Origin: Ferrimonas marina
GTDB taxonomy: Bacteria > Pseudomonadota > Gammaproteobacteria > Enterobacterales > Shewanellaceae
NCBI RefSeq assembly: GCF_900129905.1
Contig: NZ_FQXG01000007.1
Coordinates: forward strand, 310,001 to 374,000
Direction of reading: 5' to 3'
DNA: 64,000 nucleotides
In this document: in pieces, positions 1 through 64,000 of the stretch
Layout of the letters: every line of letters starts with the position of its first letter
How positions within the stretch are numbered: the first letter of the stretch is position 1
Notes under the pieces: generated by a model
Database searches by the model: none
What the model was told of the DNA's origin: nothing
The model's input: only the letters and a program-made list of their open reading frames with translations
Translations under genes and position numbers: made by a program

Positions 1-120
1 CCAGTGGGGAACAGAAGCGCAGTCACACCTGTCTACATTTGCAACAGGGTCTGGCCGGCAGTAGAATTGCCCGCCGCTAATGAGATGTGCCGATGGCACG
101 ATTTGTCCTTGAGGATCCCC

Positions 121-1729
<1,609 letters not shown>

Positions 1730-1783
1730 GCGCCCAAGCCGGTTAAGATTCTCCGACCCCGCGGCCTGCGGGGCATATTATTA

Positions 1784-1814
1784 ACGGGAGCGCCCCATCG
1801 GCGCTCCCGTTTTT
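1784..1814 (+). terminator. Rho-independent terminator of trhP-yfhL
   Basis: An 11-bp perfect stem (ACGGGAGCGCC pairing with 1800-1810) closes a 5-base loop and is followed by a T run. A second GC hairpin sits just upstream at 1757-1773. Only 21 bp separate the T run from the dcuA start codon. Confidence 0.85.
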
Positions 1815-1835
1815 CTGTCCAGCTGGGAGACCTAC

Positions 1836-3137
1836 ATGACCTTAGTGGAACTGACCATCGTGCTGCTGGCGATCTACCTGGGGGCGCGACTGGGCAGCAT
1901 CGGCATCGGCTACGCCGGTGGCATGGGGGTGCTGGCGCTGGCCGTGGTGGGGGTGCCGCCGGGCAATATCCCGGTGGCGGTGATCCTGATCATCATGTCG
2001 GTGATCGCCGCCATCGCCGCCATGCAGCTGGCCGGTGGCATGCAGTACCTGGTGATGCTGGCGGAACGGCTGCTGCGCAGTAATCCTCGACAGATCACCT
2101 TCCTCGCCCCCATGGTGACCTACCTGATGACCCTGATGGCGGGCACCGGCCACACCGCCTTCTCTACCCTGCCGGTGATCACCGAGGTGGCCAAGGAGCA
2201 GGGGATCCGTCCCTCCCGGCCGCTGTCGGTGGCAGTGGTCGCCTCGCAGATCGCCATCACCGCTTCACCGGTCTCCGCCGCCGTGGTGGCGATGTCCGGG
2301 CTGATGGAGCCGTTGGGGGTGAGCTACCTGACCCTGCTGATGGTGACCATCCCCACCACCTTTGTTGCCTGCATGGTGGCGGCGCTGGTGGCCAACCGCC
2401 AGGGTGTGCCGCTGGCTGAGGATCCCATCTACCAGCAGCGCCTGGCCCAGGGGCTGGTGGGTCAGCGTCAGCAGCAGAGCCAGGCCTTGCCCGAGGGGGC
2501 CAAGCGTTCGGTGGCGATCTTCCTGTTGGCTATCCTGGCGGTAGTGGCCTACGCCACCGCCACCAGTCCGGCGGTGGGACTGATCACCGAGCCCACCCTG
2601 GGGCGGGATCACGCCATCATGGTGGTGATGCTCACTGCCGCCACCGCCATCGTCGCCTTCTGCGCCATCGACGCCAGCCAGATCGTCAATCAGTCCACCT
2701 TCAAGTCCGGCATGAGCGCCTGTATCTGTGTGCTGGGGGTCGGCTGGCTGGGGGACAGCTTTGTCTCTGCCCATATCGAAGAGATCAAAGCGCTGGCCGG
2801 TGATCTGGTCCAGGCCTGGCCCTTCCTGCTATCGGTGGCGCTGTTTTTCAGCTCTATGCTGCTCTACTCCCAGGCCGCGGCGACCATTGCGCTGATGCCG
2901 GCGGCGGTCAGCCTGGGGGTGGATCCCGTCACCCTGGTGGCCTCCTTTGCCGCGGTCAGCGCCCTGTTCGTGCTGCCCACCTACCCCACCCTGCTGGCGG
3001 CGGTGGAGATGGACGACACCGGCACCACCCGCATCGGCCGCTTCGTGTTCGATCACCCCTTCCTGCTGGTGGGGGTGACGGCGATCGCCGTGGCGGTCAC
3101 CCTGGGCTTTGTCTGGGGTGAGGTGCTTATCGATTAA
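1836..3137 (+). CDS. dcuA: Anaerobic C4-dicarboxylate transporter DcuA
   Basis: The product is 433 residues, the same length as E. coli DcuA. It has the family pattern from the N-terminal ELTIVLLAIYLGARLG to the C-terminal PTYPTLLAAV-MDDTGTTRIG block and about ten to twelve membrane segments. Dcu carriers exchange fumarate, malate or aspartate for succinate in the inner membrane during anaerobic growth. A GGGAG site lies seven bases before the ATG. The gene begins 21 bp after a strong terminator, so its promoter must lie inside or upstream of that hairpin. It overlaps the convergent ubiT by 11 bp. DcuB is the alternative, but the sequence follows DcuA more closely. Confidence 0.88.
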   Translation: MTLVELTIVLLAIYLGARLGSIGIGYAGGMGVLALAVVGVPPGNIPVAVILIIMSVIAAIAAMQLAGGMQYLVMLAERLLRSNPRQITFLAPMVTYLMTLMAGTGHTAFSTLPVITEVAKEQGIRPSRPLSVAVVASQIAITASPVSAAVVAMSGLMEPLGVSYLTLLMVTIPTTFVACMVAALVANRQGVPLAEDPIYQQRLAQGLVGQRQQQSQALPEGAKRSVAIFLLAILAVVAYATATSPAVGLITEPTLGRDHAIMVVMLTAATAIVAFCAIDASQIVNQSTFKSGMSACICVLGVGWLGDSFVSAHIEEIKALAGDLVQAWPFLLSVALFFSSMLLYSQAAATIALMPAAVSLGVDPVTLVASFAAVSALFVLPTYPTLLAAVEMDDTGTTRIGRFVFDHPFLLVGVTAIAVAVTLGFVWGEVLID

Positions 3138-3504
3138 GCAGCGACAGCAGCGGGTAGCGACTGAGCAGGCTCTTCACCTCCAGCGCCAATTCGGTGTCCC
3201 CCTCCATGGTCAGCTTGCGCTGGAAGAACAGGGCATCGGGATCCGCTTTGCCCAGGCCCACCTGGGCCAGGGCCCCGAGGGAGCCGCTGAGCTTGGCGTC
3301 GGCACTGCCACTGGGCCAGCTGAGCTGAAAGCGCTGACCATCCCAGCCCAGCTCGATGGGCCAGGGCAACTCAAAGGCCGCCAGCTCGACCCGTCGATCG
3401 GTCAAAAACGCCAGCTCACCCTGCTCGGCGGGGGTGGCAAAATGCTGTTGAAGCAGGGGCAGCAGTAGCGCCTTGACCGGCGCCAGCGGAGGAAAAATAT
3501 TCAA
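3127..3504 (-). CDS. ubiT: UbiT, SCP2-domain factor for O2-independent ubiquinone synthesis
   Basis: This 125-residue SCP2-fold protein carries the block DPDALFFQRKLTMEGDTELA, nearly identical to E. coli UbiT (YhbT). UbiT binds lipid quinone precursors and is required for anaerobic ubiquinone synthesis. It is divergent from ubiUV, its known partners. It is about 50 residues shorter than E. coli UbiT, lacking some N-terminal residues and the tail after the SCP2 core. The ORF ends with a normal TAA, so this looks like a compact form and not a broken gene. Confidence 0.85.
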   Translation of the reverse strand: MNIFPPLAPVKALLLPLLQQHFATPAEQGELAFLTDRRVELAAFELPWPIELGWDGQRFQLSWPSGSADAKLSGSLGALAQVGLGKADPDALFFQRKLTMEGDTELALEVKSLLSRYPLLSLLNR

Positions 3505-3634
3505 AACTCAGACCATTTCAGTGACATAACCCCGATAATATCCGACTCAACTGTCGATTTATCTGCGTCACGTCAAAAAACGCCTTCATCCCCCCTGCTA
3601 GAGTAGGGCCGCCCATAACAACGATAATGATCCC

Positions 3635-4630
3635 ATGGAACTGCTTGCCCCGGTCGGCAACCTGGCGGGCCTGAATGCCGCCCTCGATGCCGGTGCCGAC
3701 GCCGTTTACGTCGGCCTCAAAGACGATACCAACGCCCGCCGCTTTGCCGGCCTCAATTTTACCCCCAGCGAACTGGCCCAGGCCGCTCAGCAGTGCCGTC
3801 AACGCGGTCGCCTGCTGTACGTCGCCATCAACACCTTCCCCCAACCGGGTCAGGAGCAGCGCTGGCATCGCGCCGTCGATGCCGCCGCGGAAGCGGGGGT
3901 CAGCGCAGTGATCATGGCGGACCCCGGCTTGCTCGGATACGCCGCCAAGCGTCACCCCAAGCTGGAGCGTCATCTGTCGGTGCAGGCCAGCGCCGCCAAC
4001 CTACCCAGCCTGGCCCTGTATCAGCAGGCCTTTGGTATCACCCGGGCGGTGTTGCCCCGGGTACTGGACATTGAACAGATCGAGCGGATCGCAGCGGACA
4101 GCCCGGTCGAACTGGAGGTGTTCGCCTCCGGCAGCCTCTGTGTCATGGCGGAGGGGCGCTGCCAGCTCTCTACCTGGGTCAGCGGCCAATCCCCCAACTC
4201 CGGTGGCGCCTGCTCACCGGCGGCCCAGGTGCAGTGGCGGGAGACCGAGCAAGGCCGGGAGATCCGCCTCGGTGGTGCGCTACTGGACCGGGTGCCCGCC
4301 GGCGCCCCCGGTGGTTACCCCACGGTCTGCAAAGGGCGCTATCAGGTGGCGGGCTCGCAGTCCCACCCCATCTCCGCCCCCTGCTCACTGTCGACCCTGC
4401 CGCTGCTGCCCCGTCTGGCCCGCGCCGGGATCACCGCACTGAAGCTGGAGGGGCGCCAGCGCAGCCCCCATTACAGTGCCACCATCACCCAGGTGTGGCG
4501 CCAGGCACTGGATCGCCTGGCCAGTGACGGGGAGAGCTACCGAATGGATCCCGCCTGGCAGCAGCAGCTGCGCAAGCTATCGGAAGGGCAGAGCCTCACC
4601 ACCGGCCCCTACCTGGCGGGGTGGCAGTAA
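3635..4630 (+). CDS. ubiU: UbiU, O2-independent ubiquinone hydroxylation protein
   Basis: This U32-family protein is 331 residues, exactly the length of E. coli UbiU. Cysteines fall at 169, 176, 193 and 232, the same numbers as the 4Fe-4S ligands in E. coli UbiU. UbiU pairs with UbiV to hydroxylate the ubiquinone ring without oxygen. No convincing ribosome site precedes the ATG, which is unusual for this window, but the alignment fixes the start. ubiV follows after 16 bp. Confidence 0.95.
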   Translation: MELLAPVGNLAGLNAALDAGADAVYVGLKDDTNARRFAGLNFTPSELAQAAQQCRQRGRLLYVAINTFPQPGQEQRWHRAVDAAAEAGVSAVIMADPGLLGYAAKRHPKLERHLSVQASAANLPSLALYQQAFGITRAVLPRVLDIEQIERIAADSPVELEVFASGSLCVMAEGRCQLSTWVSGQSPNSGGACSPAAQVQWRETEQGREIRLGGALLDRVPAGAPGGYPTVCKGRYQVAGSQSHPISAPCSLSTLPLLPRLARAGITALKLEGRQRSPHYSATITQVWRQALDRLASDGESYRMDPAWQQQLRKLSEGQSLTTGPYLAGWQ

Positions 4631-4646
4631 GATGGAGCGACAGAAT

Positions 4647-5531
4647 ATGAAACTGAGCCTGGCCCCCAACTGGTGGCCGATGAGCCGTCAGCAGCAGCAC
4701 CAGTGGCTGGAGCGCGTGGCCGAGAGCCCGGCCCAGCGGGTCTACCTGGGGGAAAACGTCTGTATCCTGCGTGACCGGCTCGCCCCCCGCACCCTGCTGG
4801 AGGCGGCCCAGGCGCTGCGGGACAGCGGCAAGGAGGTGATCCTCACCAGCCTCAACCTGGTGGCCAGTGAGCGGGAGTTGGCGCTGCTGGAGCGGCTGTG
4901 TCAGCAGGGGGAGTTTGCCATTGAGGCCAACGACATGGCGGCGGTGGCCCTGGCCCACCAGCATGGCCTGCCCTTTGTCGCCGGCAGCGGACTGAACCTG
5001 TACAACCCGGACAGCCTGGCCTGGATGCTGAGCCTGGGGATGACCGGCTACCAGCCGCCGCTGGAGATGGCCGCCGAAACCCTGGCGGATCTGATGCAGG
5101 CCTGTCAGCAGCGGGGGCTACGTGACCAGTTCGAGCTGGAGCTGCTGGGCTACGGCAGTCCCGCTCTGGCGGTGTCCGCCCGCTGCAGCACCGCCCGCGC
5201 TGCCGGGCGCAATCGCCAGCGCTGCGACAAGGTGTGCCAACACCACGGAGCCCAGCCGGTGGAAACTCTGGAGGGGCAAGCGATCCTGCGGCTCAATGGC
5301 ACCCAGGTGCACGGTCATCAGCCTATCGACCTGTTGGGTCAGCTGGACCGGCTAGAGGCTTTGGGAGTGGATTGGTTGCGGGTGGATCTCGGCCCCGAAG
5401 GCGATGGCTCCTGGCTGCCGGCCTTGGCTGAGGCCCTGGCCCAGCGCCAGCCTGAATTTACCCCACCGGTCGCGGGTGCACGCCAGTTCTGGCAGCGTCA
5501 GGCCGGCGAGGTCGCCCTGTTCGGTGACTAG
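4647..5531 (+). CDS. ubiV: UbiV, O2-independent ubiquinone hydroxylation protein
   Basis: The second U32 subunit is 294 residues. With the ATG at 4647 the cysteines fall at 39, 180, 193 and 197, identical in number to the E. coli UbiV cluster ligands, and a GGAG lies nine bases upstream. The earlier ATG at 4632 would add five residues. UbiV forms the UbiU-UbiV heterodimer. The TAG stop is part of the first unit of a CTAGCAC heptamer array that fills the space behind the gene. Confidence 0.95.
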   Translation: MKLSLAPNWWPMSRQQQHQWLERVAESPAQRVYLGENVCILRDRLAPRTLLEAAQALRDSGKEVILTSLNLVASERELALLERLCQQGEFAIEANDMAAVALAHQHGLPFVAGSGLNLYNPDSLAWMLSLGMTGYQPPLEMAAETLADLMQACQQRGLRDQFELELLGYGSPALAVSARCSTARAAGRNRQRCDKVCQHHGAQPVETLEGQAILRLNGTQVHGHQPIDLLGQLDRLEALGVDWLRVDLGPEGDGSWLPALAEALAQRQPEFTPPVAGARQFWQRQAGEVALFGD

Positions 5532-5576
5532 CACCTAGCACCTAGCACCTAGCACCTAGCACCTAGCACCTAGCAA
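5528..5576. repeat. Tandem heptamer array, 7 x CTAGCAC
   Basis: Six perfect copies of CTAGCAC and a seventh ending in A run from the ubiV stop codon into the gap before the convergent membrane-protein gene. Related CTAG heptamer arrays lie at 62902-62933 and 63013-63068. CTAG is usually rare in gammaproteobacterial genomes. Confidence 0.95.
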
Positions 5577-5583
5577 GGCGAGA

Positions 5584-6252
5584 CTACTGCTGGCGGCGTA
5601 CCAGCACCAGCACGTACAACAGCCAGATCCCGACAAACAGCAACAGCAGCCAGCCGGTCAGGGCGGGCCACCAGATGGCGGGGCGTTCGGCGCCGAATTG
5701 GCCAAAGGCGTAGCGGTCCATCAGCATCAGGTCGCGCTCCGGATCCAGCAGCAACAGCAGGGCGCAGCCCGCCGCCGCCATGGCCGGCAACACCCCCCAG
5801 CGCGGTGGTAGCTCGGTGAGGATGGCAAAGCAGTAGATCACCGCACAGATCGGGGTCATCAGGTAGAAGGCGGTCATCGCCTTGCTGTGCAGCGGCCCCA
5901 CGTTAACCGGGAACAGTCCACAGGCGGCCACACTAAGGGCCAGCAGGACCCCGGAGATGTGCAATGAAACGGTCAGCGGTGCATCGCGACGGATCCAGGC
6001 CTGGGAGCTGAAACAGAGCACCAGCGCCAGGCCCCCGAAGAACAGGCCGCCATTGACCAGCACCGCCAGGGTAGAGGTGTCGTAACGCCCCAACTCCGAC
6101 AGGGTGTGGGTCAGGAAGCTGAACGATTCATCCGCATCCCCCTGGTAGACCCAGGCTGCCAACAGGGAGGGAACCACCAGCATCAGCAGGCCGATCACAC
6201 CAACCCGGTTCGCCAGTCGAACCAGGATGGGATCGTCGCTTTTCGTCATCAC
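5584..6252 (-). CDS. DUF998-like integral membrane protein
   Basis: The 222-residue product has about six hydrophobic segments and little else. The arrangement, with a loop containing THTLSELGRYDTS after the first segment and a final helix ending in basic residues, resembles the DUF998 family, whose function is not known. It is convergent with ubiUV and divergent from the Aer-like gene. Starts at 6252 and 6249 are both possible. Confidence 0.7.
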   Translation of the reverse strand: MMTKSDDPILVRLANRVGVIGLLMLVVPSLLAAWVYQGDADESFSFLTHTLSELGRYDTSTLAVLVNGGLFFGGLALVLCFSSQAWIRRDAPLTVSLHISGVLLALSVAACGLFPVNVGPLHSKAMTAFYLMTPICAVIYCFAILTELPPRWGVLPAMAAAGCALLLLLDPERDLMLMDRYAFGQFGAERPAIWWPALTGWLLLLFVGIWLLYVLVLVRRQQ

Positions 6253-6440
6253 TCGACACTCTCACAAAATAACACCCGGATACTCTATCCCTCCGCCACC
6301 AGAAACGCAGCTTTTTCTCCCCAGGATCGGAGCCGGCGCAAACTCGAGTACGGCTGAATCCACCGCCGAAACCATTGAAGTAATTGCACAAATTTAATGG
6401 TATTTTGTGACCGGCAGCAAAACAAGGAGCAACACCCGAC

Positions 6441-7988
6441 ATGGATCACGGCCAACCCAGCCGACGTCACCAGCAGATCCTCCTCAGTGAGAGTGACGAG
6501 CTGATCTCCACCACGGATCTCCGTGGCTACCTCACCTACGCCAACGACGACTTTGTCCGCATCTCCGGCTACAGCGAAGCGGAACTGATTGGCAAGAATC
6601 ACAACCTGGTGCGCCACCGCAGCATGCCCAGCGCCGCCTTTGCCGAGCTGTGGCAACACCTCAAACGGGCCCAGCCCTGGCGCGGCGTGGTCAAGAACCG
6701 CGCCAAGGATGGCCGCTTCTACTGGGTCGATGCCTACGTCACCCCCATCTTCGAACAGGGCCAGGTGGTGGGCTACCAATCAGTGCGGCGCAAGGCCAGC
6801 CCGGCGCTTATCCAGCGCGCGGAGCAGCAGTACCGCCAGCTCAGCCAGGGCAAAAAGCCCACCCCGGAACTGTCTCCTGGTCAGCGCCTGGCCGTGGCCA
6901 TCGCCTTGGCTCTGGCCACGCTGTCGCTGAGCCTGTGGCAGGGGGGCGTGACCGCGGCCCTACCCTGCCTGATACTGCTGGTTCTGTTGGCCGCCCTGTT
7001 TCGTCATGAGCTGTGGTCTTTGCCGCGCCAGCTTAAACAACAGATGGCCCAGAGTGACAGCGTCAGTCGTGGTATCTATTGCGGCTCCGGCCTGACCGGC
7101 CTGCATGGCTTCCAGCAAGCGCTGACCGAGGCCCGATTGCAGGGGGTGCTGGGACGCAGCGAAGACAGCGGTACCCGACTGCAACACACCGCCGAGCAGT
7201 TGGATCGGCTGGTGCAGCAGAGCAACGAGCAGGTGGCCGATCAGCGGCAACGACTGGATCAGATCGCCGCAGCCACCGAGCAGTTGAACGTCAGCATCAC
7301 CGAGGTAGCCCGGGCGGCCACCGACAACGGCGAGCAGATCAGCCAGGCAGCGCAGCAGTGCCTGCAGGCGGAGCAACAGGTGCGGACCAACCAGGCCAGC
7401 ATCGCTGCCGTGGCCCAGGCCAGCGCCAGTGCCAGCGACGGCGCCACGGAGCTGCAACAGCAGACCCAGCGGGTGGCCGACACCATGGCGGAGATCGACG
7501 CCATCGCCGAGCAAACCAACCTGCTGGCACTCAATGCCGCCATCGAGGCCGCCCGCGCCGGTGAGCAGGGCCGCGGCTTTGCCGTGGTGGCCGATGAGGT
7601 ACGTGCCCTGTCCGGCCGTACCCAGCAGGCCACCCTGGCGATCCAAAGCTGTGTTGAACAGATGCAACAGGCTCTGCAGCACTGGGTGGAAACCCAGCAG
7701 CAGAACCGAGAGCGCGCTGATCTGTGCGCCGAGGCTGCCCAGCACGCGGCCAGCGTGTTAAGTCAGGCCCAGCAGGGGATCAGCGACAGTGCCCAGCGGG
7801 TGGCCCAGACCGCTCTGGCCACCGAACAGCAAAGCGCCGCGGCGGCGGAGATCGCCAGCCACCTGGTGCAACTGGAAGGGGTCAGCCAGACCCTGCAACA
7901 GCACAGCGAGGGCGTGGCAGAGCAGAGCCAGGCGGTGCAATCCGAGGTGGCCGGACTGTCGCAGCTGCACCGCACCTTCGAGCGTTAG
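6441..7988 (+). CDS. Aer-like PAS-domain methyl-accepting chemotaxis protein
   Basis: A 515-residue chemoreceptor. A PAS domain spans about residues 15-120 ([26 protein letters not shown]), as in the FAD-binding energy sensor Aer. A pair of membrane helices follows at about 145-190. The cytoplasmic signalling domain contains the conserved hairpin tip with [18 protein letters not shown]. There is no periplasmic domain, so it should sense internal redox state or energy. An AAGGAG lies 11 bases upstream of the ATG. Whether it binds FAD cannot be told from the sequence alone. Confidence 0.85.
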
Positions 7989-8032
7989 CGCAGCGAACGG
8001 ACCATCTGACGCTGATACCAGCCAGCAGAGAT

Positions 8033-8061
8033 AAAAAAACGCCGTGCAATTGCACGGCGTT
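8033..8061 (-). terminator. Terminator of proBA, probably bidirectional
   Basis: The palindrome AACGCCGTGC-AATT-GCACGGCGTT at 8038-8061 is followed on the minus strand by seven T residues, ending proBA. On the plus strand the tail is only moderately T-rich, but it also lies right after the Aer-like gene. Confidence 0.85.
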
Positions 8062-8081
8062 GTTGTCTCAGAGCCAGTCGC

Positions 8082-9335
8082 TTAACCGCGAACGGTGTAA
8101 TCCCCCTGACCCACCCATTTGTAGGTGGTCAGTGCCTCCAGCCCCATCGGGCCACGGGCATGCAGCTTCTGGGTGCTCACCGCCACCTCGGCCCCCAGGC
8201 CAAACTGGCTGCCGTCGGTGAAGCGGGTGCTGGCATTGACGTACACCGCCGCCGAGTTGATGGCGTTGAGGAAGCGCTCGGCGCTGGCGATGTCATCGGT
8301 GAGGATGCCATCGGAGTGCTCACTGGAGTGGTGGCGAATATGGGCGATGGCTGCATCGAGGTCGTCCACCACCTTGACCCCCAGCACCAGGGCCAGCCAC
8401 TCCTGATCGAAGTCATCGGCACCGGCGGGGATCGCCTCCGGCAGCAACACCAGGGCACGGGGACAGGCACGCAGCTCCACCCCGGCCTCGCGCAGCTGTT
8501 GACCCAGCACCGGCAGCACCTGCTCCGCCACGGCCTGATCCACCAGCAGGGTCTCCAGCGCGTTGCAGACGGTGGGACGCTGTACCTTGGCGTTGAGCAC
8601 CACCTCGTTGACCCGACTCAGATCCGCATGGCGATCGACAAAGAGGTGACATACCCCGATACCGCCAGTGATCACCGGGATCCGTGCCTGCTCACGGCAC
8701 AAGCGGTGCAGACCGGCGCCGCCGCGGGGGATCAGCATGTCGACGTGGCTGTCCATCTGCATCAGCGCCGTTACCAATGCACGGTCCGGTGAGTCGATCA
8801 GCTGGATCGCGCCCTTGGCCAGGCCCTGGCTCTCCAGCGCCTGGTGGATCGCCGCCAGCAGCGCCCGGTTGGAGCGCAGGGTCTCCTTGCCGCCGCGCAG
8901 GATGGCGGCGTTGCCGGTCTTCAGCGCCAGCACGGAAACGTCCACGGTGACGTTGGGGCGTGCCTCGTAGATCACCCCCAGTACCCCCAGGGGGATACGG
9001 CGGCGGGACAGACGCAGGCCGTTGTCCAGCAGTCGGCTGTCGATCGCCTCACCAACCGGATCCGGCAGGGCGATCACCGTGTCGATGTCGGCCCGGATGG
9101 CGTCCAGGCGCTCCGGGGTCAGCAGCAGGCGATCCAGCATTGCTCCCTGCAGCCCGGCTGCTTCCGCAGCGGCCATATCCTCGGCATTGGCCGCCAGGAT
9201 AGCGTCCTGGTGCTGACCCAGGGCAGTGCTGATGGCACTCAGCAGCGCCTGCTTCTGCGGGGCGCTGAGGCCCAGCAGCTGGTAACTGGCCTCCCGGGCG
9301 GCTTCGCCCAGGGCTAGAAGAGGGTTTTGACTCAT
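8082..9335 (-). CDS. proA: Glutamate-5-semialdehyde dehydrogenase (gamma-glutamyl phosphate reductase)
   Basis: ProA reduces gamma-glutamyl phosphate to glutamate semialdehyde with NADPH in proline synthesis. The 417-residue length equals that of E. coli ProA. The catalytic cysteine is C257 in [14 protein letters not shown], and [10 protein letters not shown] marks the cofactor-binding region. The ATG overlaps the proB stop by four bases (ATGA), so the two enzymes, which hand over a labile intermediate, are translationally coupled. Confidence 0.97.
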
Positions 9336-10444
9336 AACACCACCAAATCGTTTCTGTGGATCACCGCCGGGCCATGGCTGAAGCCCAGGGTGGTTTCGAT
9401 GTCGCTGGAGTGGATCCCGCGCATCTGTTCAATCTCGCTTGCCCCGTAGCGGGCGATGCCCCGGGCCACCGGCTTGCCGTCAGGATCGGTCAATACCAGG
9501 GTGGCACCGCGTAAAAACTGCCCCTCCACCTTGAGGATCCCCTTGGCCAACAGGCTGGAGCCCTGCTGACACAGGGCACGGACCGCGCCGGCATCCAGCT
9601 GCAGGCTGCCGTTGGGCGGCGGGCCGGCCAGGATCCAACGCTTGCGGCTGTCCAGGGCCGAGTGCTGGGGCAGGAAGCGGGTTCCCACCGCCTCACCGCG
9701 GCACAGACGCTCAATCACGCCGTCGCGGCGGCCTGCGGCCACCACCACCTCCACCCCGGCGCGCACCGCCACATCCGCCGCCTGCAGCTTGGTGGCCATG
9801 CCACCGGTGCCCAGGCTGGTGCCGCTGTCACCGGCCAGCGCTCGCAGCGCATCGTCGATCCGCGCTACCTCAGGGATCAGCTTGGCATCAGGGTGCTTGC
9901 GGGGATCGGCGTCGTACAGCCCCTCCTGATCGGTCAGCAGCAACAACAAGTCAGCCTGGGCTAGCAGTGCCGCCAGGGCGGACAGGTTGTCGTTGTCCCC
10001 CACCTTGATCTCGGCGATGGCCACCGCGTCGTTCTCGTTGATCACCGGGATGATGCGGTTATCCAGCAACGCCTGCAGGGTATCCCGGGCGTTGAGGTAG
10101 CGCTCGCGGTCATCCAGATCGGCCCGGGTCAGCAGGATCTGCCCCACGTGCAGGCCATAGAGGTTGAACAGCTGCTCCCAGGCCTGGATCAACTGGCTCT
10201 GCCCCACCGCCGCCAGCATCTGCTTACTGGCCAGGGAGTCACTGAGCTCGGGAAACCCCAGGTGTTCGCGACCGGCGGCGATGGCGCCGGAGGTGACCAG
10301 CACGATCTCCACCCCGGCCTGGTGCAGCCGGGCCATCTGTCGCACCAGCTCCACCATATGGGCACGGTCCAGCCGGGTGGTGCCACCGGTGAGCACACTG
10401 GTGCCCAGCTTCACCACCACCCGCTTGGGGGCTTGTCTTACCAT
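9332..10444 (-). CDS. proB: Glutamate 5-kinase
   Basis: ProB phosphorylates glutamate, the first and feedback-controlled step of proline synthesis. The 370-residue product has an amino-acid kinase domain ([43 protein letters not shown]) followed by a C-terminal PUA domain from about residue 275. I place the start at 10444 ([14 protein letters not shown]), where it aligns with E. coli ProB; a longer frame would add 20 residues without homology. The ribosome site is weak (GAG). Confidence 0.96.
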
Positions 10445-10476
10445 TGGATATTGCTCATTTCTGTCATTTGTTCCAG

Positions 10477-10506
10477 TAAACCCCATCCAAGCGGTGTTTC
10501 TCAAGG
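10477..10506 (-). promoter_or_regulatory. Candidate sigma-70 promoter of proBA
   Basis: On the minus strand TTGAGA and TTTACT are separated by 18 bp, placing the start near 10470, about 26 bases before the proB ATG. Confidence 0.4.
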
Positions 10507-10601
10507 TAAAAACACGTCAAAGGGGCCCGGGATCGGCAGATCAACCCAGATTGATATAGGGAGCAGTCGCTTACCCAGGCCGGCAAGTGGATAAAAAAGG
10601 C

Positions 10602-10631
10602 AAAAAAAACGCCGAGGGAGACCCTCGGCGT
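10602..10631 (-). terminator. Terminator of the purine permease gene
   Basis: A 10-bp stem (ACGCCGAGGG with CCCTCGGCGT, three-base loop) is followed on the minus strand by a run of eight T residues. Confidence 0.9.
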
Positions 10632-10654
10632 CGCTACTGCGGTGTGCTTAAGCT

Positions 10655-11944
10655 TTACAGGTAAGCGAACTTCAGCGTAAACAGGATGGCCAGTACCGCC
10701 ACCGCCGGGCTGATCTCCTTGGCACGCCCGCTGAGCAGCTTGACCGCGGCGTAGGTGATAAAGCCAATGGCGATGCCGTGGGCGATGGAGAAGGTCAGCG
10801 GCATCATGATGGCGGTGATCACCACCGGCGCCGCCTCGGTCAGGTCGTCCCACTCCACATGAATTAGGCCCGACATCATCAGGATGGCCACGTACACCAG
10901 CGCGCCGGTGGTAGCGTAGGCCGGCACCATACCCGCCAGCGGCGAGATGAACAGACAGGCCAGGAACAGCAGACCGACCACCACGGCGGTCAGGCCGGTG
11001 CGGCCACCGGCGGAAACACCGGCGGTGCTTTCGACGTAGCTGGTGGTGGTGGAGGTGCCCAGCATGGCACCGGCCAGGGTGGCGGAAGAGTCCGCCAGCA
11101 TCGCCTTGTTGGCGCGGGGCAGACGGCCCTGCTCATCCAGCATGCCACCCCGTTGGGCCACCGCTACCAGGGTGCCGGAGGTGTCGAACAGGTCAACGAA
11201 CAGGAAGGCAAACACCACCGCCACCATGCTCACCTCCAGTGCGCCCATGATGTCGAGAGCGGCGAAGGTGGGGGCGACGGAGGGCGGTGCAGAGACCAGG
11301 CCGGCGTACTGAACGTCGCCAAAGATCAGGCCCAGACCGGTCACCACCAGGATGGAGAGCATCACGGCGCCACGGCTGCCGAAGCTGACCAAAGCGATGA
11401 TCAGCACGAAGCTCAGGGCCGCCATTACTGAGGAGAAGCTGGTGACATCGCCCAGGCCCACCAGGGTGGCTTGGTTAGCGACGATGATGCCAGCGTTCTT
11501 CAGGCCAATCAGCGCCAGGAACAGGCCAATACCGGCGGCGATCCCCAGCCGCAGGGACATGGGAATGGCGTTCATCAGCCACTCCCGCACCCGCAGCACC
11601 GACAGCAGCATAAACAGCACGCCGGAGAGGAACACCGCACCCAGGGCGGTTTCCCAGCTGTGCTGCATATCCAGCACCACGGTGTAGGTGAAGAAGGCGT
11701 TGAGTCCCATCCCCGGGGCCAGCGCAATGGGGTAGTTGGCCACCAGGCCCATCACCATGCAGCCGACAAAGGCGGCCACACAGGTGGCGACAAAAACGGC
11801 ACCGTGATCCATGCCGGCATCCGCCAGCATCGCCGGGTTGACGAAGATGATGTACGCCATGGTGAGGAAGGTGGTGGCACCGGCAATCACTTCCTGGCGC
11901 ACGCTGGAGCGGTTCTCGCTGAGCTGAAACAGCCTGTCAAGCAT
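10655..11944 (-). CDS. NCS2-family purine permease (AzgA/GhxP-like)
   Basis: The 429-residue carrier belongs to the AzgA branch of the NCS2 nucleobase:cation symporters, with MAYIIFVNP near residue 30, ALAPGMGLNAFF near 75, FLFVDLFDTSGTL near 245 and the GTSTTTSYVES segment near 300. Relatives in E. coli import adenine (AdeP/AdeQ) or guanine and hypoxanthine (GhxP/GhxQ). The exact purine cannot be told from the sequence. It is a single-gene unit between two terminators, with a TATAAT hexamer about 90 bp upstream of the ATG. Confidence 0.88.
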   Translation of the reverse strand: MLDRLFQLSENRSSVRQEVIAGATTFLTMAYIIFVNPAMLADAGMDHGAVFVATCVAAFVGCMVMGLVANYPIALAPGMGLNAFFTYTVVLDMQHSWETALGAVFLSGVLFMLLSVLRVREWLMNAIPMSLRLGIAAGIGLFLALIGLKNAGIIVANQATLVGLGDVTSFSSVMAALSFVLIIALVSFGSRGAVMLSILVVTGLGLIFGDVQYAGLVSAPPSVAPTFAALDIMGALEVSMVAVVFAFLFVDLFDTSGTLVAVAQRGGMLDEQGRLPRANKAMLADSSATLAGAMLGTSTTTSYVESTAGVSAGGRTGLTAVVVGLLFLACLFISPLAGMVPAYATTGALVYVAILMMSGLIHVEWDDLTEAAPVVITAIMMPLTFSIAHGIAIGFITYAAVKLLSGRAKEISPAVAVLAILFTLKFAYL

Positions 11945-12031
11945 AATGAGACCTATCGATTGTTCTAATTAGATTTTGAAATACAGAGGGTTTCGATGCA
12001 CTGCCGAAACCGGCGTGCAATTTGCGGCGGT

Positions 12032-12037
12032 ATTATA
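12032..12037 (-). promoter_or_regulatory. Candidate -10 element of the purine permease
   Basis: A perfect TATAAT on the minus strand lies 88 bp before the permease start. No good -35 hexamer is spaced correctly. Confidence 0.35.
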
Positions 12038-12098
12038 CGCAATTGCTCAATTGAAGCCAGAAGTGGAAGCAGTTTTGCCGATCCCCTTGGCAAAGTGG

Positions 12099-12126
12099 CA
12101 AAAAAAACGCCGGCATTAAGCCGGCG
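12099..12126 (-). terminator. Terminator of the 32-residue peptide gene
   Basis: The stem ACGCCGGC / GCCGGCGT (12106-12126, five-base loop) is followed by seven T residues on the minus strand. It lies 85 bp beyond the stop codon of the small gene and upstream of the permease promoter. Confidence 0.85.
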
Positions 12127-12210
12127 TAAGGAAGAGAAATGTTCCCCGGGGCACCCAGGCGACAAGCGGTCGTCTAATGGTGGATCCCCAATACAGGTTG
12201 ATAGCGCAAT

Positions 12211-12309
12211 TTACGACGCGACCTTCATGGCAAACATCCCGCCACTGGTCCAGCTGGAGCAGTACCAGGTGTTGTAGAGGGTCACATCGTAGGAAAACGG
12301 ATACTTCAT
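12211..12309 (-). CDS. Unrecognised 32-residue small protein
   Basis: A 33-codon ORF (ATG AAG TAT CCG ... GCG TCG TAA) with a GGAG exactly five bases before the ATG. The peptide is aromatic-rich: Tyr at 3, 7, 12, 16, Trp at 15 and 20, Phe at 5 and 26, one Cys at 17, a Gly-Gly at 23-24 and Lys at 2 and 29. Nearly all third codon positions are G or C, like the neighbouring genes. A candidate promoter with an operator-like palindrome lies at 12450-12498 and a strong terminator at 12099-12126, so it looks like an independent transcript of about 360 nt. It has no clear membrane helix and no signal peptide. I do not recognise it. A regulatory peptide, a modified-peptide precursor or an sRNA-encoded peptide are all open. 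Confidence 0.6.
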   Translation of the reverse strand: MKYPFSYDVTLYNTWYCSSWTSGGMFAMKVAS

Positions 12310-12449
12310 AGTTACTCCAACTCATGGGTATGAAAGATGACAAAAATCCGAAGGTGCGGTTCCCTGGCGCAAACTCGGTTCCATGGAGTCATCGATACTC
12401 AGTTCCTTGGAGAAACAGCGTCTTCCTGACAAGCACAGTGTCGATAAGG

Positions 12450-12498
12450 AGTGACCAACCGACGGTCACTAATCTACCAAAAGGTAATTTTATTACAA
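12450..12498 (-). promoter_or_regulatory. Promoter and operator palindrome of the small-protein gene
   Basis: On the minus strand TTGTAA (12493-12498) and TAGATT (12471-12476) are 16 bp apart. Directly downstream, over the expected start site, lies the perfect inverted repeat AGTGACC-N7-GGTCACT (12450-12470), placed like a repressor operator. Three imperfect copies of GGTTCCNTGG follow in the leader at 12358, 12377 and 12401. Confidence 0.45.
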
Positions 12499-12625
12499 CC
12501 CCTAGCCCAGTTTTGGCGCCGATAATGTGATTATGACCCCATAAGCGATAGCGGGCGTCACTGTTTTGTCATTTACTTTCATTGAACAATCAGAGAGCAA
12601 GTGTATATAAAACAAGGACTTAACA

Positions 12626-12649
12626 CAGGGCACCCGGACGGGTGCCCTG
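12626..12649 (-). terminator. Hairpin behind the M17 peptidase gene
   Basis: A 10-bp GC-rich stem (CAGGGCACCC with GGGTGCCCTG, four-base loop) lies just past the stop codon at 12658. The T run on the minus strand is poor. Confidence 0.5.
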
Positions 12650-12657
12650 CTGAGGGG

Positions 12658-14178
12658 TTAGTGATCCACCAGTTGGGCCAGCAGGGTGGCCACCGGCACC
12701 GCGGTCGGTTTGCCGTAGAGGGGATCCCGTTTCTCCACCGCACTGCCGGCGATGTCCAGGTGCAGGTAGGCAATAGGCTTGTCACTGCCGCATTGATGCT
12801 CATCCAGGCCCGAGGCCTGCAGCAGGAACGCCATCGGGAACTGGTGGCCCCGGCTGATCGCCACCGACGGGCCGTTGTTGGAGGAGAGCAGATCCTCCGA
12901 CGGCGAGCGAGGCGCCACCTGGGCAAAATCTTCCCGTCGCAACCGCGACAGCTCAAAGGGCTCACCCCACAGCTCGGAGATCGCCTGCAGTTCACCGCCC
13001 AGCGCCTGCTGCCGTGCCACGCCGTTCTCCACCACCGCACTGTAGGGGCCGTAGCTGCGCACCACATGGCCGGTCAGGGTCGCCACCGAGAACATCACCG
13101 GATCCGCCACCTGCTCGGCCTGCAGACGCAGATGGGAGAGCAGATCCGCCAGCACCAAACGGCCCTCGGCGTCGGTGTTGCCGATCCGTACCCGGCGACC
13201 GGCGTGGCCGGTGATGATCTCATCCGGTACGATCGCCTCTCGGCCCAGGCTGTTACGCACCAGCCCCAGCTCCGCCACCACCCGGATCCCTTTCGGCTGC
13301 AGCTGCGCCAGGGTGGCCATCAGGCCGGCCACCGCCGCGGCGCCGCCCTTGTCGCGGCTCATCCCGGCCATGGCGCCACCGATCTTCAGATCGGCCCCGC
13401 CGGTATCAAAGGTGACCCCTTTGCCCGCCAGGAACCAGTTGCGGACGATCACGCCCTCGCCCACGTACTCCAATCGCACCACCCGGGGCTCATGCCGGGC
13501 CACGCCATAGGAGGCACGGGCCACCCCGGACAACAAGGGGTAGTTCTGCTCCAGGGTTGCACGGTCTTCGATCACTGAGACCTTGACCGGGCCATCCTCA
13601 AACAGCTGCTGGCAATACTCGGCAAAGGCCGGCGGCGCCATCTGCTCCGGATCGCCACCACACAGATCCCGGGCAGCGATGCGACCGGACTCCAGCGCAT
13701 TGGCCCGGGCACTGTCCTCCAGCCCCAGCACTCCCACGGTAATGTCCAGCCCGGCAACGTCAAAGGGACGATAGACCCCCTGGCCCAGGCCCAGCATCGA
13801 CACCGCCTTCGCCTCGCAGTAGCGCAGCTCCTCGTGGCTCTCATCCACCAGCAGCAAGGGGCGACGGGACCCGGCGGCCACTGCCAGGTTGACCCCCTGC
13901 TCCGCCGCCTCGGCAAAGCGACGCACGTCCTCAAAGTCGCCATCCAGGTCGCCGGTAGGGGCCAGCACCAGACGGCCTCCCGCCAGGCCCGGTGCCATCA
14001 ACAGCTGGGCCACCTTGCCCACCCGCTGATCCACGCTGGCGGCATGGCGCACCAGTTGCGCCACCTCGGGGTAGGCACTCAGCTCAAAGCCATCACTGAC
14101 CACGATCACCGCATCCCAGCTGGCCTGATCAAACAGCGCCTCGCTGCCAGCAACGCCTTGCCATAAAATCTTGCTCAT
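12658..14178 (-). CDS. M17-family leucyl aminopeptidase-like protein
   Basis: A 506-residue cytosolic metallo-aminopeptidase of family M17. The C-terminal catalytic half has the two-metal motifs GKGVTFDTGG (about residue 253) and NTDAEGRLVLAD (about residue 335), the second being the family signature. The central block reads GAMAGMSRDKGGAA where classical PepA has a Met-Lys-Tyr-Asp segment, placing it nearer the NPEPL1-like branch. A GGAA lies about eight bases before the ATG. It is divergent from pepD, so two peptide-degrading enzymes share an upstream region. Confidence 0.88.
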   Translation of the reverse strand: MSKILWQGVAGSEALFDQASWDAVIVVSDGFELSAYPEVAQLVRHAASVDQRVGKVAQLLMAPGLAGGRLVLAPTGDLDGDFEDVRRFAEAAEQGVNLAVAAGSRRPLLLVDESHEELRYCEAKAVSMLGLGQGVYRPFDVAGLDITVGVLGLEDSARANALESGRIAARDLCGGDPEQMAPPAFAEYCQQLFEDGPVKVSVIEDRATLEQNYPLLSGVARASYGVARHEPRVVRLEYVGEGVIVRNWFLAGKGVTFDTGGADLKIGGAMAGMSRDKGGAAAVAGLMATLAQLQPKGIRVVAELGLVRNSLGREAIVPDEIITGHAGRRVRIGNTDAEGRLVLADLLSHLRLQAEQVADPVMFSVATLTGHVVRSYGPYSAVVENGVARQQALGGELQAISELWGEPFELSRLRREDFAQVAPRSPSEDLLSSNNGPSVAISRGHQFPMAFLLQASGLDEHQCGSDKPIAYLHLDIAGSAVEKRDPLYGKPTAVPVATLLAQLVDH

Positions 14179-14322
14179 AGCGACTATTCCTTCAATCTCA
14201 GGTAGTTGAACGGGAAAACCTTAGCAGTTTGCGCCACCCCTTGGCGAACCTTTAAACTAGTTTCGACTTTTCCTTCCGGCCAAGCCGGATTTTTGCCTAT
14301 TTGATCGCAAAAGGAGCGTGCT

Positions 14323-15780
14323 GTGCAGTCATTGAGCACCCTTGCCCCCCAAGGTCTATGGACCTGGTTCAACACCATCTGCAGTATCCCCCACCCCTCC
14401 AAGCATGAACTGGCGCTGCGCGACCACATCCAGCAATGGGCCGATGAGCAGGGCCTGGCCACCCAGCTGGACCAGGTGGGCAACCTGATCATCCGCAAGC
14501 CCGCCACGCCGGGTCTGGAGCACCTCAAAGGGGTGATCCTGCAGGCGCACCTGGACATGGTGCCGCAGAAGAACAGCGAGACCGAGCACGACTTCGTCAC
14601 CGATCCCATCCGCCCCCGCATCGACGGCGACTGGGTGCTGGCCACCGGCACCACCCTGGGTGCCGACAATGGCATCGGCATGGCCTCTGCCCTGGCGGTG
14701 CTGGCCGACGAGCGCATCGAGCACGGTCCGCTGGAGGTGTTGCTGACCATCGACGAGGAGGCGGGGATGACCGGCGCCTTCGGCCTGGAGGCGGGACTGC
14801 TGAAAGGCGATATCCTGATCAACACCGACTCCGAGGAGGAAGGCGAGGTGTACATGGGCTGTGCCGGCGGCATCGACGTCGAGCTGACCCTGCCGACCCC
14901 CCGCTCCCCCATCAAAGCAGGCTTCGAAACCTTTACCCTGGCGCTGACCGGCCTCAAGGGCGGCCACTCCGGGGTGGACATCCATCTGGGTCGGGGTAAC
15001 GCCAATAAGCTGCTGAGCCGATTCCTGTTTGGTCACGCTGAAGCGCTGGGCCTGCAGCTGATCAGCCTGTCCGGCGGCACCCTGCGCAACGCCATCACCC
15101 GCGAGGCCTTTGCCACCGTGGCGATTGACCCGGCGCGTCGTGACCAGCTGGCCGAGCTGATGGCCCACTACCAGAGCCTGCTGAACCAGGAACTGGGTGG
15201 CGTTGAGTACCCCATCGAGTTTGCCCTGCAGCCTGCTGAGGGCGCGGCAGACGCCATCAACCCCGAGGCCCAGCGCCAGCTGCTGGCGCTGATCCATGCC
15301 GCCCCCAACGGGGTGATCCGCATGTCCGACGCCTTCCCCGGCGTGGTGGAGACCTCGGTCAACATGGGGGTGGTGGAGACCGTCGAAGAGCAAGTGAAGG
15401 TGCTGTGCCTGATCCGCTCCACCGTCGACTCCGGCCGCAGCATGGTCGAGAACATGCTGGCTGCGCTGGCGCAACTGGCGGGTGCCCAGTACCAAGCCTC
15501 CGGCGCCTACCCGGGTTGGAACCCGGATCCCAGCTCGCCGGTGATGCAGGTGGTACGAGAGACCTACCAGGGGCTGTTCGGCAAACTGCCCAACATCCAG
15601 GTGATCCACGCTGGGCTGGAGTGCGGCCTGTTCAAGGAGCCCTACCCGCAGCTGGACATGGTCTCCATCGGCCCCACCATCCAGTTCCCCCACTCGCCGG
15701 ATGAGAAGGTCAATATCCCCTCGGTGGAGAAGTACTGGCAGCTGCTACTGGCGGTGCTCAAGGCGGTCCCGTCCAAGTAA
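14323..15780 (+). CDS. pepD: Aminoacyl-histidine dipeptidase (peptidase D)
   Basis: The 485-residue product has the same length as E. coli PepD, a cytosolic M20 zinc dipeptidase that cleaves Xaa-His and other dipeptides. It shows HLDMVPQ (metal His and Asp), GTTLGADNGIG, the catalytic IDEEAGMTGA and INTDSEEEGE, and the lid domain between about 205 and 375. The start codon is GTG, with AAGGAG six bases upstream. A strong terminator follows at 15789-15812. Confidence 0.95.
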   Translation: MQSLSTLAPQGLWTWFNTICSIPHPSKHELALRDHIQQWADEQGLATQLDQVGNLIIRKPATPGLEHLKGVILQAHLDMVPQKNSETEHDFVTDPIRPRIDGDWVLATGTTLGADNGIGMASALAVLADERIEHGPLEVLLTIDEEAGMTGAFGLEAGLLKGDILINTDSEEEGEVYMGCAGGIDVELTLPTPRSPIKAGFETFTLALTGLKGGHSGVDIHLGRGNANKLLSRFLFGHAEALGLQLISLSGGTLRNAITREAFATVAIDPARRDQLAELMAHYQSLLNQELGGVEYPIEFALQPAEGAADAINPEAQRQLLALIHAAPNGVIRMSDAFPGVVETSVNMGVVETVEEQVKVLCLIRSTVDSGRSMVENMLAALAQLAGAQYQASGAYPGWNPDPSSPVMQVVRETYQGLFGKLPNIQVIHAGLECGLFKEPYPQLDMVSIGPTIQFPHSPDEKVNIPSVEKYWQLLLAVLKAVPSK

Positions 15781-15788
15781 TATCCAAC

Positions 15789-15812
15789 AAGCCGCCCTCG
15801 GGCGGCTTTTTT
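15789..15812 (+). terminator. Terminator of pepD
   Basis: The stem GCCGCC / GGCGGC with a four-base loop is flanked by A residues on the left and six T residues on the right. Confidence 0.9.
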
Positions 15813-15900
15813 GTGTCGGCCGGAATGGGAGCCAGGCAACGGAGCCTGTGCGATTCATCGCGTATGCTTGGGTCAGAATCCAATTCGAGGTGATAAGCCG

Positions 15901-16329
15901 ATGACCCTGAGAAACACCCTGTCCCAGCGCTGGAGCGCCGCCCGTACCGGCGAACAGCTGGCCAAGCAGTTGCGTCAGGACCCGATGGTGCCCGGCCTGT
16001 TCCAGGGGGCCACCAGCCTGGTGCAGTTTGCTGAGATCCTCGCCACCTTGGTGCACACCAGCGAACCGGCGCTGCTGGAGGAGCCGTTGGATGAGCTGCA
16101 GATGATGCGGATCCTGGCCTGTGGCTTTCAGGGCGCGGTGCTGAAGGGATTACAGGGAGAGACGCTGAACCAGGCGGAGATGCTGCTGATCAGCCTAAGC
16201 CAGCACTATGCCACCAAGCCGCTGGGAGAGAGCGTGGCGCCACTGCAGCAGCAGGTGCTGATGCTGTTCGATAAGTGGAGTGAGGTGCAGCGCGCACAGC
16301 GCGCCAGTCAACGCAACATGGGTGGGTAA
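15901..16329 (+). CDS. Hypothetical protein, 142 aa
   Basis: I do not recognise this protein. It is predicted largely alpha-helical and soluble, without signal peptide, cysteine motif or membrane segment. The sequence is leucine- and glutamine-rich (for example DELQMMRILACGFQGAVLKG near residue 63) with a polar, basic C-terminus. The ATG at 15901 has GAGGTG eight bases upstream. It is a single-gene unit between the pepD terminator and its own. Confidence 0.75.
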   Translation: MTLRNTLSQRWSAARTGEQLAKQLRQDPMVPGLFQGATSLVQFAEILATLVHTSEPALLEEPLDELQMMRILACGFQGAVLKGLQGETLNQAEMLLISLSQHYATKPLGESVAPLQQQVLMLFDKWSEVQRAQRASQRNMGG

Positions 16330-16362
16330 CCTCGTCACTTCCCTTCTGCTAGAGCCCAACCA

Positions 16363-16398
16363 CAAGGGCCATCCCGTTTGGGATGGCCCTTGGTTTTT
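16363..16398 (+). terminator. Terminator of the 142-aa hypothetical gene
   Basis: A perfect 13-bp stem (CAAGGGCCATCCC with GGGATGGCCCTTG, loop GTTT) is followed by G and five T residues. Confidence 0.9.
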
Positions 16399-16410
16399 GT
16401 TCTGTCGCCG

Positions 16411-17796
16411 CTACTCCATGGTATTGAAGTAGATGATGCCGTCGCGCATCACCAGCTGGATGGTCTCGATCGGCTGGTATTCCGGCTCGGCGTCGAACCA
16501 TTGGTCGGTACCGCCAATCACGCTGATGTCCTCCAGTGGATTGCCCTCTACCAGGATTATGTCGGCGATGGCGTCCACTTCGATCACCCCCAACTTGCCC
16601 TTGGCCGGGTTGCGCGGGCCGGACAGGGCCAACATCTCACCAGCCACCGAGGTCATCTGCTTGAGCACCTCGAAGTTGCTGCCAAACTTCTGCGAGCGCC
16701 ACCAGATCTCGTAGCGGCGCGCCCGCTCAGCGTCTTCTGAGACACCGACGTAGTCCGAGGCAAACACCACCTTCACCTTGTTCTTCATCAGCCGCTCACC
16801 GAAGTCGGCGTACTGCTGCCCCAGCGCTTTGACCAGAGGGATCTTGTCTGCCGGCATCAACGGGTTGCGCGCCAAGTCCGGGGAGATCCCCCACATCTGT
16901 GGCACCACAAAGCCGCCGGATTTGGCGATCCGCTTCATGGTGTCGTCGTTGATGAAGAAGCCATGCTCAAAGGTCTTGACGCCGCAGTCCAACAGCCGGT
17001 TGACCGCCCGGTCATTGAATACGTGGGCCGCCACGTAGGTGCCCCAGTCCGCTGCAGCCTCCACCGCAGCACACACCTCATCCTTGGAGTACTGGGTGGT
17101 ATCGATGGGGTCAAAGCGGGAGCTGCCACCGCCCCCGGCCATGATCTTGATCTGGGTGGCACCGTTACGCAGGTTAAGGCGCACCGCCTTAAGCACCTCG
17201 GGCACCCCGTTGGCCACGTTGCCTATCCCCATCCGTTCGAAGTTGGAGAGATCGCCGTCGCTGTGCTGTGAAAAGCCACCGTCCGCCCGGTCACGGAAAT
17301 CACCGTGGCCGGAGGTTTGGGAAACGAAACCGCCTGAGGGGTAGAGCCTGGGGCCAATCACATGGCCATCGTCGATGTTGCGTTTGAGGGCAAAGGCGGG
17401 GCCGCCCATGTCCCGTACCGAGGTGAAGCCATCGCGGAGGAAGCGCTCCATCACCCGGATAGAGCGGATGTTGATGTCCCCCAGGTCCATGTTCTTCTCA
17501 ACGGTGTCGAAGTGGGCGTTGATCATCACGTGGGCGTGGCCGTCGATCAGCCCCGGCATAAGGGTGCGGCCCTGGCCATCGATGACGGTGGCGCCGCCGC
17601 TGTCGATGCCACCATCGGCGATCTGGCTGATGCGGTCGCCCACCACCAACACCTGCTGGTTCTCCAGCAGCTTATCGTCGGTGCCATTGAACACATTGAC
17701 GTTGGTAAAGAGGATCCGGCTGGGGGCCTCGGCGGCCATGGCGGCGCTGCTCAGCAGGGCAAGGCAAAACAGCAGGGCCTGATGCACTCCTTTCAT
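16411..17796 (-). CDS. Exported amidohydrolase-family protein
   Basis: The 461-residue protein has an N-terminal signal peptide ending near SSAAMA, so it should act in the periplasm. The amidohydrolase metal site is visible: HAH in DGHAHVM, a lysine in QIKIMAGGG that would be carboxylated, histidines in VAAHVF and FEHGFF, and the aspartate in FASDYVG. The closest families are imidazolonepropionase- and prolidase-like exported amidohydrolases acting on dipeptides or cyclic amides; the substrate is not clear. I use the ATG at 17796 (GGAG nine bases upstream); one five codons earlier has no ribosome site. Confidence 0.85.
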   Translation of the reverse strand: MKGVHQALLFCLALLSSAAMAAEAPSRILFTNVNVFNGTDDKLLENQQVLVVGDRISQIADGGIDSGGATVIDGQGRTLMPGLIDGHAHVMINAHFDTVEKNMDLGDINIRSIRVMERFLRDGFTSVRDMGGPAFALKRNIDDGHVIGPRLYPSGGFVSQTSGHGDFRDRADGGFSQHSDGDLSNFERMGIGNVANGVPEVLKAVRLNLRNGATQIKIMAGGGGSSRFDPIDTTQYSKDEVCAAVEAAADWGTYVAAHVFNDRAVNRLLDCGVKTFEHGFFINDDTMKRIAKSGGFVVPQMWGISPDLARNPLMPADKIPLVKALGQQYADFGERLMKNKVKVVFASDYVGVSEDAERARRYEIWWRSQKFGSNFEVLKQMTSVAGEMLALSGPRNPAKGKLGVIEVDAIADIILVEGNPLEDISVIGGTDQWFDAEPEYQPIETIQLVMRDGIIYFNTME

Positions 17797-17855
17797 CTTG
17801 ATGCACTCCATTTCGCTGGGGAAGGGGCGTGAGCCCCGGCGAAATCAAGTGTAGT

Positions 17856-19613
17856 TCAAACCGTTGGGGTCGCTGTGTCGTCCACCATCACCGGCGCGTT
17901 GCTCAGCCACAGGCTCTGGTAGGGGGCCAGCTCCAGGGTCTGACGCAGATCGAGGAAGCACTGGCCACCGAGCAGATCGGTCCAGCGGTCGAGCTCAATC
18001 AGGTTGAGGCTGGTGAGCGACAGCGACTGGGGCTTGTCGGTGACATTGTGGATGGCAAAGATGCTCTGGCTTCGGTCCGGGCTCTGGCGCCAGAACGCCA
18101 GCAGCGCATCCCCCAGCTGCAGGGTGAACTGGGTGGCGTTGGGATGAAAGGCCGGCTGACAGCGACGGATCGCCAGCAACTGCTTCATCGCCTGGAACAC
18201 CTGGGCGTGGTGACTACTGCCATCGGCCAGCAGGGCCTGCAGACGGGGGTAATCCCATTTGTGGCGGTTAATGGCCCGGTTGTGGTTGGTGTTGGCCACC
18301 CGCTCCTGATCATTCTGGGTGGCCAGCAGGGAGTGGATGTAGATGGCCGGGATCCCCTCCATCCCCAGCATGATGGCGTGGGCACAGAGAAAGCGGGCCT
18401 GCTGGTGGCTGTCCGGGCCTGCCAGGGTGCCGGCCAGGGCATCGTACAGGCTGATATTGATCTCGTAGGCACTGCGCTGACCATTGGGGCGATCGCGCCA
18501 GGAGATGCGGCCACCGAAGCCCTCCATGGTGGTGATCAGCCGGTCGATCTCCGCCTCACTCAATATCCCCTCGGCCGGACGCAGGCCGATGCCGTCGTGG
18601 GAGGCGATAAAGTTGAAGTAGGCGGTGCCGTTGCGGGCCGGGGGTAGGGTCATCAGCCAGGTACGCAGATGGCTGCAGTCGCCGGTGACCAGGGTGTTCA
18701 GCAGCAGCGGCGGCAGCGAGAAGTTGTAGATGGCGTGAGCCTCGTTGCCGTTGCCAAAGTAGGCCAGGTTCTCCCGGTTGGGGATGTTGGTCTCGGTGAT
18801 GATGATGGCGTCGGAGCGCTGGTGCTCCACCAGCAGCCGCAGCAGCTGCACCAGGCAGTGGGTCTGGGGCAGATTGATGCAGGGGGTGCCGGGGATCTTC
18901 CAGACAAAGGCCACCGCATCAAAGCGAAACACCCGGATCCCTTGCGACAGGTAGTAACGGATGATGCTGACAAACTCCACTAGCACCTCGGGATTGGTGA
19001 AGTCCAGGTCCACCTGGTCCGGGCTGAAGGTGCACCAGACGTGGCGCTCGCCATCCAGGGTCTGCACCGGCTGCAGCAAAACGCTGGTGCGGGGCCGCAC
19101 CACCTGGGACAGGTCGTCGCCGGGGTCGCCCTCGAAGAAGAAGCCCTGGCCCGGATCCTTGCGCTGACGGTAGTTGTCAAACCAGCCGGACCGAGCCGAG
19201 CAGTGGTTGATCACCACGTCCGCCATCAGGTCAAACTGGGCGGCGATCTCGCGGATCTGGGGCCAGTCCCCCAGGCTCTGGTTGACCTGGTAGTAGTCGA
19301 TGACTGAGAAGCCATCGTCGCTGCTGTAGGGGAAGAACGGCAAGATATGCACGCCGCTGAGGCTGTCCGCCAGGTAGTGGCTGAGAAAGTGGTGCAGGTT
19401 CTCCAGCGGCAGTCGATCCTCGCTGAGCAGGCTGTCGCCGTAGCTGATGACGTAGGCATCGGCCTGGTCCCAGTGGTTGCTGTAGGGCACCGGCTCCGGG
19501 CCACCGGGCACGATGCGCATGGTCTCCACCAGCCGCTGGGCCAGGGCCGCCCCGTCCTGCTCTGGGTAGAGCAGGTTCAGGTGCGCCTCCAGCTTGCGGT
19601 ACAGCTCTGTCAT
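17856..19613 (-). CDS. GH13_18 sugar phosphorylase, probably glucosylglycerate phosphorylase
   Basis: This 585-residue enzyme is of the sucrose phosphorylase group. Catalytic landmarks are the nucleophile Asp in VFRFDAVAF, the acid/base Glu in IIITETNIP and the transition-state Asp in FIASHDGIGLR. Subfamily 18 includes sucrose, sucrose-6-phosphate and glucosylglycerate phosphorylases (E. coli YcjM is one of the last). Its ATG overlaps the stop of the glucosyl-3-phosphoglycerate synthase gene by four bases and has AAGGAG eight bases upstream. That context makes glucosylglycerate the likely substrate, yielding glucose-1-phosphate and glycerate. Confidence 0.85.
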   Translation of the reverse strand: MTELYRKLEAHLNLLYPEQDGAALAQRLVETMRIVPGGPEPVPYSNHWDQADAYVISYGDSLLSEDRLPLENLHHFLSHYLADSLSGVHILPFFPYSSDDGFSVIDYYQVNQSLGDWPQIREIAAQFDLMADVVINHCSARSGWFDNYRQRKDPGQGFFFEGDPGDDLSQVVRPRTSVLLQPVQTLDGERHVWCTFSPDQVDLDFTNPEVLVEFVSIIRYYLSQGIRVFRFDAVAFVWKIPGTPCINLPQTHCLVQLLRLLVEHQRSDAIIITETNIPNRENLAYFGNGNEAHAIYNFSLPPLLLNTLVTGDCSHLRTWLMTLPPARNGTAYFNFIASHDGIGLRPAEGILSEAEIDRLITTMEGFGGRISWRDRPNGQRSAYEINISLYDALAGTLAGPDSHQQARFLCAHAIMLGMEGIPAIYIHSLLATQNDQERVANTNHNRAINRHKWDYPRLQALLADGSSHHAQVFQAMKQLLAIRRCQPAFHPNATQFTLQLGDALLAFWRQSPDRSQSIFAIHNVTDKPQSLSLTSLNLIELDRWTDLLGGQCFLDLRQTLELAPYQSLWLSNAPVMVDDTATPTV

Positions 19614-20833
19614 CCCATGAACTCCTTATGATCCGCCTCCACCGCCGCCACCAGGCGCTCAAACACGTCGGGCATGGCGCTGCAGATTCGATGCCAGCTG
19701 GGTACGAAGGGGGTCTCCATCGGGTTATCGAGGAACTGGTTACCCGCCTTGATGATGTTCTCGGCAAACAGCTCCACCGCCGCCTCCTCCTTGTGCACAT
19801 CGAGATCGAGGCCGTTGATCAGTGCATCGTTGCGGTAGGTCTCGATGAAATCCAGGGCGATGCGATAGTAGGTGGCCTTGATGGTGCGCAGCACACCGGG
19901 GTTGAACACCATGCCCTGGGTGGCCAGCTTGCGGAACATCGCCTTGCTGATGTCGATGGACATCCGCGACAGGCCGGCACTGGCGTCCTCCGCTGACAGG
20001 TCCTGGTGCTTGTGGTCATAGGCATCGGCGATGTCCACCTGGCACAGCCGGTTGGTGGCGTAGTTGCGTTTCATCTCCGCCAGTACGCCGATCTCCAGCC
20101 CCCAGTCACTGGGGATCCGCAGATCCCGCAGCACGTCCAGGCGGAACGAGAACTCGCCGGCCAGGGGGTAGCGGAAGCTGTTGAGGTACTCCAGGTAATC
20201 GGAGTCCGGCACCTGCTTTTTCAGTGCCCGGATCAGCGGGGTCACCAGCAGCCGGGTAACCCGGCCATTGAGGGTGCCGTTGGCCAGGCGGGCGTAGAAG
20301 CCCTTGCAGAATTCGTAGTTGAAGTTGGGGTTGGCCACCGGGTAGATCAGCCGGGCCAGCAGGCTGCGGTCGTAGGTGAGGATGTCGCAATCGTGCAGTG
20401 CCAGCGACTCCACCCGGCCGGTGGCCAGGGCATAACCGAAGCAGTACCAGACATTGCGCCCCTTGCCGGGCTGATCCGGGGCCAGGCCACGTTCCATCAG
20501 CTCCGCATCCAGTGCCCGCAGCCGCGGGCCGTCGTTCCACAGCACCCGGTGGTGTTGCGGCAGCTGACTGAAGAAAGAGAGTGCGTGGCGGTATTCATCC
20601 TCGCTGGCCCGGTCCAGACCGATGATGATCTGCGACAGGTAGGGCACCGCCTTAAGCTGCTCGACGATGGCGGGCAGTGCCGGGGTGTCCAGCTCGCTGT
20701 AGAGCGAGGGCAGCACCAGGCCCAGCGGCCGCACCTGGCTGAAGCGACATAGCTCCGCCTCCATCTCCTCCACCGGGCGGCGGGTGAGGTTGTGCAAGGT
20801 GGTGATGATGCCATTTTGATAGTAATCCGCCAT
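19610..20833 (-). CDS. gpgS: Glucosyl-3-phosphoglycerate synthase (GT81-like)
   Basis: The 407-residue glycosyltransferase has the GT-A fold features of GpgS: an N-terminal LVLPSLYSEL region, PGKGRNVWYCFGYALA near residue 130, a DCD metal motif (HDCDILTYD) and YPLAGEFSFR. GpgS joins glucose from NDP-glucose to 3-phosphoglycerate. I start at the ATG at 20833 (GGGAG seven bases upstream). The phosphatase gene ends 10 bp upstream and the phosphorylase start overlaps downstream, so the three form one operon. A mannosyl enzyme is possible but less likely beside a GH13_18 phosphorylase. Confidence 0.85.
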   Translation of the reverse strand: MADYYQNGIITTLHNLTRRPVEEMEAELCRFSQVRPLGLVLPSLYSELDTPALPAIVEQLKAVPYLSQIIIGLDRASEDEYRHALSFFSQLPQHHRVLWNDGPRLRALDAELMERGLAPDQPGKGRNVWYCFGYALATGRVESLALHDCDILTYDRSLLARLIYPVANPNFNYEFCKGFYARLANGTLNGRVTRLLVTPLIRALKKQVPDSDYLEYLNSFRYPLAGEFSFRLDVLRDLRIPSDWGLEIGVLAEMKRNYATNRLCQVDIADAYDHKHQDLSAEDASAGLSRMSIDISKAMFRKLATQGMVFNPGVLRTIKATYYRIALDFIETYRNDALINGLDLDVHKEEAAVELFAENIIKAGNQFLDNPMETPFVPSWHRICSAMPDVFERLVAAVEADHKEFMG

Positions 20834-20843
20834 CGTCTTCTCC

Positions 20844-21653
20844 CTAAGTCTCAGCTTGCAGTAATTCCAGTACGGCGTCGGCCCAGCCCTGCGGCCCCGT
20901 CGCATCGGTTTTGATTATGGTGTTGTGGCCCGACAGCTCGGGAAACTCGTGCGCCGGCGAGCGCACCAGCACCGCCACATCCGCGGCCTCCAGCATGTCG
21001 ATGTCGTTGTGGCCATCGCCCAGGGCGATCAGCTGTGGTGTGTTGCCCCAGGCCTGCTGGTACTGCTCGGCCAGCCAGCGCATCGCCTGGCCTTTATCGG
21101 TTTTGCCCAACAGGTGGAAGAAGCGGCCGCCCTTGAGCAGACGAAAGCCTTTCTTGTTGGCCTGCTTCTGCAGGTGCAAAAACTTGTGCTCGGTGTCCTG
21201 CCAAAGGAAGGGCTCGGAGTACTCCCGCTGACTGGCAGCCTCCGCCTGGGCCTCGGACAAACCGGTGTGCTCGATGATCTGGGCCAGGCTCCAGTCGGCA
21301 AACCCCTCGAAGCTGAGCTGCTCCTCTTTACGCACCCGGGCCAGCCAGCGCAGCAGCCGGCTGCGCTCCTCTCCCAGGCAGTGGGCCTGGGCCGGCTGGC
21401 CAGAAAGAAAATAGTCCTTGGGGATCAGCACCGCCGAGCCGTTCTCAACGATAAAGGGGTGAGACAACCCCAGCTGTTTGGCCAGCGCTTCGGTCTCCGC
21501 CCGGGTTTTGCTGGTGTTGAAGATCACCGGTACCCCCAGCGCCTGGCACTGGGCCAGGGCTGGGCGGGCAGCATCCACGCTGTAGCTGTGATGATCCAGT
21601 AGGGTCCCGTCCAGATCGGTGACGATCAATCGGGGGGTGGCACCATGGGTCAT
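20844..21653 (-). CDS. HAD-superfamily glucosyl/mannosyl-3-phosphoglycerate phosphatase
   Basis: This is a 269-residue HAD phosphatase of the MpgP/YedP family. The four motifs are visible: DLDGTLLDH (nucleophile Asp), NTSKT, the lysine region FFHLLGKTDKG, and GDGHNDIDML. In this operon it most likely dephosphorylates glucosyl-3-phosphoglycerate to glucosylglycerate. I take the ATG at 21653, which aligns with E. coli YedP and has AAGGA upstream; an ATG at 21677 would add eight residues. Confidence 0.87.
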   Translation of the reverse strand: MTHGATPRLIVTDLDGTLLDHHSYSVDAARPALAQCQALGVPVIFNTSKTRAETEALAKQLGLSHPFIVENGSAVLIPKDYFLSGQPAQAHCLGEERSRLLRWLARVRKEEQLSFEGFADWSLAQIIEHTGLSEAQAEAASQREYSEPFLWQDTEHKFLHLQKQANKKGFRLLKGGRFFHLLGKTDKGQAMRWLAEQYQQAWGNTPQLIALGDGHNDIDMLEAADVAVLVRSPAHEFPELSGHNTIIKTDATGPQGWADAVLELLQAET

Positions 21654-21756
21654 GGGGGCATGCTTCCTTTGCGTCATGTGGGGATAAGAGCAAAGTCTAA
21701 GCCAATCTGAGGGGGCCGCGAATGGGGCTTTGGCAGGGGGTCGGTGGCGATTGCAC

Positions 21757-21784
21757 CAAAAGGCTGCACCCCGGCGGCGCAGCC
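21757..21784 (-). terminator. Terminator of the GNAT gene
   Basis: On the minus strand GGCTGC and GCAGCC pair across an 11-base loop and are followed by TTTT. A wider CTGCACC/GGTGCAG pair encloses it. Confidence 0.5.
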
Positions 21785-21804
21785 ATGCACTAGTTCGGTG
21801 CAGA

Positions 21805-22263
21805 TTACAGCGACAGGGAGAGGATCAGGCGATCCTTGTGCTGTATGCCCTGCTCGAAGATGGGTTCGGGGTAGTGGTCGAGGAAATGATCGCGCTCCAG
21901 CGCCGTGACCCGAAAGCCCTGGCGCTGGTAAAATGCTAACTGGTAACCAAAGGTGCCGGTGCCGAGAAACAGCACCTTTGCCCCGGCGTCCCGGGCCTGG
22001 GCAATGGCAAAACGCAGCAGTTCGCTGCCCACACCCTGGCCCTGGGTATCAGGCAAAGTGGCGATGTTCATCAGCTCCCAGCGGCCATCGGCCTGCGGCC
22101 GCAATAAACAGGCGGCCACCACCCTGCCCGCTTGCTGCGCAACGTAGGCCTGGCAGTCGAGCTGGTAACGAGCCACCGCCTGCTCATCCGGGTCCGCCTC
22201 CAGCAGCAGCTCAAGTGGGACTTGCTCGGCAGCGCAGGCACAAAGGCTTAAGGGATCAGTCAT
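21805..22263 (-). CDS. GNAT-family N-acetyltransferase
   Basis: The 152-residue protein has the GNAT acetyl-CoA site: IATLPDTQGQGVGSELL near residues 67-83, with the Q-x-x-G-x-G turn, then VLFLGTGTFGYQLAFYQRQGF, typical of motif B. It probably acetylates a small molecule or protein; the substrate is unknown. The gene stands alone, divergent from the disrupted nuclease gene. Confidence 0.85.
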   Translation of the reverse strand: MTDPLSLCACAAEQVPLELLLEADPDEQAVARYQLDCQAYVAQQAGRVVAACLLRPQADGRWELMNIATLPDTQGQGVGSELLRFAIAQARDAGAKVLFLGTGTFGYQLAFYQRQGFRVTALERDHFLDHYPEPIFEQGIQHKDRLILSLSL

Positions 22264-22362
22264 CTACAGGGTCTCTTGGCTTTCTACACTGTTCAGGGCG
22301 GGCGCATTATAGTCGTCCGAGGCCAACACCGACAGCGCCAGGGACGGCGCACAGGAGCGAGC

Positions 22363-23030
22363 ATGCCAAGACGAACCACCCAGACCCCGAAGCGCACCCA
22401 TCAGACTCTGAAGAACATGAGCTACGAGAGCATGGTGATCAGCTGGCTGATGTACGACGGCTGGCAGGTGTTCTCGCCGGTATAAGTACCGTTTCACAGG
22501 GAAAATGCTCGGTTCAGAGCGCATGGGGGCGGCAAAGACAAGGCGCAGCCACGAAGGAATAGTGGGCCTCTTTCAAGTGGCTGCAACGCAGCATTTGTTG
22601 TCCCCATGCACTCCCGAAGGGCTGAACTCTACGGCACCTTAGCTTCGTCAGAGGCTTTTGACGTAGGGCCACTATGCCTGCAAGCCACTTCCTTGCTCAG
22701 TTACCGTAGAGTTCCAGCTGAATCCGTCATTTATCCTGAGAAACGGTACTAAATAATGGCCATCAAACCGACATCCTGATCTCCGATGGCCCCCACTACC
22801 ACCGTATCCAGATCAAGACCCTGGAGGCCAGCGGCGAGGATGACGAGGTCAGCAACAAGTGGCAGGGCAGCCACGTCGACTGGGTGATCTACTTCGCCCG
22901 CAACTCCAATTGGGGCTGTGTCGCGCCAGCGTTCAGCGAGAGTCGACGGCCACTGAACCACCCGGAGCATCAGCGTTTCGATGCCGTCAGCCGAACCGAT
23001 TTCCTGCGCGCTTTCCATCTGCTCGAATAG
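22363..23030 (+). pseudogene. PD-(D/E)XK endonuclease-like gene interrupted by a MITE-like insertion
   Basis: The first 40 codons (22363-22482, AGGAG five bases before the ATG) end at a TAA created by an insertion. The same protein resumes at 22749 and runs to a TAG at 23028-23030. Removing 22483-22748 joins FSPV to LNNGHQTDILISDG with no frame change and gives a protein of about 133 residues. The second part has the nuclease core: TDILI, then HYHRIQIKTLEA, the (D/E)-x-K-type strand. The fold resembles the I-Ssp6803I-like group I intron endonucleases, though small chromosomal relatives of unknown role exist. Both flanks are otherwise intact, so the event looks recent. Confidence 0.8.
22483..22748. 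mobile_element. MITE-like element, 266 bp including one target duplication
   Basis: The ends are inverted repeats: reading inward, the left reads GTACCGTTTCACAGG and the right GTACCGTTTCTCAGG, followed by similar A-rich stretches. CGGTA occurs on both sides (22478-22482 and 22744-22748) and fits a 5-bp target duplication. Inside, nested inverted repeats (GAACTCTACGG at 22624 with CCGTAGAGTTC at 22704; AAGTGGCT with AGCCACTT; ATAGTGG with CCACTAT) let nearly the whole element fold back. There is no transposase, so it would have to be moved in trans. Confidence 0.75.
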
Positions 23031-23044
23031 TGCTGTCCTGAACG

Positions 23045-23068
23045 AAAAAGGCAGCCTTGCGGCTGCCT
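23045..23068 (-). terminator. Terminator of the MBL-fold lipoprotein gene
   Basis: The stem AGGCAGCC / GGCTGCCT with loop TTGC is followed by five T residues on the minus strand. Confidence 0.9.
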
Positions 23069-23077
23069 CTGTGGTGG

Positions 23078-24196
23078 TTAGGGTGCCACCGGGGCGGTGG
23101 CGGCCAGTTCCGGCCCCTCACTCTCCAGAGCGCGCCACCAGGCGGTGGTGAGGTTGTCCTGACCGATCTGAATGGTCTGCCCCATCACAGGCGTCAGCAC
23201 CTGCTGATTATCCGACTCCGCCGCCGCCAAAGCCCGCTCCATCGGTTCGTACCAGGCGTGCAGTGCCAGGTCGAAGGTGCCGTTGTGGATCGGGATCATC
23301 GCCTTGCCGCGCAGATCCCGGTGGGCCTGAACGCTCTCCTCCGGGCTCATGTGGATGCCGGACCACATCTCGTCGTAGGCCCCGGTCTCCATCAGGGTCA
23401 GATCGAAGGGTCCGTAGCGCTCACCAATCTCGGCAAAGCCATCGAAGTAGCCGGTATCGCCGCTGAAGAACACCCGGCTGTGGCTGCCGATAAAGGCAAA
23501 CGAGGCCCACAAGGTGCTGTCCCGATCCCACAGGCTGCGGCCGGAGAAGTGCTGCGCCGGCGTGGCGACCAGCTCGGTGCTGCCCAGGGTGACGCTGTCC
23601 CACCAATCCATCTCCGTTACCTGCTGGGCATCGATACCCCAGCGGACCAGTCGCTGGCCAACCCCCAGCGGGGTGTAGAAGTGGGTACCGGTTTGGGCCA
23701 ATTGTCGTACCGTGGCCTTGTCCAGGTGATCGTAGTGATCGTGGGAGATTACCACCGCCTTGATCGGCGGCAGCTCCTCCAGGGCCATGGCCGGGGCATG
23801 GAAACGCTTGGGCCCGGCCCACTGCACCGGTGAGGCGCGATCGACAAACACCGGATCGGTCAGGAAGTAGTCGCCATCCAGGCGCAGCAGGATGGTGGAG
23901 TGACCCAGGCGCAGGGCCAGATCACCGGAGGTTGCCGCCAGCTCCGCCTGAGTCGGATGCTGTATCGGCAGCGCATCGGCAGGGGTGGGATCGGTGCGGC
24001 GTTCGAACAGCCAGCGCTTGAGGATCTTGCCCAGGTTGCCGTCGCCGGAATCCACCTGGCCGGCCCGGTTAACAAACTTGCTGTCCTGATACTGGGGAGA
24101 TTGCCAGTCCATGGCCGTACGGTTCGTGCAAGAGGCAGTCATCAGCAGTGCTCCACTCAACAAAGAAATCGCCATCAGGCCGGTTGCTCGTTTCAT
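23078..24196 (-). CDS. Metallo-beta-lactamase-fold lipoprotein (RomA/NAPE-PLD-like)
   Basis: The 372-residue protein has a signal peptide with a cysteine at residue 23 (MTASC), so it is probably a lipoprotein. The MBL zinc motif is SHDHYDHLD (HxHxDH), with later metal residues in FSGDTGYF and IPIHNGTFD. The size and the HSTILLRLDGDYFLTDPVF region match the RomA/NAPE-PLD-like branch. The substrate is unknown; phospholipid-type phosphodiesters are one possibility from the family. It is divergent from a TetR regulator with palindromes between the two, so it is probably that regulator's target. Confidence 0.82.
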   Translation of the reverse strand: MKRATGLMAISLLSGALLMTASCTNRTAMDWQSPQYQDSKFVNRAGQVDSGDGNLGKILKRWLFERRTDPTPADALPIQHPTQAELAATSGDLALRLGHSTILLRLDGDYFLTDPVFVDRASPVQWAGPKRFHAPAMALEELPPIKAVVISHDHYDHLDKATVRQLAQTGTHFYTPLGVGQRLVRWGIDAQQVTEMDWWDSVTLGSTELVATPAQHFSGRSLWDRDSTLWASFAFIGSHSRVFFSGDTGYFDGFAEIGERYGPFDLTLMETGAYDEMWSGIHMSPEESVQAHRDLRGKAMIPIHNGTFDLALHAWYEPMERALAAAESDNQQVLTPVMGQTIQIGQDNLTTAWWRALESEGPELAATAPVAP

Positions 24197-24264
24197 ATCC
24201 CATGCTCCTGGTGTGCCCCCTTGTCAGCGGGGGTGGGACTGGGCGATCAACGCGCCAGACAAAG

Positions 24265-24285
24265 TAAACTACTCGGTGTAGTTTA
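24265..24285. promoter_or_regulatory. Operator palindrome 1 of the TetR/MBL pair
   Basis: A perfect inverted repeat TAAACTAC-N5-GTAGTTTA lies between the divergent genes, as expected for a TetR-family operator. Confidence 0.7.
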
Positions 24286-24293
24286 GTTCTATT

Positions 24294-24324
24294 TTGGAAA
24301 AAGTAAACTGTTGAGTGTAAAATG
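24294..24324 (+). promoter_or_regulatory. tetR promoter with second operator-like copy
   Basis: TTGGAA (24294-24299) and TAAAAT (24318-24323) are 18 bp apart. The sequence from 24304 repeats the first part of operator 1 (TAAACTgtTgaGTGTA), so a second, weaker operator overlaps the promoter and would allow autoregulation. Confidence 0.55.
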
Positions 24325-24360
24325 CCTCGGTGTAGGCGATGACCAAGCCCTGGAGAGACG

Positions 24361-24975
24361 ATGCAAACCACTGATGCCAAGCCCCTTACCCGCAGCGAAA
24401 AAAAACGCGCTGATATCCTCAGCGCGGCCAGTGCCGAGTTCCAGGCGCGGGGATTTACCGGGGCCAGCATGGATGGGATCAGCGCCGCGGCCGGGGTCTC
24501 CAAGCGCACCCTATACAACCACTTTGCCAATAAAGAGGCGCTGTTCGAGGCGATCACCGATCAGCTGTTCCAGGTCTGTGGCGGCACCCAGTACCAGGCC
24601 GATGTGGCACTGGAGCAGCAACTCTGGCGCATGGCAGAAGCCAAGCTTGAGCTACTGGCGGAACCGGGCCACATCGCCCTGGCCCGTTCGCTGATCGGCG
24701 AAACCATGCGTTCACCGGAACTGGCGCAACGTGCCATGGCCCGGTTTGAGCGTAACGAGGATGGGGTGACCGGCTGGTTCAAGGCGGCCATTGAGGACGG
24801 CAAACTGGCGGGGGCTGAGCCCTACTGGATGGCCCATCAGTTCTTTGGTCTGGTGAAGACCTTTGCCTTTTTCCCACAACTGATGGCGCACCAGCCAATG
24901 CCGGACGAGGCGACACAAAAAAGGATCATCGACAGCTCGGTGTCGATGATCCTGGCCTCGTATCGGGTTAGCTAG
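24361..24975 (+). CDS. TetR/AcrR-family transcriptional regulator
   Basis: The 204-residue regulator has the TetR N-terminal DNA-binding domain (ILSAASAEFQARGF, then the helix-turn-helix ISAAAGVSKRTLYNHFANKEALF at about residues 40-62) and a helical ligand domain that resembles the AefR-like group. GGAGAG lies six bases before the ATG. Two palindromes in the divergent gap suggest that it represses both itself and the MBL-fold gene. The ligand is unknown. Confidence 0.9.
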   Translation: MQTTDAKPLTRSEKKRADILSAASAEFQARGFTGASMDGISAAAGVSKRTLYNHFANKEALFEAITDQLFQVCGGTQYQADVALEQQLWRMAEAKLELLAEPGHIALARSLIGETMRSPELAQRAMARFERNEDGVTGWFKAAIEDGKLAGAEPYWMAHQFFGLVKTFAFFPQLMAHQPMPDEATQKRIIDSSVSMILASYRVS

Positions 24976-24978
24976 GGA

Positions 24979-25386
24979 TCAGATCAACCCTTTGTCCTTG
25001 ACTCGGCTGCGATTGAACTCCAGCACCACCTGCTCCACGGCCAGCTCGGGGGCGGCTTCGCAGCGTTCCAGGATGTACTGGTGGCGGGCTTTCTCACAGG
25101 TTCTGACCATCTCGCCGCCACGCTCCTTACCAAAGCGCCACATCAGGTAGTACATGGCGTTGTCATCGGCGTAGTCCATCAGTTTCTGCAGCTTAGCCTC
25201 GTCGTCCCGGTAGTAATTGATGGTGCGACAGAAGGTTTGCTCACCGGCGTAGTTGTCGAAGTAGTCGGCGGCGCGCAGGGGTTGGGATTGCTGGAACATC
25301 AAGGCGATGGCGAACAGGGCAATGACAACAATCCCCATCATCACACTGGCGGTGAACAGTTGGCGGTAGAGTGTGCGAATGCGCAT
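24979..25386 (-). CDS. Hypothetical single-span membrane protein behind an FNR box
   Basis: The 135-residue protein has one membrane helix at about residues 11-32 and a predicted extracytoplasmic domain with cysteines (FCRTINYY, VRTCEKARHQ, LERCEAAPE). I do not recognise the family. The ATG at 25386 has AAGGAGG seven bases upstream; a longer frame lacks a ribosome site. A perfect FNR box centred 92 bp upstream of the ATG suggests anaerobic induction. Confidence 0.7.
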   Translation of the reverse strand: MRIRTLYRQLFTASVMMGIVVIALFAIALMFQQSQPLRAADYFDNYAGEQTFCRTINYYRDDEAKLQKLMDYADDNAMYYLMWRFGKERGGEMVRTCEKARHQYILERCEAAPELAVEQVVLEFNRSRVKDKGLI

Positions 25387-25471
25387 GGTGGCCTCCTTGA
25401 ACGTGCTGTCCAATCGGCCCCGTCGGCACGAGGCCTTAACCTTAGACTAGGCCTCTGATCCGCAAGGGGGG

Positions 25472-25485
25472 TTGATCGGGATCAA
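25472..25485 (-). promoter_or_regulatory. FNR-type binding site
   Basis: TTGATCGGGATCAA matches the FNR consensus TTGAT-N4-ATCAA at all ten defined positions. The hexamer TAGTCT begins about 29 bases from its centre on the minus strand, the distance expected for a class II FNR-activated promoter of the downstream membrane protein. Confidence 0.75.
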
Positions 25486-25526
25486 CGGTCGCGCAGTTAT
25501 GCATCTTATCCGCCTGTTAGTGCACT

Positions 25527-26576
25527 TTACTCCAGTCCCAGCGCCAGTTGTGGCTGCTCCGGAGCCAGGGTCACACTGACGCCGACCAGCCGGACTCCCC
25601 TGCCCTCTCCGCGCTGGTAGCCGGTGTGCAGCAGGCCCCGGAGCGCTTGAGGATCCAGGCTTTGGCCCTGGCCGGAGACCGTGGTTTGCTGAAAATCACT
25701 GAACTTCAGCTTGACGTTGATCCCCTTGAACGGACGCTCCCCCAATCGTCGGGACAGCTCCGGCAGCAGCGACAACAGCTTGTCCAGGCAGGCAGCTTCA
25801 CTGCCCAGATCCTGGGCCACCGTGGTCTCCACCCCCACCGACTTACGCTCCCTGTGGGTCTGCACCTGGCGAGGATCGATGCCCTGGGCCCGCTGGTACA
25901 GCACCGGGCCAAACTTGCCCAACCACTGCGCCAGCTCGGCCGGGTCCTGTTTCAGGACATCGGCACCGGTGTGCAGGCCGCGTTGGGCCAGACGCTCGGC
26001 GGTGCGTGGACCGACTCCGGGGATCTTGCGCAGCGGCAGCGCCGCGGCAAACTCGGCGCACTGCTTAGGCAACACCACGCACTGGCCATTGGGCTTGTTC
26101 TCATCGGAGGCGATCTTGGCCAGGAACTTGTTGGGGGCGATGCCGGCACTGGCGGTGAGGCCAGTTTCGGCCTCGATCTCGGCGCGGATCTGCTGGGCCA
26201 TCAGGGTGGCACTGCCGCGACAATGGCGGCTGTCGGTCACGTCCAGGTAGGCCTCATCCAGCGAGAGCGGCTCGATCAGATCGGTGTAGCGCTGGAAGAT
26301 CTGACGGATCTGCTGGCTGACCGCCTTGTACACCGACATCCGCCCCGGCACCAGGATCAGATCCGGGCAACGGCGCAGCGCTTCGCTGCTGGGCATGGCG
26401 CTGCGCACGCCAAACTCCCGGGCGGCATAGTTGCAGGTGGAGATCACCCCGCGGCCGCTGGCTGGCCCCCCGACGGCAATGGGCTTGTCGCGCAGCTCGG
26501 GGTTGTCCCGCATCTCCACCGCGGCAAAGAAGCAGTCCATGTCGATGTGAATGATTTTGCGCTGCTCGACGCCCAT
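25527..26576 (-). CDS. dinB: DNA polymerase IV
   Basis: A 349-residue Y-family translesion polymerase. The catalytic carboxylates are in [12 protein letters not shown] (about residues 10-21) and [10 protein letters not shown] (near 105). The palm, thumb ([12 protein letters not shown]) and little-finger regions follow. The tail is short and ends in QPQLALGLE, which could act as a sliding-clamp binding peptide, as in other DinB proteins. A LexA box lies 20 bp upstream, so it belongs to the SOS response. Confidence 0.96.
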
Positions 26577-26595
26577 GGCGTCCCCCGAAAGACCA

Positions 26596-26611
26596 CTGTA
26601 TAAATAACCAG
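26596..26611 (-). promoter_or_regulatory. LexA (SOS) box of dinB
   Basis: CTGTATAAATAACCAG fits CTG-N10-CAG with an AT-rich centre, directly upstream of dinB. Confidence 0.88.
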
Positions 26612-26622
26612 TCCATCATAAC

Positions 26623-26655
26623 ACAGCGCCCGAGCTGGACAAGCTCGGGCGCTGT
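26623..26655 (-). terminator. Strong hairpin between the chemoreceptor and dinB
   Basis: A perfect 14-bp stem (ACAGCGCCCGAGCT with its complement, five-base loop) lies just past the chemoreceptor stop. It has no good T run on either side, so termination is probable but not certain. Confidence 0.5.
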
Positions 26656-26674
26656 GGCGAAAGGGGTCTTGGGG

Positions 26675-28669
26675 CTAAACCTTGAACTTGGCCAGGTGGC
26701 GCTCCAGCTCCGAGGCGGCGGTGGTCATCTCACTGACCGCCCCCTCCAGGGCCTGGGCCTGCTGGCCATTGCCCTGGGACAGGTCGCGGATCTGCACCAT
26801 CTTCTCGTCGATATCTCCAGCCACCGAGGCCTGCTGGCTCACTGCAGCGCTGATCTCCTGGACCTGCAGCTGGATCCCCTCTACCGCGCTGTTGGTTTGG
26901 CCCAGGGCCTGGGACAGCTGGTGGGAGATCGCCTCGCTGGCCCGGGCCTCGTCGCAGCTTTGCTGCATCGCCCGCTGGGCCGCCTCACTGGTCTGCTGCA
27001 GCTGCTCAATGATGCGCTGGATGTTGGCGGTGGAGTCCTGGGTCCGCGACGCCAGGGTGCGGACCTCGTCCGCCACCACGGCAAAGCCCCGACCCTGCTC
27101 ACCGGCCCGGGCCGCTTCAATGGCGGCATTGAGGGCCAGCAGGTTGGTCTGCTCGGCAATGGTGCGGATCACCTCCAGCACCTCGCCGATCTGATCGGCG
27201 TTCTCCCGCAGGGCACTGACCACGGTGGCGGCGCTTTGCACCTGCTGGTTCAACCGACCCATGCCCTGCTCCGCCTCCATCACCGCTTCGGTGGCCTGGG
27301 CCACCTGGCTGCGGGCGGCAAGGGCGTGCTCTGACACCTGCTCAGTGGAGCGGGCCATCTCATGGCTGGTCTGGGCCATCTCGGTGGTGGCGGTGCTGAC
27401 CTGGTCCAGCTGACTCTGCTGCTGTTCGATGGCGTACAGGGTGTCCTGGCACAGCGTCCGGGCGTTGTCGGTGGCACCGGTCATCAGGTCCGTGGCCTCG
27501 CGGGACTGGCTCACCAGCTGGTGCAGGCGCTCGGCAAAGCGGTTGAAGGCGCCCCCCAGCCGGCCCAGCTCATCCTGACGGTCGAGGCGGATACGGCGAC
27601 GTAGATCCGCCTCGCCATCGCCCACCTCCTCCATCGCCCGCAGCAGCCGGTTGAGCTGGCGTCGCAGCGGCTGCAGCAAGGCCCACAGCAGCAGCGACAA
27701 CAGCAGGGTGAAGCCCAGGCCGTTGAGGGCGGTACGCCAACGCACCGAGTTGACCTGCTGTTGCAGGTAGGCCTTCGGCATCAGCAGGCCCAGTCGCCAT
27801 TGCACCTGGGGGTAATCGCTGTTGAGGCTCTGCCACTGCACCGACATCGGCTCCCCGCGGTACAGCACCTCGGCGTTGCCGCTGGCACTGGCGATCATCT
27901 CACGCTGCAGCGCCTCGAAGCCCTGATTGTCGTTGCCACTGATCTGAGCCAGCAGGTCGCCGGGCTGGAAGGCGCTGTCAAAGCCGGGGAAGAACACCGT
28001 CTTGCCGTCGTCGGTCAGCAGGAAGGCCTGGCCCTGGTCCTGGTAGTTCACCTGGCTGAGCAGCTCCCCTAACGTGCTGATCAGGATGTCCATGCCACCG
28101 ATACCGATAAAGCGGCCCTGGGCGTCGTACACCGTGGTCTTGACCGTGGCGGAGATGCTGCCGTCGTTGGCGTCCACCGCCGGATCGGTGACGAACAGCC
28201 GGTCCATCTGACGGGCCTCGCCCCACCAGGGGCGCTTGGCGGTGTAGTAGTTGGGATCGCCCTCGTAGCGGCCATTGAGGTCGAAGTACTCATGGGTGTG
28301 CTCACTGCCGAAGAACACCGACTTGATGCTGCTGTCCTGGTCCGAGAAGAAGCGGAAGTAGCGCACCACGTCCGGGTAGTTGCGGTCACGGCTAAGATCG
28401 CTACCGCGGCTACGGTATTGGCTGAAGAAATCCACCACCTGGGGATTGGCAAAGACGCTGTGGACCACCTGGCCCTTGGCCTCGAAGAAGCCCTGGACCT
28501 GGGCACTGCGATGGGCCAGCAGGCTATCGATGCCCTGACGCAGTTGGCTCTCGGCGGAGCGGGCGTTGGTATGGACCAGGTAGAAGCTGGCGATCAGCAG
28601 AATGAGAAACACGGTGCCGGCGATGGCGGCGACCAGTTGGCGGATCAGAGAGTGACGCAGGAAATCCAT
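26675..28669 (-). CDS. Methyl-accepting chemotaxis protein with dCache-type sensor
   Basis: A 664-residue transmembrane chemoreceptor. A first helix at about residues 9-30 is followed by a periplasmic dCache-like domain ([26 protein letters not shown], then a GIGGMDI segment), a second helix near 315-335, a HAMP domain ([18 protein letters not shown]) and the signalling domain with [18 protein letters not shown] at the tip. dCache sensors often bind amino acids or small organic acids; the ligand here is unknown. The ATG at 28669 is preceded by GGGGGAAGGA. Confidence 0.92.
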
Positions 28670-28780
28670 TCCTTCCCCCAATGTGCGGCTTGTCGTTATA
28701 GGAATTTGGGTGCCGCATCAGGTTAACAAGTTGTTTACCTCAATGACAAAGATAAGCTGATAACTCACTGTCCAGAATGC

Positions 28781-28810
28781 AAAACAAAAGCGGCCCTATG
28801 GGGCCGCTTG
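28781..28810 (-). terminator. Terminator of the nqr operon
   Basis: AGCGGCCC / GGGCCGCT (28789-28808, loop TATG) is followed on the minus strand by TTTTGTTTTG, just past nqrM. Confidence 0.85.
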
Positions 28811-28847
28811 TCGTCGGTTGCTATCAGGCCGGCAGGGCCTGAGCCGA

Positions 28848-29081
28848 TCACAGGATGCGATTGGCGCTGAGTCGGGCATTGCGCTCCGCCTCGGCGTTCT
28901 CTTTGGCCATCTTGGCCTTGCGCTTGTCGCAGGGCTCCGGGCAGTCACACTCCTTGTCGATGCCGATGGCACCCAGGCCACCGCAGGAGCCACTGATCGC
29001 CTTACGCTTGACCAGGTAGCCAATGGACATCAATGCCACCAGAAGCAGCATCAGGGCAAAGGTTGCCAGGAACGTCATCAT
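28848..29081 (-). CDS. nqrM: NqrM, Na+-NQR maturation factor
   Basis: The 77-residue protein has one N-terminal membrane helix and the family signature CGGLGAIGIDKECDCPEPC with four cysteines. NqrM is needed to assemble active Na+-NQR, probably by delivering iron for the NqrD/NqrE cluster. The ATG overlaps the apbE stop (ATGA), so it is the last gene of the nqr operon. Confidence 0.94.
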   Translation of the reverse strand: MMTFLATFALMLLLVALMSIGYLVKRKAISGSCGGLGAIGIDKECDCPEPCDKRKAKMAKENAEAERNARLSANRIL

Positions 29082-30109
29082 CTCTGGGAGACCTCCATGT
29101 AGGGTTCAAACGCTGTGGAATAGAATACCTCATATTCCCCATCCGGTCGCTTCTCGATCAGCATCACCGGCAGCTCTTCCCGCTCGGCCAACGCCAGCGA
29201 GGATTCGGTCCCCATGATGATGAACGCCGTTGCCAGGGCATCGGCGGTCATCGCCGTGGGGGCCAGCACCGTGGCCGACGCCAGGCGGGTGTTGACCGGC
29301 TCACCGCTGCGGGGATCGATCAGGTGGCTGAAGCGACGCCCCTCCTCCTCGAAGAAGTTGCGATAGTCACCGGAGGTGGCGATCGCCATTTCACCCGGGG
29401 CAAGGATCTGGGCCACACCACGGCCGTAGGCGTCTGGCTTCTCGATGGCGATGCGCCAGGGCTGCTGATCGGGCTTGGCACCCTTAAGCCGCAGCTCACC
29501 GCCGATCTCCACCAGGTAGTCGTGGATCCCCTGCTCATCGAGCAGGTCGGCCACCACATCCACCCCGTAGCCCTTGGCGATGGCACCCAGGTTGAGATTG
29601 AGGGTAGGCAGATGCTTGCGCAGTCGCATCCCCTCGATCTCCAGGTGTTTGATGCCGGTGTGGGCCTTGGCTTCCTGGATAGACTCAATGCTGGGGGCAT
29701 GCTGAACTCGCCCCTGCGGGCCGAAGCCCCAGAGATCCACCACCGGTGAGATTGTGACGTCCAGCGCGCCATCGGTCAGTTCAGCCAGACGCACCGACTC
29801 ACGCATCACTGCGATAAAGTCCGCATCAACCAGCATCGCCTCATCGCTGCGCAGGTCATTGAACTGACTGATCAGCGAATCGGGACGCCAATTGGACATG
29901 GAGTCGTTGACCTGCTCCAGTCGCTGGTCAATGGCCGCCTGCAGCTGCTCCGGGCTATGCCCTTCGCTGCCTGCTACCCAGGAGATGTGATAGCTGGTGC
30001 CCATGGTCTGGCCGCTGATGCTCTGCACCTTGGGGGCCGGGCTGCAGCCAGAAAGAATAAGGGCCAGCCCCACTGGGGCCAGCCACTTGATTAGGGTTCG
30101 ATACAACAT
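29078..30109 (-). CDS. apbE: ApbE, FAD:protein FMN transferase
   Basis: The 343-residue periplasmic lipoprotein has lipobox LILSGC at residues 17-22. ApbE transfers FMN from FAD onto threonines of NqrB and NqrC. Conserved blocks include GTSYHISW, LGAIAKGYGVD, IEIGGELR-type LVEIGGELRLKG, HLIDPRSGEPV and TAMTADALATAFIIMG. The gene is 30 bp downstream of nqrF, in the same operon as its substrates. Confidence 0.95.
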   Translation of the reverse strand: MLYRTLIKWLAPVGLALILSGCSPAPKVQSISGQTMGTSYHISWVAGSEGHSPEQLQAAIDQRLEQVNDSMSNWRPDSLISQFNDLRSDEAMLVDADFIAVMRESVRLAELTDGALDVTISPVVDLWGFGPQGRVQHAPSIESIQEAKAHTGIKHLEIEGMRLRKHLPTLNLNLGAIAKGYGVDVVADLLDEQGIHDYLVEIGGELRLKGAKPDQQPWRIAIEKPDAYGRGVAQILAPGEMAIATSGDYRNFFEEEGRRFSHLIDPRSGEPVNTRLASATVLAPTAMTADALATAFIIMGTESSLALAEREELPVMLIEKRPDGEYEVFYSTAFEPYMEVSQR

Positions 30110-30139
30110 GAACGCTCGTAACTCGATGATTGAGATGGA

Positions 30140-31363
30140 TTAGCCGCCGAAATCATCCAACAGAATGTTTTCGTCTTCAACACCCAGGTCCTTGAGCATG
30201 TTGATTACCGCGGAGTTCATCATCGGCGGACCACACATGTAGTACTCACAATCTTCTGGTGCCTCATGGTCCTTCAGATAGTTCTCGTACAACACGTTGT
30301 GGATAAAGCCGGTGTAGCCATCCCAGTTGTCTTCCGGTTGCGGATCCGACAGCGCCACGTGCCAGACAAAGTTGTCGTTGTCAGCAGCCAGGCCGTCGAA
30401 GTCGTCCTCGTAGAACATCTCACGCTTGGAACGGGCACCGTACCAGAAGCTGATCTTGCGCTTGGAGTTGAGGCGCTTGAGCTGGTCAAAGATGTGGCTG
30501 CGCATGGGAGCCATGCCGGCACCACCACCGATGAACACCATCTCCGCCTCGGTCTCCTTGGCAAAGAACTCACCGAAGGGCCCTGAGATGGTGACCTTGT
30601 CACCCTCTTTCAGGCTCCAGATGTAGGAGGACATCTTACCGGCCGGCAGCGACAGGTTGTTCGGCGGCGGCGAGGCGATACGCACGTTGAGCATGATGAT
30701 GCCGTGCTCTTCCGGGTAGTTGGCCATGGAGTAGGCACGAATGGTCTCTTCATCCACCTTGGACTCGATGTCGAAGAAGCCAAAGCGCTCCCAGTCCGGC
30801 TTGTACTCATCCGGGATATCGAAGTCCTTGTACTTCACATGGTGCGGCGGCGCCTCGATCTGGATGTAGCCACCGGCCCGGAACGGCACGGACTCGCCAT
30901 CGGGGATCCCAAGCTTCAGCTCCTTGATGAAGGTGGCCTTGTTATCGTTGGAGATAACGGTGCATTCCCACTTCTTGATGCCGAACACCTCTTCCGGCAG
31001 TTCGATGTCCATGTCGCCCTTAACGGCAACCTGACAGGCCAGGCGACAGCCCTCTTTGGCCTCCCGCTTGGTGATGTGGGACTGCTCGGTGGGCAGGATG
31101 TCACCGCCACCGGATTTGACGTTAACGCGACACTGACCGCAGGAGCCACCGCCACCACAGGCGGAGGAGATGAAGATCCCCTCACCGGCCAGGGCACCCA
31201 GCAGCTTGTCGCCGGGGGCAGTGGTGATCGCCTTGTCGGGATCGCCGTTGATGTTGATTTGAATGTTACCGCTGGCCACCAGCTTGGACTTGGCGAACAA
31301 AATCACCAGGACCAAGACAGTGACGATGGCGGTAAACATGGCTACGCCGAGTACAATTTCCAT
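30140..31363 (-). CDS. nqrF: Na+-translocating NADH:quinone reductase subunit F
   Basis: NqrF oxidises NADH for the sodium pump. The 407-residue protein has an N-terminal helix, a 2Fe-2S domain with C69, C75, C78 and C110 ([11 protein letters not shown]), a flavin domain ([11 protein letters not shown]) and an NADH domain ([15 protein letters not shown]), ending in the conserved Phe-Gly-Gly. It lies 34 bp downstream of nqrE. Confidence 0.98.
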
Positions 31364-31397
31364 CGACTTATCCTTTTACTTCTTCCATTACCGCCGC

Positions 31398-32006
31398 TTA
31401 CAGCGACACCCCAGAGAAGGACATAAAGCCCAGGGCCATCAGGCCCACGGTGATGAAGGTGATGCCCAGACCGCGCAGGCCGTCCGGCACATCGGCGTAC
31501 TTCATCTTCTCGCGCAGACCCGCCAGCAGCACGATGGCCACTGCCCAGCCGGTACCGGCCCCCAGGCCGTAGACCACAGACTCCACGAAGCTGTAGTCCT
31601 TCTGCACCATGAAGGATACGGCACCGAAGATGGCGCAGTTCACGGTGATCAACGGCAGGAAGATCCCCAACGCGTTGTAAAGCGGCGGGAAGTACTTATC
31701 CAGCACCATCTCCAGGATCTGCACCAGTGCGGCGATCACCCCGATGAAGGTGATGAACTGCAAGAAGCTCAGATCCGCGGTGGGCAGGCCAGCCCATGCC
31801 AGCGCGCCCGGCGCCAGGATGTTGGCGTAGATCAGCTGGTTGACCGGCACCGCCAGGGTCAGCACCACGATCACCGCGATACCCAGGCCAAAGGCGGTGG
31901 AGACCTTCTTGGACACCGCCAGGAAGGTACACATCCCCAGGAAGAAGGAGAGTGCCATGTTTTCAATAAAGACCGCCCGAACGAACAGGCTCAGATAATG
32001 TTCCAT
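31398..32006 (-). CDS. nqrE: Na+-NQR subunit E
   Basis: NqrE is a 202-residue membrane subunit with six helices. With NqrD it holds the intramembrane Fe site through cysteines such as that in VNCAIFGA. It follows nqrD after 9 bp. Its close resemblance to NqrD/RnfA-type proteins is normal for the family. Confidence 0.98.
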
Positions 32007-32015
32007 CTCTCCTCC

Positions 32016-32645
32016 TTACTCCTTGGGTTCCACCTGATCCGGCTTCCAGGTACGCAGTGCCCAGATGATGAAGCCGATCAGGAAGAAGGCACTGGGCGCC
32101 AACAGCATCATGCCATTGGGCTGGTACCAGCCACCCTCGGAAACCTTGGGCAGGATGTCGAAGCCGAACAGGGTGCCGGAGCCAAACAGCTCGCGGAAGA
32201 AACCCACGGTCAGCAGGATAAAGGCGTAGCCCAGGCCGTTACCGATGCCATCAATAAAGCTCGGCAGCGGCGGGCTCTTCATGGCGTAGGCCTCGGCCCG
32301 GCCCATCACGATGCAGTTGGTGATGATCAGACCGACAAACACCGTCAGCTGCTTGGCGATGTCGTAGGCAAAGGCCTTGAGGATCTGGTCCACCAGGATC
32401 ACCAGCGAGGCGATCACCGTCATCTGCACAATGATCCGTACACTGTTGGGGATGTGGTTGCGCATCAACGAGATGAACAGGTTGGAGAACGCCGTTACAA
32501 AGGTGAGCGCCAGCGACATCACCACCGCGGTCTGCATGGTGGTGGTTACCGCCAGGGCGGAACACACACCCAGCACCTGCAGGGCAATGGGGTTGTTGGC
32601 AAAGATAGGTCCGGTCAGGACCTGCTTGAGCGATTGATCAGCCAT
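32016..32645 (-). CDS. nqrD: Na+-NQR subunit D
   Basis: NqrD is a 209-residue six-helix subunit, paired with NqrE. The conserved [16 protein letters not shown], with the iron-binding cysteine, is at about residues 103-118. Its start overlaps nqrC by 8 bp. Confidence 0.98.
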
Positions 32646-33417
32646 TGTTCAGCTCTCCTTCGCGAACCTTGTCGATGAAGGCGGCAAAGCCTTCGTCACC
32701 CAGCCAGTATTCCAGGCTGTTATTTACGCCATTGGAGGTCAGGGTGGCACCGGAGAGGCCATCCACACCGTGGATGTCGGCCGGATCCGCGCCGCCTTTG
32801 ACCACACGGATGGCCAGCTCACCGTTGTCATCAAACAGCTGCTTGCCCACCCACTGTGCCTTCCAGCGCGGGTTCTCCACCTCGGCACCCAGGCCGGGGG
32901 TTTCACCCTGGTCGTAGTAGACCAGCGCCTTGACGGTGTTCATGTCCGGCTCCAGGGCCAGGAAGGCGTACATGGTGGACCACAGGCCATAGCCGTGGAC
33001 CGGCAGGATCACGCTGTCCAGACCGCCCGCCTCGTCGCGCACCAGGTAGACCACGCCGGAGTTGGCGCGACGACCGATGGAGGCGATGTCGTTGCTGGGC
33101 TTAATGGAGTTCTTGCTGTCCCGCGCCGCCAGGGCGGCGTCGAAGCTGCGGGCGTCCAGGGCGCTGTTGAATTCGCCGCTGTCAAAGTCGATAACCCGGG
33201 CATCGATGTACTTATCGAAGGTCTCGGGCACCTTGCCCGCGGCCTTGTCCAGCAGGCCAGCGGCCTCCAGGACGTAGCGCTGGGTATCGCGCTCCTTGTT
33301 GAGTTTCTGCTGGGGCTTGAGGGCCACGGCTGCGCCGGAGACCACCAGGGAGCACACCAGACAGAGGCCGACCACTACGCCGAGGGTCTTGCCAAAGGTG
33401 TCGTTAGACTTAGCCAT
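32638..33417 (-). CDS. nqrC: Na+-NQR subunit C
   Basis: NqrC is a 259-residue subunit with one N-terminal helix and a periplasmic domain carrying covalent FMN. The flavinylation site is SGAT with the acceptor at T225, the same number as in Vibrio cholerae. Its start overlaps nqrB by 8 bp. Confidence 0.98.
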
Positions 33418-34636
33418 TGCGTGCCATCCTCCGCTTGATGTTGGCCTGGGCAGTGAGGTGATCGAAGATCGGTGCCCACAGGTTGGCGAACAGGATCGCC
33501 AGCATCATCCCTTCCGGGAAGGCCGGGTTGACCACTCGGATCAGCACCACCATCACCCCAATCAGCGCGCCGTAGGCCCACTTGCCTTGGTTGGTGAAGG
33601 AGGCGGAAACCGGGTCGGTGGCCATAAAGAACATACCGATGGCGAAGCCGCCCATCACCAGGTGCCAGGTCCAGGGAACGTTGAACATGGCGTTGGTGTC
33701 GGAACCAATCAGGTTGAACAGCGAGGCGGTGGCGACCATGCCCAGCATCACACCGGCGACGATGCGCCAGGAGGCGATGCGGGTGTACATGATGATAAGG
33801 CCACCGATGGCCAGGGCCAGCACGCTAGTCTCCCCCACCGAGCCCTCAACAAAGCCGAGGAACGCCGCTTGCCAGGCCGGATCGGAGAAGGCCGCGAACC
33901 AGCTGTAGTTGGCAAAGTCGATGGTGCCGGCAGCCGCTTGGCTGAGCATGGTGGCGCCGGAGTAGCCATCCGCCGCAACCCAGACCAGGTCACCGGAGAT
34001 CTCCGCCGGGTAGGCGAAGAACAGGAAGGCACGGCCGGCCAGGGCGGGGTTAAGGAAGTTACGCCCGGTGCCGCCAAACAGCTCCTTGGCCACCACCACA
34101 CCGAAGCTGATGCCGATGGCCACCTGCCACAACGGGATGGTGGCGGGCAGGATCAGGGCAAACAGGATAGAGGTGACAAAGAAGCCTTCGTTAACCTCGT
34201 GCTTACGCACCGAGGCAAACAGCACCTCCCAGAAACCACCAACGGCGAAGGTCACCGCGTAGATGGGCAGGAAGAAGCAGGCACCGTAGAACATCAGGCC
34301 AAGCACGCCGGTGTCGGCGGTAAGGCTGCCACCCAGCGACTGGAACAGACCCACCTGCCAGACGTCCGGCACGGCGAAGCCTTGGGCCAGGGCGGCCTGG
34401 GCCTGCCAACCGACGTTGTACATGCCAAAGAACATGGCGGGGAACAGGCACAACCAAACGGTGATCATCATCCGCTTGAGGTCGACGTTGTCACGCACAT
34501 GGGTGGTACCGCGGGTGGTCTTACCCGGGGTATAGAGGATGGTGGCGGCGGCTTCGTACAGCGCGTACCACTTCTCGTACTTACCGCCCTTCTCAAAGTC
34601 GGGCTCAATACGCTCGATAAATTGCTTCAGACTCAT
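33410..34636 (-). CDS. nqrB: Na+-NQR subunit B
   Basis: NqrB is the 408-residue membrane core subunit that holds riboflavin and covalent FMN and forms part of the Na+ path. The flavinylation motif DGYSGAT places the acceptor at T229. The start codon shares one base with the nqrA stop. Confidence 0.98.
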
Positions 34637-35970
34637 TAGCCTTCCCTCTCGATGATCTCAAGGCAGGCGCGCAGTTCGGCACCGTAGTCGTACTTGCCGG
34701 GACACACGAAGGTACAGAGCGCCAGATCTTCTTCGTCCAGCTCCAGGGCACCCAGGCTTTGGGCACCGTCGGTGTCACGGGCGATCAGGTCGCGCAGCAG
34801 CAGGGTAGGAAGAATGTCCAGGGGCATTACCCGTTCGTACTGTCCAATCGGCACCATGGCGCGGTCGGAGCCGCCGGTGCTGGTGGTCATCTTGAACAGC
34901 TTGCCGGGGCTGAAGTGGGAGAGGAAGGTGCGGGTAAAGGAGAACTTGTTGGCACCAGGCATGACCCAGCCGAACAGTTCCTTCTCGTCGCCCTCGCCCA
35001 GCACGCTCACCTGTTGGTGGTAGCGGCCCAGGTAACGGTGCACATCATCCGCGGTACGGCCATGCAGCACGGACCCAGAGATGATACGGACGTGGCTCTC
35101 GCTCAGCTCACCTTCGGTCAGCTGGGCCAGGTCGGCCCCCACCAGGGTGCGTACCAGACGGGGGCGCACCACCATGGGACCGGCCAGGGAAACCACCCGC
35201 TGGCTGTCCAGTCGGCCCTGGCTGAACAGGGTGCCGATGGCGACCACATCTTGATAGTTGATGTGCCACAGGGTGCGGTTAGCGCTGGCAGGCAGCAGGC
35301 TGTGGATGTGGGTGCCGGGCAGGCCGGCGGGGTGCGGGCCACCAAACTGGTGGACGCTGACCTTATCCAGGCCGCTGACCAGCGGCGCACCGGCGCCCTG
35401 GCAGAGGTAGACCTGGGCCAGTCGGCTCAGTACCACCAGACCTTGCTTGAAGGCCTCACCCTGCTCCGCCAGCACCACGGCGGGATCGGCGGCCAGGGGG
35501 TTGGTGTCGATGGCGGTGACGAAGATCCCCTCCGGGCGACTGCCCAGGGCCGGTACACGGCTGAAGGGGCGGGTCCGCAGGGCGGTCCACAGGCCACTGT
35601 TTACCAGGTTGTCTTCAACCTGCTGAGGCTCCAATTGCGCCAGTGAATTGGCGTCGTACTGGGAGAAGGTCAGTTCATCGTCACCATCCAGGTCGATGAC
35701 CACCGACTGCAACACCCGCTTGGCGCCGCGGTTGATCTCGCTGACAGTGCCACTGGCTGGCGCGGTGAATTTCACCCCGGGATTTTTCTTGTCTTCAAAG
35801 ATCACCTGACCTTTTTTGACCCGGTCGCCGACCCGCACCTGCATGGTGGGGCGCATGCCAATGTACTCTTCACCCAAGATCGCAACGCGAGACACAGCGG
35901 AGCCATCCTGGATGACTTGTTCTGGTCCACCGGCGAGGGGCAGATCCAATCCTTGCTTTATTGTAATCAT
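34636..35970 (-). CDS. nqrA: Na+-NQR subunit A
   Basis: NqrA is the 444-residue cytoplasmic subunit (446 in V. cholerae), which binds ubiquinone at the interface with NqrB. I start at [16 protein letters not shown], which aligns with known NqrA; a GTG four codons earlier is less likely. The ribosome site is weak. It is the first gene of nqrABCDEF-apbE-nqrM and is preceded by nearly 500 bp of non-coding DNA. Confidence 0.97.
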
Positions 35971-36467
35971 ACTCACTTGCACTGCTTTGCTGGGAAGTCC
36001 ACCCGAGCCGCCATTTCACACTGAAAACAGCGACCCAATTGATATCTTTCTCATTTCCGCCACCTTTGCGCAGAAGCACAAGATTTCCGTATTTTTGCGA
36101 CCTGCGTCACGGCGGCTCGAGCGCATCATACCCCAAAGAAACACGCCCATCCATGAAAATTGGCTTTACCTTTGGCCAAAGAGTAAGACTTATGTCCAAC
36201 CGCTCAGCAAAGCGCCGTTTTCCTGCCTTGGCAGTACAAAACAGTGCCCTCACTGCTGCATTTTTGTGAACAAAACACAGCAAACCAAGTCAGGCCCAGT
36301 GCGTCCCAGCGCCGCACGCGACGAGAAAATGAACCAAGTTTGCATAAAGAGGCAGCAAAGGGTTCTGGGGCACAGCGAAGAGCCCATTTCACATCAAGGA
36401 CTTAGCACCACAACTCGGGCATCATCCTGTTGTTAACAAACAATAAGTGAGCAAAGTCACAGATGAG
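35971..36467 (-). promoter_or_regulatory. Long non-coding leader of the nqr operon
   Basis: I see no gene in these 497 bp, which are less GC-rich than the flanks. Landmarks on the minus strand are a CRP-like TGTGA-N6-TCACT (36446-36461), the palindrome TTGTTAACAA (36430-36439), the 12-bp palindrome CTTTGGCCAAAG (36170-36181) and a TATGAT hexamer (36125-36130) that would start RNA near 36118. A 9-bp inverted repeat (CGAGCCGCC at 36004, GGCGGCTCG at 36111) would close such a leader RNA on itself just before the ribosome site. Confidence 0.45.
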
Positions 36468-37409
36468 TCAGGGGCGACGCAGGCGCCGGGCGATGTCGCG
36501 AAAGGGCCCCAGGTAGAGGCTGAGCAGGGTGGGATGGCCAGGATCGGAGCCGCCAACACCAAAACCGGTTGGCCGATTGCCCCGGGCCGGTAGCCAGGTG
36601 CCGCACAGGCGGTCCCAGATGGCCAGGGCGGTGCCGAGGTTACGATCAAAATGAGCCGGGTCGTCACTGTGATGGACCTGGTGCTGGGCCGGGCTTATCA
36701 CCCAGCGCTCCCAGCCCGTGCCCCAGGAGAGCCAGAGGTGGCTGTGACGCAGATTGGAGCCGGCCAGGTTGAACAGAAACACCAGGGCGTTTGCACCGAG
36801 GATCTCCTGCATCTTGAGGGTGGGACCGAAAAGGTAATAACAGAGCCCCACCACCAGCCCCTGGGTCAGCCCCATCCGGGTGGCGTACAGCAGGCTCTCC
36901 AGCGGATGGCTGCGATAGACCGTCATCGGGGTCAGTACCGGGGCACTGTGATGGACCTTGTGGATATCCCACAGCACCGGCACCTTGTGCAGGGCCAGGT
37001 GGAGCAGGAAACGGGTCAGGTCATCAAACAGGAACAGCGCCAGGGTAAAGCTGGCCATCACCGCCCAGGCGGGCCAGGCCAGCGGCGTCATTGGGCCAAA
37101 CCCGGCCTCCAACGCATCACTTAATCCCAAGGCCACCGGCACCATGGTGAGTACCACCCCACCGAAGGTGGCGGCGCGGATCAACTTGTTGATCACCCAC
37201 ATTGCCACATCCAGCCGGGCCGAAAGATGGCCATAGACCCGGCGGGGAAACAGGAAGCGCAGCCAGGCCCCCCAGCCGCGCTGGCCCTGCCACCAGAACA
37301 GGCCGGTGGCCAGCAGCAAGGCGGAGAGCAGGTAGCCCCAGAACAGCCGGGTATTGGCATTACCAAAGGCCGCCGCCAGCTCCGCCAGGTTGGTGTTGAG
37401 AAATTCCAT
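36468..37409 (-). CDS. Sterol desaturase / fatty acid hydroxylase superfamily protein
   Basis: The 313-residue membrane protein has about five hydrophobic segments and the di-iron histidine clusters of the superfamily: HLALH (HxxxH), HKVHH (HxxHH) and HQVHH near residue 240. These enzymes use O2 and a di-iron centre to oxidise lipids. It is the last gene of an operon with a TonB receptor and an imelysin, starting 21 bp after the receptor. Its substrate and its link to iron uptake are unknown. Confidence 0.88.
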   Translation of the reverse strand: MEFLNTNLAELAAAFGNANTRLFWGYLLSALLLATGLFWWQGQRGWGAWLRFLFPRRVYGHLSARLDVAMWVINKLIRAATFGGVVLTMVPVALGLSDALEAGFGPMTPLAWPAWAVMASFTLALFLFDDLTRFLLHLALHKVPVLWDIHKVHHSAPVLTPMTVYRSHPLESLLYATRMGLTQGLVVGLCYYLFGPTLKMQEILGANALVFLFNLAGSNLRHSHLWLSWGTGWERWVISPAQHQVHHSDDPAHFDRNLGTALAIWDRLCGTWLPARGNRPTGFGVGGSDPGHPTLLSLYLGPFRDIARRLRRP

Positions 37410-37430
37410 GCCCTGCCCTCTTATCCCGGC

Positions 37431-39644
37431 CTAATAGCGGAAGCGATAGCCCAGCACCCACTGTTGTGAGCGGTTGGGTCGGGCGCCATAGGGCCGGCGA
37501 CTGACGATCGCCTCCTCGTCCAGCAGGTTGGTAACCTTGCCATAGACCTCGCCATAGCCGCCCAGGTCATAGCGGGCCGCCAGATCCAGGGTCCAGTAGT
37601 CGTCGGTCTCCACCCCGCTGAGGGTGACCCCCTCACCGGAGGCCTCCCACATCTCGCTGACATAACGCGCCAGTAGATCGGTACTCCAGCTCTGACCGGC
37701 CAGCCCCGCCCCCAGGGTCAACTGGTGCTCCGGCAGGTAGGGCAAGGGATCGCCGGCCTGGACCTGGCCCCACATGGTGAAGTCGGAATCAAAGTCGGTC
37801 TGGAACTCGGAGTCGGTGTAGCTGTACACCAGGCTCAGGGGCAGATCGAGCTCACCGACCCGGAAGCGGTGCTCGGCGCTGAGCTCTAGCCCGTAGACCT
37901 CCACCTCGCCGCCGTTGTACTCCTGATCGATGTTGTCGGCGCAAGAGGCGGAGGCGGAGAAGGTGCAGCTCTCCTTGAGGTTGTCGAAGTCATTGAGGAA
38001 CAGCACCGCCTCCAGACTGCTGCGATCGCCGCGGTAGCGGGTGCCCAGCTCATAGTTGACGCTGGTCTCGCTGTCGATGATCGGTGGCTGTTGTGGACTG
38101 GTAGGCACAAAGCCCTGGTGAACCCCGGCAAATACGCCCCATTGATCGCTCAGGCGGTAGAACAGGCTGGCACCGGGCAGCCAGATGCGGGTGGTCTTGC
38201 TGAGGTAATCACCAGCGGCACCGGGCTGACGGTTCTGGTAATGCATGTCGAGAAACTCGCCACGGACCCCGAGGGTCAGCTCCAGTTTGTCCCAGCTCAG
38301 GGTGTCCTGCAGATAGAGCGACCAGGCCTCGGTCTGCTCGGTGTTGAGGGTGGCGGTGATGGTCTCGCCCCCCTCTGCCACCAGGTTGCCCTGCTGCATC
38401 AGGAAGGGATCCTCGGTGTGGTTACGCTGGATCTCATCCTCGTGGTAGCGCACCCCGGCCTGGAGGTTGTGGTTGAGCCCCCACAGCGGGAAGGCCCAGC
38501 GCAGATCACTCTGGATCCCCTGGGCATAGTAATCGCGATCGTTGGTGCCGATGATCAGGGTGTCAAAGCCCAGCGGCGAGCTGCTGTCCTGGGCCCCGGT
38601 GAGCACATCGTAATAGAGGCTGTTGAGGCTCTCTTCGGGGTTTTGCAGGATCTCCGACAGGTCCCGGTCGGTCTGCGGGCTCACCGACTGAAAGCCGTTG
38701 AGCTTGGCCCAGGCGCGGCTGAAGTCGTTGCGGTAGACCCGGGTGGTGAGATCGAAATCCGGGCCGGCGAGGAAGTGGTTGAACTGCACCTGGCTGTGCT
38801 CCCACTCCATCCGGTCCAGGGCGCTGGCGCGATAGCGGCGCAGCGGATCCTGGCGAAAGTCGGCGTCGGTCAGCCCCAGGTAGGTCTCATCGGAGACCTC
38901 GTCGGCGTAGACCAGCTTCAGCTCCAGTACCTGGTTAAGGCGCTCGCCCTGGATGTCGTAGCGCAGCTTGGCCATCACCTCGTTCTTGTCGAAGCCGGTG
39001 TCGCCGCCGCCATCGAGGGATTTAAAGCCGTCACTCTCAACGTGAACGCCTTCCAGCAGTATCCCCAGATCGCCAAAGCGATCGCCCCAATAACCATGGG
39101 CCTTGAGGTAGCCGTCGCTGCCGCCGGCCAGATCCACCATGGCGGCCAGGTCATCCGGCACCGCCCGGGTGGTGAGGTTCATCGCCCCGGCCACGGTGTA
39201 GGGGCCGTACTTGATCGCCCCGGGGCCCTTAACCACCTCCACCGAGGTGATCTTGCTCATCATCGGGAAGTAATAGGCGGCGGAGGCGGAGTACGGTGCC
39301 GGGGCGATCAACACCCCATCCTCCATCAGGGTTACCTTCTTACTGCGCTCCGGGGTCACCCCGCGAAAACCGATGTTGGGGCGCAGGCCAAAGCCATCCT
39401 CGCTGCGGATATTGACCCCGGGTACCTTGGCCAGGATCCGCTCGATGTCGTCGTAGCTGAACTTCTCCAGCTCCACCTCGTCGATCAGGGTGGTGGAGCC
39501 CGCCTCGGTGCGCAGTTGGTCACGCTGACCGAGGATCTGTAGCCGTTCATCGTAGGCGCTGTCCGACTCGTCTGCCCAGCTGGGCAGAGTGCCGCCCAGG
39601 GCAGTACAGAGCGCCAGCGCCAGGGGGGTAAATCGTCCTTGCAT
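37431..39644 (-). CDS. TonB-dependent outer membrane receptor (FecA-like)
   Basis: The 737-residue receptor has a signal peptide ending near PSWA, a plug domain (about residues 45-155: DDIERILAKVPGVNI, GFRGVTPERSKKVTLMEDGV, VEVVKGPGAIKYGP) and a beta barrel ending in an aromatic residue (YRFRY). The plug resembles FecA-type siderophore receptors. The ATG shares its A with the imelysin stop and has GGAG about ten bases upstream. The substrate is probably an iron chelate, from its place behind a Fur-like site beside an imelysin. Confidence 0.9.
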   Translation of the reverse strand: MQGRFTPLALALCTALGGTLPSWADESDSAYDERLQILGQRDQLRTEAGSTTLIDEVELEKFSYDDIERILAKVPGVNIRSEDGFGLRPNIGFRGVTPERSKKVTLMEDGVLIAPAPYSASAAYYFPMMSKITSVEVVKGPGAIKYGPYTVAGAMNLTTRAVPDDLAAMVDLAGGSDGYLKAHGYWGDRFGDLGILLEGVHVESDGFKSLDGGGDTGFDKNEVMAKLRYDIQGERLNQVLELKLVYADEVSDETYLGLTDADFRQDPLRRYRASALDRMEWEHSQVQFNHFLAGPDFDLTTRVYRNDFSRAWAKLNGFQSVSPQTDRDLSEILQNPEESLNSLYYDVLTGAQDSSSPLGFDTLIIGTNDRDYYAQGIQSDLRWAFPLWGLNHNLQAGVRYHEDEIQRNHTEDPFLMQQGNLVAEGGETITATLNTEQTEAWSLYLQDTLSWDKLELTLGVRGEFLDMHYQNRQPGAAGDYLSKTTRIWLPGASLFYRLSDQWGVFAGVHQGFVPTSPQQPPIIDSETSVNYELGTRYRGDRSSLEAVLFLNDFDNLKESCTFSASASCADNIDQEYNGGEVEVYGLELSAEHRFRVGELDLPLSLVYSYTDSEFQTDFDSDFTMWGQVQAGDPLPYLPEHQLTLGAGLAGQSWSTDLLARYVSEMWEASGEGVTLSGVETDDYWTLDLAARYDLGGYGEVYGKVTNLLDEEAIVSRRPYGARPNRSQQWVLGYRFRY

Positions 39645-40858
39645 CAATCGTTGTCTCCTGCCGCCGTGGGCGGCAACTCCAGCGCCAGGCTGCTGATAAA
39701 GTCCACCTTGAGTTGATCCGTCACCGTCTTTACTCCGGCCTGGGTCTGGGCGACCCGCTCCGGGTCTTCGGTCAATACCTGGGACAAGGGACCCGGGTAG
39801 GTGGTGCCATCGACGATCACCGCATCCAGATCGGCGACCATGCGCTGGGCCAGCTCGGGGTTACCGACGTCGTTGAGGTAGTCATCGAAGCCCGCGCCCT
39901 CCAGCCCCTCAAACAGGCTCTTGAAGGCCACCAGGTTGTTGACCACGTTGTCGATGGAGCTGGCACTGAAGCCGGACTCCAGGGTGCTGAGACACTCTTC
40001 GTCCAGACAGGCACCGGCAAAGCCCTGCAGCGGCACCCCCAGTTTGGCGTCCTTGGTGAGGCCATCGAGATAGAACAGGCCGTCGCTGATGGCATTCACC
40101 GCCTGGTGCACGTCACTGAACTCGCTGCCGGGCTCGCCGGCGGATTTGAGCTGCTCGGCGTAGCTGGCCCACTGCTGCTGCAGCAGCGCCAGGTTGGCCT
40201 CCAGATCCGCCGCTACCGCCTCGGCGAACTGGCAGCGGGCCAGCCAGCGCTCGGCCTCCGGCCGGGCGTTCCAGCCTGCCGGGGCCAGGTTATCGGGACA
40301 GCGGTGATCCGCATCCGGGGCAAACAGCAGATGCTCCAGGGCATCCAGGCCCTTGCGGGTGTCGGTGCGCACCGTGATGTCATAGGGGTTGCCATTGATG
40401 TTGCCGGCCTCGAAGAAGGCCACGTCCTGATCCACCGCGCAGCGGTTCACCACCGGGTAGGAGTAGATCCGGTTGCGCAGGGTGGCCTCACTGCCCAGCG
40501 GCCCAATCTGCATCAGCTCCGCCTGCTGCCATTGCGCCATCAGTGCCAGCCAGGTCTGCTGGGCGTCACCACCGGCGGCACTGGCATCGCCGCCAGAGCT
40601 GAGCGCCTGGCAGTACTGGGCCAGCGAGGGTGTCAGCTCAGCAGCCAGTTGTTGGGCAGAGGTGAAGGTGGGGGTGATGACGTTGTCCACCAGGTTGGCC
40701 ACCAGCTCAGCCTGGTCAAACTCGCCAGGGGTTGGGGTGGGGGGTGGGTTGCTGCCGCCACCGCTACCGTAGTCAGGGCCCGCCTCGCTGGACCCGCTCT
40801 CGCCACAACCGGCGAGCAGCAGCAAGGAGAGCGCGATGGGGGTCAATTGCCATTTCAT
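39644..40858 (-). CDS. Imelysin-family (IrpA-like) lipoprotein
   Basis: The 404-residue lipoprotein has lipobox LLLLAGC at residues 10-16, a Ser/Gly/Pro-rich linker and a helical imelysin domain with KGLDALEHLLFAP near residue 170. Imelysins (M75) bind or handle iron in the periplasm, although many lack peptidase activity. I start at the ATG at 40858, with AAAGGT seven bases upstream. It is translationally linked to the TonB receptor gene. Confidence 0.88.
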   Translation of the reverse strand: MKWQLTPIALSLLLLAGCGESGSSEAGPDYGSGGGSNPPPTPTPGEFDQAELVANLVDNVITPTFTSAQQLAAELTPSLAQYCQALSSGGDASAAGGDAQQTWLALMAQWQQAELMQIGPLGSEATLRNRIYSYPVVNRCAVDQDVAFFEAGNINGNPYDITVRTDTRKGLDALEHLLFAPDADHRCPDNLAPAGWNARPEAERWLARCQFAEAVAADLEANLALLQQQWASYAEQLKSAGEPGSEFSDVHQAVNAISDGLFYLDGLTKDAKLGVPLQGFAGACLDEECLSTLESGFSASSIDNVVNNLVAFKSLFEGLEGAGFDDYLNDVGNPELAQRMVADLDAVIVDGTTYPGPLSQVLTEDPERVAQTQAGVKTVTDQLKVDFISSLALELPPTAAGDND

Positions 40859-40939
40859 GATCATTACCTTTAGAAACCACGACAGCCCGGACCCTTGCGG
40901 GCCCAAGCTGGGAACAGGGGGATAATGCCCACCGGGGGA

Positions 40940-42670
40940 TTACCAGTTTTCGACGTTGGCCGGGTCAAACCCGTAGGCGGTGGCCAGGATCTGTCGGGCT
41001 TGCATCAGCTGGGCCTGGTAGGCGGCAACATCCCCACTCAGTACCGGGGCATCCCCCATCAGGCTGTGCAGCTGGGCGAACTGCTCGGCGGACAGCGGCG
41101 ACTGGCGGTTGAACTGCAGGTTGAGGGCGAAGCCCTTCATCTCGCTCCAGTGCTTGGCCAGGGTGGCGTAATCGAAGTCGGCGGTGCCCAGGGTCGCCAA
41201 GTCAGCGTGGCTGTCGTTGATGTAGTGGATCACCGTGGTGACAATGGCGCGCTCCCAGGCATCCAGGGCCAGGGTGACCTGCTCCTGCAGTGCCGTGGCC
41301 TGAGCCTCGGTCAGCGCCCCCTCGGCGTCGCTGATGATCTGGCGGCCCATCAGGAAGGCGTTCATCGCCTGGGCGGTGTAATCGGTGGGCATGGCGTTGG
41401 CGGCGCTGCCTCGATCCCGCTTGGCGGCGTTGGTGGAGTTACCAAAGTTGAACTCACTGAACAGGTCGATGGTGCCGTCGCCGTTGCTGTCGAAGTAGCC
41501 ACTGGCGTAAGCCTCACGACCACCGGCCGCGGCCAGCTCGTCGTCGCTGTAATCCAGGTAGTCGCGGGCCGCGCCGAAGTAGCCAAAGCCCTCGTCGTAG
41601 ACGTGCTCCAGCGCGGTGTAGCCCTTCATCTCGACGTTGTCGACGTTGTCCGCCAGCAGGCCCTTACCCTCGGTGTCATTATCCAGATAATCGTCTGCCC
41701 CCTGGGAGTACGCCACCGCACCGAGCAGGTGTTTCTGGATCAGCTGCTTAAGGTCGTGGCCCTGGTCGTTGAGGTAGATGGCGCTGATGGGGTTGCCGAA
41801 GGGATCCATCCGCACGGCCCCACCCAGGTGCTGCTCGGCGTTGTCCGCCAACAGACCGAACAGGATGTTCACCAGGCCTTCCGGGCTGGTGCTGCCGGCA
41901 GCGCCCCAACCAACGAAGGCGCCGTTGTTCCAGTCCTGGTACTGGCCGACGGCGTCGTTACCGGCGATCTTGCCGCTCAGGTCCTTGTGGGAGCTGGAGA
42001 GGTCACGCAGCACGGTCTGGGTGGTGCCCTCCATAAAGCTGACCGGGAAGCTGTCCGCCACCAGGTCGTAATCCTCGGGGGTGATCAGGTAGAAGCTGTT
42101 GAGCTTGGCCAGTACCTCCTCGCGGCTGGTGAGCACGCCGCTGTCCAGATCCGCCAGCAGCTGGTTGCCGATGTAGTGGTTGAGCTCGGCAATCAGCACA
42201 TGACGGGTGGTCTGGCCGCTGTAGGAGACGCTGGTGTCAGCGCCGAAGCGGCTGGGGAAGGCGTAGTAGTCCAGCAGGTCATTGACCATGATGGTCAACG
42301 GCTTGCTGAAGGTCGCGCCGGCGCTGTCAGTGACGGTGACGGACACCTCGGTGCTGGCCATCGCCTCGTAGTTCATCGCCACGTCGGCGGCCAGGGACAA
42401 CATATCGCCCTCGATGACAAAGCGGCTGTCCTCGGTGCTGAAGGTGAAGCTGTCGCCGCTGTCGCTGTCGCTGGCGGTCAACTGGCCAATCTCGGCGCCC
42501 ATGGCGTTCTCATCAACGCTGTCGTTGGACAGCACGATATCGGTGGGAGCGGTGTTGCTGGGTGCCGGCGGCTGGGGGGTGGGCTCGCTGCTGTCACTGC
42601 CTCCGCCGCAGGCGGTCAGGGCAAGACTGGAGGTCAAAAGCGCAAGGGCAATCGGGGAACGCTGAGTCAT
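40940..42670 (-). CDS. DUF4856 lipoprotein with cadherin-like N-terminus
   Basis: The 576-residue protein has lipobox LALTAC followed by a Gly/Ser/Pro linker, then a segment of about 100 residues that looks cadherin-like (LSNDSVDENAMGAEIGQLTASDSDSGD), and then a large DUF4856 domain (DYYAFPSRFGADTSVSYSGQTTRH onwards). DUF4856 proteins occur next to imelysins and TonB receptors; their function is not established. The start at 42670 has AAAGGT upstream, like the imelysin gene. It is the first gene of the operon, behind a Fur-like site. Confidence 0.82.
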   Translation of the reverse strand: MTQRSPIALALLTSSLALTACGGGSDSSEPTPQPPAPSNTAPTDIVLSNDSVDENAMGAEIGQLTASDSDSGDSFTFSTEDSRFVIEGDMLSLAADVAMNYEAMASTEVSVTVTDSAGATFSKPLTIMVNDLLDYYAFPSRFGADTSVSYSGQTTRHVLIAELNHYIGNQLLADLDSGVLTSREEVLAKLNSFYLITPEDYDLVADSFPVSFMEGTTQTVLRDLSSSHKDLSGKIAGNDAVGQYQDWNNGAFVGWGAAGSTSPEGLVNILFGLLADNAEQHLGGAVRMDPFGNPISAIYLNDQGHDLKQLIQKHLLGAVAYSQGADDYLDNDTEGKGLLADNVDNVEMKGYTALEHVYDEGFGYFGAARDYLDYSDDELAAAGGREAYASGYFDSNGDGTIDLFSEFNFGNSTNAAKRDRGSAANAMPTDYTAQAMNAFLMGRQIISDAEGALTEAQATALQEQVTLALDAWERAIVTTVIHYINDSHADLATLGTADFDYATLAKHWSEMKGFALNLQFNRQSPLSAEQFAQLHSLMGDAPVLSGDVAAYQAQLMQARQILATAYGFDPANVENW

Positions 42671-42740
42671 CGGGTTACCTTTAGTCGAAGCGATGAAGGG
42701 GATTCGCATAACACTATGGCAACAAATCATACAGAATTAC

Positions 42741-42767
42741 AAATGCGAATCAATACTATTCACATTT
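42741..42767 (-). promoter_or_regulatory. Fur-like palindrome upstream of the iron operon
   Basis: AAATGCGAAT-N7-ATTCACATTT is an inverted repeat with nine of ten matching positions and the GAAT/ATTC spacing typical of Fur sites, 71 bp upstream of the DUF4856 start. It matches the 19-bp consensus only moderately (10 of 19). Confidence 0.5.
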
Positions 42768-42803
42768 TTCTCTGCGCCCTCGCTAGCGCAACGCTTTTCA
42801 GTC

Positions 42804-42845
42804 ACAAAAAAGCCCTGGCACCGTCGGGTGCCAGGGCTTTAAAAA
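42804..42845 (-). terminator. Terminator of luxS
   Basis: A 14-bp stem (AAAGCCCTGGCACC with its complement, loop GTCG) is flanked by A and T runs and gives six T residues on the minus strand. Confidence 0.92.
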
Positions 42846-42858
42846 GTCTGTCAGCGAG

Positions 42859-43374
42859 TTAGCTTTCCAGCGCCTTCAATTGGTCGTCGGACAGCAGCAG
42901 ATCCTCGTTGCGATTGACCTGGATCCCCTGGTCCAGGATCGCCTGGGCGATGGCCTGGGCCTCCGCCAGGGAGTGCATCTTGAAGGTGCCACACTGGAAC
43001 TCGTTCAGCTCCGGGATGTCGTTCTGGGCTTTTACCCCGAGCACGTCCTGCATCGCCGCCTTCCAGGCGTCGCCGACCTGCTGCTCCGACGGTTCACCGA
43101 TGAGGCTCATGTAGAAACCGGTGCGGCAGCCCATGGGGGACAGATCGATGATCTCCACACCATCGCCGTTGAGGTGGTCGCGCATAAAGCCAGCGAACAG
43201 ATGCTCCAGGGTGTGGATCCCCTTCTCGCTGAGGATCCCGGCATTGGGCACGCAGAATCGCAGGTCGAATACGGTGATGGTGTCCCCTCCCGGGGTGGCC
43301 ATGGTCTTGGCAACCCGAACCGCCGGGGCGGCCATCTGGGTGTGATCAACCTTGAAGCTATCGAGCAGTGGCAT
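42859..43374 (-). CDS. luxS: S-ribosylhomocysteine lyase
   Basis: LuxS splits S-ribosylhomocysteine to homocysteine and DPD, the precursor of autoinducer-2. The 171-residue length is standard. The metal ligands are H54 and H58 (HTLEH) and C128 (FQCGT), and the catalytic cysteine is C83 (PMGCRTGFY). AAGGAG lies six bases before the ATG. It forms a single-gene unit. Confidence 0.98.
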
Positions 43375-43433
43375 GGGATCTCCTTAATCTGTACCAGTTT
43401 CACTACAACCTTGGTGTGACCGCCAAACAGTAG

Positions 43434-43451
43434 CCCCGCCCTTGGACGGGG
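43434..43451 (-). terminator. Hairpin behind the TRAP operon
   Basis: CCCCGTCC and GGGCGGGG pair on the minus strand just past the dctP-like stop. The T run is weak. Confidence 0.4.
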
Positions 43452-43463
43452 TCAATCATCCAC

Positions 43464-44579
43464 TCACTCCTGATGAGCAATCTGGTTATAGGCATCCTCG
43501 CTGATGCGATGATAAGCGCCAACCCCCTGCTGAAACGCCTGGTAGTGATCCAACACCTTCTTCATGGTGGGATCCTTGGCCGCTTCCTCTGCCATCACCA
43601 GCTGGGCCGCCTTGCGCAGCTCTACCAGCACCTCGTCAGGCCAGCGGCGCAGCTCGATGCCGTGCTCGTTGACCAGGGCATCCAGGGCGGCGATGTTGCG
43701 GCTGGTGTACTCATCCAGCATGTCCTGGTTGACCGACTGGGCAGCGATCTCAACGATCGCCTGCAGATCCGCCGGCAGGCTGTTGAAGGCGGCCTGGTTA
43801 ACCATGAACTCCAGCACGGTGCCCGGCTCATGCCAGCCGGGGTAGTAGTAGTACTTGGCCGCCTTATGCAGGCCAAAGGCCAGGTCATTGTAGGGGCCGA
43901 CCCATTCGGTGGCGTCGATGGCGCCGGTCTGCAGTGCGGTGAACAGCTCCCGTCCCGGCAGCGTCACCGGCACCCCACCCAGCCGGGCCAGCACCTCACC
44001 GCCCAGCCCGGGAAGGCGCATCTTCAGCCCCTTGAGGTCCTCCAGCGAATTGATCTCCTTGTTGAACCAGCCCCCCATCTGCACCCCGGTGTTGCCGCCG
44101 GCCAGCGGCAGGATGCCGAAGGGGGCGTAGACCTCACGCCACAGCGACATGCCACCGCCGTAGTTGAGCCAGCCGTTCATCTGCTGGGCGTTCATGCCAA
44201 AGGGGATGGAGGTGAAGATCTGCGAGGCCGGGGTTTTGCCCTTCCAGTAGTAGGAGGCGCTGTGGCCCATCTCCGCCGTACCCTGGCTGACCGCATCAAA
44301 TACCTCGAAGGCGGGCACCAGATCGCCGGCGCCGTAGACAGTGACGGTGAGACGACCGCCACTCATCTTGTTGACCCGCTCGGCAAAGCGCTCCGGCGCC
44401 ATGCCCAGGCCGGGGAAGTTCTTGGGCCAGGAGGTGACCAGCTTCCACTGGAAGGTCTCGCTGCTTTGTACGCTGCTGCCGGCGCCGCTGTCCGCCGGAG
44501 GCGGCTGACAGCCCGCCAGGAAGGTGGTCAGTGCCAGCGCCGTCATCAGCTTAAGCCGGTTCAGGAATCGGTGTGCCAT
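43464..44579 (-). CDS. TRAP transporter substrate-binding lipoprotein (DctP family, TakP-like)
   Basis: The 371-residue protein has lipobox FLAGC and the DctP fold. The opening WKLVTSWPKNFPGLG, LPGLGGEVLARLGG and ATEWVGPYNDLAFGL resemble the TakP group, which binds alpha-keto acids such as pyruvate. It would capture substrate in the periplasm for the DctQM permease encoded upstream. The exact ligand is inference. Confidence 0.87.
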   Translation of the reverse strand: MAHRFLNRLKLMTALALTTFLAGCQPPPADSGAGSSVQSSETFQWKLVTSWPKNFPGLGMAPERFAERVNKMSGGRLTVTVYGAGDLVPAFEVFDAVSQGTAEMGHSASYYWKGKTPASQIFTSIPFGMNAQQMNGWLNYGGGMSLWREVYAPFGILPLAGGNTGVQMGGWFNKEINSLEDLKGLKMRLPGLGGEVLARLGGVPVTLPGRELFTALQTGAIDATEWVGPYNDLAFGLHKAAKYYYYPGWHEPGTVLEFMVNQAAFNSLPADLQAIVEIAAQSVNQDMLDEYTSRNIAALDALVNEHGIELRRWPDEVLVELRKAAQLVMAEEAAKDPTMKKVLDHYQAFQQGVGAYHRISEDAYNQIAHQE

Positions 44580-44595
44580 GGTGCTCTCCTTGTCG

Positions 44596-45960
44596 TTATC
44601 CGTAGATCCGCTCCGGAAGCCAGGTGGCCAGCACCGGCCAGAGCGCCAGTAGCAACATCATCAGTATCTGAATGCCAATAAAGGGGATGACCCCCCGGTA
44701 CAGGGTTGCGCTGGTGAGTGAGGGTGGCGCAACGCCGCGTAGATAAAACAAAGCAAATCCAAAGGGTGGCGTCAAAAAAGAGGTTTGAAGATTGAGCCCC
44801 AGCATCACCCCCAGCCAGATAGGATCCAGCCCCAGCATCAGCAGCGTCGGGGCCACCATGGGCACCACCACGAAGGTGATCTCGATGAAATCGAGGATGA
44901 AGCCGAGCAGGAAGATCACCAGCATCACCAGCAAGGTAGCCCCCACCACCCCACCGGGCAGATCCGACAGCAGGCCGTGGATCAGCGCCTCGCCGCCAAG
45001 GCCCCGGAACACCAGGGAGAACAGCGCCGCGCCGATCAGGATCATGAACACCATGGCGGTCACCTTGACCGTCTCGGTCAGCACCCCAAGCAGCGCCTGG
45101 GCGCTCAGCTGGCGCCGTACCAGGGCCAGCGTAAGGGCACCGAAGGCCCCCACTGCCGCCGCCTCGGTGGGGGTGGCCACGCCCAGCAGGATGGAGCCCA
45201 ACACCAGGAAGATCAGGCCGATGGGCGGCACCAGCGCCTTGAGTAGGGTGATCACGAAGGGCCAGTCCAGCGGCACCGCCTCGGTCTCGGCAAACAGCTG
45301 TGGCCGACGCCAGGCCAGCCACAGGGTGTAGAGCATGTAGAGTGCCACCAATACCAGGCCGGGGATCAGGGCACCGGCGAACAGGTCGCCCACCGACACG
45401 GTACGGGGGGAGAAGATCCCCATCTTCAGCTGCGCCTGCTGGAAGGCCGAGGAGAGTACATCCCCCAGCAGCACCAGGGCGATGGAGGGAGGGATGATCT
45501 GGCCCAGGGTGCCGGTGGCACAGATCGCCCCGGCAGCATAAGCAGGATCGTAGCCACGGCGCAGCATCGCCGGCAGCGACAACAATCCCATGGTGACCAC
45601 GGTGGCACCAACGATGCCGGTGCTGGCCGCCAGCAGCATCCCCACCACCATCACCGACAGCGCCAGGCCTGCCCGCACCCGGCCAAACAGCTTGGCCATG
45701 GCATCCAGCAGCTGCTCCGCCAGGCGGGAGCGCTCCAACGTCACCCCCATCATGACGAACAGCGGCACCGCCATCAGTACCTGGTTATTGAGGATGCCGT
45801 AGAGTCGATTGGGCAGCGCGCCGAGAAAGGCTCCGTCCAGGTGGCCGGTGAGGGTGCCGATGGCGGCGAACCAGAGCGCAGTACCACCGAGGACAAAGGC
45901 CACCGGAAAGCCCGCCAGCAGCACCAGGCAGACACACAGAAACAGCACCAGGGCCATCAT
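44596..45960 (-). CDS. TRAP transporter large permease (DctM)
   Basis: The 454-residue membrane protein has about 12 or more helices and is the Na+-coupled large subunit of a TRAP transporter. Family blocks include AAVGAFGALTLAL, FIEITFVVVPMVAPTLLMLG and FLTPPFGFALFYLRG. The start overlaps the small subunit stop by four bases. Confidence 0.93.
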   Translation of the reverse strand: MMALVLFLCVCLVLLAGFPVAFVLGGTALWFAAIGTLTGHLDGAFLGALPNRLYGILNNQVLMAVPLFVMMGVTLERSRLAEQLLDAMAKLFGRVRAGLALSVMVVGMLLAASTGIVGATVVTMGLLSLPAMLRRGYDPAYAAGAICATGTLGQIIPPSIALVLLGDVLSSAFQQAQLKMGIFSPRTVSVGDLFAGALIPGLVLVALYMLYTLWLAWRRPQLFAETEAVPLDWPFVITLLKALVPPIGLIFLVLGSILLGVATPTEAAAVGAFGALTLALVRRQLSAQALLGVLTETVKVTAMVFMILIGAALFSLVFRGLGGEALIHGLLSDLPGGVVGATLLVMLVIFLLGFILDFIEITFVVVPMVAPTLLMLGLDPIWLGVMLGLNLQTSFLTPPFGFALFYLRGVAPPSLTSATLYRGVIPFIGIQILMMLLLALWPVLATWLPERIYG

Positions 45961-46472
45961 GGGCGGGACTCCCTATCGAGCAGCACCGCCAGGTTGCGTC
46001 CCAGCTCCGCCAGCGCCTGCAGTCCCAGGGTCAGCACCAGCGCCAGGATCAGGGATTTTTGCAGGTACACCAGCCCCAGGCCACCGGCCTCCACCGAGCC
46101 CTCCATCCGGGCCCAGGCATTGGCGACGTAATCCCAGCTTTGCAATGCGATGAAGCCGAGGAAGGGCAGCAGCAACAACAGGGTGCCGAGCAGGTCCACC
46201 CAGGCCTTACGCCGGGGTGACCACTCTCGGTAGAAGATGTCGACCCGGACGTGGCCCTGGTGCTTGAGGGTAAAGCCGGCGCCGAGGGTGAAAAGGGCAC
46301 CGTGAAGATAGAGCACCGCTTCCTGCAGGGCGATGGATCCCAGGTCGAAGACGTAGCGGAGCACCACCACCAGGAAGGCCAGCAGCAGCATCAACAGCAT
46401 CAACAGGCCACACAGCTGCCCTAGTCGTTCACTGATGCGATCGATGCGATCCACCAGCCCCCATCCCACCAT
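45957..46472 (-). CDS. TRAP transporter small permease (DctQ)
   Basis: The 171-residue protein has four helices, as expected for DctQ, with the conserved RVDIFYREWSPRRKAWVDL loop near residue 75. It is the first gene of the dctQ-dctM-dctP operon. Confidence 0.9.
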   Translation of the reverse strand: MVGWGLVDRIDRISERLGQLCGLLMLLMLLLAFLVVVLRYVFDLGSIALQEAVLYLHGALFTLGAGFTLKHQGHVRVDIFYREWSPRRKAWVDLLGTLLLLLPFLGFIALQSWDYVANAWARMEGSVEAGGLGLVYLQKSLILALVLTLGLQALAELGRNLAVLLDRESRP

Positions 46473-46497
46473 CGCCAGTCCCTGACATTGATTCCAT

Positions 46498-46512
46498 TAA
46501 CAATGTAATAAC
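46498..46512 (-). promoter_or_regulatory. ArcA-like site upstream of the TRAP operon
   Basis: GTTATTACATTGTTA on the minus strand matches the ArcA consensus at 11 of 15 positions, 26 bp before the dctQ start. This is a weak prediction. Confidence 0.3.
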
Positions 46513-46565
46513 AGACTAGGGCGGGATCTGGCCAGTCCGATCTGGAACCGGGAGAGGTTTTCCCT

Positions 46566-46862
46566 TCAGCTAACGCAGCTGGGGGTGCGGGGGGCGCCGC
46601 CTTGTTCTGCCCATTCGGACGGGGTGTAGGTGTGCAGTGCCAGGGCGTGCAAGCTGGTGGCCAACTGCTCTGCCAACAGGGCGTTTACCTGGCGGTGGCG
46701 GGCCAGCAGGCGCTGCCCCTCGAAGTGATCGCTCACTACGATGAGCTTGAAATGACTCTCCTCTGCGGGCCCCCGGTGCATGTGGCTTTCGTTGATCACC
46801 TCCAGGTGGCTCGGCGCCAGCCCTTGTGTGATCTGTTGCTCGATGATCTTCTGCATGCTCAT
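46566..46862 (-). CDS. bolA: BolA family protein
   Basis: The 98-residue protein has the class-II KH fold and BolA signature (HLEVINESHMHRGP, SHFKLIVVSDHFEGQRLLARHRQVNALL, HALALHTYTPSEW). BolA proteins work with monothiol glutaredoxins in Fe-S handling and affect cell shape genes. AGGAGG lies six bases before the ATG. The AlkB-like gene ends 14 bp upstream, so the two are probably cotranscribed. Confidence 0.95.
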   Translation of the reverse strand: MSMQKIIEQQITQGLAPSHLEVINESHMHRGPAEESHFKLIVVSDHFEGQRLLARHRQVNALLAEQLATSLHALALHTYTPSEWAEQGGAPRTPSCVS

Positions 46863-46876
46863 GGTGGACCTCCTGT

Positions 46877-47530
46877 TCAATCTGCGCCGGTTATACCCTG
46901 TTCCCGGTCGGGATGAAAGCCCGGGATCACCCGGCGGAAGGTGAGGCTGATACGCGCCTGGCTGGCCCGGGCACTGGGATTGAGGCCATGCCAAACCCCG
47001 GGCTCCAGCCACAACAGGCTGCCGGGTGCCAGCGCCACCCCCTCGCTGGGTCCCACCTGCCAGCGCAGTCGCAGTACCCGCTCCTGACCCAGCGACAGGA
47101 TCGCCAGATCCGGTTTTGGCCCCAACTCAGGCTCATCGTCGCGATGCCAACCCATCCTGTCCCGGCCATCGCGATAGTGGTTTACCAGTGCCGCGTTAAA
47201 GCCCCACTGCCCCAAGGCATTGAGCCGGGTCAGGATCGGCTCCAGGGCGGCGGGGAACGGCTGCGGTGCCAGCAGTAGGCCAGAGTAGCGGTAGTGGCAG
47301 CCCGGCCGGGCCAGGTAGCATTGGCGCCGGGGGATGGGGTGGGCCTGGCCAAACAGCTTCACCTGCGGCTGCTGCCAGGGCAGCGCTTGCAACTGGTCCC
47401 ATAGCCGGGCCTGGGCCTGTGGCGCTAACCAGGATGGCCAGTAGCGGGCCAGCCGCCGTCCGCTATGATCCAGGATGTCCCTTGCCGGGGACACGGGGGC
47501 AGCGAAGTCGCTGTGACGCTGTTTTTCCAT
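46877..47530 (-). CDS. AlkB-like 2-oxoglutarate/Fe(II) dioxygenase
   Basis: The 217-residue protein has the AlkB fold: NHYRDGRDRMGWHRDDEPELG holds the HxD iron motif, WHGLNPS the distal His and RISLTFR the 2-oxoglutarate arginines. The size and sequence are closer to ALKBH2/3-type repair proteins than to E. coli AlkB. It would repair methylated bases in DNA or RNA. It is divergent from rlmG and upstream of bolA. Confidence 0.88.
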   Translation of the reverse strand: MEKQRHSDFAAPVSPARDILDHSGRRLARYWPSWLAPQAQARLWDQLQALPWQQPQVKLFGQAHPIPRRQCYLARPGCHYRYSGLLLAPQPFPAALEPILTRLNALGQWGFNAALVNHYRDGRDRMGWHRDDEPELGPKPDLAILSLGQERVLRLRWQVGPSEGVALAPGSLLWLEPGVWHGLNPSARASQARISLTFRRVIPGFHPDREQGITGAD

Positions 47531-47571
47531 CGATAACTCTGCGAAAATCGCCCTTTTTTGTTTGCCCGACT

Positions 47572-48684
47572 ATGACCGAGTTTAGCGTTGACGGCGCCCC
47601 ACTCCAGATGGAGCGCTACCCTCCTGTCGCCGACGATCCCCTGCAGGCCTGGGATGCGGCGGATGAACTGCTGCTGCAGGCCCACCAGCTGCCAGAGGGG
47701 CCGCTGTGGCTGTTCAACGACCACTTTGGCGCCCTGGCCTGCGGCCTGCGTCAGCGCCAGCCGAGCCAGATCCTGCACTGGTACAGCGACTCCTACGTAG
47801 CCCACCAGGGGTTGGAACAAAACCTGGCACTCAATGAGCTGGCCCCAGTCAGCCAGGCTCACCAAAGCCTTGAAACGCTGGCCAGCGTAGCTGCGCCTGT
47901 GGGGGTGCTGATCAAGCTGCCACGCAGCCTGCGTCTGCTGACCTGGCAACTGGACTGGCTCAACCGCCAACTGCCGCAGGGCACCCCGGTGGTGATTGCC
48001 GCCCGCCAGCGTGACATGCCCAGCACCCTGCCGGATCTGACCCGCCAGCTGCTGGACCAGGTCCACCCCTCCCGAGCGGTCAAGAAGGCCCGGCTGGTCT
48101 ACGGCCAGCTGTCCGGCCGACAAAGTGGCCTGGACCCGGTGCTGAGCTGGCACTGCGAGCCACTCAACCAGACCCTGCACAACTACCCCAATACCTACGG
48201 CAGCCAGAAGCTGGACCTGGGGGCGCGGTTGCTGCTGCAGCACCTGCCCCAAAACGATGGTTTGGTGGTGGACCTGGGCTGCGGTAACGGGGTGCTGTCG
48301 GTGGCGATGCTGCAGGCCAACCCAGACTGCCAGGTGTTGGCGGTGGACGAATCCCAGGACGCCCTGCGCGCCTGCCAGGACAACACCCAGGCCTGGTCCG
48401 ATCGGGTTGAGCTGCTGTGGAACGACTGCCTCAGCGGAGTCGAGGGTGGCAGCGCCGATCTGGTGCTGTGCAATCCCCCCTTTCATCAGCAGCAGGCGGT
48501 AACCGACCACATCGCCTGGCAGATGTTCCGGGATGCCCGCCGGGTGCTGCGCAGCGGCGGTCGACTGCGCATCGTCGGCAACCGCCACCTGGGCTACCAC
48601 ATCAAGCTGACACGCCTGTTTGGCGGCTGCAAGACCTTGGCTTCCAACGCCAAATTTGTGGTTCTCGAAGCCCAGAAGCGCTGA
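47572..48684 (+). CDS. rlmG: 23S rRNA (guanine-1835-N2) methyltransferase
   Basis: The 370-residue protein has two Rossmann-like halves as in RlmG/RsmC. The N-terminal half is a degenerate copy; the C-terminal half has the SAM site VVDLGCGNGVLS and the catalytic NPPFHQ. I start at the ATG at 47572, where the family homology begins. No ribosome site precedes it, which is odd, but a longer frame upstream has no family match. The C-terminal half alone would also fit RsmC; the overall length and pattern favour RlmG. Confidence 0.9.
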   Translation: MTEFSVDGAPLQMERYPPVADDPLQAWDAADELLLQAHQLPEGPLWLFNDHFGALACGLRQRQPSQILHWYSDSYVAHQGLEQNLALNELAPVSQAHQSLETLASVAAPVGVLIKLPRSLRLLTWQLDWLNRQLPQGTPVVIAARQRDMPSTLPDLTRQLLDQVHPSRAVKKARLVYGQLSGRQSGLDPVLSWHCEPLNQTLHNYPNTYGSQKLDLGARLLLQHLPQNDGLVVDLGCGNGVLSVAMLQANPDCQVLAVDESQDALRACQDNTQAWSDRVELLWNDCLSGVEGGSADLVLCNPPFHQQQAVTDHIAWQMFRDARRVLRSGGRLRIVGNRHLGYHIKLTRLFGGCKTLASNAKFVVLEAQKR

Positions 48685-48739
48685 TCCCGGGCCCAGTTCT
48701 GGTATGCTGCTGGCCAAGATCTGACAAACAGGTAAGCCA

Positions 48740-49294
48740 ATGAAACGAATCTTGCTGCCGCTGGTGCTGGCCCTGGCCGGCTGTGCCAGTCAACCCCAGT
48801 CCCTGGTGCTGAGCCCGCTGGAGCCGGTGATCACCACCCAGGCAAACCCGAGCCAGAGCGTCGCCATCTCCTCGGTGGATCTGCGCACTGAGACCTTCCT
48901 GGCGCGGATCCAGCGGGAGGGCGAGGCGGCGACCCTGCTCAATGCCAACACCAATCCCCGTCAGCTGGTCGAGCAAGGCCTGAGCCAGGGGCTGCAGCAG
49001 ATGGGTTACCGGGTCGGGCCGGATGGCCAGGTGCAGATCGCCATCGAGCTGGAACGGCTGCTGGTGGACGTGGAACAGACCCGGCTCAAACACGATGCCA
49101 GCAGCCAGCTGGTGGCCCGGGTCACCGTCACCGAGGGGCAGCGGGCCCTGGTCAAACGCTACCAGACCCGCGGCACCTTCAACGGTGCCCTGCGCGCTGA
49201 GCCGGCCCGGTTGGAGCGCGAGCTCAACGACCGCCTGGCGCAGCTGCTAGACGCCATCATCAATGACCCGGAACTGCACCAGTTCATCCAGTAA
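48740..49294 (+). CDS. yajG: YajG family lipoprotein
   Basis: The 184-residue lipoprotein has lipobox LALAGC at residues 10-15 and the YajG pattern (SVDLRTETFLARIQ, LSQGLQQMGYRVG). Its function is unknown. In E. coli yajG lies between bolA and ampG, and the same three genes are close together here. A cyclophilin gene follows 10 bp downstream. Confidence 0.88.
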   Translation: MKRILLPLVLALAGCASQPQSLVLSPLEPVITTQANPSQSVAISSVDLRTETFLARIQREGEAATLLNANTNPRQLVEQGLSQGLQQMGYRVGPDGQVQIAIELERLLVDVEQTRLKHDASSQLVARVTVTEGQRALVKRYQTRGTFNGALRAEPARLERELNDRLAQLLDAIINDPELHQFIQ

Positions 49295-49304
49295 GGAGCG
49301 CCTT

Positions 49305-49889
49305 ATGACACGGACGTTTTATCTCGCTCTGGCCCTCTGCCTGGCCAGCCTTGGAGTCCACGCCAACGACGACATCCAGTCGGACAACCTGTTTCCTGTG
49401 GTACAGCTGGAGACCAGCATGGGCACCTTGCTGGTGGAGCTGGATCGCAGCCGGGCCCGGGTGACCGTCGATAACTTCCTGCGCTACGTGGTCTCTGGCC
49501 ACTATGACAACACGGTGTTTCACCGGGTGGTGCCGGGGTTTGTGGTGCAGGGCGGCGGCTTTGGCCACGACTACACCCCGCTGGAGGAGGGCGAGCCGAT
49601 CGTCAACGAGTCCGGCAATGGCCTGAAGAATCGCCAGGGCACCATCGCCATGGCCCGGGCCAACGCGCCCCACACCGCTACCAACCAGTTCTACTTCAAC
49701 CTGGATGACAACGACGGGCTGGATCCGGGCCGGCGCTGGGGCTACGCGGTGTTTGGCGAGATCACTGAAGGGCAGGAGGTGTTGGAGCAGATGGGCCAGG
49801 TCCCCACCGACTACCTGGATGCCGTTGGCGCCGACACCGTGCCGGTGGAGCCGCTGCGGCTGCTCAAGGCCACCCTGCTGCCGGAGTAA
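49305..49889 (+). CDS. Periplasmic cyclophilin-type peptidyl-prolyl isomerase
   Basis: The 194-residue protein has a signal peptide ending near VHAND and a PpiA-like cyclophilin domain (VFHRVVPGFVVQGGGF, NQFYFNLDDNDGLD, GYAVFGEITEG). It catalyses proline isomerisation during folding in the periplasm. AAGGAG lies seven bases before the ATG at 49305. It lies inside the yajG-ampG interval. Confidence 0.93.
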   Translation: MTRTFYLALALCLASLGVHANDDIQSDNLFPVVQLETSMGTLLVELDRSRARVTVDNFLRYVVSGHYDNTVFHRVVPGFVVQGGGFGHDYTPLEEGEPIVNESGNGLKNRQGTIAMARANAPHTATNQFYFNLDDNDGLDPGRRWGYAVFGEITEGQEVLEQMGQVPTDYLDAVGADTVPVEPLRLLKATLLPE

Positions 49890-49892
49890 GTG

Positions 49893-50225
49893 ATGACCCT
49901 CAACCGCCTAGTGCCGTTGCTGGCCGTGCTACTGGCCGGCTGCGCCACCACCGATTTGAACCCCGACGCCGGGCCGGTTCAGGTGGTGTTTGACCAGCGT
50001 GGCCAGCCGCTCAACTGCGAGCCGCTGGACACCTGGGTGGGCACCGAGGGCCACTGGTACAGCTACTGGTTCATCACCAACTTCGATCTCACCACCGGGG
50101 CGCTGAACCAGCTGCGCAACCGGGCGGCGGCGCTGGGAGGCAACCGGGTGGAGATCTCCTCCAAGATGGATTTCCAGACCTCGGTGACCCTGATCGGCCA
50201 CATCTACCGCTGCCCCACCCCCTGA
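49893..50225 (+). CDS. DUF4156-like small lipoprotein
   Basis: The 110-residue lipoprotein has lipobox VLLAGC and the pattern LRNRAAALGGNRVEI, which resembles the DUF4156/YjeI group. A cysteine pair (about C42 and C106) could form a disulfide. The ATG at 49893 has GGAG six bases upstream; a GTG directly before it is the alternative. Its function is unknown. Confidence 0.75.
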   Translation: MTLNRLVPLLAVLLAGCATTDLNPDAGPVQVVFDQRGQPLNCEPLDTWVGTEGHWYSYWFITNFDLTTGALNQLRNRAAALGGNRVEISSKMDFQTSVTLIGHIYRCPTP

Positions 50226-50302
50226 GCCCGGGCCGCTGACTCTTGTCCCCGCCCGGTGCCTTCTCTATGCTGGCCAAAGATCCTCTTCATAAAGGCCGCA
50301 CC

Positions 50303-51697
50303 GTGATCCAGAACCTGAGCCAACGCCTTGGCGCCCTGAAAGTTTATGCCCAAAAGCGGGTGCTGACCCTGCTGGCGCTGGGGTTCTCCTCCGGCCTGCC
50401 CCTGGCGCTGGTGTTTGGCACCCTCTCCTTCTGGTTACGAGAAGCAGGGATCGAGCGGGCCACCATCGGCTTCATCAGCTGGGTGGCGCTGGCCTACAGC
50501 TTCAAGTTTCTCTGGGCCCCGCTGGTAGACCGGCTGCCGATCCCCGGCCTCACCGCCCGCATGGGCCGACGACGCAGCTGGCTGCTGCTGTCCCAGCTGG
50601 TGCTGGCGGCGGGCCTGGCCACCATGGCGCAGATGGATCCGCAGCTGCAGCTCAGCACCCTGGTGGGCCTGGCCCTGGTGGTGGCCTTTGCCTCCGCCAC
50701 CCAGGACATCGCGGTGGACGCCTTTCGCATCGAGGCGGCCCCGGAGAAGATGCAGGCGGCCCTGGCCGCGGCCTACCAGATGGGTTACCGACTGGCGATG
50801 ATCTTCTCCGGGGCCGGTGCCCTGGCCATCGCCGCCTGGGCCGATCCGGACCCCAACGCCTACCGGGTGGAAGCCTGGCAGGCGGCCTACTGGGCCATGG
50901 CCGCCAGCATGGGGGTGGGGATCCTGGCCACCCTGCTGACCGGCGAGCCGCAGGTGGACCGCTCTACCGCCGAGCAGGCCCAGCAGCAGACCCTGGCCCG
51001 CTTTGCTCACTGGCCGGGGCCGATTGCCCGCCTATTGGCCTGGGGCTACAGCGCCCTGATCGCGCCCTTTGTTGATTTCTTCCAGCGCTACGGCAAGCAG
51101 GCGCTGGTGATCCTGGCGCTGATCGCCTGCTACCGCATCTCCGACATCGTGATGGGGGTGATGGCCAACGTCTTCTATGTGGACATGGGCTTCTCCAAGG
51201 CGGAGGTGGCGGCCATCTCCAAGGTGTACGGGGTGATCATGACCCTGCTGGGAGCCGCTGCCGGCGGCGCCCTGGTGTTCCGCTTCGGCACCCTCAAGAT
51301 CCTGTTTATCGGCGCCATCCTGGTGGCCGGCACCAACCTGCTCTATGCCCTGCAGGCCCAGGTGGGCTACCACGTCGGTCTGCTGACCCTGGTGATCGCC
51401 GCCGACAACTTTGCCGCCGGGATCGCCACCTCGGCCTTTATCGCCTACCTCTCCAGCCTCACCAACCTGGCCTACTCGGCCACCCAGTACGCCCTGCTCT
51501 CCTCGATGATGCTGCTGTTTCCCAAGTACGTGGCAGGCTTCTCCGGGGTGATGGTGGACGCCTGGGGCTACAGCACCTTCTTCATCGCCGCCAGCGCCAT
51601 GGGCCTGCCGGTGCTGCTGCTGATCGCCCTGGTGGCCAGGCAGGGGCCACTGCAGCCGAGCGAGATAAAGACCGCTGAGCCTCGCTCCGCCAGTTAG
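50303..51697 (+). CDS. ampG: AmpG family muropeptide permease
   Basis: The 464-residue MFS carrier has the AmpG hallmarks: GFSSGLPLALVFGTLSFWLREAGI, FLWAPLVDR, ASATQDIAVDAFRIEA and SATQYALLSSMMLL. AmpG imports anhydro-muropeptides for cell-wall recycling. I favour the GTG at 50303 (AAAGG eight bases upstream); ATGs at 50267 and 50243 would extend it by 12 or 20 residues. It is near yajG and bolA as in E. coli. Confidence 0.9.
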   Translation: MIQNLSQRLGALKVYAQKRVLTLLALGFSSGLPLALVFGTLSFWLREAGIERATIGFISWVALAYSFKFLWAPLVDRLPIPGLTARMGRRRSWLLLSQLVLAAGLATMAQMDPQLQLSTLVGLALVVAFASATQDIAVDAFRIEAAPEKMQAALAAAYQMGYRLAMIFSGAGALAIAAWADPDPNAYRVEAWQAAYWAMAASMGVGILATLLTGEPQVDRSTAEQAQQQTLARFAHWPGPIARLLAWGYSALIAPFVDFFQRYGKQALVILALIACYRISDIVMGVMANVFYVDMGFSKAEVAAISKVYGVIMTLLGAAAGGALVFRFGTLKILFIGAILVAGTNLLYALQAQVGYHVGLLTLVIAADNFAAGIATSAFIAYLSSLTNLAYSATQYALLSSMMLLFPKYVAGFSGVMVDAWGYSTFFIAASAMGLPVLLLIALVARQGPLQPSEIKTAEPRSAS

Positions 51698-51770
51698 GCC
51701 CGCCCCTGCAACTTCCAATCGAAGGTGAATTCTTTTATCTTTTAGGGAGTTGAGTAACAGGGAATGGGCC

Positions 51771-52889
51771 ATGTTGAACGCCCAGAGCAGACAAAAACCC
51801 ACCGCGCTGGCCGCCGCCAGTGCCGGCGAATGGACCATGGCACGGCTGCGGGTACTGCTGCTGATGCTGATCAGCATCGTCCCCACCTACAAGCTGGCCA
51901 GCGGTGAGGATTTCACCCAGGCCCTGGGGCTGAGCTACGCCGCCCTGCTGGTGGCGGTGGCCTGGCTGGCCTACCTCCGGCGGCGGGAGTATGTCCCCGC
52001 CCTGGCCTATGTCAGCGTCACCCTGGACATCGGCTTTATCACCCTGGGGCTGTGGCTGGACTTCGTCAGCCGCGAGACCCCGCTGGCATTGGTCAACAAC
52101 AAGGGCACCTTTGATCTCTACTTCCTGGCGGTGATCTGCACCGCGCTGCGCTATGACCGTCGTCTCAGCCTCTATGGCGGCCTGCTGGCCTTTGCCTCCT
52201 ACAGTGCGCTGCTGCTGTTTGCCCTGGATCTCTACAACCCCAACGCCATTGATCCGCGCTGGCTGGCCCGATACGGCGAGCTCTACCTGCCGGACCAGAT
52301 CAGCCGGCTGATCTTCCTGCTGATGGCGATGCTGCTGGCCTGGGTACTGGTGCTGCGCGCCGACAAGCTGGAGCGGGAGGCGCTGCATGATCCCCTCACC
52401 GGCGTGCTCAACCGGCAGAGCCTGCATCAACACCTGGACCTGGCGATCCGGCGCTATCGACGCAAGCCACGCCCCTTTGTGCTGGTGATGCTCGATCTGG
52501 ACCACTTCAAGCGGGTCAACGACCGCTTTGGCCACACCACCGGCGACGCCATCCTTACCGCCTTTGCCCAGCGGCTGCAGCACAGCGTGCGGGCTGGCGA
52601 CATCGTTGCCCGCTACGGCGGGGAAGAGTTCTGCCTGGTGTTGGAGGAGGCCCACCCGGACAGCGTCGCCACCCTGCTTAACGACCTGCGACGCCGGCTC
52701 GGCCGTGCCCCGCTCTACCATGCCGGCACCACCCCCATCCACCTGACCTTCAGTGCCGGGGTGGCCGCCTGGGATCCGGGCCTGGGCGAGGCCGCTAATC
52801 TGATCGACTTGGCCGATCAGCGGCTGCTGCAGGCCAAGCGGGCCGGTCGGGATCGGATCGAACTCACCGTCACCGCCGCCGTCGCCTGA
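51771..52889 (+). CDS. Membrane-bound diguanylate cyclase
   Basis: The 372-residue protein has five or six N-terminal helices (residues about 25-190) and a GGDEF domain (from about 205) with active-site GGEEF. The inhibitory I-site RAGD lies exactly five residues before it, so product feedback by c-di-GMP is expected. The ATG at 51771 has AGGGA eight bases upstream. The input signal is unknown. Confidence 0.9.
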   Translation: MLNAQSRQKPTALAAASAGEWTMARLRVLLLMLISIVPTYKLASGEDFTQALGLSYAALLVAVAWLAYLRRREYVPALAYVSVTLDIGFITLGLWLDFVSRETPLALVNNKGTFDLYFLAVICTALRYDRRLSLYGGLLAFASYSALLLFALDLYNPNAIDPRWLARYGELYLPDQISRLIFLLMAMLLAWVLVLRADKLEREALHDPLTGVLNRQSLHQHLDLAIRRYRRKPRPFVLVMLDLDHFKRVNDRFGHTTGDAILTAFAQRLQHSVRAGDIVARYGGEEFCLVLEEAHPDSVATLLNDLRRRLGRAPLYHAGTTPIHLTFSAGVAAWDPGLGEAANLIDLADQRLLQAKRAGRDRIELTVTAAVA

Positions 52890-52894
52890 ACGTA

Positions 52895-52920
52895 AACGGG
52901 CCACCCGAAGGTGGCCCGTT
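52895..52920. terminator. Bidirectional hairpin between the GGDEF gene and yajQ
   Basis: An 11-bp stem (AACGGGCCACC with its complement, loop CGAA) separates two convergent genes. T runs are short on both sides. Confidence 0.55.
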
Positions 52921-52937
52921 GTGGCTAATTGCCTGGT

Positions 52938-53429
52938 TCAGTCGCGGAAGTTGTCAAACTGCACCGGTTGCTGCAGCTCTTCGCCGCGCAGCAGCGCCAT
53001 CACCGCCTGCAGGTCGTCCCGCTTCTTGCCGGTGACCCGCACCTTGTCGCCCTGGATGGAGGCCTGCACCTTCATCTTGGCGTCCTTGATCATCTTCACC
53101 AGCTTCTTGGCAAAGTCCTGCTCGATGCCCTGCTTAAACACCGCCTGGCGGGTGACGGTCTTGCCGGACAGGATCGGCTGACCCTTTAGCTCCATCGCCT
53201 TGGCATCGACATTACGCTTGGCCAGGGTGCCACGCAGCATGGTTTCCATCTGCTGGACCTGGAACTCGGCCTCGGCCTTGATGGCCACCACCAGGTCCTT
53301 GTTGTTGAGCTCAAAGCTGGCCTCGATGCCACGAAAATCGAACCGGGTCTCCAGCTCTCGGTTGGCATTATCGACGGCGTTCTTGATCTCAACCGCGTCC
53401 ACTTCAGAAACAATATCAAACGATGGCAT
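52938..53429 (-). CDS. yajQ: YajQ family nucleotide-binding protein
   Basis: The 163-residue protein matches YajQ from [11 protein letters not shown] to QFDNFRD, with the double ferredoxin-like fold ([33 protein letters not shown]). YajQ relatives bind RNA or c-di-GMP. GGAGAG lies seven bases before the ATG. It sits near panE as in E. coli, and here also next to a diguanylate cyclase. Confidence 0.95.
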
Positions 53430-53525
53430 GCTGCTCTCCAAACTCAGTTTTCTCGCTGCGGCAAGTGTACCTGATCGGGGGAGAAAAAGGATGACAGAGA
53501 TCCTAGGGTTCCTTAAGATGCCTTC

Positions 53526-53903
53526 ATGCTCGATTTCATACTGCAACCCACCCCCATCCAGCGTCGCCTGGGTCGTAGCCTGCTGGTGCTGGCGCTGATG
53601 GTGATCTCCTACCTGGTGTTCTCGCAGCCGAGCTACAGCGCCCCCATGCCCCACTTTGACAAGGTCGGCCACTTCGTTGCCTTCTTTGGCCTGGCCGCCT
53701 TGCTGCAATGGGCCACCAACGCCCGGCTGGGCTGGCAGCTCACCCTGCTGTTCGGCTACGCCCTGATGATCGAGCTAGTCCAGGCCCAACTGCCCTATCG
53801 CGTCGCCGATCCGGCGGATCTGGTGGCGGACATGGCTGGTGCCTTGAGCTTCTACCTCTGCCTGATGGGGTTGCGACTATGGTCGCGCCGATCGGTCTCC
53901 TAG
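53526..53903 (+). CDS. VanZ-like membrane protein
   Basis: The 125-residue protein has four helices and the VanZ pattern ([20 protein letters not shown], then an acidic residue in MIELVQ and a [13 protein letters not shown] helix). The function of non-resistance VanZ proteins is uncertain. Its 3' end overlaps panE by 25 bp. Confidence 0.85.
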
Positions 53904-54790
53904 GCGGCGGTGCCATCGGCCAGCTTCTGGCCTGGCAGTTGCAGCAGCAGCGGGTGCCGCTGCGCCTGCTCAGCCGTCCCAACAGCCCCTCGGGCTGGCA
54001 AGCCCACCAACTGACCCAGCGTCATGGCCGTACCGATCACTACACCCTGCTGCACGATGCCAGCCCGGGCCCGCTGCAGGCCTTGCTGGTGACGGTCAAG
54101 GCCCAGCAGGTTGAGGCCGCACTGGCCCCGGTGCTGGCCTGGTTACCCCAGAAGACCCCCATCGTGCTGCTGCACAACGGCATGGGGCCACAGCACGCCC
54201 TGTTGCAACAATACCCGGAGCGCACTTGGTGGTGGGGCACCCTCAGTGATGGCGCGTTGCGGCAAGCACCGCACCAGGTACGCTGCACCGGGGTGGGCCT
54301 GCGCCAGGCCGGTCCGGCCCAGAACCAGCCCTTGAGCCAGGCGCCCAAGGCACTGCGTCGACTGGGCTTTGCCCTGACCGAGCAGATCGAGCCGGTGCTG
54401 TGGCGCAAGCTGACGGTGAACGCGCTGGTTAATCCGGTGGCGGCACGGGATGAGGTGATCAATGGTGCCCTGTTGGCGCCGGGCTACCGGCAGGAGCTGC
54501 TGGCGCTGTGCCAGGAGCTGGTGCCACTGGGGCGCCAGTTTGGGGTCGAGGAGAGTGCCGAGCAGTGCCTGGCGCGGGCGTTGCGGGTGGTCAAGGCGAC
54601 GGCGGGCAACCGCTGCTCCACCCTGCAGGACCGGGACGCGGGCCGCAGCAATGAGCTGGCCAACATCACCGGCTTCGTGCTGAGCCTGGCAGCCCAGCAG
54701 GGGGTTAACCTGCCCCAGCACCAACGGCTGTGGCAGCAGTGGCAGACCCTGGCCGCATCGCGCCAGCCAGGGTCATTGCAGCCGGCTTAA
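53879..54790 (+). CDS. panE: 2-dehydropantoate 2-reductase
   Basis: PanE reduces ketopantoate to pantoate with NADPH in coenzyme A synthesis. The 303-residue length equals that of E. coli PanE. It has the nucleotide motif [13 protein letters not shown] at residues 7-19, the catalytic lysine in WRKLTVNALVNP and the glutamate in RSNELANITGFV. The start lies inside the VanZ gene and the 3' end overlaps aroG by four bases. Confidence 0.94.
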   Translation: MVAPIGLLGGGAIGQLLAWQLQQQRVPLRLLSRPNSPSGWQAHQLTQRHGRTDHYTLLHDASPGPLQALLVTVKAQQVEAALAPVLAWLPQKTPIVLLHNGMGPQHALLQQYPERTWWWGTLSDGALRQAPHQVRCTGVGLRQAGPAQNQPLSQAPKALRRLGFALTEQIEPVLWRKLTVNALVNPVAARDEVINGALLAPGYRQELLALCQELVPLGRQFGVEESAEQCLARALRVVKATAGNRCSTLQDRDAGRSNELANITGFVLSLAAQQGVNLPQHQRLWQQWQTLAASRQPGSLQPA

Positions 54791-55845
54791 GCCTTGCTTC
54801 GCCGCTCACTGGCCTCAGCCAATCTGGCCAGCAAGGTGGCGCTGTCCTCCCAGCCGATACAGGCATCCGTGATGCTCTGGCCGTAGTTGAGCGCCTTACC
54901 CTCCTCCAGGTCCTGACGCCCCTCGTTCAGGTGGCTCTCCACCATCACCCCCATGATCGCCTCGTTGCCACCGGCGACCTGTCCGGCCACATCCTCTGCC
55001 ACCAGCATCTGGCGCTGGAACTGCTTGCTGCTGTTGGCGTGGCTGAAGTCGATCATCACGTTGGGACGCAGGCCCGCCGCCTCCATCTGGCCAAGTAGAG
55101 GCGCGACGTGCTCAGCGCTGTAGTTGGGCCCCTTGTCGCCGCCGCGCAGGATGATGTGGCAATCGCCGTTACCGGCGGTCTCGACGATGGCGGAGTGACC
55201 AAACTTGGTGACCGAGAGGAAGTGGTGAGAGGCGCTGGCGCTGCGGATCGCGTCCAGGGCGATCTTGATGTTGCCGTCGGTGCCGTTCTTGAACCCCACC
55301 GGGCAGGACAGACCGGAGGCCAGCTCACGGTGCACCTGGGACTCGGTGGTACGGGCGCCGATCGCCCCCCAGCACATCAGGTCCGCCAGGTACTGCGGGG
55401 TGATCATATCGAGGAACTCACCGGCGGTGGGCATCCCCATGTGATTGAGATCCAGCAGCAGCTTGCGGGCGGCGCGCAGGCCGTCGTTGATGCGGAAGCT
55501 GTTGTCCAGACCGGGGTCGTTGATCATCCCCTTCCAGCCCACGGTGGTGCGCGGCTTCTCGAAGTAGACCCGCATCACGATCTCCAGGCTGTCCTGGTAC
55601 TGCTCACGCAGGGCCAGCAGGCGGCGGCCATACTCCAGTGCCGCTTCCGGGTCATGGATGGAGCAGGGGCCGATCACCACCAACAGACGGGGGTCGTCGC
55701 CGCGCAGGATCCGGGCAATGGCCTGGCGCGACTGAAATACCGTATTGGCGGCGGCGTCCGTGGCGGGAAAGCGCTCGAGGATGGCCACCGGCGGCAGCAG
55801 CTCCTTGATCTCGTTAATGCGGACATCATCATTACGGTATGGCAT
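54787..55845 (-). CDS. aroG: 3-deoxy-7-phosphoheptulonate synthase (AroG type)
   Basis: The 352-residue enzyme is close to E. coli AroG (350 aa) along its whole length (PYRNDDVRINEIKELLPPVA, VVIGPCSIHDP, PRTTVGWKGMINDP, SQVHRELASGLSCPVGFKNG). It condenses PEP and erythrose 4-phosphate, the first shikimate-pathway step, and AroG is usually phenylalanine-sensitive. AAGGA lies seven bases before the ATG at 55845. It sits between panE and thiI, where E. coli has no such gene. Confidence 0.95.
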   Translation of the reverse strand: MPYRNDDVRINEIKELLPPVAILERFPATDAAANTVFQSRQAIARILRGDDPRLLVVIGPCSIHDPEAALEYGRRLLALREQYQDSLEIVMRVYFEKPRTTVGWKGMINDPGLDNSFRINDGLRAARKLLLDLNHMGMPTAGEFLDMITPQYLADLMCWGAIGARTTESQVHRELASGLSCPVGFKNGTDGNIKIALDAIRSASASHHFLSVTKFGHSAIVETAGNGDCHIILRGGDKGPNYSAEHVAPLLGQMEAAGLRPNVMIDFSHANSSKQFQRQMLVAEDVAGQVAGGNEAIMGVMVESHLNEGRQDLEEGKALNYGQSITDACIGWEDSATLLARLAEASERRSKA

Positions 55846-56363
55846 CGGACTTCCTTGCTCAGTGTTTTCGTTGGCGTTTGGCCACCCTAACACACTTTGC
55901 CGAGGATTTAGCCATCCAAACGGCCATGACTTGGCCGAGGTGCGGCGTCCGAAACCCAGCCACAAAAAAGCGCGCTGTCCTAGTTAGGTAATGAAATCAC
56001 CTAACTCATTTAATTCATCAAAAGTGTGTGACCCGCCAGCTCTTGGCCGACTTGGAGTCGCCCGAACGAAGTGGCCAAAGACCAGGCTGAAGGCCAGGAT
56101 GGCCTGAGTGGCTTGCGGAGACAGGGATGTCGACTCAAGTCAGAGCCGAAGGCTTTGGCTACGAAAGAGAGGGTTAGCGACGATTGGAGGCAAGCGGGGG
56201 TTCCAAGGGGGCGGGACGCCCCTTTGGTTGCTGCCGGCAACCCGGCAAAGCTATTAATAACAGATGGTTAGGGTAACCATCTGATTTACTGTAACAACAG
56301 TTAATTCGGAGAAAACACAAAAAGCGCGCCATCGGCGCGCTTTTTGTGTAATTCAATCGAGAC
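55846..56363. other. 518-bp intergenic region between aroG and thiI
   Basis: I see no protein gene here. It holds the 8-bp inverted repeat AGTTAGGT-N9-ACCTAACT (55982-56006), an orphan terminator arm (CACAAAAAAGCGCGC at 55961) that copies the arm of the thiI terminator, a perfect 10-bp hairpin (56261-56283) with a possible plus-strand promoter before it (TTGCTG-N18-TATTAA, 56228-56257), and the terminator at 56316-56348. Confidence 0.6.
56316..56348. terminator. Terminator of thiI, bidirectional
   Basis: A perfect 15-bp stem (CACAAAAAGCGCGCC with its complement, loop ATC) gives T runs on both strands. It ends thiI on the minus strand. Confidence 0.9.
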
Positions 56364-57818
56364 TCAGGGACGGTAGACCTTGATGTTGCCGTGGCCCTGC
56401 TCCTGCAGGTAGAGCGCCTGCAGCTTGCTCATCACCCCGCGGTCGCAGTACAGCAGGTAGGTCTTGTCCTGGGGCAGGTTGGCGAACTGGCTGGCCAGCT
56501 TGAAGAAGGGCAGCACCACCACCTCGTTGTCGTCCAGCGCCAACGGGCTGGCCTCCTCCTCCTCCGGGGCACGGATGTCCAGCACCACCTCGCCGCTGCC
56601 CGGGGTGGCCACGGTTTCCATCTCCACGGTGCGGGTTTCGGTTACCTTTGCCAACTCTCGAATGTCCATGTATTGGGTCTGCTCCACTACCTTGGCCACC
56701 AAGTCCTCGGAGAACTTGGCCTCCTCTTCCTCAATCTTAGCCAACACCGCCTTGACCGTGGGCTTTTGCGAGATCACCCCGCAATACTCCGGCATCACCT
56801 CGGCGAAGGGAGCGGTGCCGATGGCACGGGCCACGTCAACGATCTCCTGCTTGTCCCAGGTGATCAGCGGACGCAGCACCACCTTGTCGGTGGCGCGGTC
56901 GATCACATTGAGGTTGGTCAGGGTCTGAGAGGAGACCTGGCCCATCGCCTCACCGGTCACCAGCGCCGGGATGGCGAAGCGCTCCGCCAGCTCTCCGGCC
57001 ACCTTCATCATCATCCGCTTGAGGATCACCCCCATCTGGCCCTTGTCGACCTTCTCCAGGATCTCCTCCACCACCGGCTCAAAGGGTACCGACAGGAAGC
57101 GGACCTTGTGGGAGTTGCCGTAACGGCTCCACAGGTAGTAGGCCACCTCTTTGACCCCCTTCTCGTGCTCGGCACCGCCGAGGTTGAAGAAGCAGTAGTG
57201 GGTGCGGGCACCGCGCTTGATGGTCTGGAAGCTGGAGACGCCGGAGTCGAAGCCGCCGGAGATCAGCGACAGCACATCCTCCTGGGTGGCGATGGGGAAT
57301 CCGCCCAGGCCCGGGTGTCGGTGGGACACCAGGTAGGCGATGTCATCTTCGATCTGGATCTGGACGGTCACATCCGGCTTCTTCAGCTGAACGCCCTTGG
57401 CCTCGGAGTTCTGATTGAGGCCGCCACCGACGTAGCGCTCCACGTCGAGGGAGCTGAATTCGTGCTTACCGGAGCGCTTCACCCGCACGCAGAAGGTCTT
57501 GCCCGCCAATTGCTCGGCAAAGATGGCGTGGGTGGCCTGGTAGATATCGTCAATGCTGTCAAAGCGGTGCTGGGTCACCTCGAGGAAGTGGGCGATCCCG
57601 GGGATGCAGGACAGGCGCTCCACCATGGTGTCACGCAGGGCCGGATCCACGTCGCGGCAGTTCACCACGATGTGGTCCCAGTTGAACTTGACCCTGGCGT
57701 TCTCGTCCACCTTGCGCAGCACATTGCGGATGTTGGACACCAAGAGCTTTGAGAAGCGAACCCGCACCGGCTTGGACTTGATCATCACTTCCGGGTGCAG
57801 CTTGACGATAAATTTCAT
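56364..57818 (-). CDS. thiI: tRNA 4-thiouridine synthase / thiamine sulfurtransferase ThiI
   Basis: The 484-residue protein has ferredoxin-like and THUMP domains (about 1-165), the ATP pyrophosphatase loop SGGFDSGV (187-194), the conserved C346 (EYCGV) and a C-terminal rhodanese domain with C458 (LLYCDRGV), corresponding to C344 and C456 of E. coli ThiI. It makes s4U8 in tRNA and supplies sulfur for the thiamine thiazole. The rhodanese domain shows it is the long, bifunctional form. Confidence 0.97.
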
Positions 57819-57980
57819 GTTGTGCCTGTCACTGCCTTTGATAAGGCGCGGGAGTATACCCCAGGCCGTAGCACCGATCGAACCCTAGATGCCACGGGTG
57901 TGAATCCCGAGGATAGATCCCTGTCGGGGTTGCCGCAATCTGCCGACAGGGTGGCAAGCAGTGGCGCTGTCAGGCCGGCG

Positions 57981-58910
57981 TTACCGGGCCAGCACCTCGA
58001 TCGGGTCGGACTCCTTGGCCTTGCCCTGCTCGATGGCGATCTCCACCCGCCGATTGCGGGTGCGGCCCTCGCGGCTGTCGTTGCTCCACAGCGGCTGGGT
58101 GTCGGCCACGCCGGACACCACCATGCGGTTGGGGTCAAACTGGTCGACCTTGACCAGCTCATGGGCCACCGCCACCGCCCGTTGACTGGAGATGTCCCAG
58201 TTGGAGCGGTACAGCTCATTGCTGATGGGGGTGTTGTCGGTGTGGCCGGTGACGGTGATGATGCCGGGCACGTCTTTAAGCAGATCACCCACGGCCTGGA
58301 TCACCGGTCGGAAGCGCGGCTGCAGGAAGGCGGAACCGGCGGGGAAGGCGCCCTGTTCGCGGATACGGATGATCAGCTGCTGGCCCAGCGCCTCCACCTC
58401 GATGGCACCGTCGCGGATATGATCCTCCAGCTCCAGCGCCACCTTCTTGGCCAGTTCGTCCACCTGGGCCGCCTGGGCCTGGCTGTTCTGGCTGTCGTTG
58501 CGCTGCTGCATCGCCGCCTGGTTGGCGTTGCCACCGCGGGCCTCGCCGGACTGATGCTGCTCGCCACCGGCCTCGTTCTCACGGCCGGGCTGGAAGTGCA
58601 GTACCTCCTGGGTGTATTCGGCGGTCTGCTGCTGGATCACCTCCAGCGGCGTGGGCTCCGGTCGGCCGGGGCGGAAGTGGCTGGCGATCACCGAGGTGCC
58701 GCGGGGCACGTCCTGCACCTCGATCTTGTTCTGCACCCCGAAGGCGTACTTCATCGAGCCGGCGATCTGCTTAAACTTGAGCACGTCCATCTCGGAGAAG
58801 GCCAACAGCAGCACGAAGAAACACATCAGTAGCGTAGCCAGATCGGCAAAGGTGGCCATCCAGCCTGGGGCTCCTTGGCGGGGCTTACGCTTGGGCACCA
58901 GATCGTCCAT
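57981..58910 (-). CDS. pomB: Flagellar stator protein PomB (MotB family)
   Basis: The 309-residue protein has one N-terminal helix with the ion-binding aspartate (MATFADLATLLMCFFVLLLAF), a Gln-rich linker and a C-terminal OmpA-like peptidoglycan domain (TGHTDNTPISNELYRSNWDLS-type). The helix matches the sodium-type PomB. The ATG at 58910 follows the pomA stop after two bases with GGGGAG upstream; a GTG at 58916 is the alternative. Confidence 0.93.
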   Translation of the reverse strand: MDDLVPKRKPRQGAPGWMATFADLATLLMCFFVLLLAFSEMDVLKFKQIAGSMKYAFGVQNKIEVQDVPRGTSVIASHFRPGRPEPTPLEVIQQQTAEYTQEVLHFQPGRENEAGGEQHQSGEARGGNANQAAMQQRNDSQNSQAQAAQVDELAKKVALELEDHIRDGAIEVEALGQQLIIRIREQGAFPAGSAFLQPRFRPVIQAVGDLLKDVPGIITVTGHTDNTPISNELYRSNWDISSQRAVAVAHELVKVDQFDPNRMVVSGVADTQPLWSNDSREGRTRNRRVEIAIEQGKAKESDPIEVLAR

Positions 58911-58912
58911 GT

Positions 58913-59677
58913 TCACTCCCCGGTGGTGTTGATCACCCGCTTCTTCTCACGCAGGTAGTTCTTCAGGAAGCTCTCGATCACCCGTGGGTTCTGGCCATCC
59001 TGGATCGCCAGCACCGCGTCCATGATCAGGCGGCGATTGAGCATCTCCTCCTGCATACGCAGCTCCAGCTTGTCGGCGATGGGCAGGGCGATCATGTTGG
59101 CGATGATGGCGCCGTACAGGGTGGTGAGCAGGGCGATGGCCATGGCGGGGCCGATCGCCTTGGGATCGTCCATGTTGTTGAGCATCGCCACCAGGCCGAT
59201 CAGGGTACCGATCATCCCCATCGCCGGGGCCACGTCGCCGAACTTGCGGAACACATCCACCCCCAGGTTATGGCGCTCCATGGTGAGGCTGATGTCCTTG
59301 CTCAGGGTGTTGCGCACGGTCTCGGCATCGTGGCCGTCCACCAGCAGGCCCACCGCCTTTTTCATAAAGGGGTTGTTGATCTCCGCCTCCTCCAGGGCCA
59401 GGAAGCCCCCTTTGCGGGCGGAGTCGGCCATGGTGACCGATTGTTCGATCAGGAACTCGGGGCGATCCAGCTTAAAGGCAAAGGCCTTGGCGGCGATCTT
59501 GACCGAACCAACGAACTGGCTCAGGTTGAACTTCATCATCACCACGAACAGCGAGCCGAGCACCACGATCAGCAAACCGGCCACGTTGAAGAAGATGGTG
59601 ATGTCGCCGCCTTGCACCATCGCCATGGTGACAAAGGCGAAGGCGCCAATAAGGCCAATCAGGGTTGCCAGATCCAC
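58913..59677 (-). CDS. pomA: Flagellar stator protein PomA (MotA family)
   Basis: The 254-residue protein has four helices and closely follows Vibrio PomA (MDLATLIGLIG, ARKGGFLALEEAEINN, LLVDGHDAE, GDVAPAMGMIGTLIGLVAMLNNMDDPKAIGPAMAIALLTTLYGA). With PomB it forms the Na+-driven stator. The start codon is GTG with AGGAG five bases upstream. A likely flagellar sigma-28 promoter precedes it. Confidence 0.95.
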   Translation of the reverse strand: MDLATLIGLIGAFAFVTMAMVQGGDITIFFNVAGLLIVVLGSLFVVMMKFNLSQFVGSVKIAAKAFAFKLDRPEFLIEQSVTMADSARKGGFLALEEAEINNPFMKKAVGLLVDGHDAETVRNTLSKDISLTMERHNLGVDVFRKFGDVAPAMGMIGTLIGLVAMLNNMDDPKAIGPAMAIALLTTLYGAIIANMIALPIADKLELRMQEEMLNRRLIMDAVLAIQDGQNPRVIESFLKNYLREKKRVINTTGE

Positions 59678-59750
59678 AGATGCTCCTACGTGCTGGGCGT
59701 AACGCGGTCACGGGGACCGGTCGGGATGAAAAATGCTATGACTACTCTGC

Positions 59751-59776
59751 TTATCGTCCACAGCGCGTCTAGCTTA
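59751..59776 (-). promoter_or_regulatory. Candidate sigma-28 (FliA) promoter of pomAB
   Basis: TAAG-N14-GACGATAA on the minus strand is close to the FliA consensus TAAA-N15-GCCGATAA. RNA would start near 59743, about 66 bases before the pomA GTG. Confidence 0.55.
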
Positions 59777-59865
59777 AGGAAAAATTCCCTAGGTGCGAAG
59801 TGGTTCATTGAATCTATGGGTGCAAAACAGTACCTTTGGCACCTCAATTAAAGAGGGATGATCAC

Positions 59866-60105
59866 GTGGCGAAAAAACCGGAAAACCTCAGCTTCGAACA
59901 GTCTCTGCAGGAGCTGGAGCAGATCGTGGCCCAACTGGAACAGGGGGAGATCCCGCTGGAACAGGCCCTGAAACAGTTCGAACGAGGCATTACCCTGGTG
60001 CGAGCCAGCCAGCACAAGCTGGACCAGGCCGAGCAGCAGGTTTCGATGCTGACCCAGCAAGCCGGCCACGACGACACCCTGACCCCCTTCGCCAACGAGG
60101 AGTAA
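59866..60105 (+). CDS. xseB: Exodeoxyribonuclease VII small subunit
   Basis: The 79-residue helical protein matches XseB (LSFEQSLQELEQIVAQLEQGEIPLEQ). It is the regulatory subunit of exonuclease VII. I start at the GTG at 59866 with GAGGG upstream; an ATG at 59836 would add ten unrelated residues. ispA follows after 2 bp. Confidence 0.95.
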   Translation: MAKKPENLSFEQSLQELEQIVAQLEQGEIPLEQALKQFERGITLVRASQHKLDQAEQQVSMLTQQAGHDDTLTPFANEE

Positions 60106-60107
60106 CC

Positions 60108-60995
60108 ATGGTCTCCACGGCATTGCCGCACTACCAGGCGCGGGTCAACCGCACCCTGGAGCAGGCCTTCGATGCCCTGCCGGTCACCGATCCCCGGCTA
60201 CTGGATGCGATGCGCTACGGCACCCTGCTGGGCGGCAAGCGTGCCCGGCCCTTCCTGGTCTACGCCACCGGCACCCTGCTGGGGGCGGACGAAACCACCC
60301 TGGATCCCATCGCTGCGGCGGTGGAGTGCATCCACGCCTACTCGCTGATCCACGACGACCTGCCGGCGATGGACGACGATCACCTGCGCCGGGGTCAGCC
60401 CACGGTGCACATCGCATACGATGAGGCGACCGCCATCCTGGCGGGAGACGCCCTGCAGGGGCTGGCCTATGAGCTGCTGGCCAACTGCCCCTTGCCGGAC
60501 GCGGTTGAAGCCAACCGCATCGGCATGATCCGGGCACTGAGCCACGCCTCTGGCTACCAGGGGATGTGCGGCGGTCAGGCGATCGATCTGGCCAGCACCG
60601 GTCAGCGTATCGATCTGGAGCAACTGACTCGGCTGCACCGGCTGAAAACCGGTGCCCTGATCCGCGCCAGTGTTGAGCTGGGCACCCTGGCGGTGCCGGA
60701 TCTGCCAGCGGCGCACCGTCAGGCCCTGCTGGGCTTCGCCGAAAAGATCGGCCTGGCGTTCCAGGTGCACGACGACATTCTCGACGTCACCGCCGACACG
60801 GAACAGCTGGGCAAACCCCAGGGTTCCGACCAGGCGGCGGACAAGAGCACCTTCCCGGCGCTGCTGGGATTGGACCATGCTCGTGACGTGGCCCAGGGTC
60901 TGTACCAGGACGCCCTGACAGAGCTGGCCGGATTGCCGTACAATACCGAGCCATTAGAGCGCTTTGCTCGATACATCATCGAGCGGGGCCAATAG
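60108..60995 (+). CDS. ispA: (2E,6E)-farnesyl diphosphate synthase
   Basis: The 295-residue prenyltransferase has the two aspartate-rich metal motifs DDLPAMDDD (about residue 83) and DDILD (about residue 222) and the GGKRARPFL start. It makes farnesyl diphosphate for quinones and undecaprenyl phosphate. The order xseB-ispA-dxs is the classic gammaproteobacterial operon. Confidence 0.97.
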   Translation: MVSTALPHYQARVNRTLEQAFDALPVTDPRLLDAMRYGTLLGGKRARPFLVYATGTLLGADETTLDPIAAAVECIHAYSLIHDDLPAMDDDHLRRGQPTVHIAYDEATAILAGDALQGLAYELLANCPLPDAVEANRIGMIRALSHASGYQGMCGGQAIDLASTGQRIDLEQLTRLHRLKTGALIRASVELGTLAVPDLPAAHRQALLGFAEKIGLAFQVHDDILDVTADTEQLGKPQGSDQAADKSTFPALLGLDHARDVAQGLYQDALTELAGLPYNTEPLERFARYIIERGQ

Positions 60996-61019
60996 TAGAA
61001 TGAATAGCGAAAGAGTACG

Positions 61020-62885
61020 ATGAGCCAGGCCTTGTCCGATTACCCCCTGCTGTCCCAGGCCCAGTTGCCGAAACAGCTGCGACAGCTTTCCCAGGATCAA
61101 CTGCCTGAGCTGGCAGACGAGGTGCGTCAGTTCCTGCTGCACTCGGTCAGCCGCTCCTCCGGTCACCTCGCCTCTGGGCTGGGGACCGTCGAACTGACCC
61201 TGGCGCTGCACTACGTCTACGACACCCCGTTTGACCGTCTGGTCTGGGACGTGGGCCACCAGGCCTACCCCCACAAGATCCTGACCGGCCGCGCCGAGCA
61301 GATGCACACCATCCGTCAGAAGGACGGCCTGCACCCCTTCCCTTGGCGGGAAGAGAGCGAATACGACACCTTCAGTGTCGGCCACTCCAGCACCTCCATC
61401 AGCGCAGCACTGGGAATGGCGATCGCTGCCGACAAGGAGGCCCAGGGCCGCCGTGTCGTCGCGGTGATCGGTGACGGTGCCCTGACCGGGGGGATGGCGT
61501 TCGAGGCGTTGAACCACGCCGGGGATATCCACAAGGATATGCTGGTGATCATCAACGACAACGAGATGTCCATCTCCGAGAACGTTGGTGCCCTTAACAA
61601 CCACATGGCGCGGATCCTGTCCGGCAGCCTCTACACCTCCATCCGTGAAAGCGGCAAGAAGGTGCTGGGGGCGATGCCGCCGATCAAGGAGCTGGCTCGC
61701 CGTGCCGAGGAGCACCTCAAGGGCATGGTGGTGCCTGGCACCCTGTTCGAGGAGCTGGGCTTCAACTACATCGGCCCTATCGACGGCCACGATGTGGACG
61801 GTCTGGTGGACACCCTGCGCAACATGCGCGAGCTGAAGGGGCCGCAGATCCTCCATGTGATGACCAAGAAGGGTAAGGGCTACCAGCCGGCGGAGGAAGA
61901 CCCCATCGGCTACCACGGCGTGCCCAAGTTCAACCCGGACGAGTGGAAGCTGCCCAAGTCCGCGCCCGGCAAGCCCACCTTCTCCAAGGTGTTTGGCGAC
62001 TGGCTGTGCGATATGGCGGAACAGGATCCCAAGCTGGTGGCGATCACCCCGGCGATGCGGGAAGGCTCCGGCATGGTGGCCTTCTCCCAACGCTTCCCGG
62101 AGCAGTACTACGATGCCGCCATCGCCGAGCAGCATGCGGTAACCCTGGGGGCCGGTTTTGCCTGCGAAGGGCTCAATCCGGTGGTGGCGATCTACTCCAC
62201 CTTCCTTCAGCGGGCCTTTGACCAGGTGATCCACGACGTGGCGATCATGAACCTGCCGGTGCTGTTTGCCATCGACCGTGGCGGTCTGGTGGGCGCCGAT
62301 GGTCAGACCCACCAAGGCGCCTTCGATCTCTCCTACCTGCGCTGCATCCCCAACCTGACGGTGATGGCACCGGCGGACGAGGACGAGTGTCGGCAGATGC
62401 TCTACACCGGCCACCGGATGGACAGCCCGGCGGCGGTGCGTTATCCCCGCGGCCAGGGCATGGGCACCCAGATCCAGGATGCGATGACCGAACTGCCCAT
62501 CGGCAAGGCGGAGATCCGTCGCCGGGGCAAGGGGATCGCCATCCTCAGCTTCGGCACCCTGCTGCCCTACGCGTTGGAAGCAGCGGAGCAGCTGGACGCC
62601 ACCGTGGTCAACATGCGTTTTGTGAAGCCGCTGGATGAGGCGATGGTCAAGGCGATGGCCGAGAGTCACGACCAGCTGATCACCCTGGAAGAGAACGCCC
62701 TGCAAAGTGGTGCCGGCAGCGCGGTGCTGGAGTCCCTGGCCGCCCAGGGGATCGCCAAGCCGGTGTTGCAACTGGGCCTGCCGGATCGCTTTATCGAGCA
62801 GGGCAGCCAGGAGGAGATGCACGCGGTACTGGAGCTGGACGCCGCCGGTATCCTCAAGCGGGCCAAGGCCGCCTTCGGGTTGTAA
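61020..62885 (+). CDS. dxs: 1-deoxy-D-xylulose-5-phosphate synthase
   Basis: The 621-residue thiamine diphosphate enzyme makes DXP from pyruvate and glyceraldehyde 3-phosphate, the first step of the MEP isoprenoid pathway. The cofactor motif [19 protein letters not shown] is followed by NDN. Active-site histidines are in VGHQAYPHK and VGHSSTS, and the transketolase C-terminal domain follows. It lies 24 bp downstream of ispA and ends at a terminator. Confidence 0.98.
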
Positions 62886-62901
62886 GTGCAGACGCTGGGT
62901 A

Positions 62902-62933
62902 CTAGGTGCTAGGGCGGGCTTCGCCCTGCTAGG
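62902..62933. repeat. CTAGG heptamer-related repeat with hairpin
   Basis: Two CTAGG units 7 bp apart (62902, 62909), an AGGGCG/CGCCCT hairpin and a third CTAGG (62929) lie directly behind dxs. They are in the opposite orientation to the array at 63013. Confidence 0.7.
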
Positions 62934-62954
62934 AAAAGCCTAACAGCCGAAAGC

Positions 62955-62990
62955 AAAACGCCGCTGCGGGAAACCGCGGCGGCGTTTTGT
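62955..62990 (+). terminator. Terminator of the xseB-ispA-dxs operon
   Basis: AAAACGCCGC pairs with GCGGCGTTTT, enclosing a GCGG-GAAA-CCGC inner hairpin. It can work in both directions. Confidence 0.85.
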
Positions 62991-63012
62991 GTTTGTCCGG
63001 CAGTACCTGCCT

Positions 63013-63068
63013 CTTAGCTCTTAGCTCCTAGCTCCTAGCGCCCAGCTCCTAGCCCCTAGCGCCTAGTG
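63013..63068. repeat. Degenerate heptamer array, 8 x CCTAGCN-type
   Basis: Eight contiguous 7-bp units (CTTAGCT twice, CCTAGCT, CCTAGCG, CCCAGCT, CCTAGCC, CCTAGCG, CCTAGTG) fill the gap before the convergent lipoprotein stop. They share the AGC core with the array at 5528-5576 but have diverged. Confidence 0.9.
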
Positions 63069-63075
63069 CCGGCGC

Positions 63076-63690
63076 TTAACCAAAGAACAGGCGCCAAAGC
63101 CAGCTGCGGTCCAGATCCTTCTGGCACTGGCGGTACTGGGCGGCGTAGCGCTTGGAGCGGTCGTCCACCCGACGGGAGACCTGGATCAACCAGGGCTTGG
63201 CGTTGTAGCTCTTGTTGCGGTAGCCGCCCCACCCCTCGTGGTAGTTGAGGTACTGGCCATAGGCATCCCATTTGGAGACGCCGTTGACCTGGTGACTCTT
63301 GTAGATAAACCAGCCCATAAAGTCGTGGGCATCGGCAAAGTTACTGCGCCGGGCCCAGCTGCGGTTGTTCTCCCGCACGTAGTCATCCCAGGTCATGGTC
63401 TTGGCCTGGGCGTAGCCGTAGGCCGTGGAGGCACGGCCGTAGGGGATAAAGCCAAGGAAGTAGCGCATCGGCGGCCGGGCGTTATGACGAAAGGAGCTCT
63501 CCTGGTACATCATCGCCATCGGCACGTGCACCGGCACCCCCCACTTCTGCTCGGTGTTCTTCGCCGCCTTATACCAGCTGCGGTTCTCCTTGAAGATGTT
63601 GCACAGGTTCTCCGGGTCCTTCGGTGGCGGTGTTGCGCAGCCGGTCAGCAGCAGAGCCAGCCCAACCAAACCCAGTTTGTTCATTTTCAT
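63076..63690 (-). CDS. Lysozyme-like (SLT-related) lipoprotein
   Basis: The 204-residue lipoprotein has lipobox LLLTGC. The region AMMYQESSFRHNARPP contains E64, placed like the catalytic glutamate of lytic transglycosylases, and TAYGYAQAKTMTWDDY resembles the GYAQ-type motif of SLT domains. A peptidoglycan-cleaving role is likely but not proven. No ribosome site is visible before the ATG at 63690 or the in-frame ATG at 63684. Confidence 0.8.
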   Translation of the reverse strand: MKMNKLGLVGLALLLTGCATPPPKDPENLCNIFKENRSWYKAAKNTEQKWGVPVHVPMAMMYQESSFRHNARPPMRYFLGFIPYGRASTAYGYAQAKTMTWDDYVRENNRSWARRSNFADAHDFMGWFIYKSHQVNGVSKWDAYGQYLNYHEGWGGYRNKSYNAKPWLIQVSRRVDDRSKRYAAQYRQCQKDLDRSWLWRLFFG

Positions 63691-63743
63691 TATTTTGATT
63701 TTCGACGTCTTTTCGATTTATTGAAAAAATTTTGCCCTGCTTG

Positions 63744-63772
63744 GGAACTTAATGGAAGGGTGTGCAGTCTGA
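63744..63772 (+). promoter_or_regulatory. Candidate sigma-E promoter
   Basis: GGAACTT (63744-63750) and TCTGA (63768-63772) are separated by 17 bases, close to the sigma-E (RpoE) pattern GGAACTT-N16-TCTGA. It drives toward the right edge, away from the lipoprotein gene. Confidence 0.5.
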
Positions 63773-63776
63773 AAAG

Positions 63777-63850
63777 ATGAACCGATTCAAACGTTCATCA
63801 TTATCCTCCTTTCATCGGGCACCTTCAGGCAGGGGTTCCCGATTTTTTTT
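63777..63850 (+). ncRNA. Candidate sigma-E-dependent small RNA, about 74 nt
   Basis: A predicted start near 63777 leads after about 37 nt to a terminator hairpin (ATCGGG-c-ACCTT pairing with GGGGT-t-CCCGAT, 63814-63843) and eight T residues. The unpaired 5' part contains ATTATCCTCCTT (63800-63811), the complement of a strong Shine-Dalgarno region. This layout is that of Hfq-dependent, sigma-E-controlled RNAs such as MicA and RybB, which repress outer membrane protein mRNAs. I recognise the layout and not a specific family. Confidence 0.45.
63814..63850 (+). terminator. Terminator of the candidate small RNA
   Basis: An 11-pair stem with one mismatch and a six-base loop is followed by TTTTTTTT, with no protein gene directly upstream on this strand. 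Confidence 0.7.
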
Positions 63851-64000
63851 GCGACCGCGTCAGCACTCCCAACAATTTTGTGGCTTACCTCCTCCGTCAT
63901 TTTGGCCTGACAGGGCGGTGTCGACGTTTCCTTTCCCGTCGCTTTACAGGCGACCAAAGCGCTGATTAAATGTCGCGCTTCGAATCACATTCCCCCTGAC
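63851..64000. other. Right-edge non-coding stretch
   Basis: I see no convincing gene in the last 150 bp; codon-like bias, ribosome sites and family matches are all absent. Confidence 0.5.

Follow-up and report, generated by a model that had tools for sequence, protein, structure and literature searches.

A probable sigma-E-dependent small RNA of Ferrimonas marina, MicA-like in its predicted action and likely a distant relative of MicA

Next to the end of the window (the whole 64,000-nucleotide stretch of Ferrimonas marina that was analysed, positions 310001 to 374000 of its contig in a genome of 4.98 Mb) lies an intergenic region that raises the question of whether it codes for a small RNA (sRNA), what controls it and where it comes from. 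The region is flanked by the divergent gene of an SLT_4 transglycosylase lipoprotein (emtA-like; 63076 to 63690, minus strand; Pfam PF19489, E 2.4e-79) and by a LysE-type gene that starts just past the window end. The genome codes for a second SLT_4 lipoprotein with 46% identity to this neighbor (C10:168376-168975), and low-complexity CTCCTAG/CTCTTAG-like repeats fill positions 63010 to 63070, between dxs and the SLT_4 gene. The reading that we prefer, as a likely though unsettled whole, is a trans-acting sRNA with its own sigma-E promoter, MicA-like in action and probably a very diverged relative of MicA.

A promoter, a predicted transcript of about 72 nt and a terminator can be read directly from the letters on the plus strand. 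The original prediction had described a sigma-E-type promoter, an unpaired anti-Shine-Dalgarno stretch and a hairpin followed by eight T residues, all of which were read or folded as claimed. The -35 element GGAACTT (63744 to 63750), whose GAAC is kept in relatives, is followed by the -10 element GTCTGA (63767 to 63772), with a spacer of 17 nt between GGAACTT and TCTGA. On their 5' side there is a possible UP-like A/T-rich tract (63723 to 63738), in which the AAAAA and TTTG-CCTG columns are largely invariant among eight Ferrimonas sequences; its function is an inference. The predicted RNA covers 63779 to 63850 and its ends have not been mapped: the end is given by the T-run, while the start was placed near 63779, within a few bases, because the annotated start of Escherichia coli micA lies 8 nt past the first base aligned by our transcript model R3 (see below). 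The fold (-21.5 kcal/mol, z -2.54, with 4 of 200 shuffles equal or better) consists of a 5' hairpin GATGAAC/GTTCATC (63776 to 63799), an unpaired middle and a terminator hairpin with its T8 (63814 to 63850, the T8 at 63843 to 63850), the latter not being among the calls of a simple terminator scan. The 5' hairpin, which RNAalifold predicts anew on 20 relatives, would shrink to GAAC/GTTC if the transcript starts at 63779. The seed CGTTCATCATTATCCTCCTT (63792 to 63811) is unpaired in the fold and complementary to the Shine-Dalgarno sequence plus AUGAUGAAC; it includes ATTATCCTCCTT, read directly at 63800 to 63811, and CATCATTATCCTCC at 63796 to 63809.

By itself the promoter motif does not exceed chance, as GGAACTTN15-17GTCNNA has 5 sites genome-wide versus 13 for the reversed control. 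Three of the five are the sRNA site itself, a site preceding an RpoH-like sigma factor and another that lies some 45 nt ahead of where a DegP/DegQ-like protease starts; both names are our own reading, Pfam giving sigma-70 regions and trypsin plus PDZ domains. The genes for RpoH and DegP/DegQ are classical sigma-E targets. The complete unit rises above chance because it stands in the same place in 8 of the 14 Ferrimonas genomes (a DNA search found it in six, and reading the upstream regions raised the number to eight) and because its stem pairs covary; the other six genomes lack it at this place. A covariance model built from three of the eight sequences recovers all eight and none of the six other loci given to it, and the four loci neither built in nor identical reach E values of 1.1e-9, 3.9e-7, 1.9e-6 and 0.0024. 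Invariant among the Ferrimonas sequences are the GTC at -10, GAACCG and CATCATTATCCTCC. A structure-aware alignment replaced that of MAFFT, where the terminator stems were misplaced; in it 98% of the cells pair versus 33 to 56% with the partner slid, a figure favored by the fact that the alignment was fitted to the structure. Both sides have changed in 4 of 15 pairs, all within the terminator stem. We regard this stretch as almost certainly a real sRNA gene, its expression being inferred; control by sigma-E, inferred from the motif and its conservation, seems very probable.

The unit belongs to a wider family. A covariance model from the eight Ferrimonas sequences (R2) matched 22 of the 394 genomes of the order at an E of <=0.1, 14 of them Shewanella, where several copies stand in tandem. 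These relatives have in common the GAAC promoter element, a TGAAC..GTTCA hairpin, a seed around TTCATCAT..CTCC and the terminator, often with a middle hairpin, which is extra to the window layout and found in many Shewanella copies. The loop of this middle hairpin is often CTAGCGC in Shewanella, a conservation for which we have no explanation. Before the later alignment, the R2 hits in L152, L155, L156, L167 and L168 were dropped for want of a promoter and four short or partial hits were likewise excluded. The transcript-only model R3 was built without any MicA, from 19 sequences of Shewanella and a single one of family f20; on these 20 sequences RNAalifold gives the 5' hairpin and the terminator, with 4 of 11 pairs compensated. 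R3 matches 142 of the 152 genomes of the Shewanella/Ferrimonas family at an E of <=0.01 (best, 8.5e-15), with one to seven copies each and at least two in 118 of the 142 (own table count). GAAC..TCnnA precedes 40 of the 43 inspected copies at the expected spacing, versus 28 of 2130 control windows from the same loci, and in two of the three misses GAACTTT and GACTCTA are present out of register. The inspected copies are the 30 best of the family-wide R3 search and 13 from a further search, and many of their upstream regions are near-identical between species. Poor conservation of the promoter and anti-SD stretch in relatives had been named as what would refute the prediction of a complete small-RNA gene; with promoter, seed and terminator conserved as a unit, this prediction is supported.

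The distribution of the family is uneven. Ferrimonas aestuarii has five copies in a row at a different place, and every one of them shows the promoter motif and a terminator. A single weak copy is present in F. kyonanensis (E 0.014), adjoining a DAHP-synthase gene, and another in F. sediminum (E 0.030), while no copy was found in F. futtsuensis, F. sediminicola or genome G012, the last judged with strict filters only. Where the context of Shewanella copies was read, they are mostly flanked by PstS-like and M1-peptidase genes or have SCP2 and mgtE genes nearby, and none of the 63 SLT_4-gene loci of Shewanella and Parashewanella (gshA-emtA region) has an R3 match. Over the 394 genomes of the order R3 matched 37, seven of them outside the family (four in f20, two in f8 and one in f2). 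The f8 hits are in two small genomes (G021:C3:35470-35590, E 7.6e-4; G326:C1:444509-444630, E 0.003). No Rfam family matched the window or 11 relatives' loci at the gathering level, and permissive settings brought nothing but subthreshold hits; one of these, of mmgR/suhB on an F. aestuarii copy (L289, 882 to 960; E 0.14, 27.5 bits versus a gathering score of 41) was judged to be chance. We found no report of this sRNA family in the open-access literature, outside which most subscription papers lie.

Potential targets were ranked by the duplex energies of the seed with start regions over 1.664 Mb, 33% of the genome, in which a simple caller gave 1432 ORFs. Multiheme lipoproteins occupy ranks 1, 3, 4 and 13, and the three of them run on Pfam have an MtrC/MtrF domain, with the NCBIfam OmcA/MtrC family below cut-off. 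Rank 6 is an ORF with an OmpA_membrane domain, rank 15 a Tsx-family channel and rank 16 TolC-like by eye, while ranks 2 and 5 are not exported according to our own rule. The leader at 39644, put forward as a target in the original prediction, turned out to be unremarkable (rank 349). The seven ORFs with at least five CxxCH motifs, several of which are paralogues, have a mean of -20.7 versus -11.2 kcal/mol overall (p 7e-5; 0 of 40 shuffled seeds as low). Contig C13 contains a run of at least four OmcA/MtrC-type multiheme lipoprotein genes with near-identical leaders (about 120864 to 130221). When targets were first tested, on 864 kb with 760 ORFs, of which a rule of our own classed 18 as outer-membrane-like, no enrichment emerged, 39 of 60 shuffled seeds being at least as good; the cytochrome pattern came to light only once the sample had been enlarged to 1.664 Mb and is therefore post hoc in the window genome.

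A fresh test was made in Shewanella sp. ANA-3 (400 kb, 314 ORFs), in a region picked because the mtr cluster lies there. For copy 1, OmpW ranks first, a porin near pstS second and an MtrC-type decaheme cytochrome fourth, and, taken together, the six multiheme ORFs reach p values of 0.020, 0.0008 and 0.003 with the three copies, 0 of 40 shuffled seeds doing as well in each case. In neither genome are outer-membrane-like ORFs enriched as a class among the predicted targets, an E. coli OmpA query gave nothing better than weak matches in the 1.664-Mb sample, and most ORFs whose starts have ATGATGAA code for exported proteins in any case (8 of 12 and 5 of 7). The cytochrome signal is owed mostly to the seed's anti-AUG half (p 2e-4), the anti-SD half giving p 0.014, and the E. 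coli MicA seed too ranks these cytochromes high, while the RybB seed does not. The reported targets of MicA include ompA, tsx and ecnB in the accessible text of one paper (PMC3551931), and OmpW and Tsx in that of another (PMC4618604). We consider it probable that the sRNA masks the start regions of outer-membrane or surface-protein mRNAs in the manner of MicA, a repression that is inferred from computed pairing only. Regulation of decaheme cytochromes is a tentative proposal, less likely than not. The same doubt attaches to the bolder reading that a MicA-lineage sRNA was amplified into tandem sigma-E arrays in Shewanella and parts of Ferrimonas and silences the OmcA/MtrC decaheme cytochromes along with classical porins, so that envelope stress would shut down extracellular electron transfer.

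Is the family then related to MicA? Distant homology appears likely to us, yet it is inferred and not proven, and we have not filed the window copy as MicA. The kinship rests on intermediates and on place, because the window-micA alignment is not significant and neither R2 nor the Rfam model of MicA (RF00078) connects the families: micA is not among the matches of the R2 search, RF00078 misses the family up to an E of 10, both at the window copy with its surroundings and in ten loci of the family, its gathering score (41 bits) is not reached by the window or 11 relatives' loci, and it matched none of the searched genomes of the Shewanella/Ferrimonas family. Genomes in which RF00078 does exceed its cut-off are G023 and G047 (family f10), all other such hits being in f18. 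As to place, micA lies between luxS and gshA in E. coli, convergent with gshA, the position between these two genes being also given in the available part of a review (PMC4618604). The sRNA gene stands between gshA and the SLT_4 gene, convergent with gshA, in all three f20 loci inspected (L182, L346 and L347) and both Idiomarina loci inspected, while in Ferrimonas a LysE-type gene, joined in several species by a lipoprotein gene, separates it from gshA. In eight further SLT_4-gene loci outside these groups and Shewanellaceae, counting Idiomarina, a convincing hit was found in the two Idiomarina only.

The evidence from similarity is of two kinds. In all 30 loci from Rfam-MicA genomes the best R3 hit overlies MicA on the correct strand, with 12.5 to 23.8 bits; ten E. 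coli loci with other sRNAs reach at most 14.9 bits (GcvB), a score exceeded by 29 of the 30 MicA loci and by E. coli micA itself with 22.6. In direct alignments of transcripts only, with z values against dinucleotide shuffles, micA is linked to Idiomarina (4.7) and F. aestuarii (4.2), Idiomarina to F. aestuarii (5.7), f20 to Ferrimonas (4.6 to 7.5) and Ferrimonas to Shewanella (3.8 to 6.2), six other E. coli sRNAs giving 1.8 at most. The signal is weak or absent for micA with F. balearica (2.0), f20 (2.3) and Shewanella (1.3 and 2.6), and for Idiomarina with f20 (1.6) and Shewanella (0.5 and 2.6); the window transcript is not significantly similar to micA (0.7) and gives 1.0 with Idiomarina.

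These gaps leave room for an sRNA of the same action but independent origin, whose likeness to MicA would be convergence on covering the Shine-Dalgarno sequence plus AUGAUGAA and whose gshA neighborhood would be coincidental. The lack of direct similarity between the window copy and micA, and the failure of R2 and RF00078 to connect them, fit such an origin, and the gshA-emtA neighborhood is itself widespread, most loci seen there being without a copy. Against it are the five of five f20 and Idiomarina copies convergent with gshA as micA is, the R3 scores on MicA above those of the controls, and CTGAGTATATGAA, common to the Idiomarina copy and the E. coli micA promoter/start region. We find independent origin the unlikelier account, though one that cannot be set aside.

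Far weaker is the possibility that the element is no free sRNA at all, and instead serves the SLT_4 gene as a leader with a mini-ORF on the minus strand, or attenuates the LysE-type gene. The minus strand does offer a ribosome site with start codons in AGGAGGATAATGATGAAC, but the tiny ORFs vary in length and sequence across species, the T-run and the covarying stem suit the plus strand, and relatives with a promoter and terminator of their own occur in tandem and amid different genes, which makes this very improbable. The two small ORFs that overlap the unit match no Pfam family. An untranscribed chance assembly of motifs, for which the uninformative promoter count and the absence of expression data could be cited, is hardly credible given the conservation, the covariation and the placement of the promoter in relatives.

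Under the preferred reading of a diverged MicA-like sRNA, misfolded outer-membrane proteins would free sigma-E, and an RNA of about 72 nt would be made and end at the terminator. Its open seed is predicted to pair with the Shine-Dalgarno sequence and start codon of outer-membrane or surface-protein mRNAs and thereby block their translation, and Hfq, whose binding is inferred, probably takes part in pairing and repression. The 1.664 Mb (33%) of the genome searched yielded no hfq and no clear rpoE, so their presence is assumed on general grounds. In Idiomarina and f20 the lineage may have kept its place next to gshA, and in Ferrimonas one at a distance of one or two genes, and it may have relocated and multiplied in Shewanella and F. 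aestuarii.

As far as its accessible text goes, a 2009 paper did not find micA and rybB in S. oneidensis and suggested another mechanism for its porins (PMC2659441), and the 2015 review, in its available part, describes MicA as an RNA of Enterobacteriaceae with one partial hit beyond (PMC4618604). An sRNA family with sigma-E-type promoters is now seen in 142 of 152 genomes of the Shewanella/Ferrimonas family. Were the predicted targets to hold, they would connect envelope stress with metal respiration; a RyhB study states, in the portion accessible, that no further iron-dependent regulator of mtrC is known (PMC5826389), and nothing in our analysis links the window sRNA to iron. Seed, copies and targets can be tested directly in S. 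oneidensis.

Among known systems, ChiX, CyaR and OmrA have an anti-SD seed in an unpaired stretch before the terminator, as the window sRNA does, but they differ in their promoters and show no likeness above shuffles. RybB has an outer-membrane role and a similar sigma-E-type promoter (GAACTT and GTCTTA are seen upstream of rybB), whereas its transcript gives a z of -0.7 with the window copy, R3 does not match rybB and no RybB Rfam match was found in the window. The suggestion of a MicA/RybB-like RNA thus survives in its MicA half, which gains from the gshA synteny and the R3 hits on micA, and lacks any sequence likeness on the side of RybB. With respect to MicA, the window copy differs in being out of the reach of RF00078, in lacking its first stem-loop and having a weak 5' hairpin, in not standing beside luxS and in being multicopy in relatives. 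The layout given for MicA in the accessible text of PMC3551931, a linear 5' seed followed by two stem-loops of which the second is the terminator, is not met by the window copy, with its weak 5' hairpin, open seed and single strong hairpin. A MicA homolog outside Enterobacteriaceae has been named before, CT_532 of Bordetella pertussis, with 60% identity to MicA according to the available part of the report (PMC12235514). What the window family has in common with MicA is the sigma-E-type promoter, the predicted length of about 72 nt in the window copy, a seed with ATCATC...CC, the terminator, relatives convergent with gshA, and predicted targets that include an OmpA-domain protein, a Tsx-family protein and, in ANA-3, OmpW.
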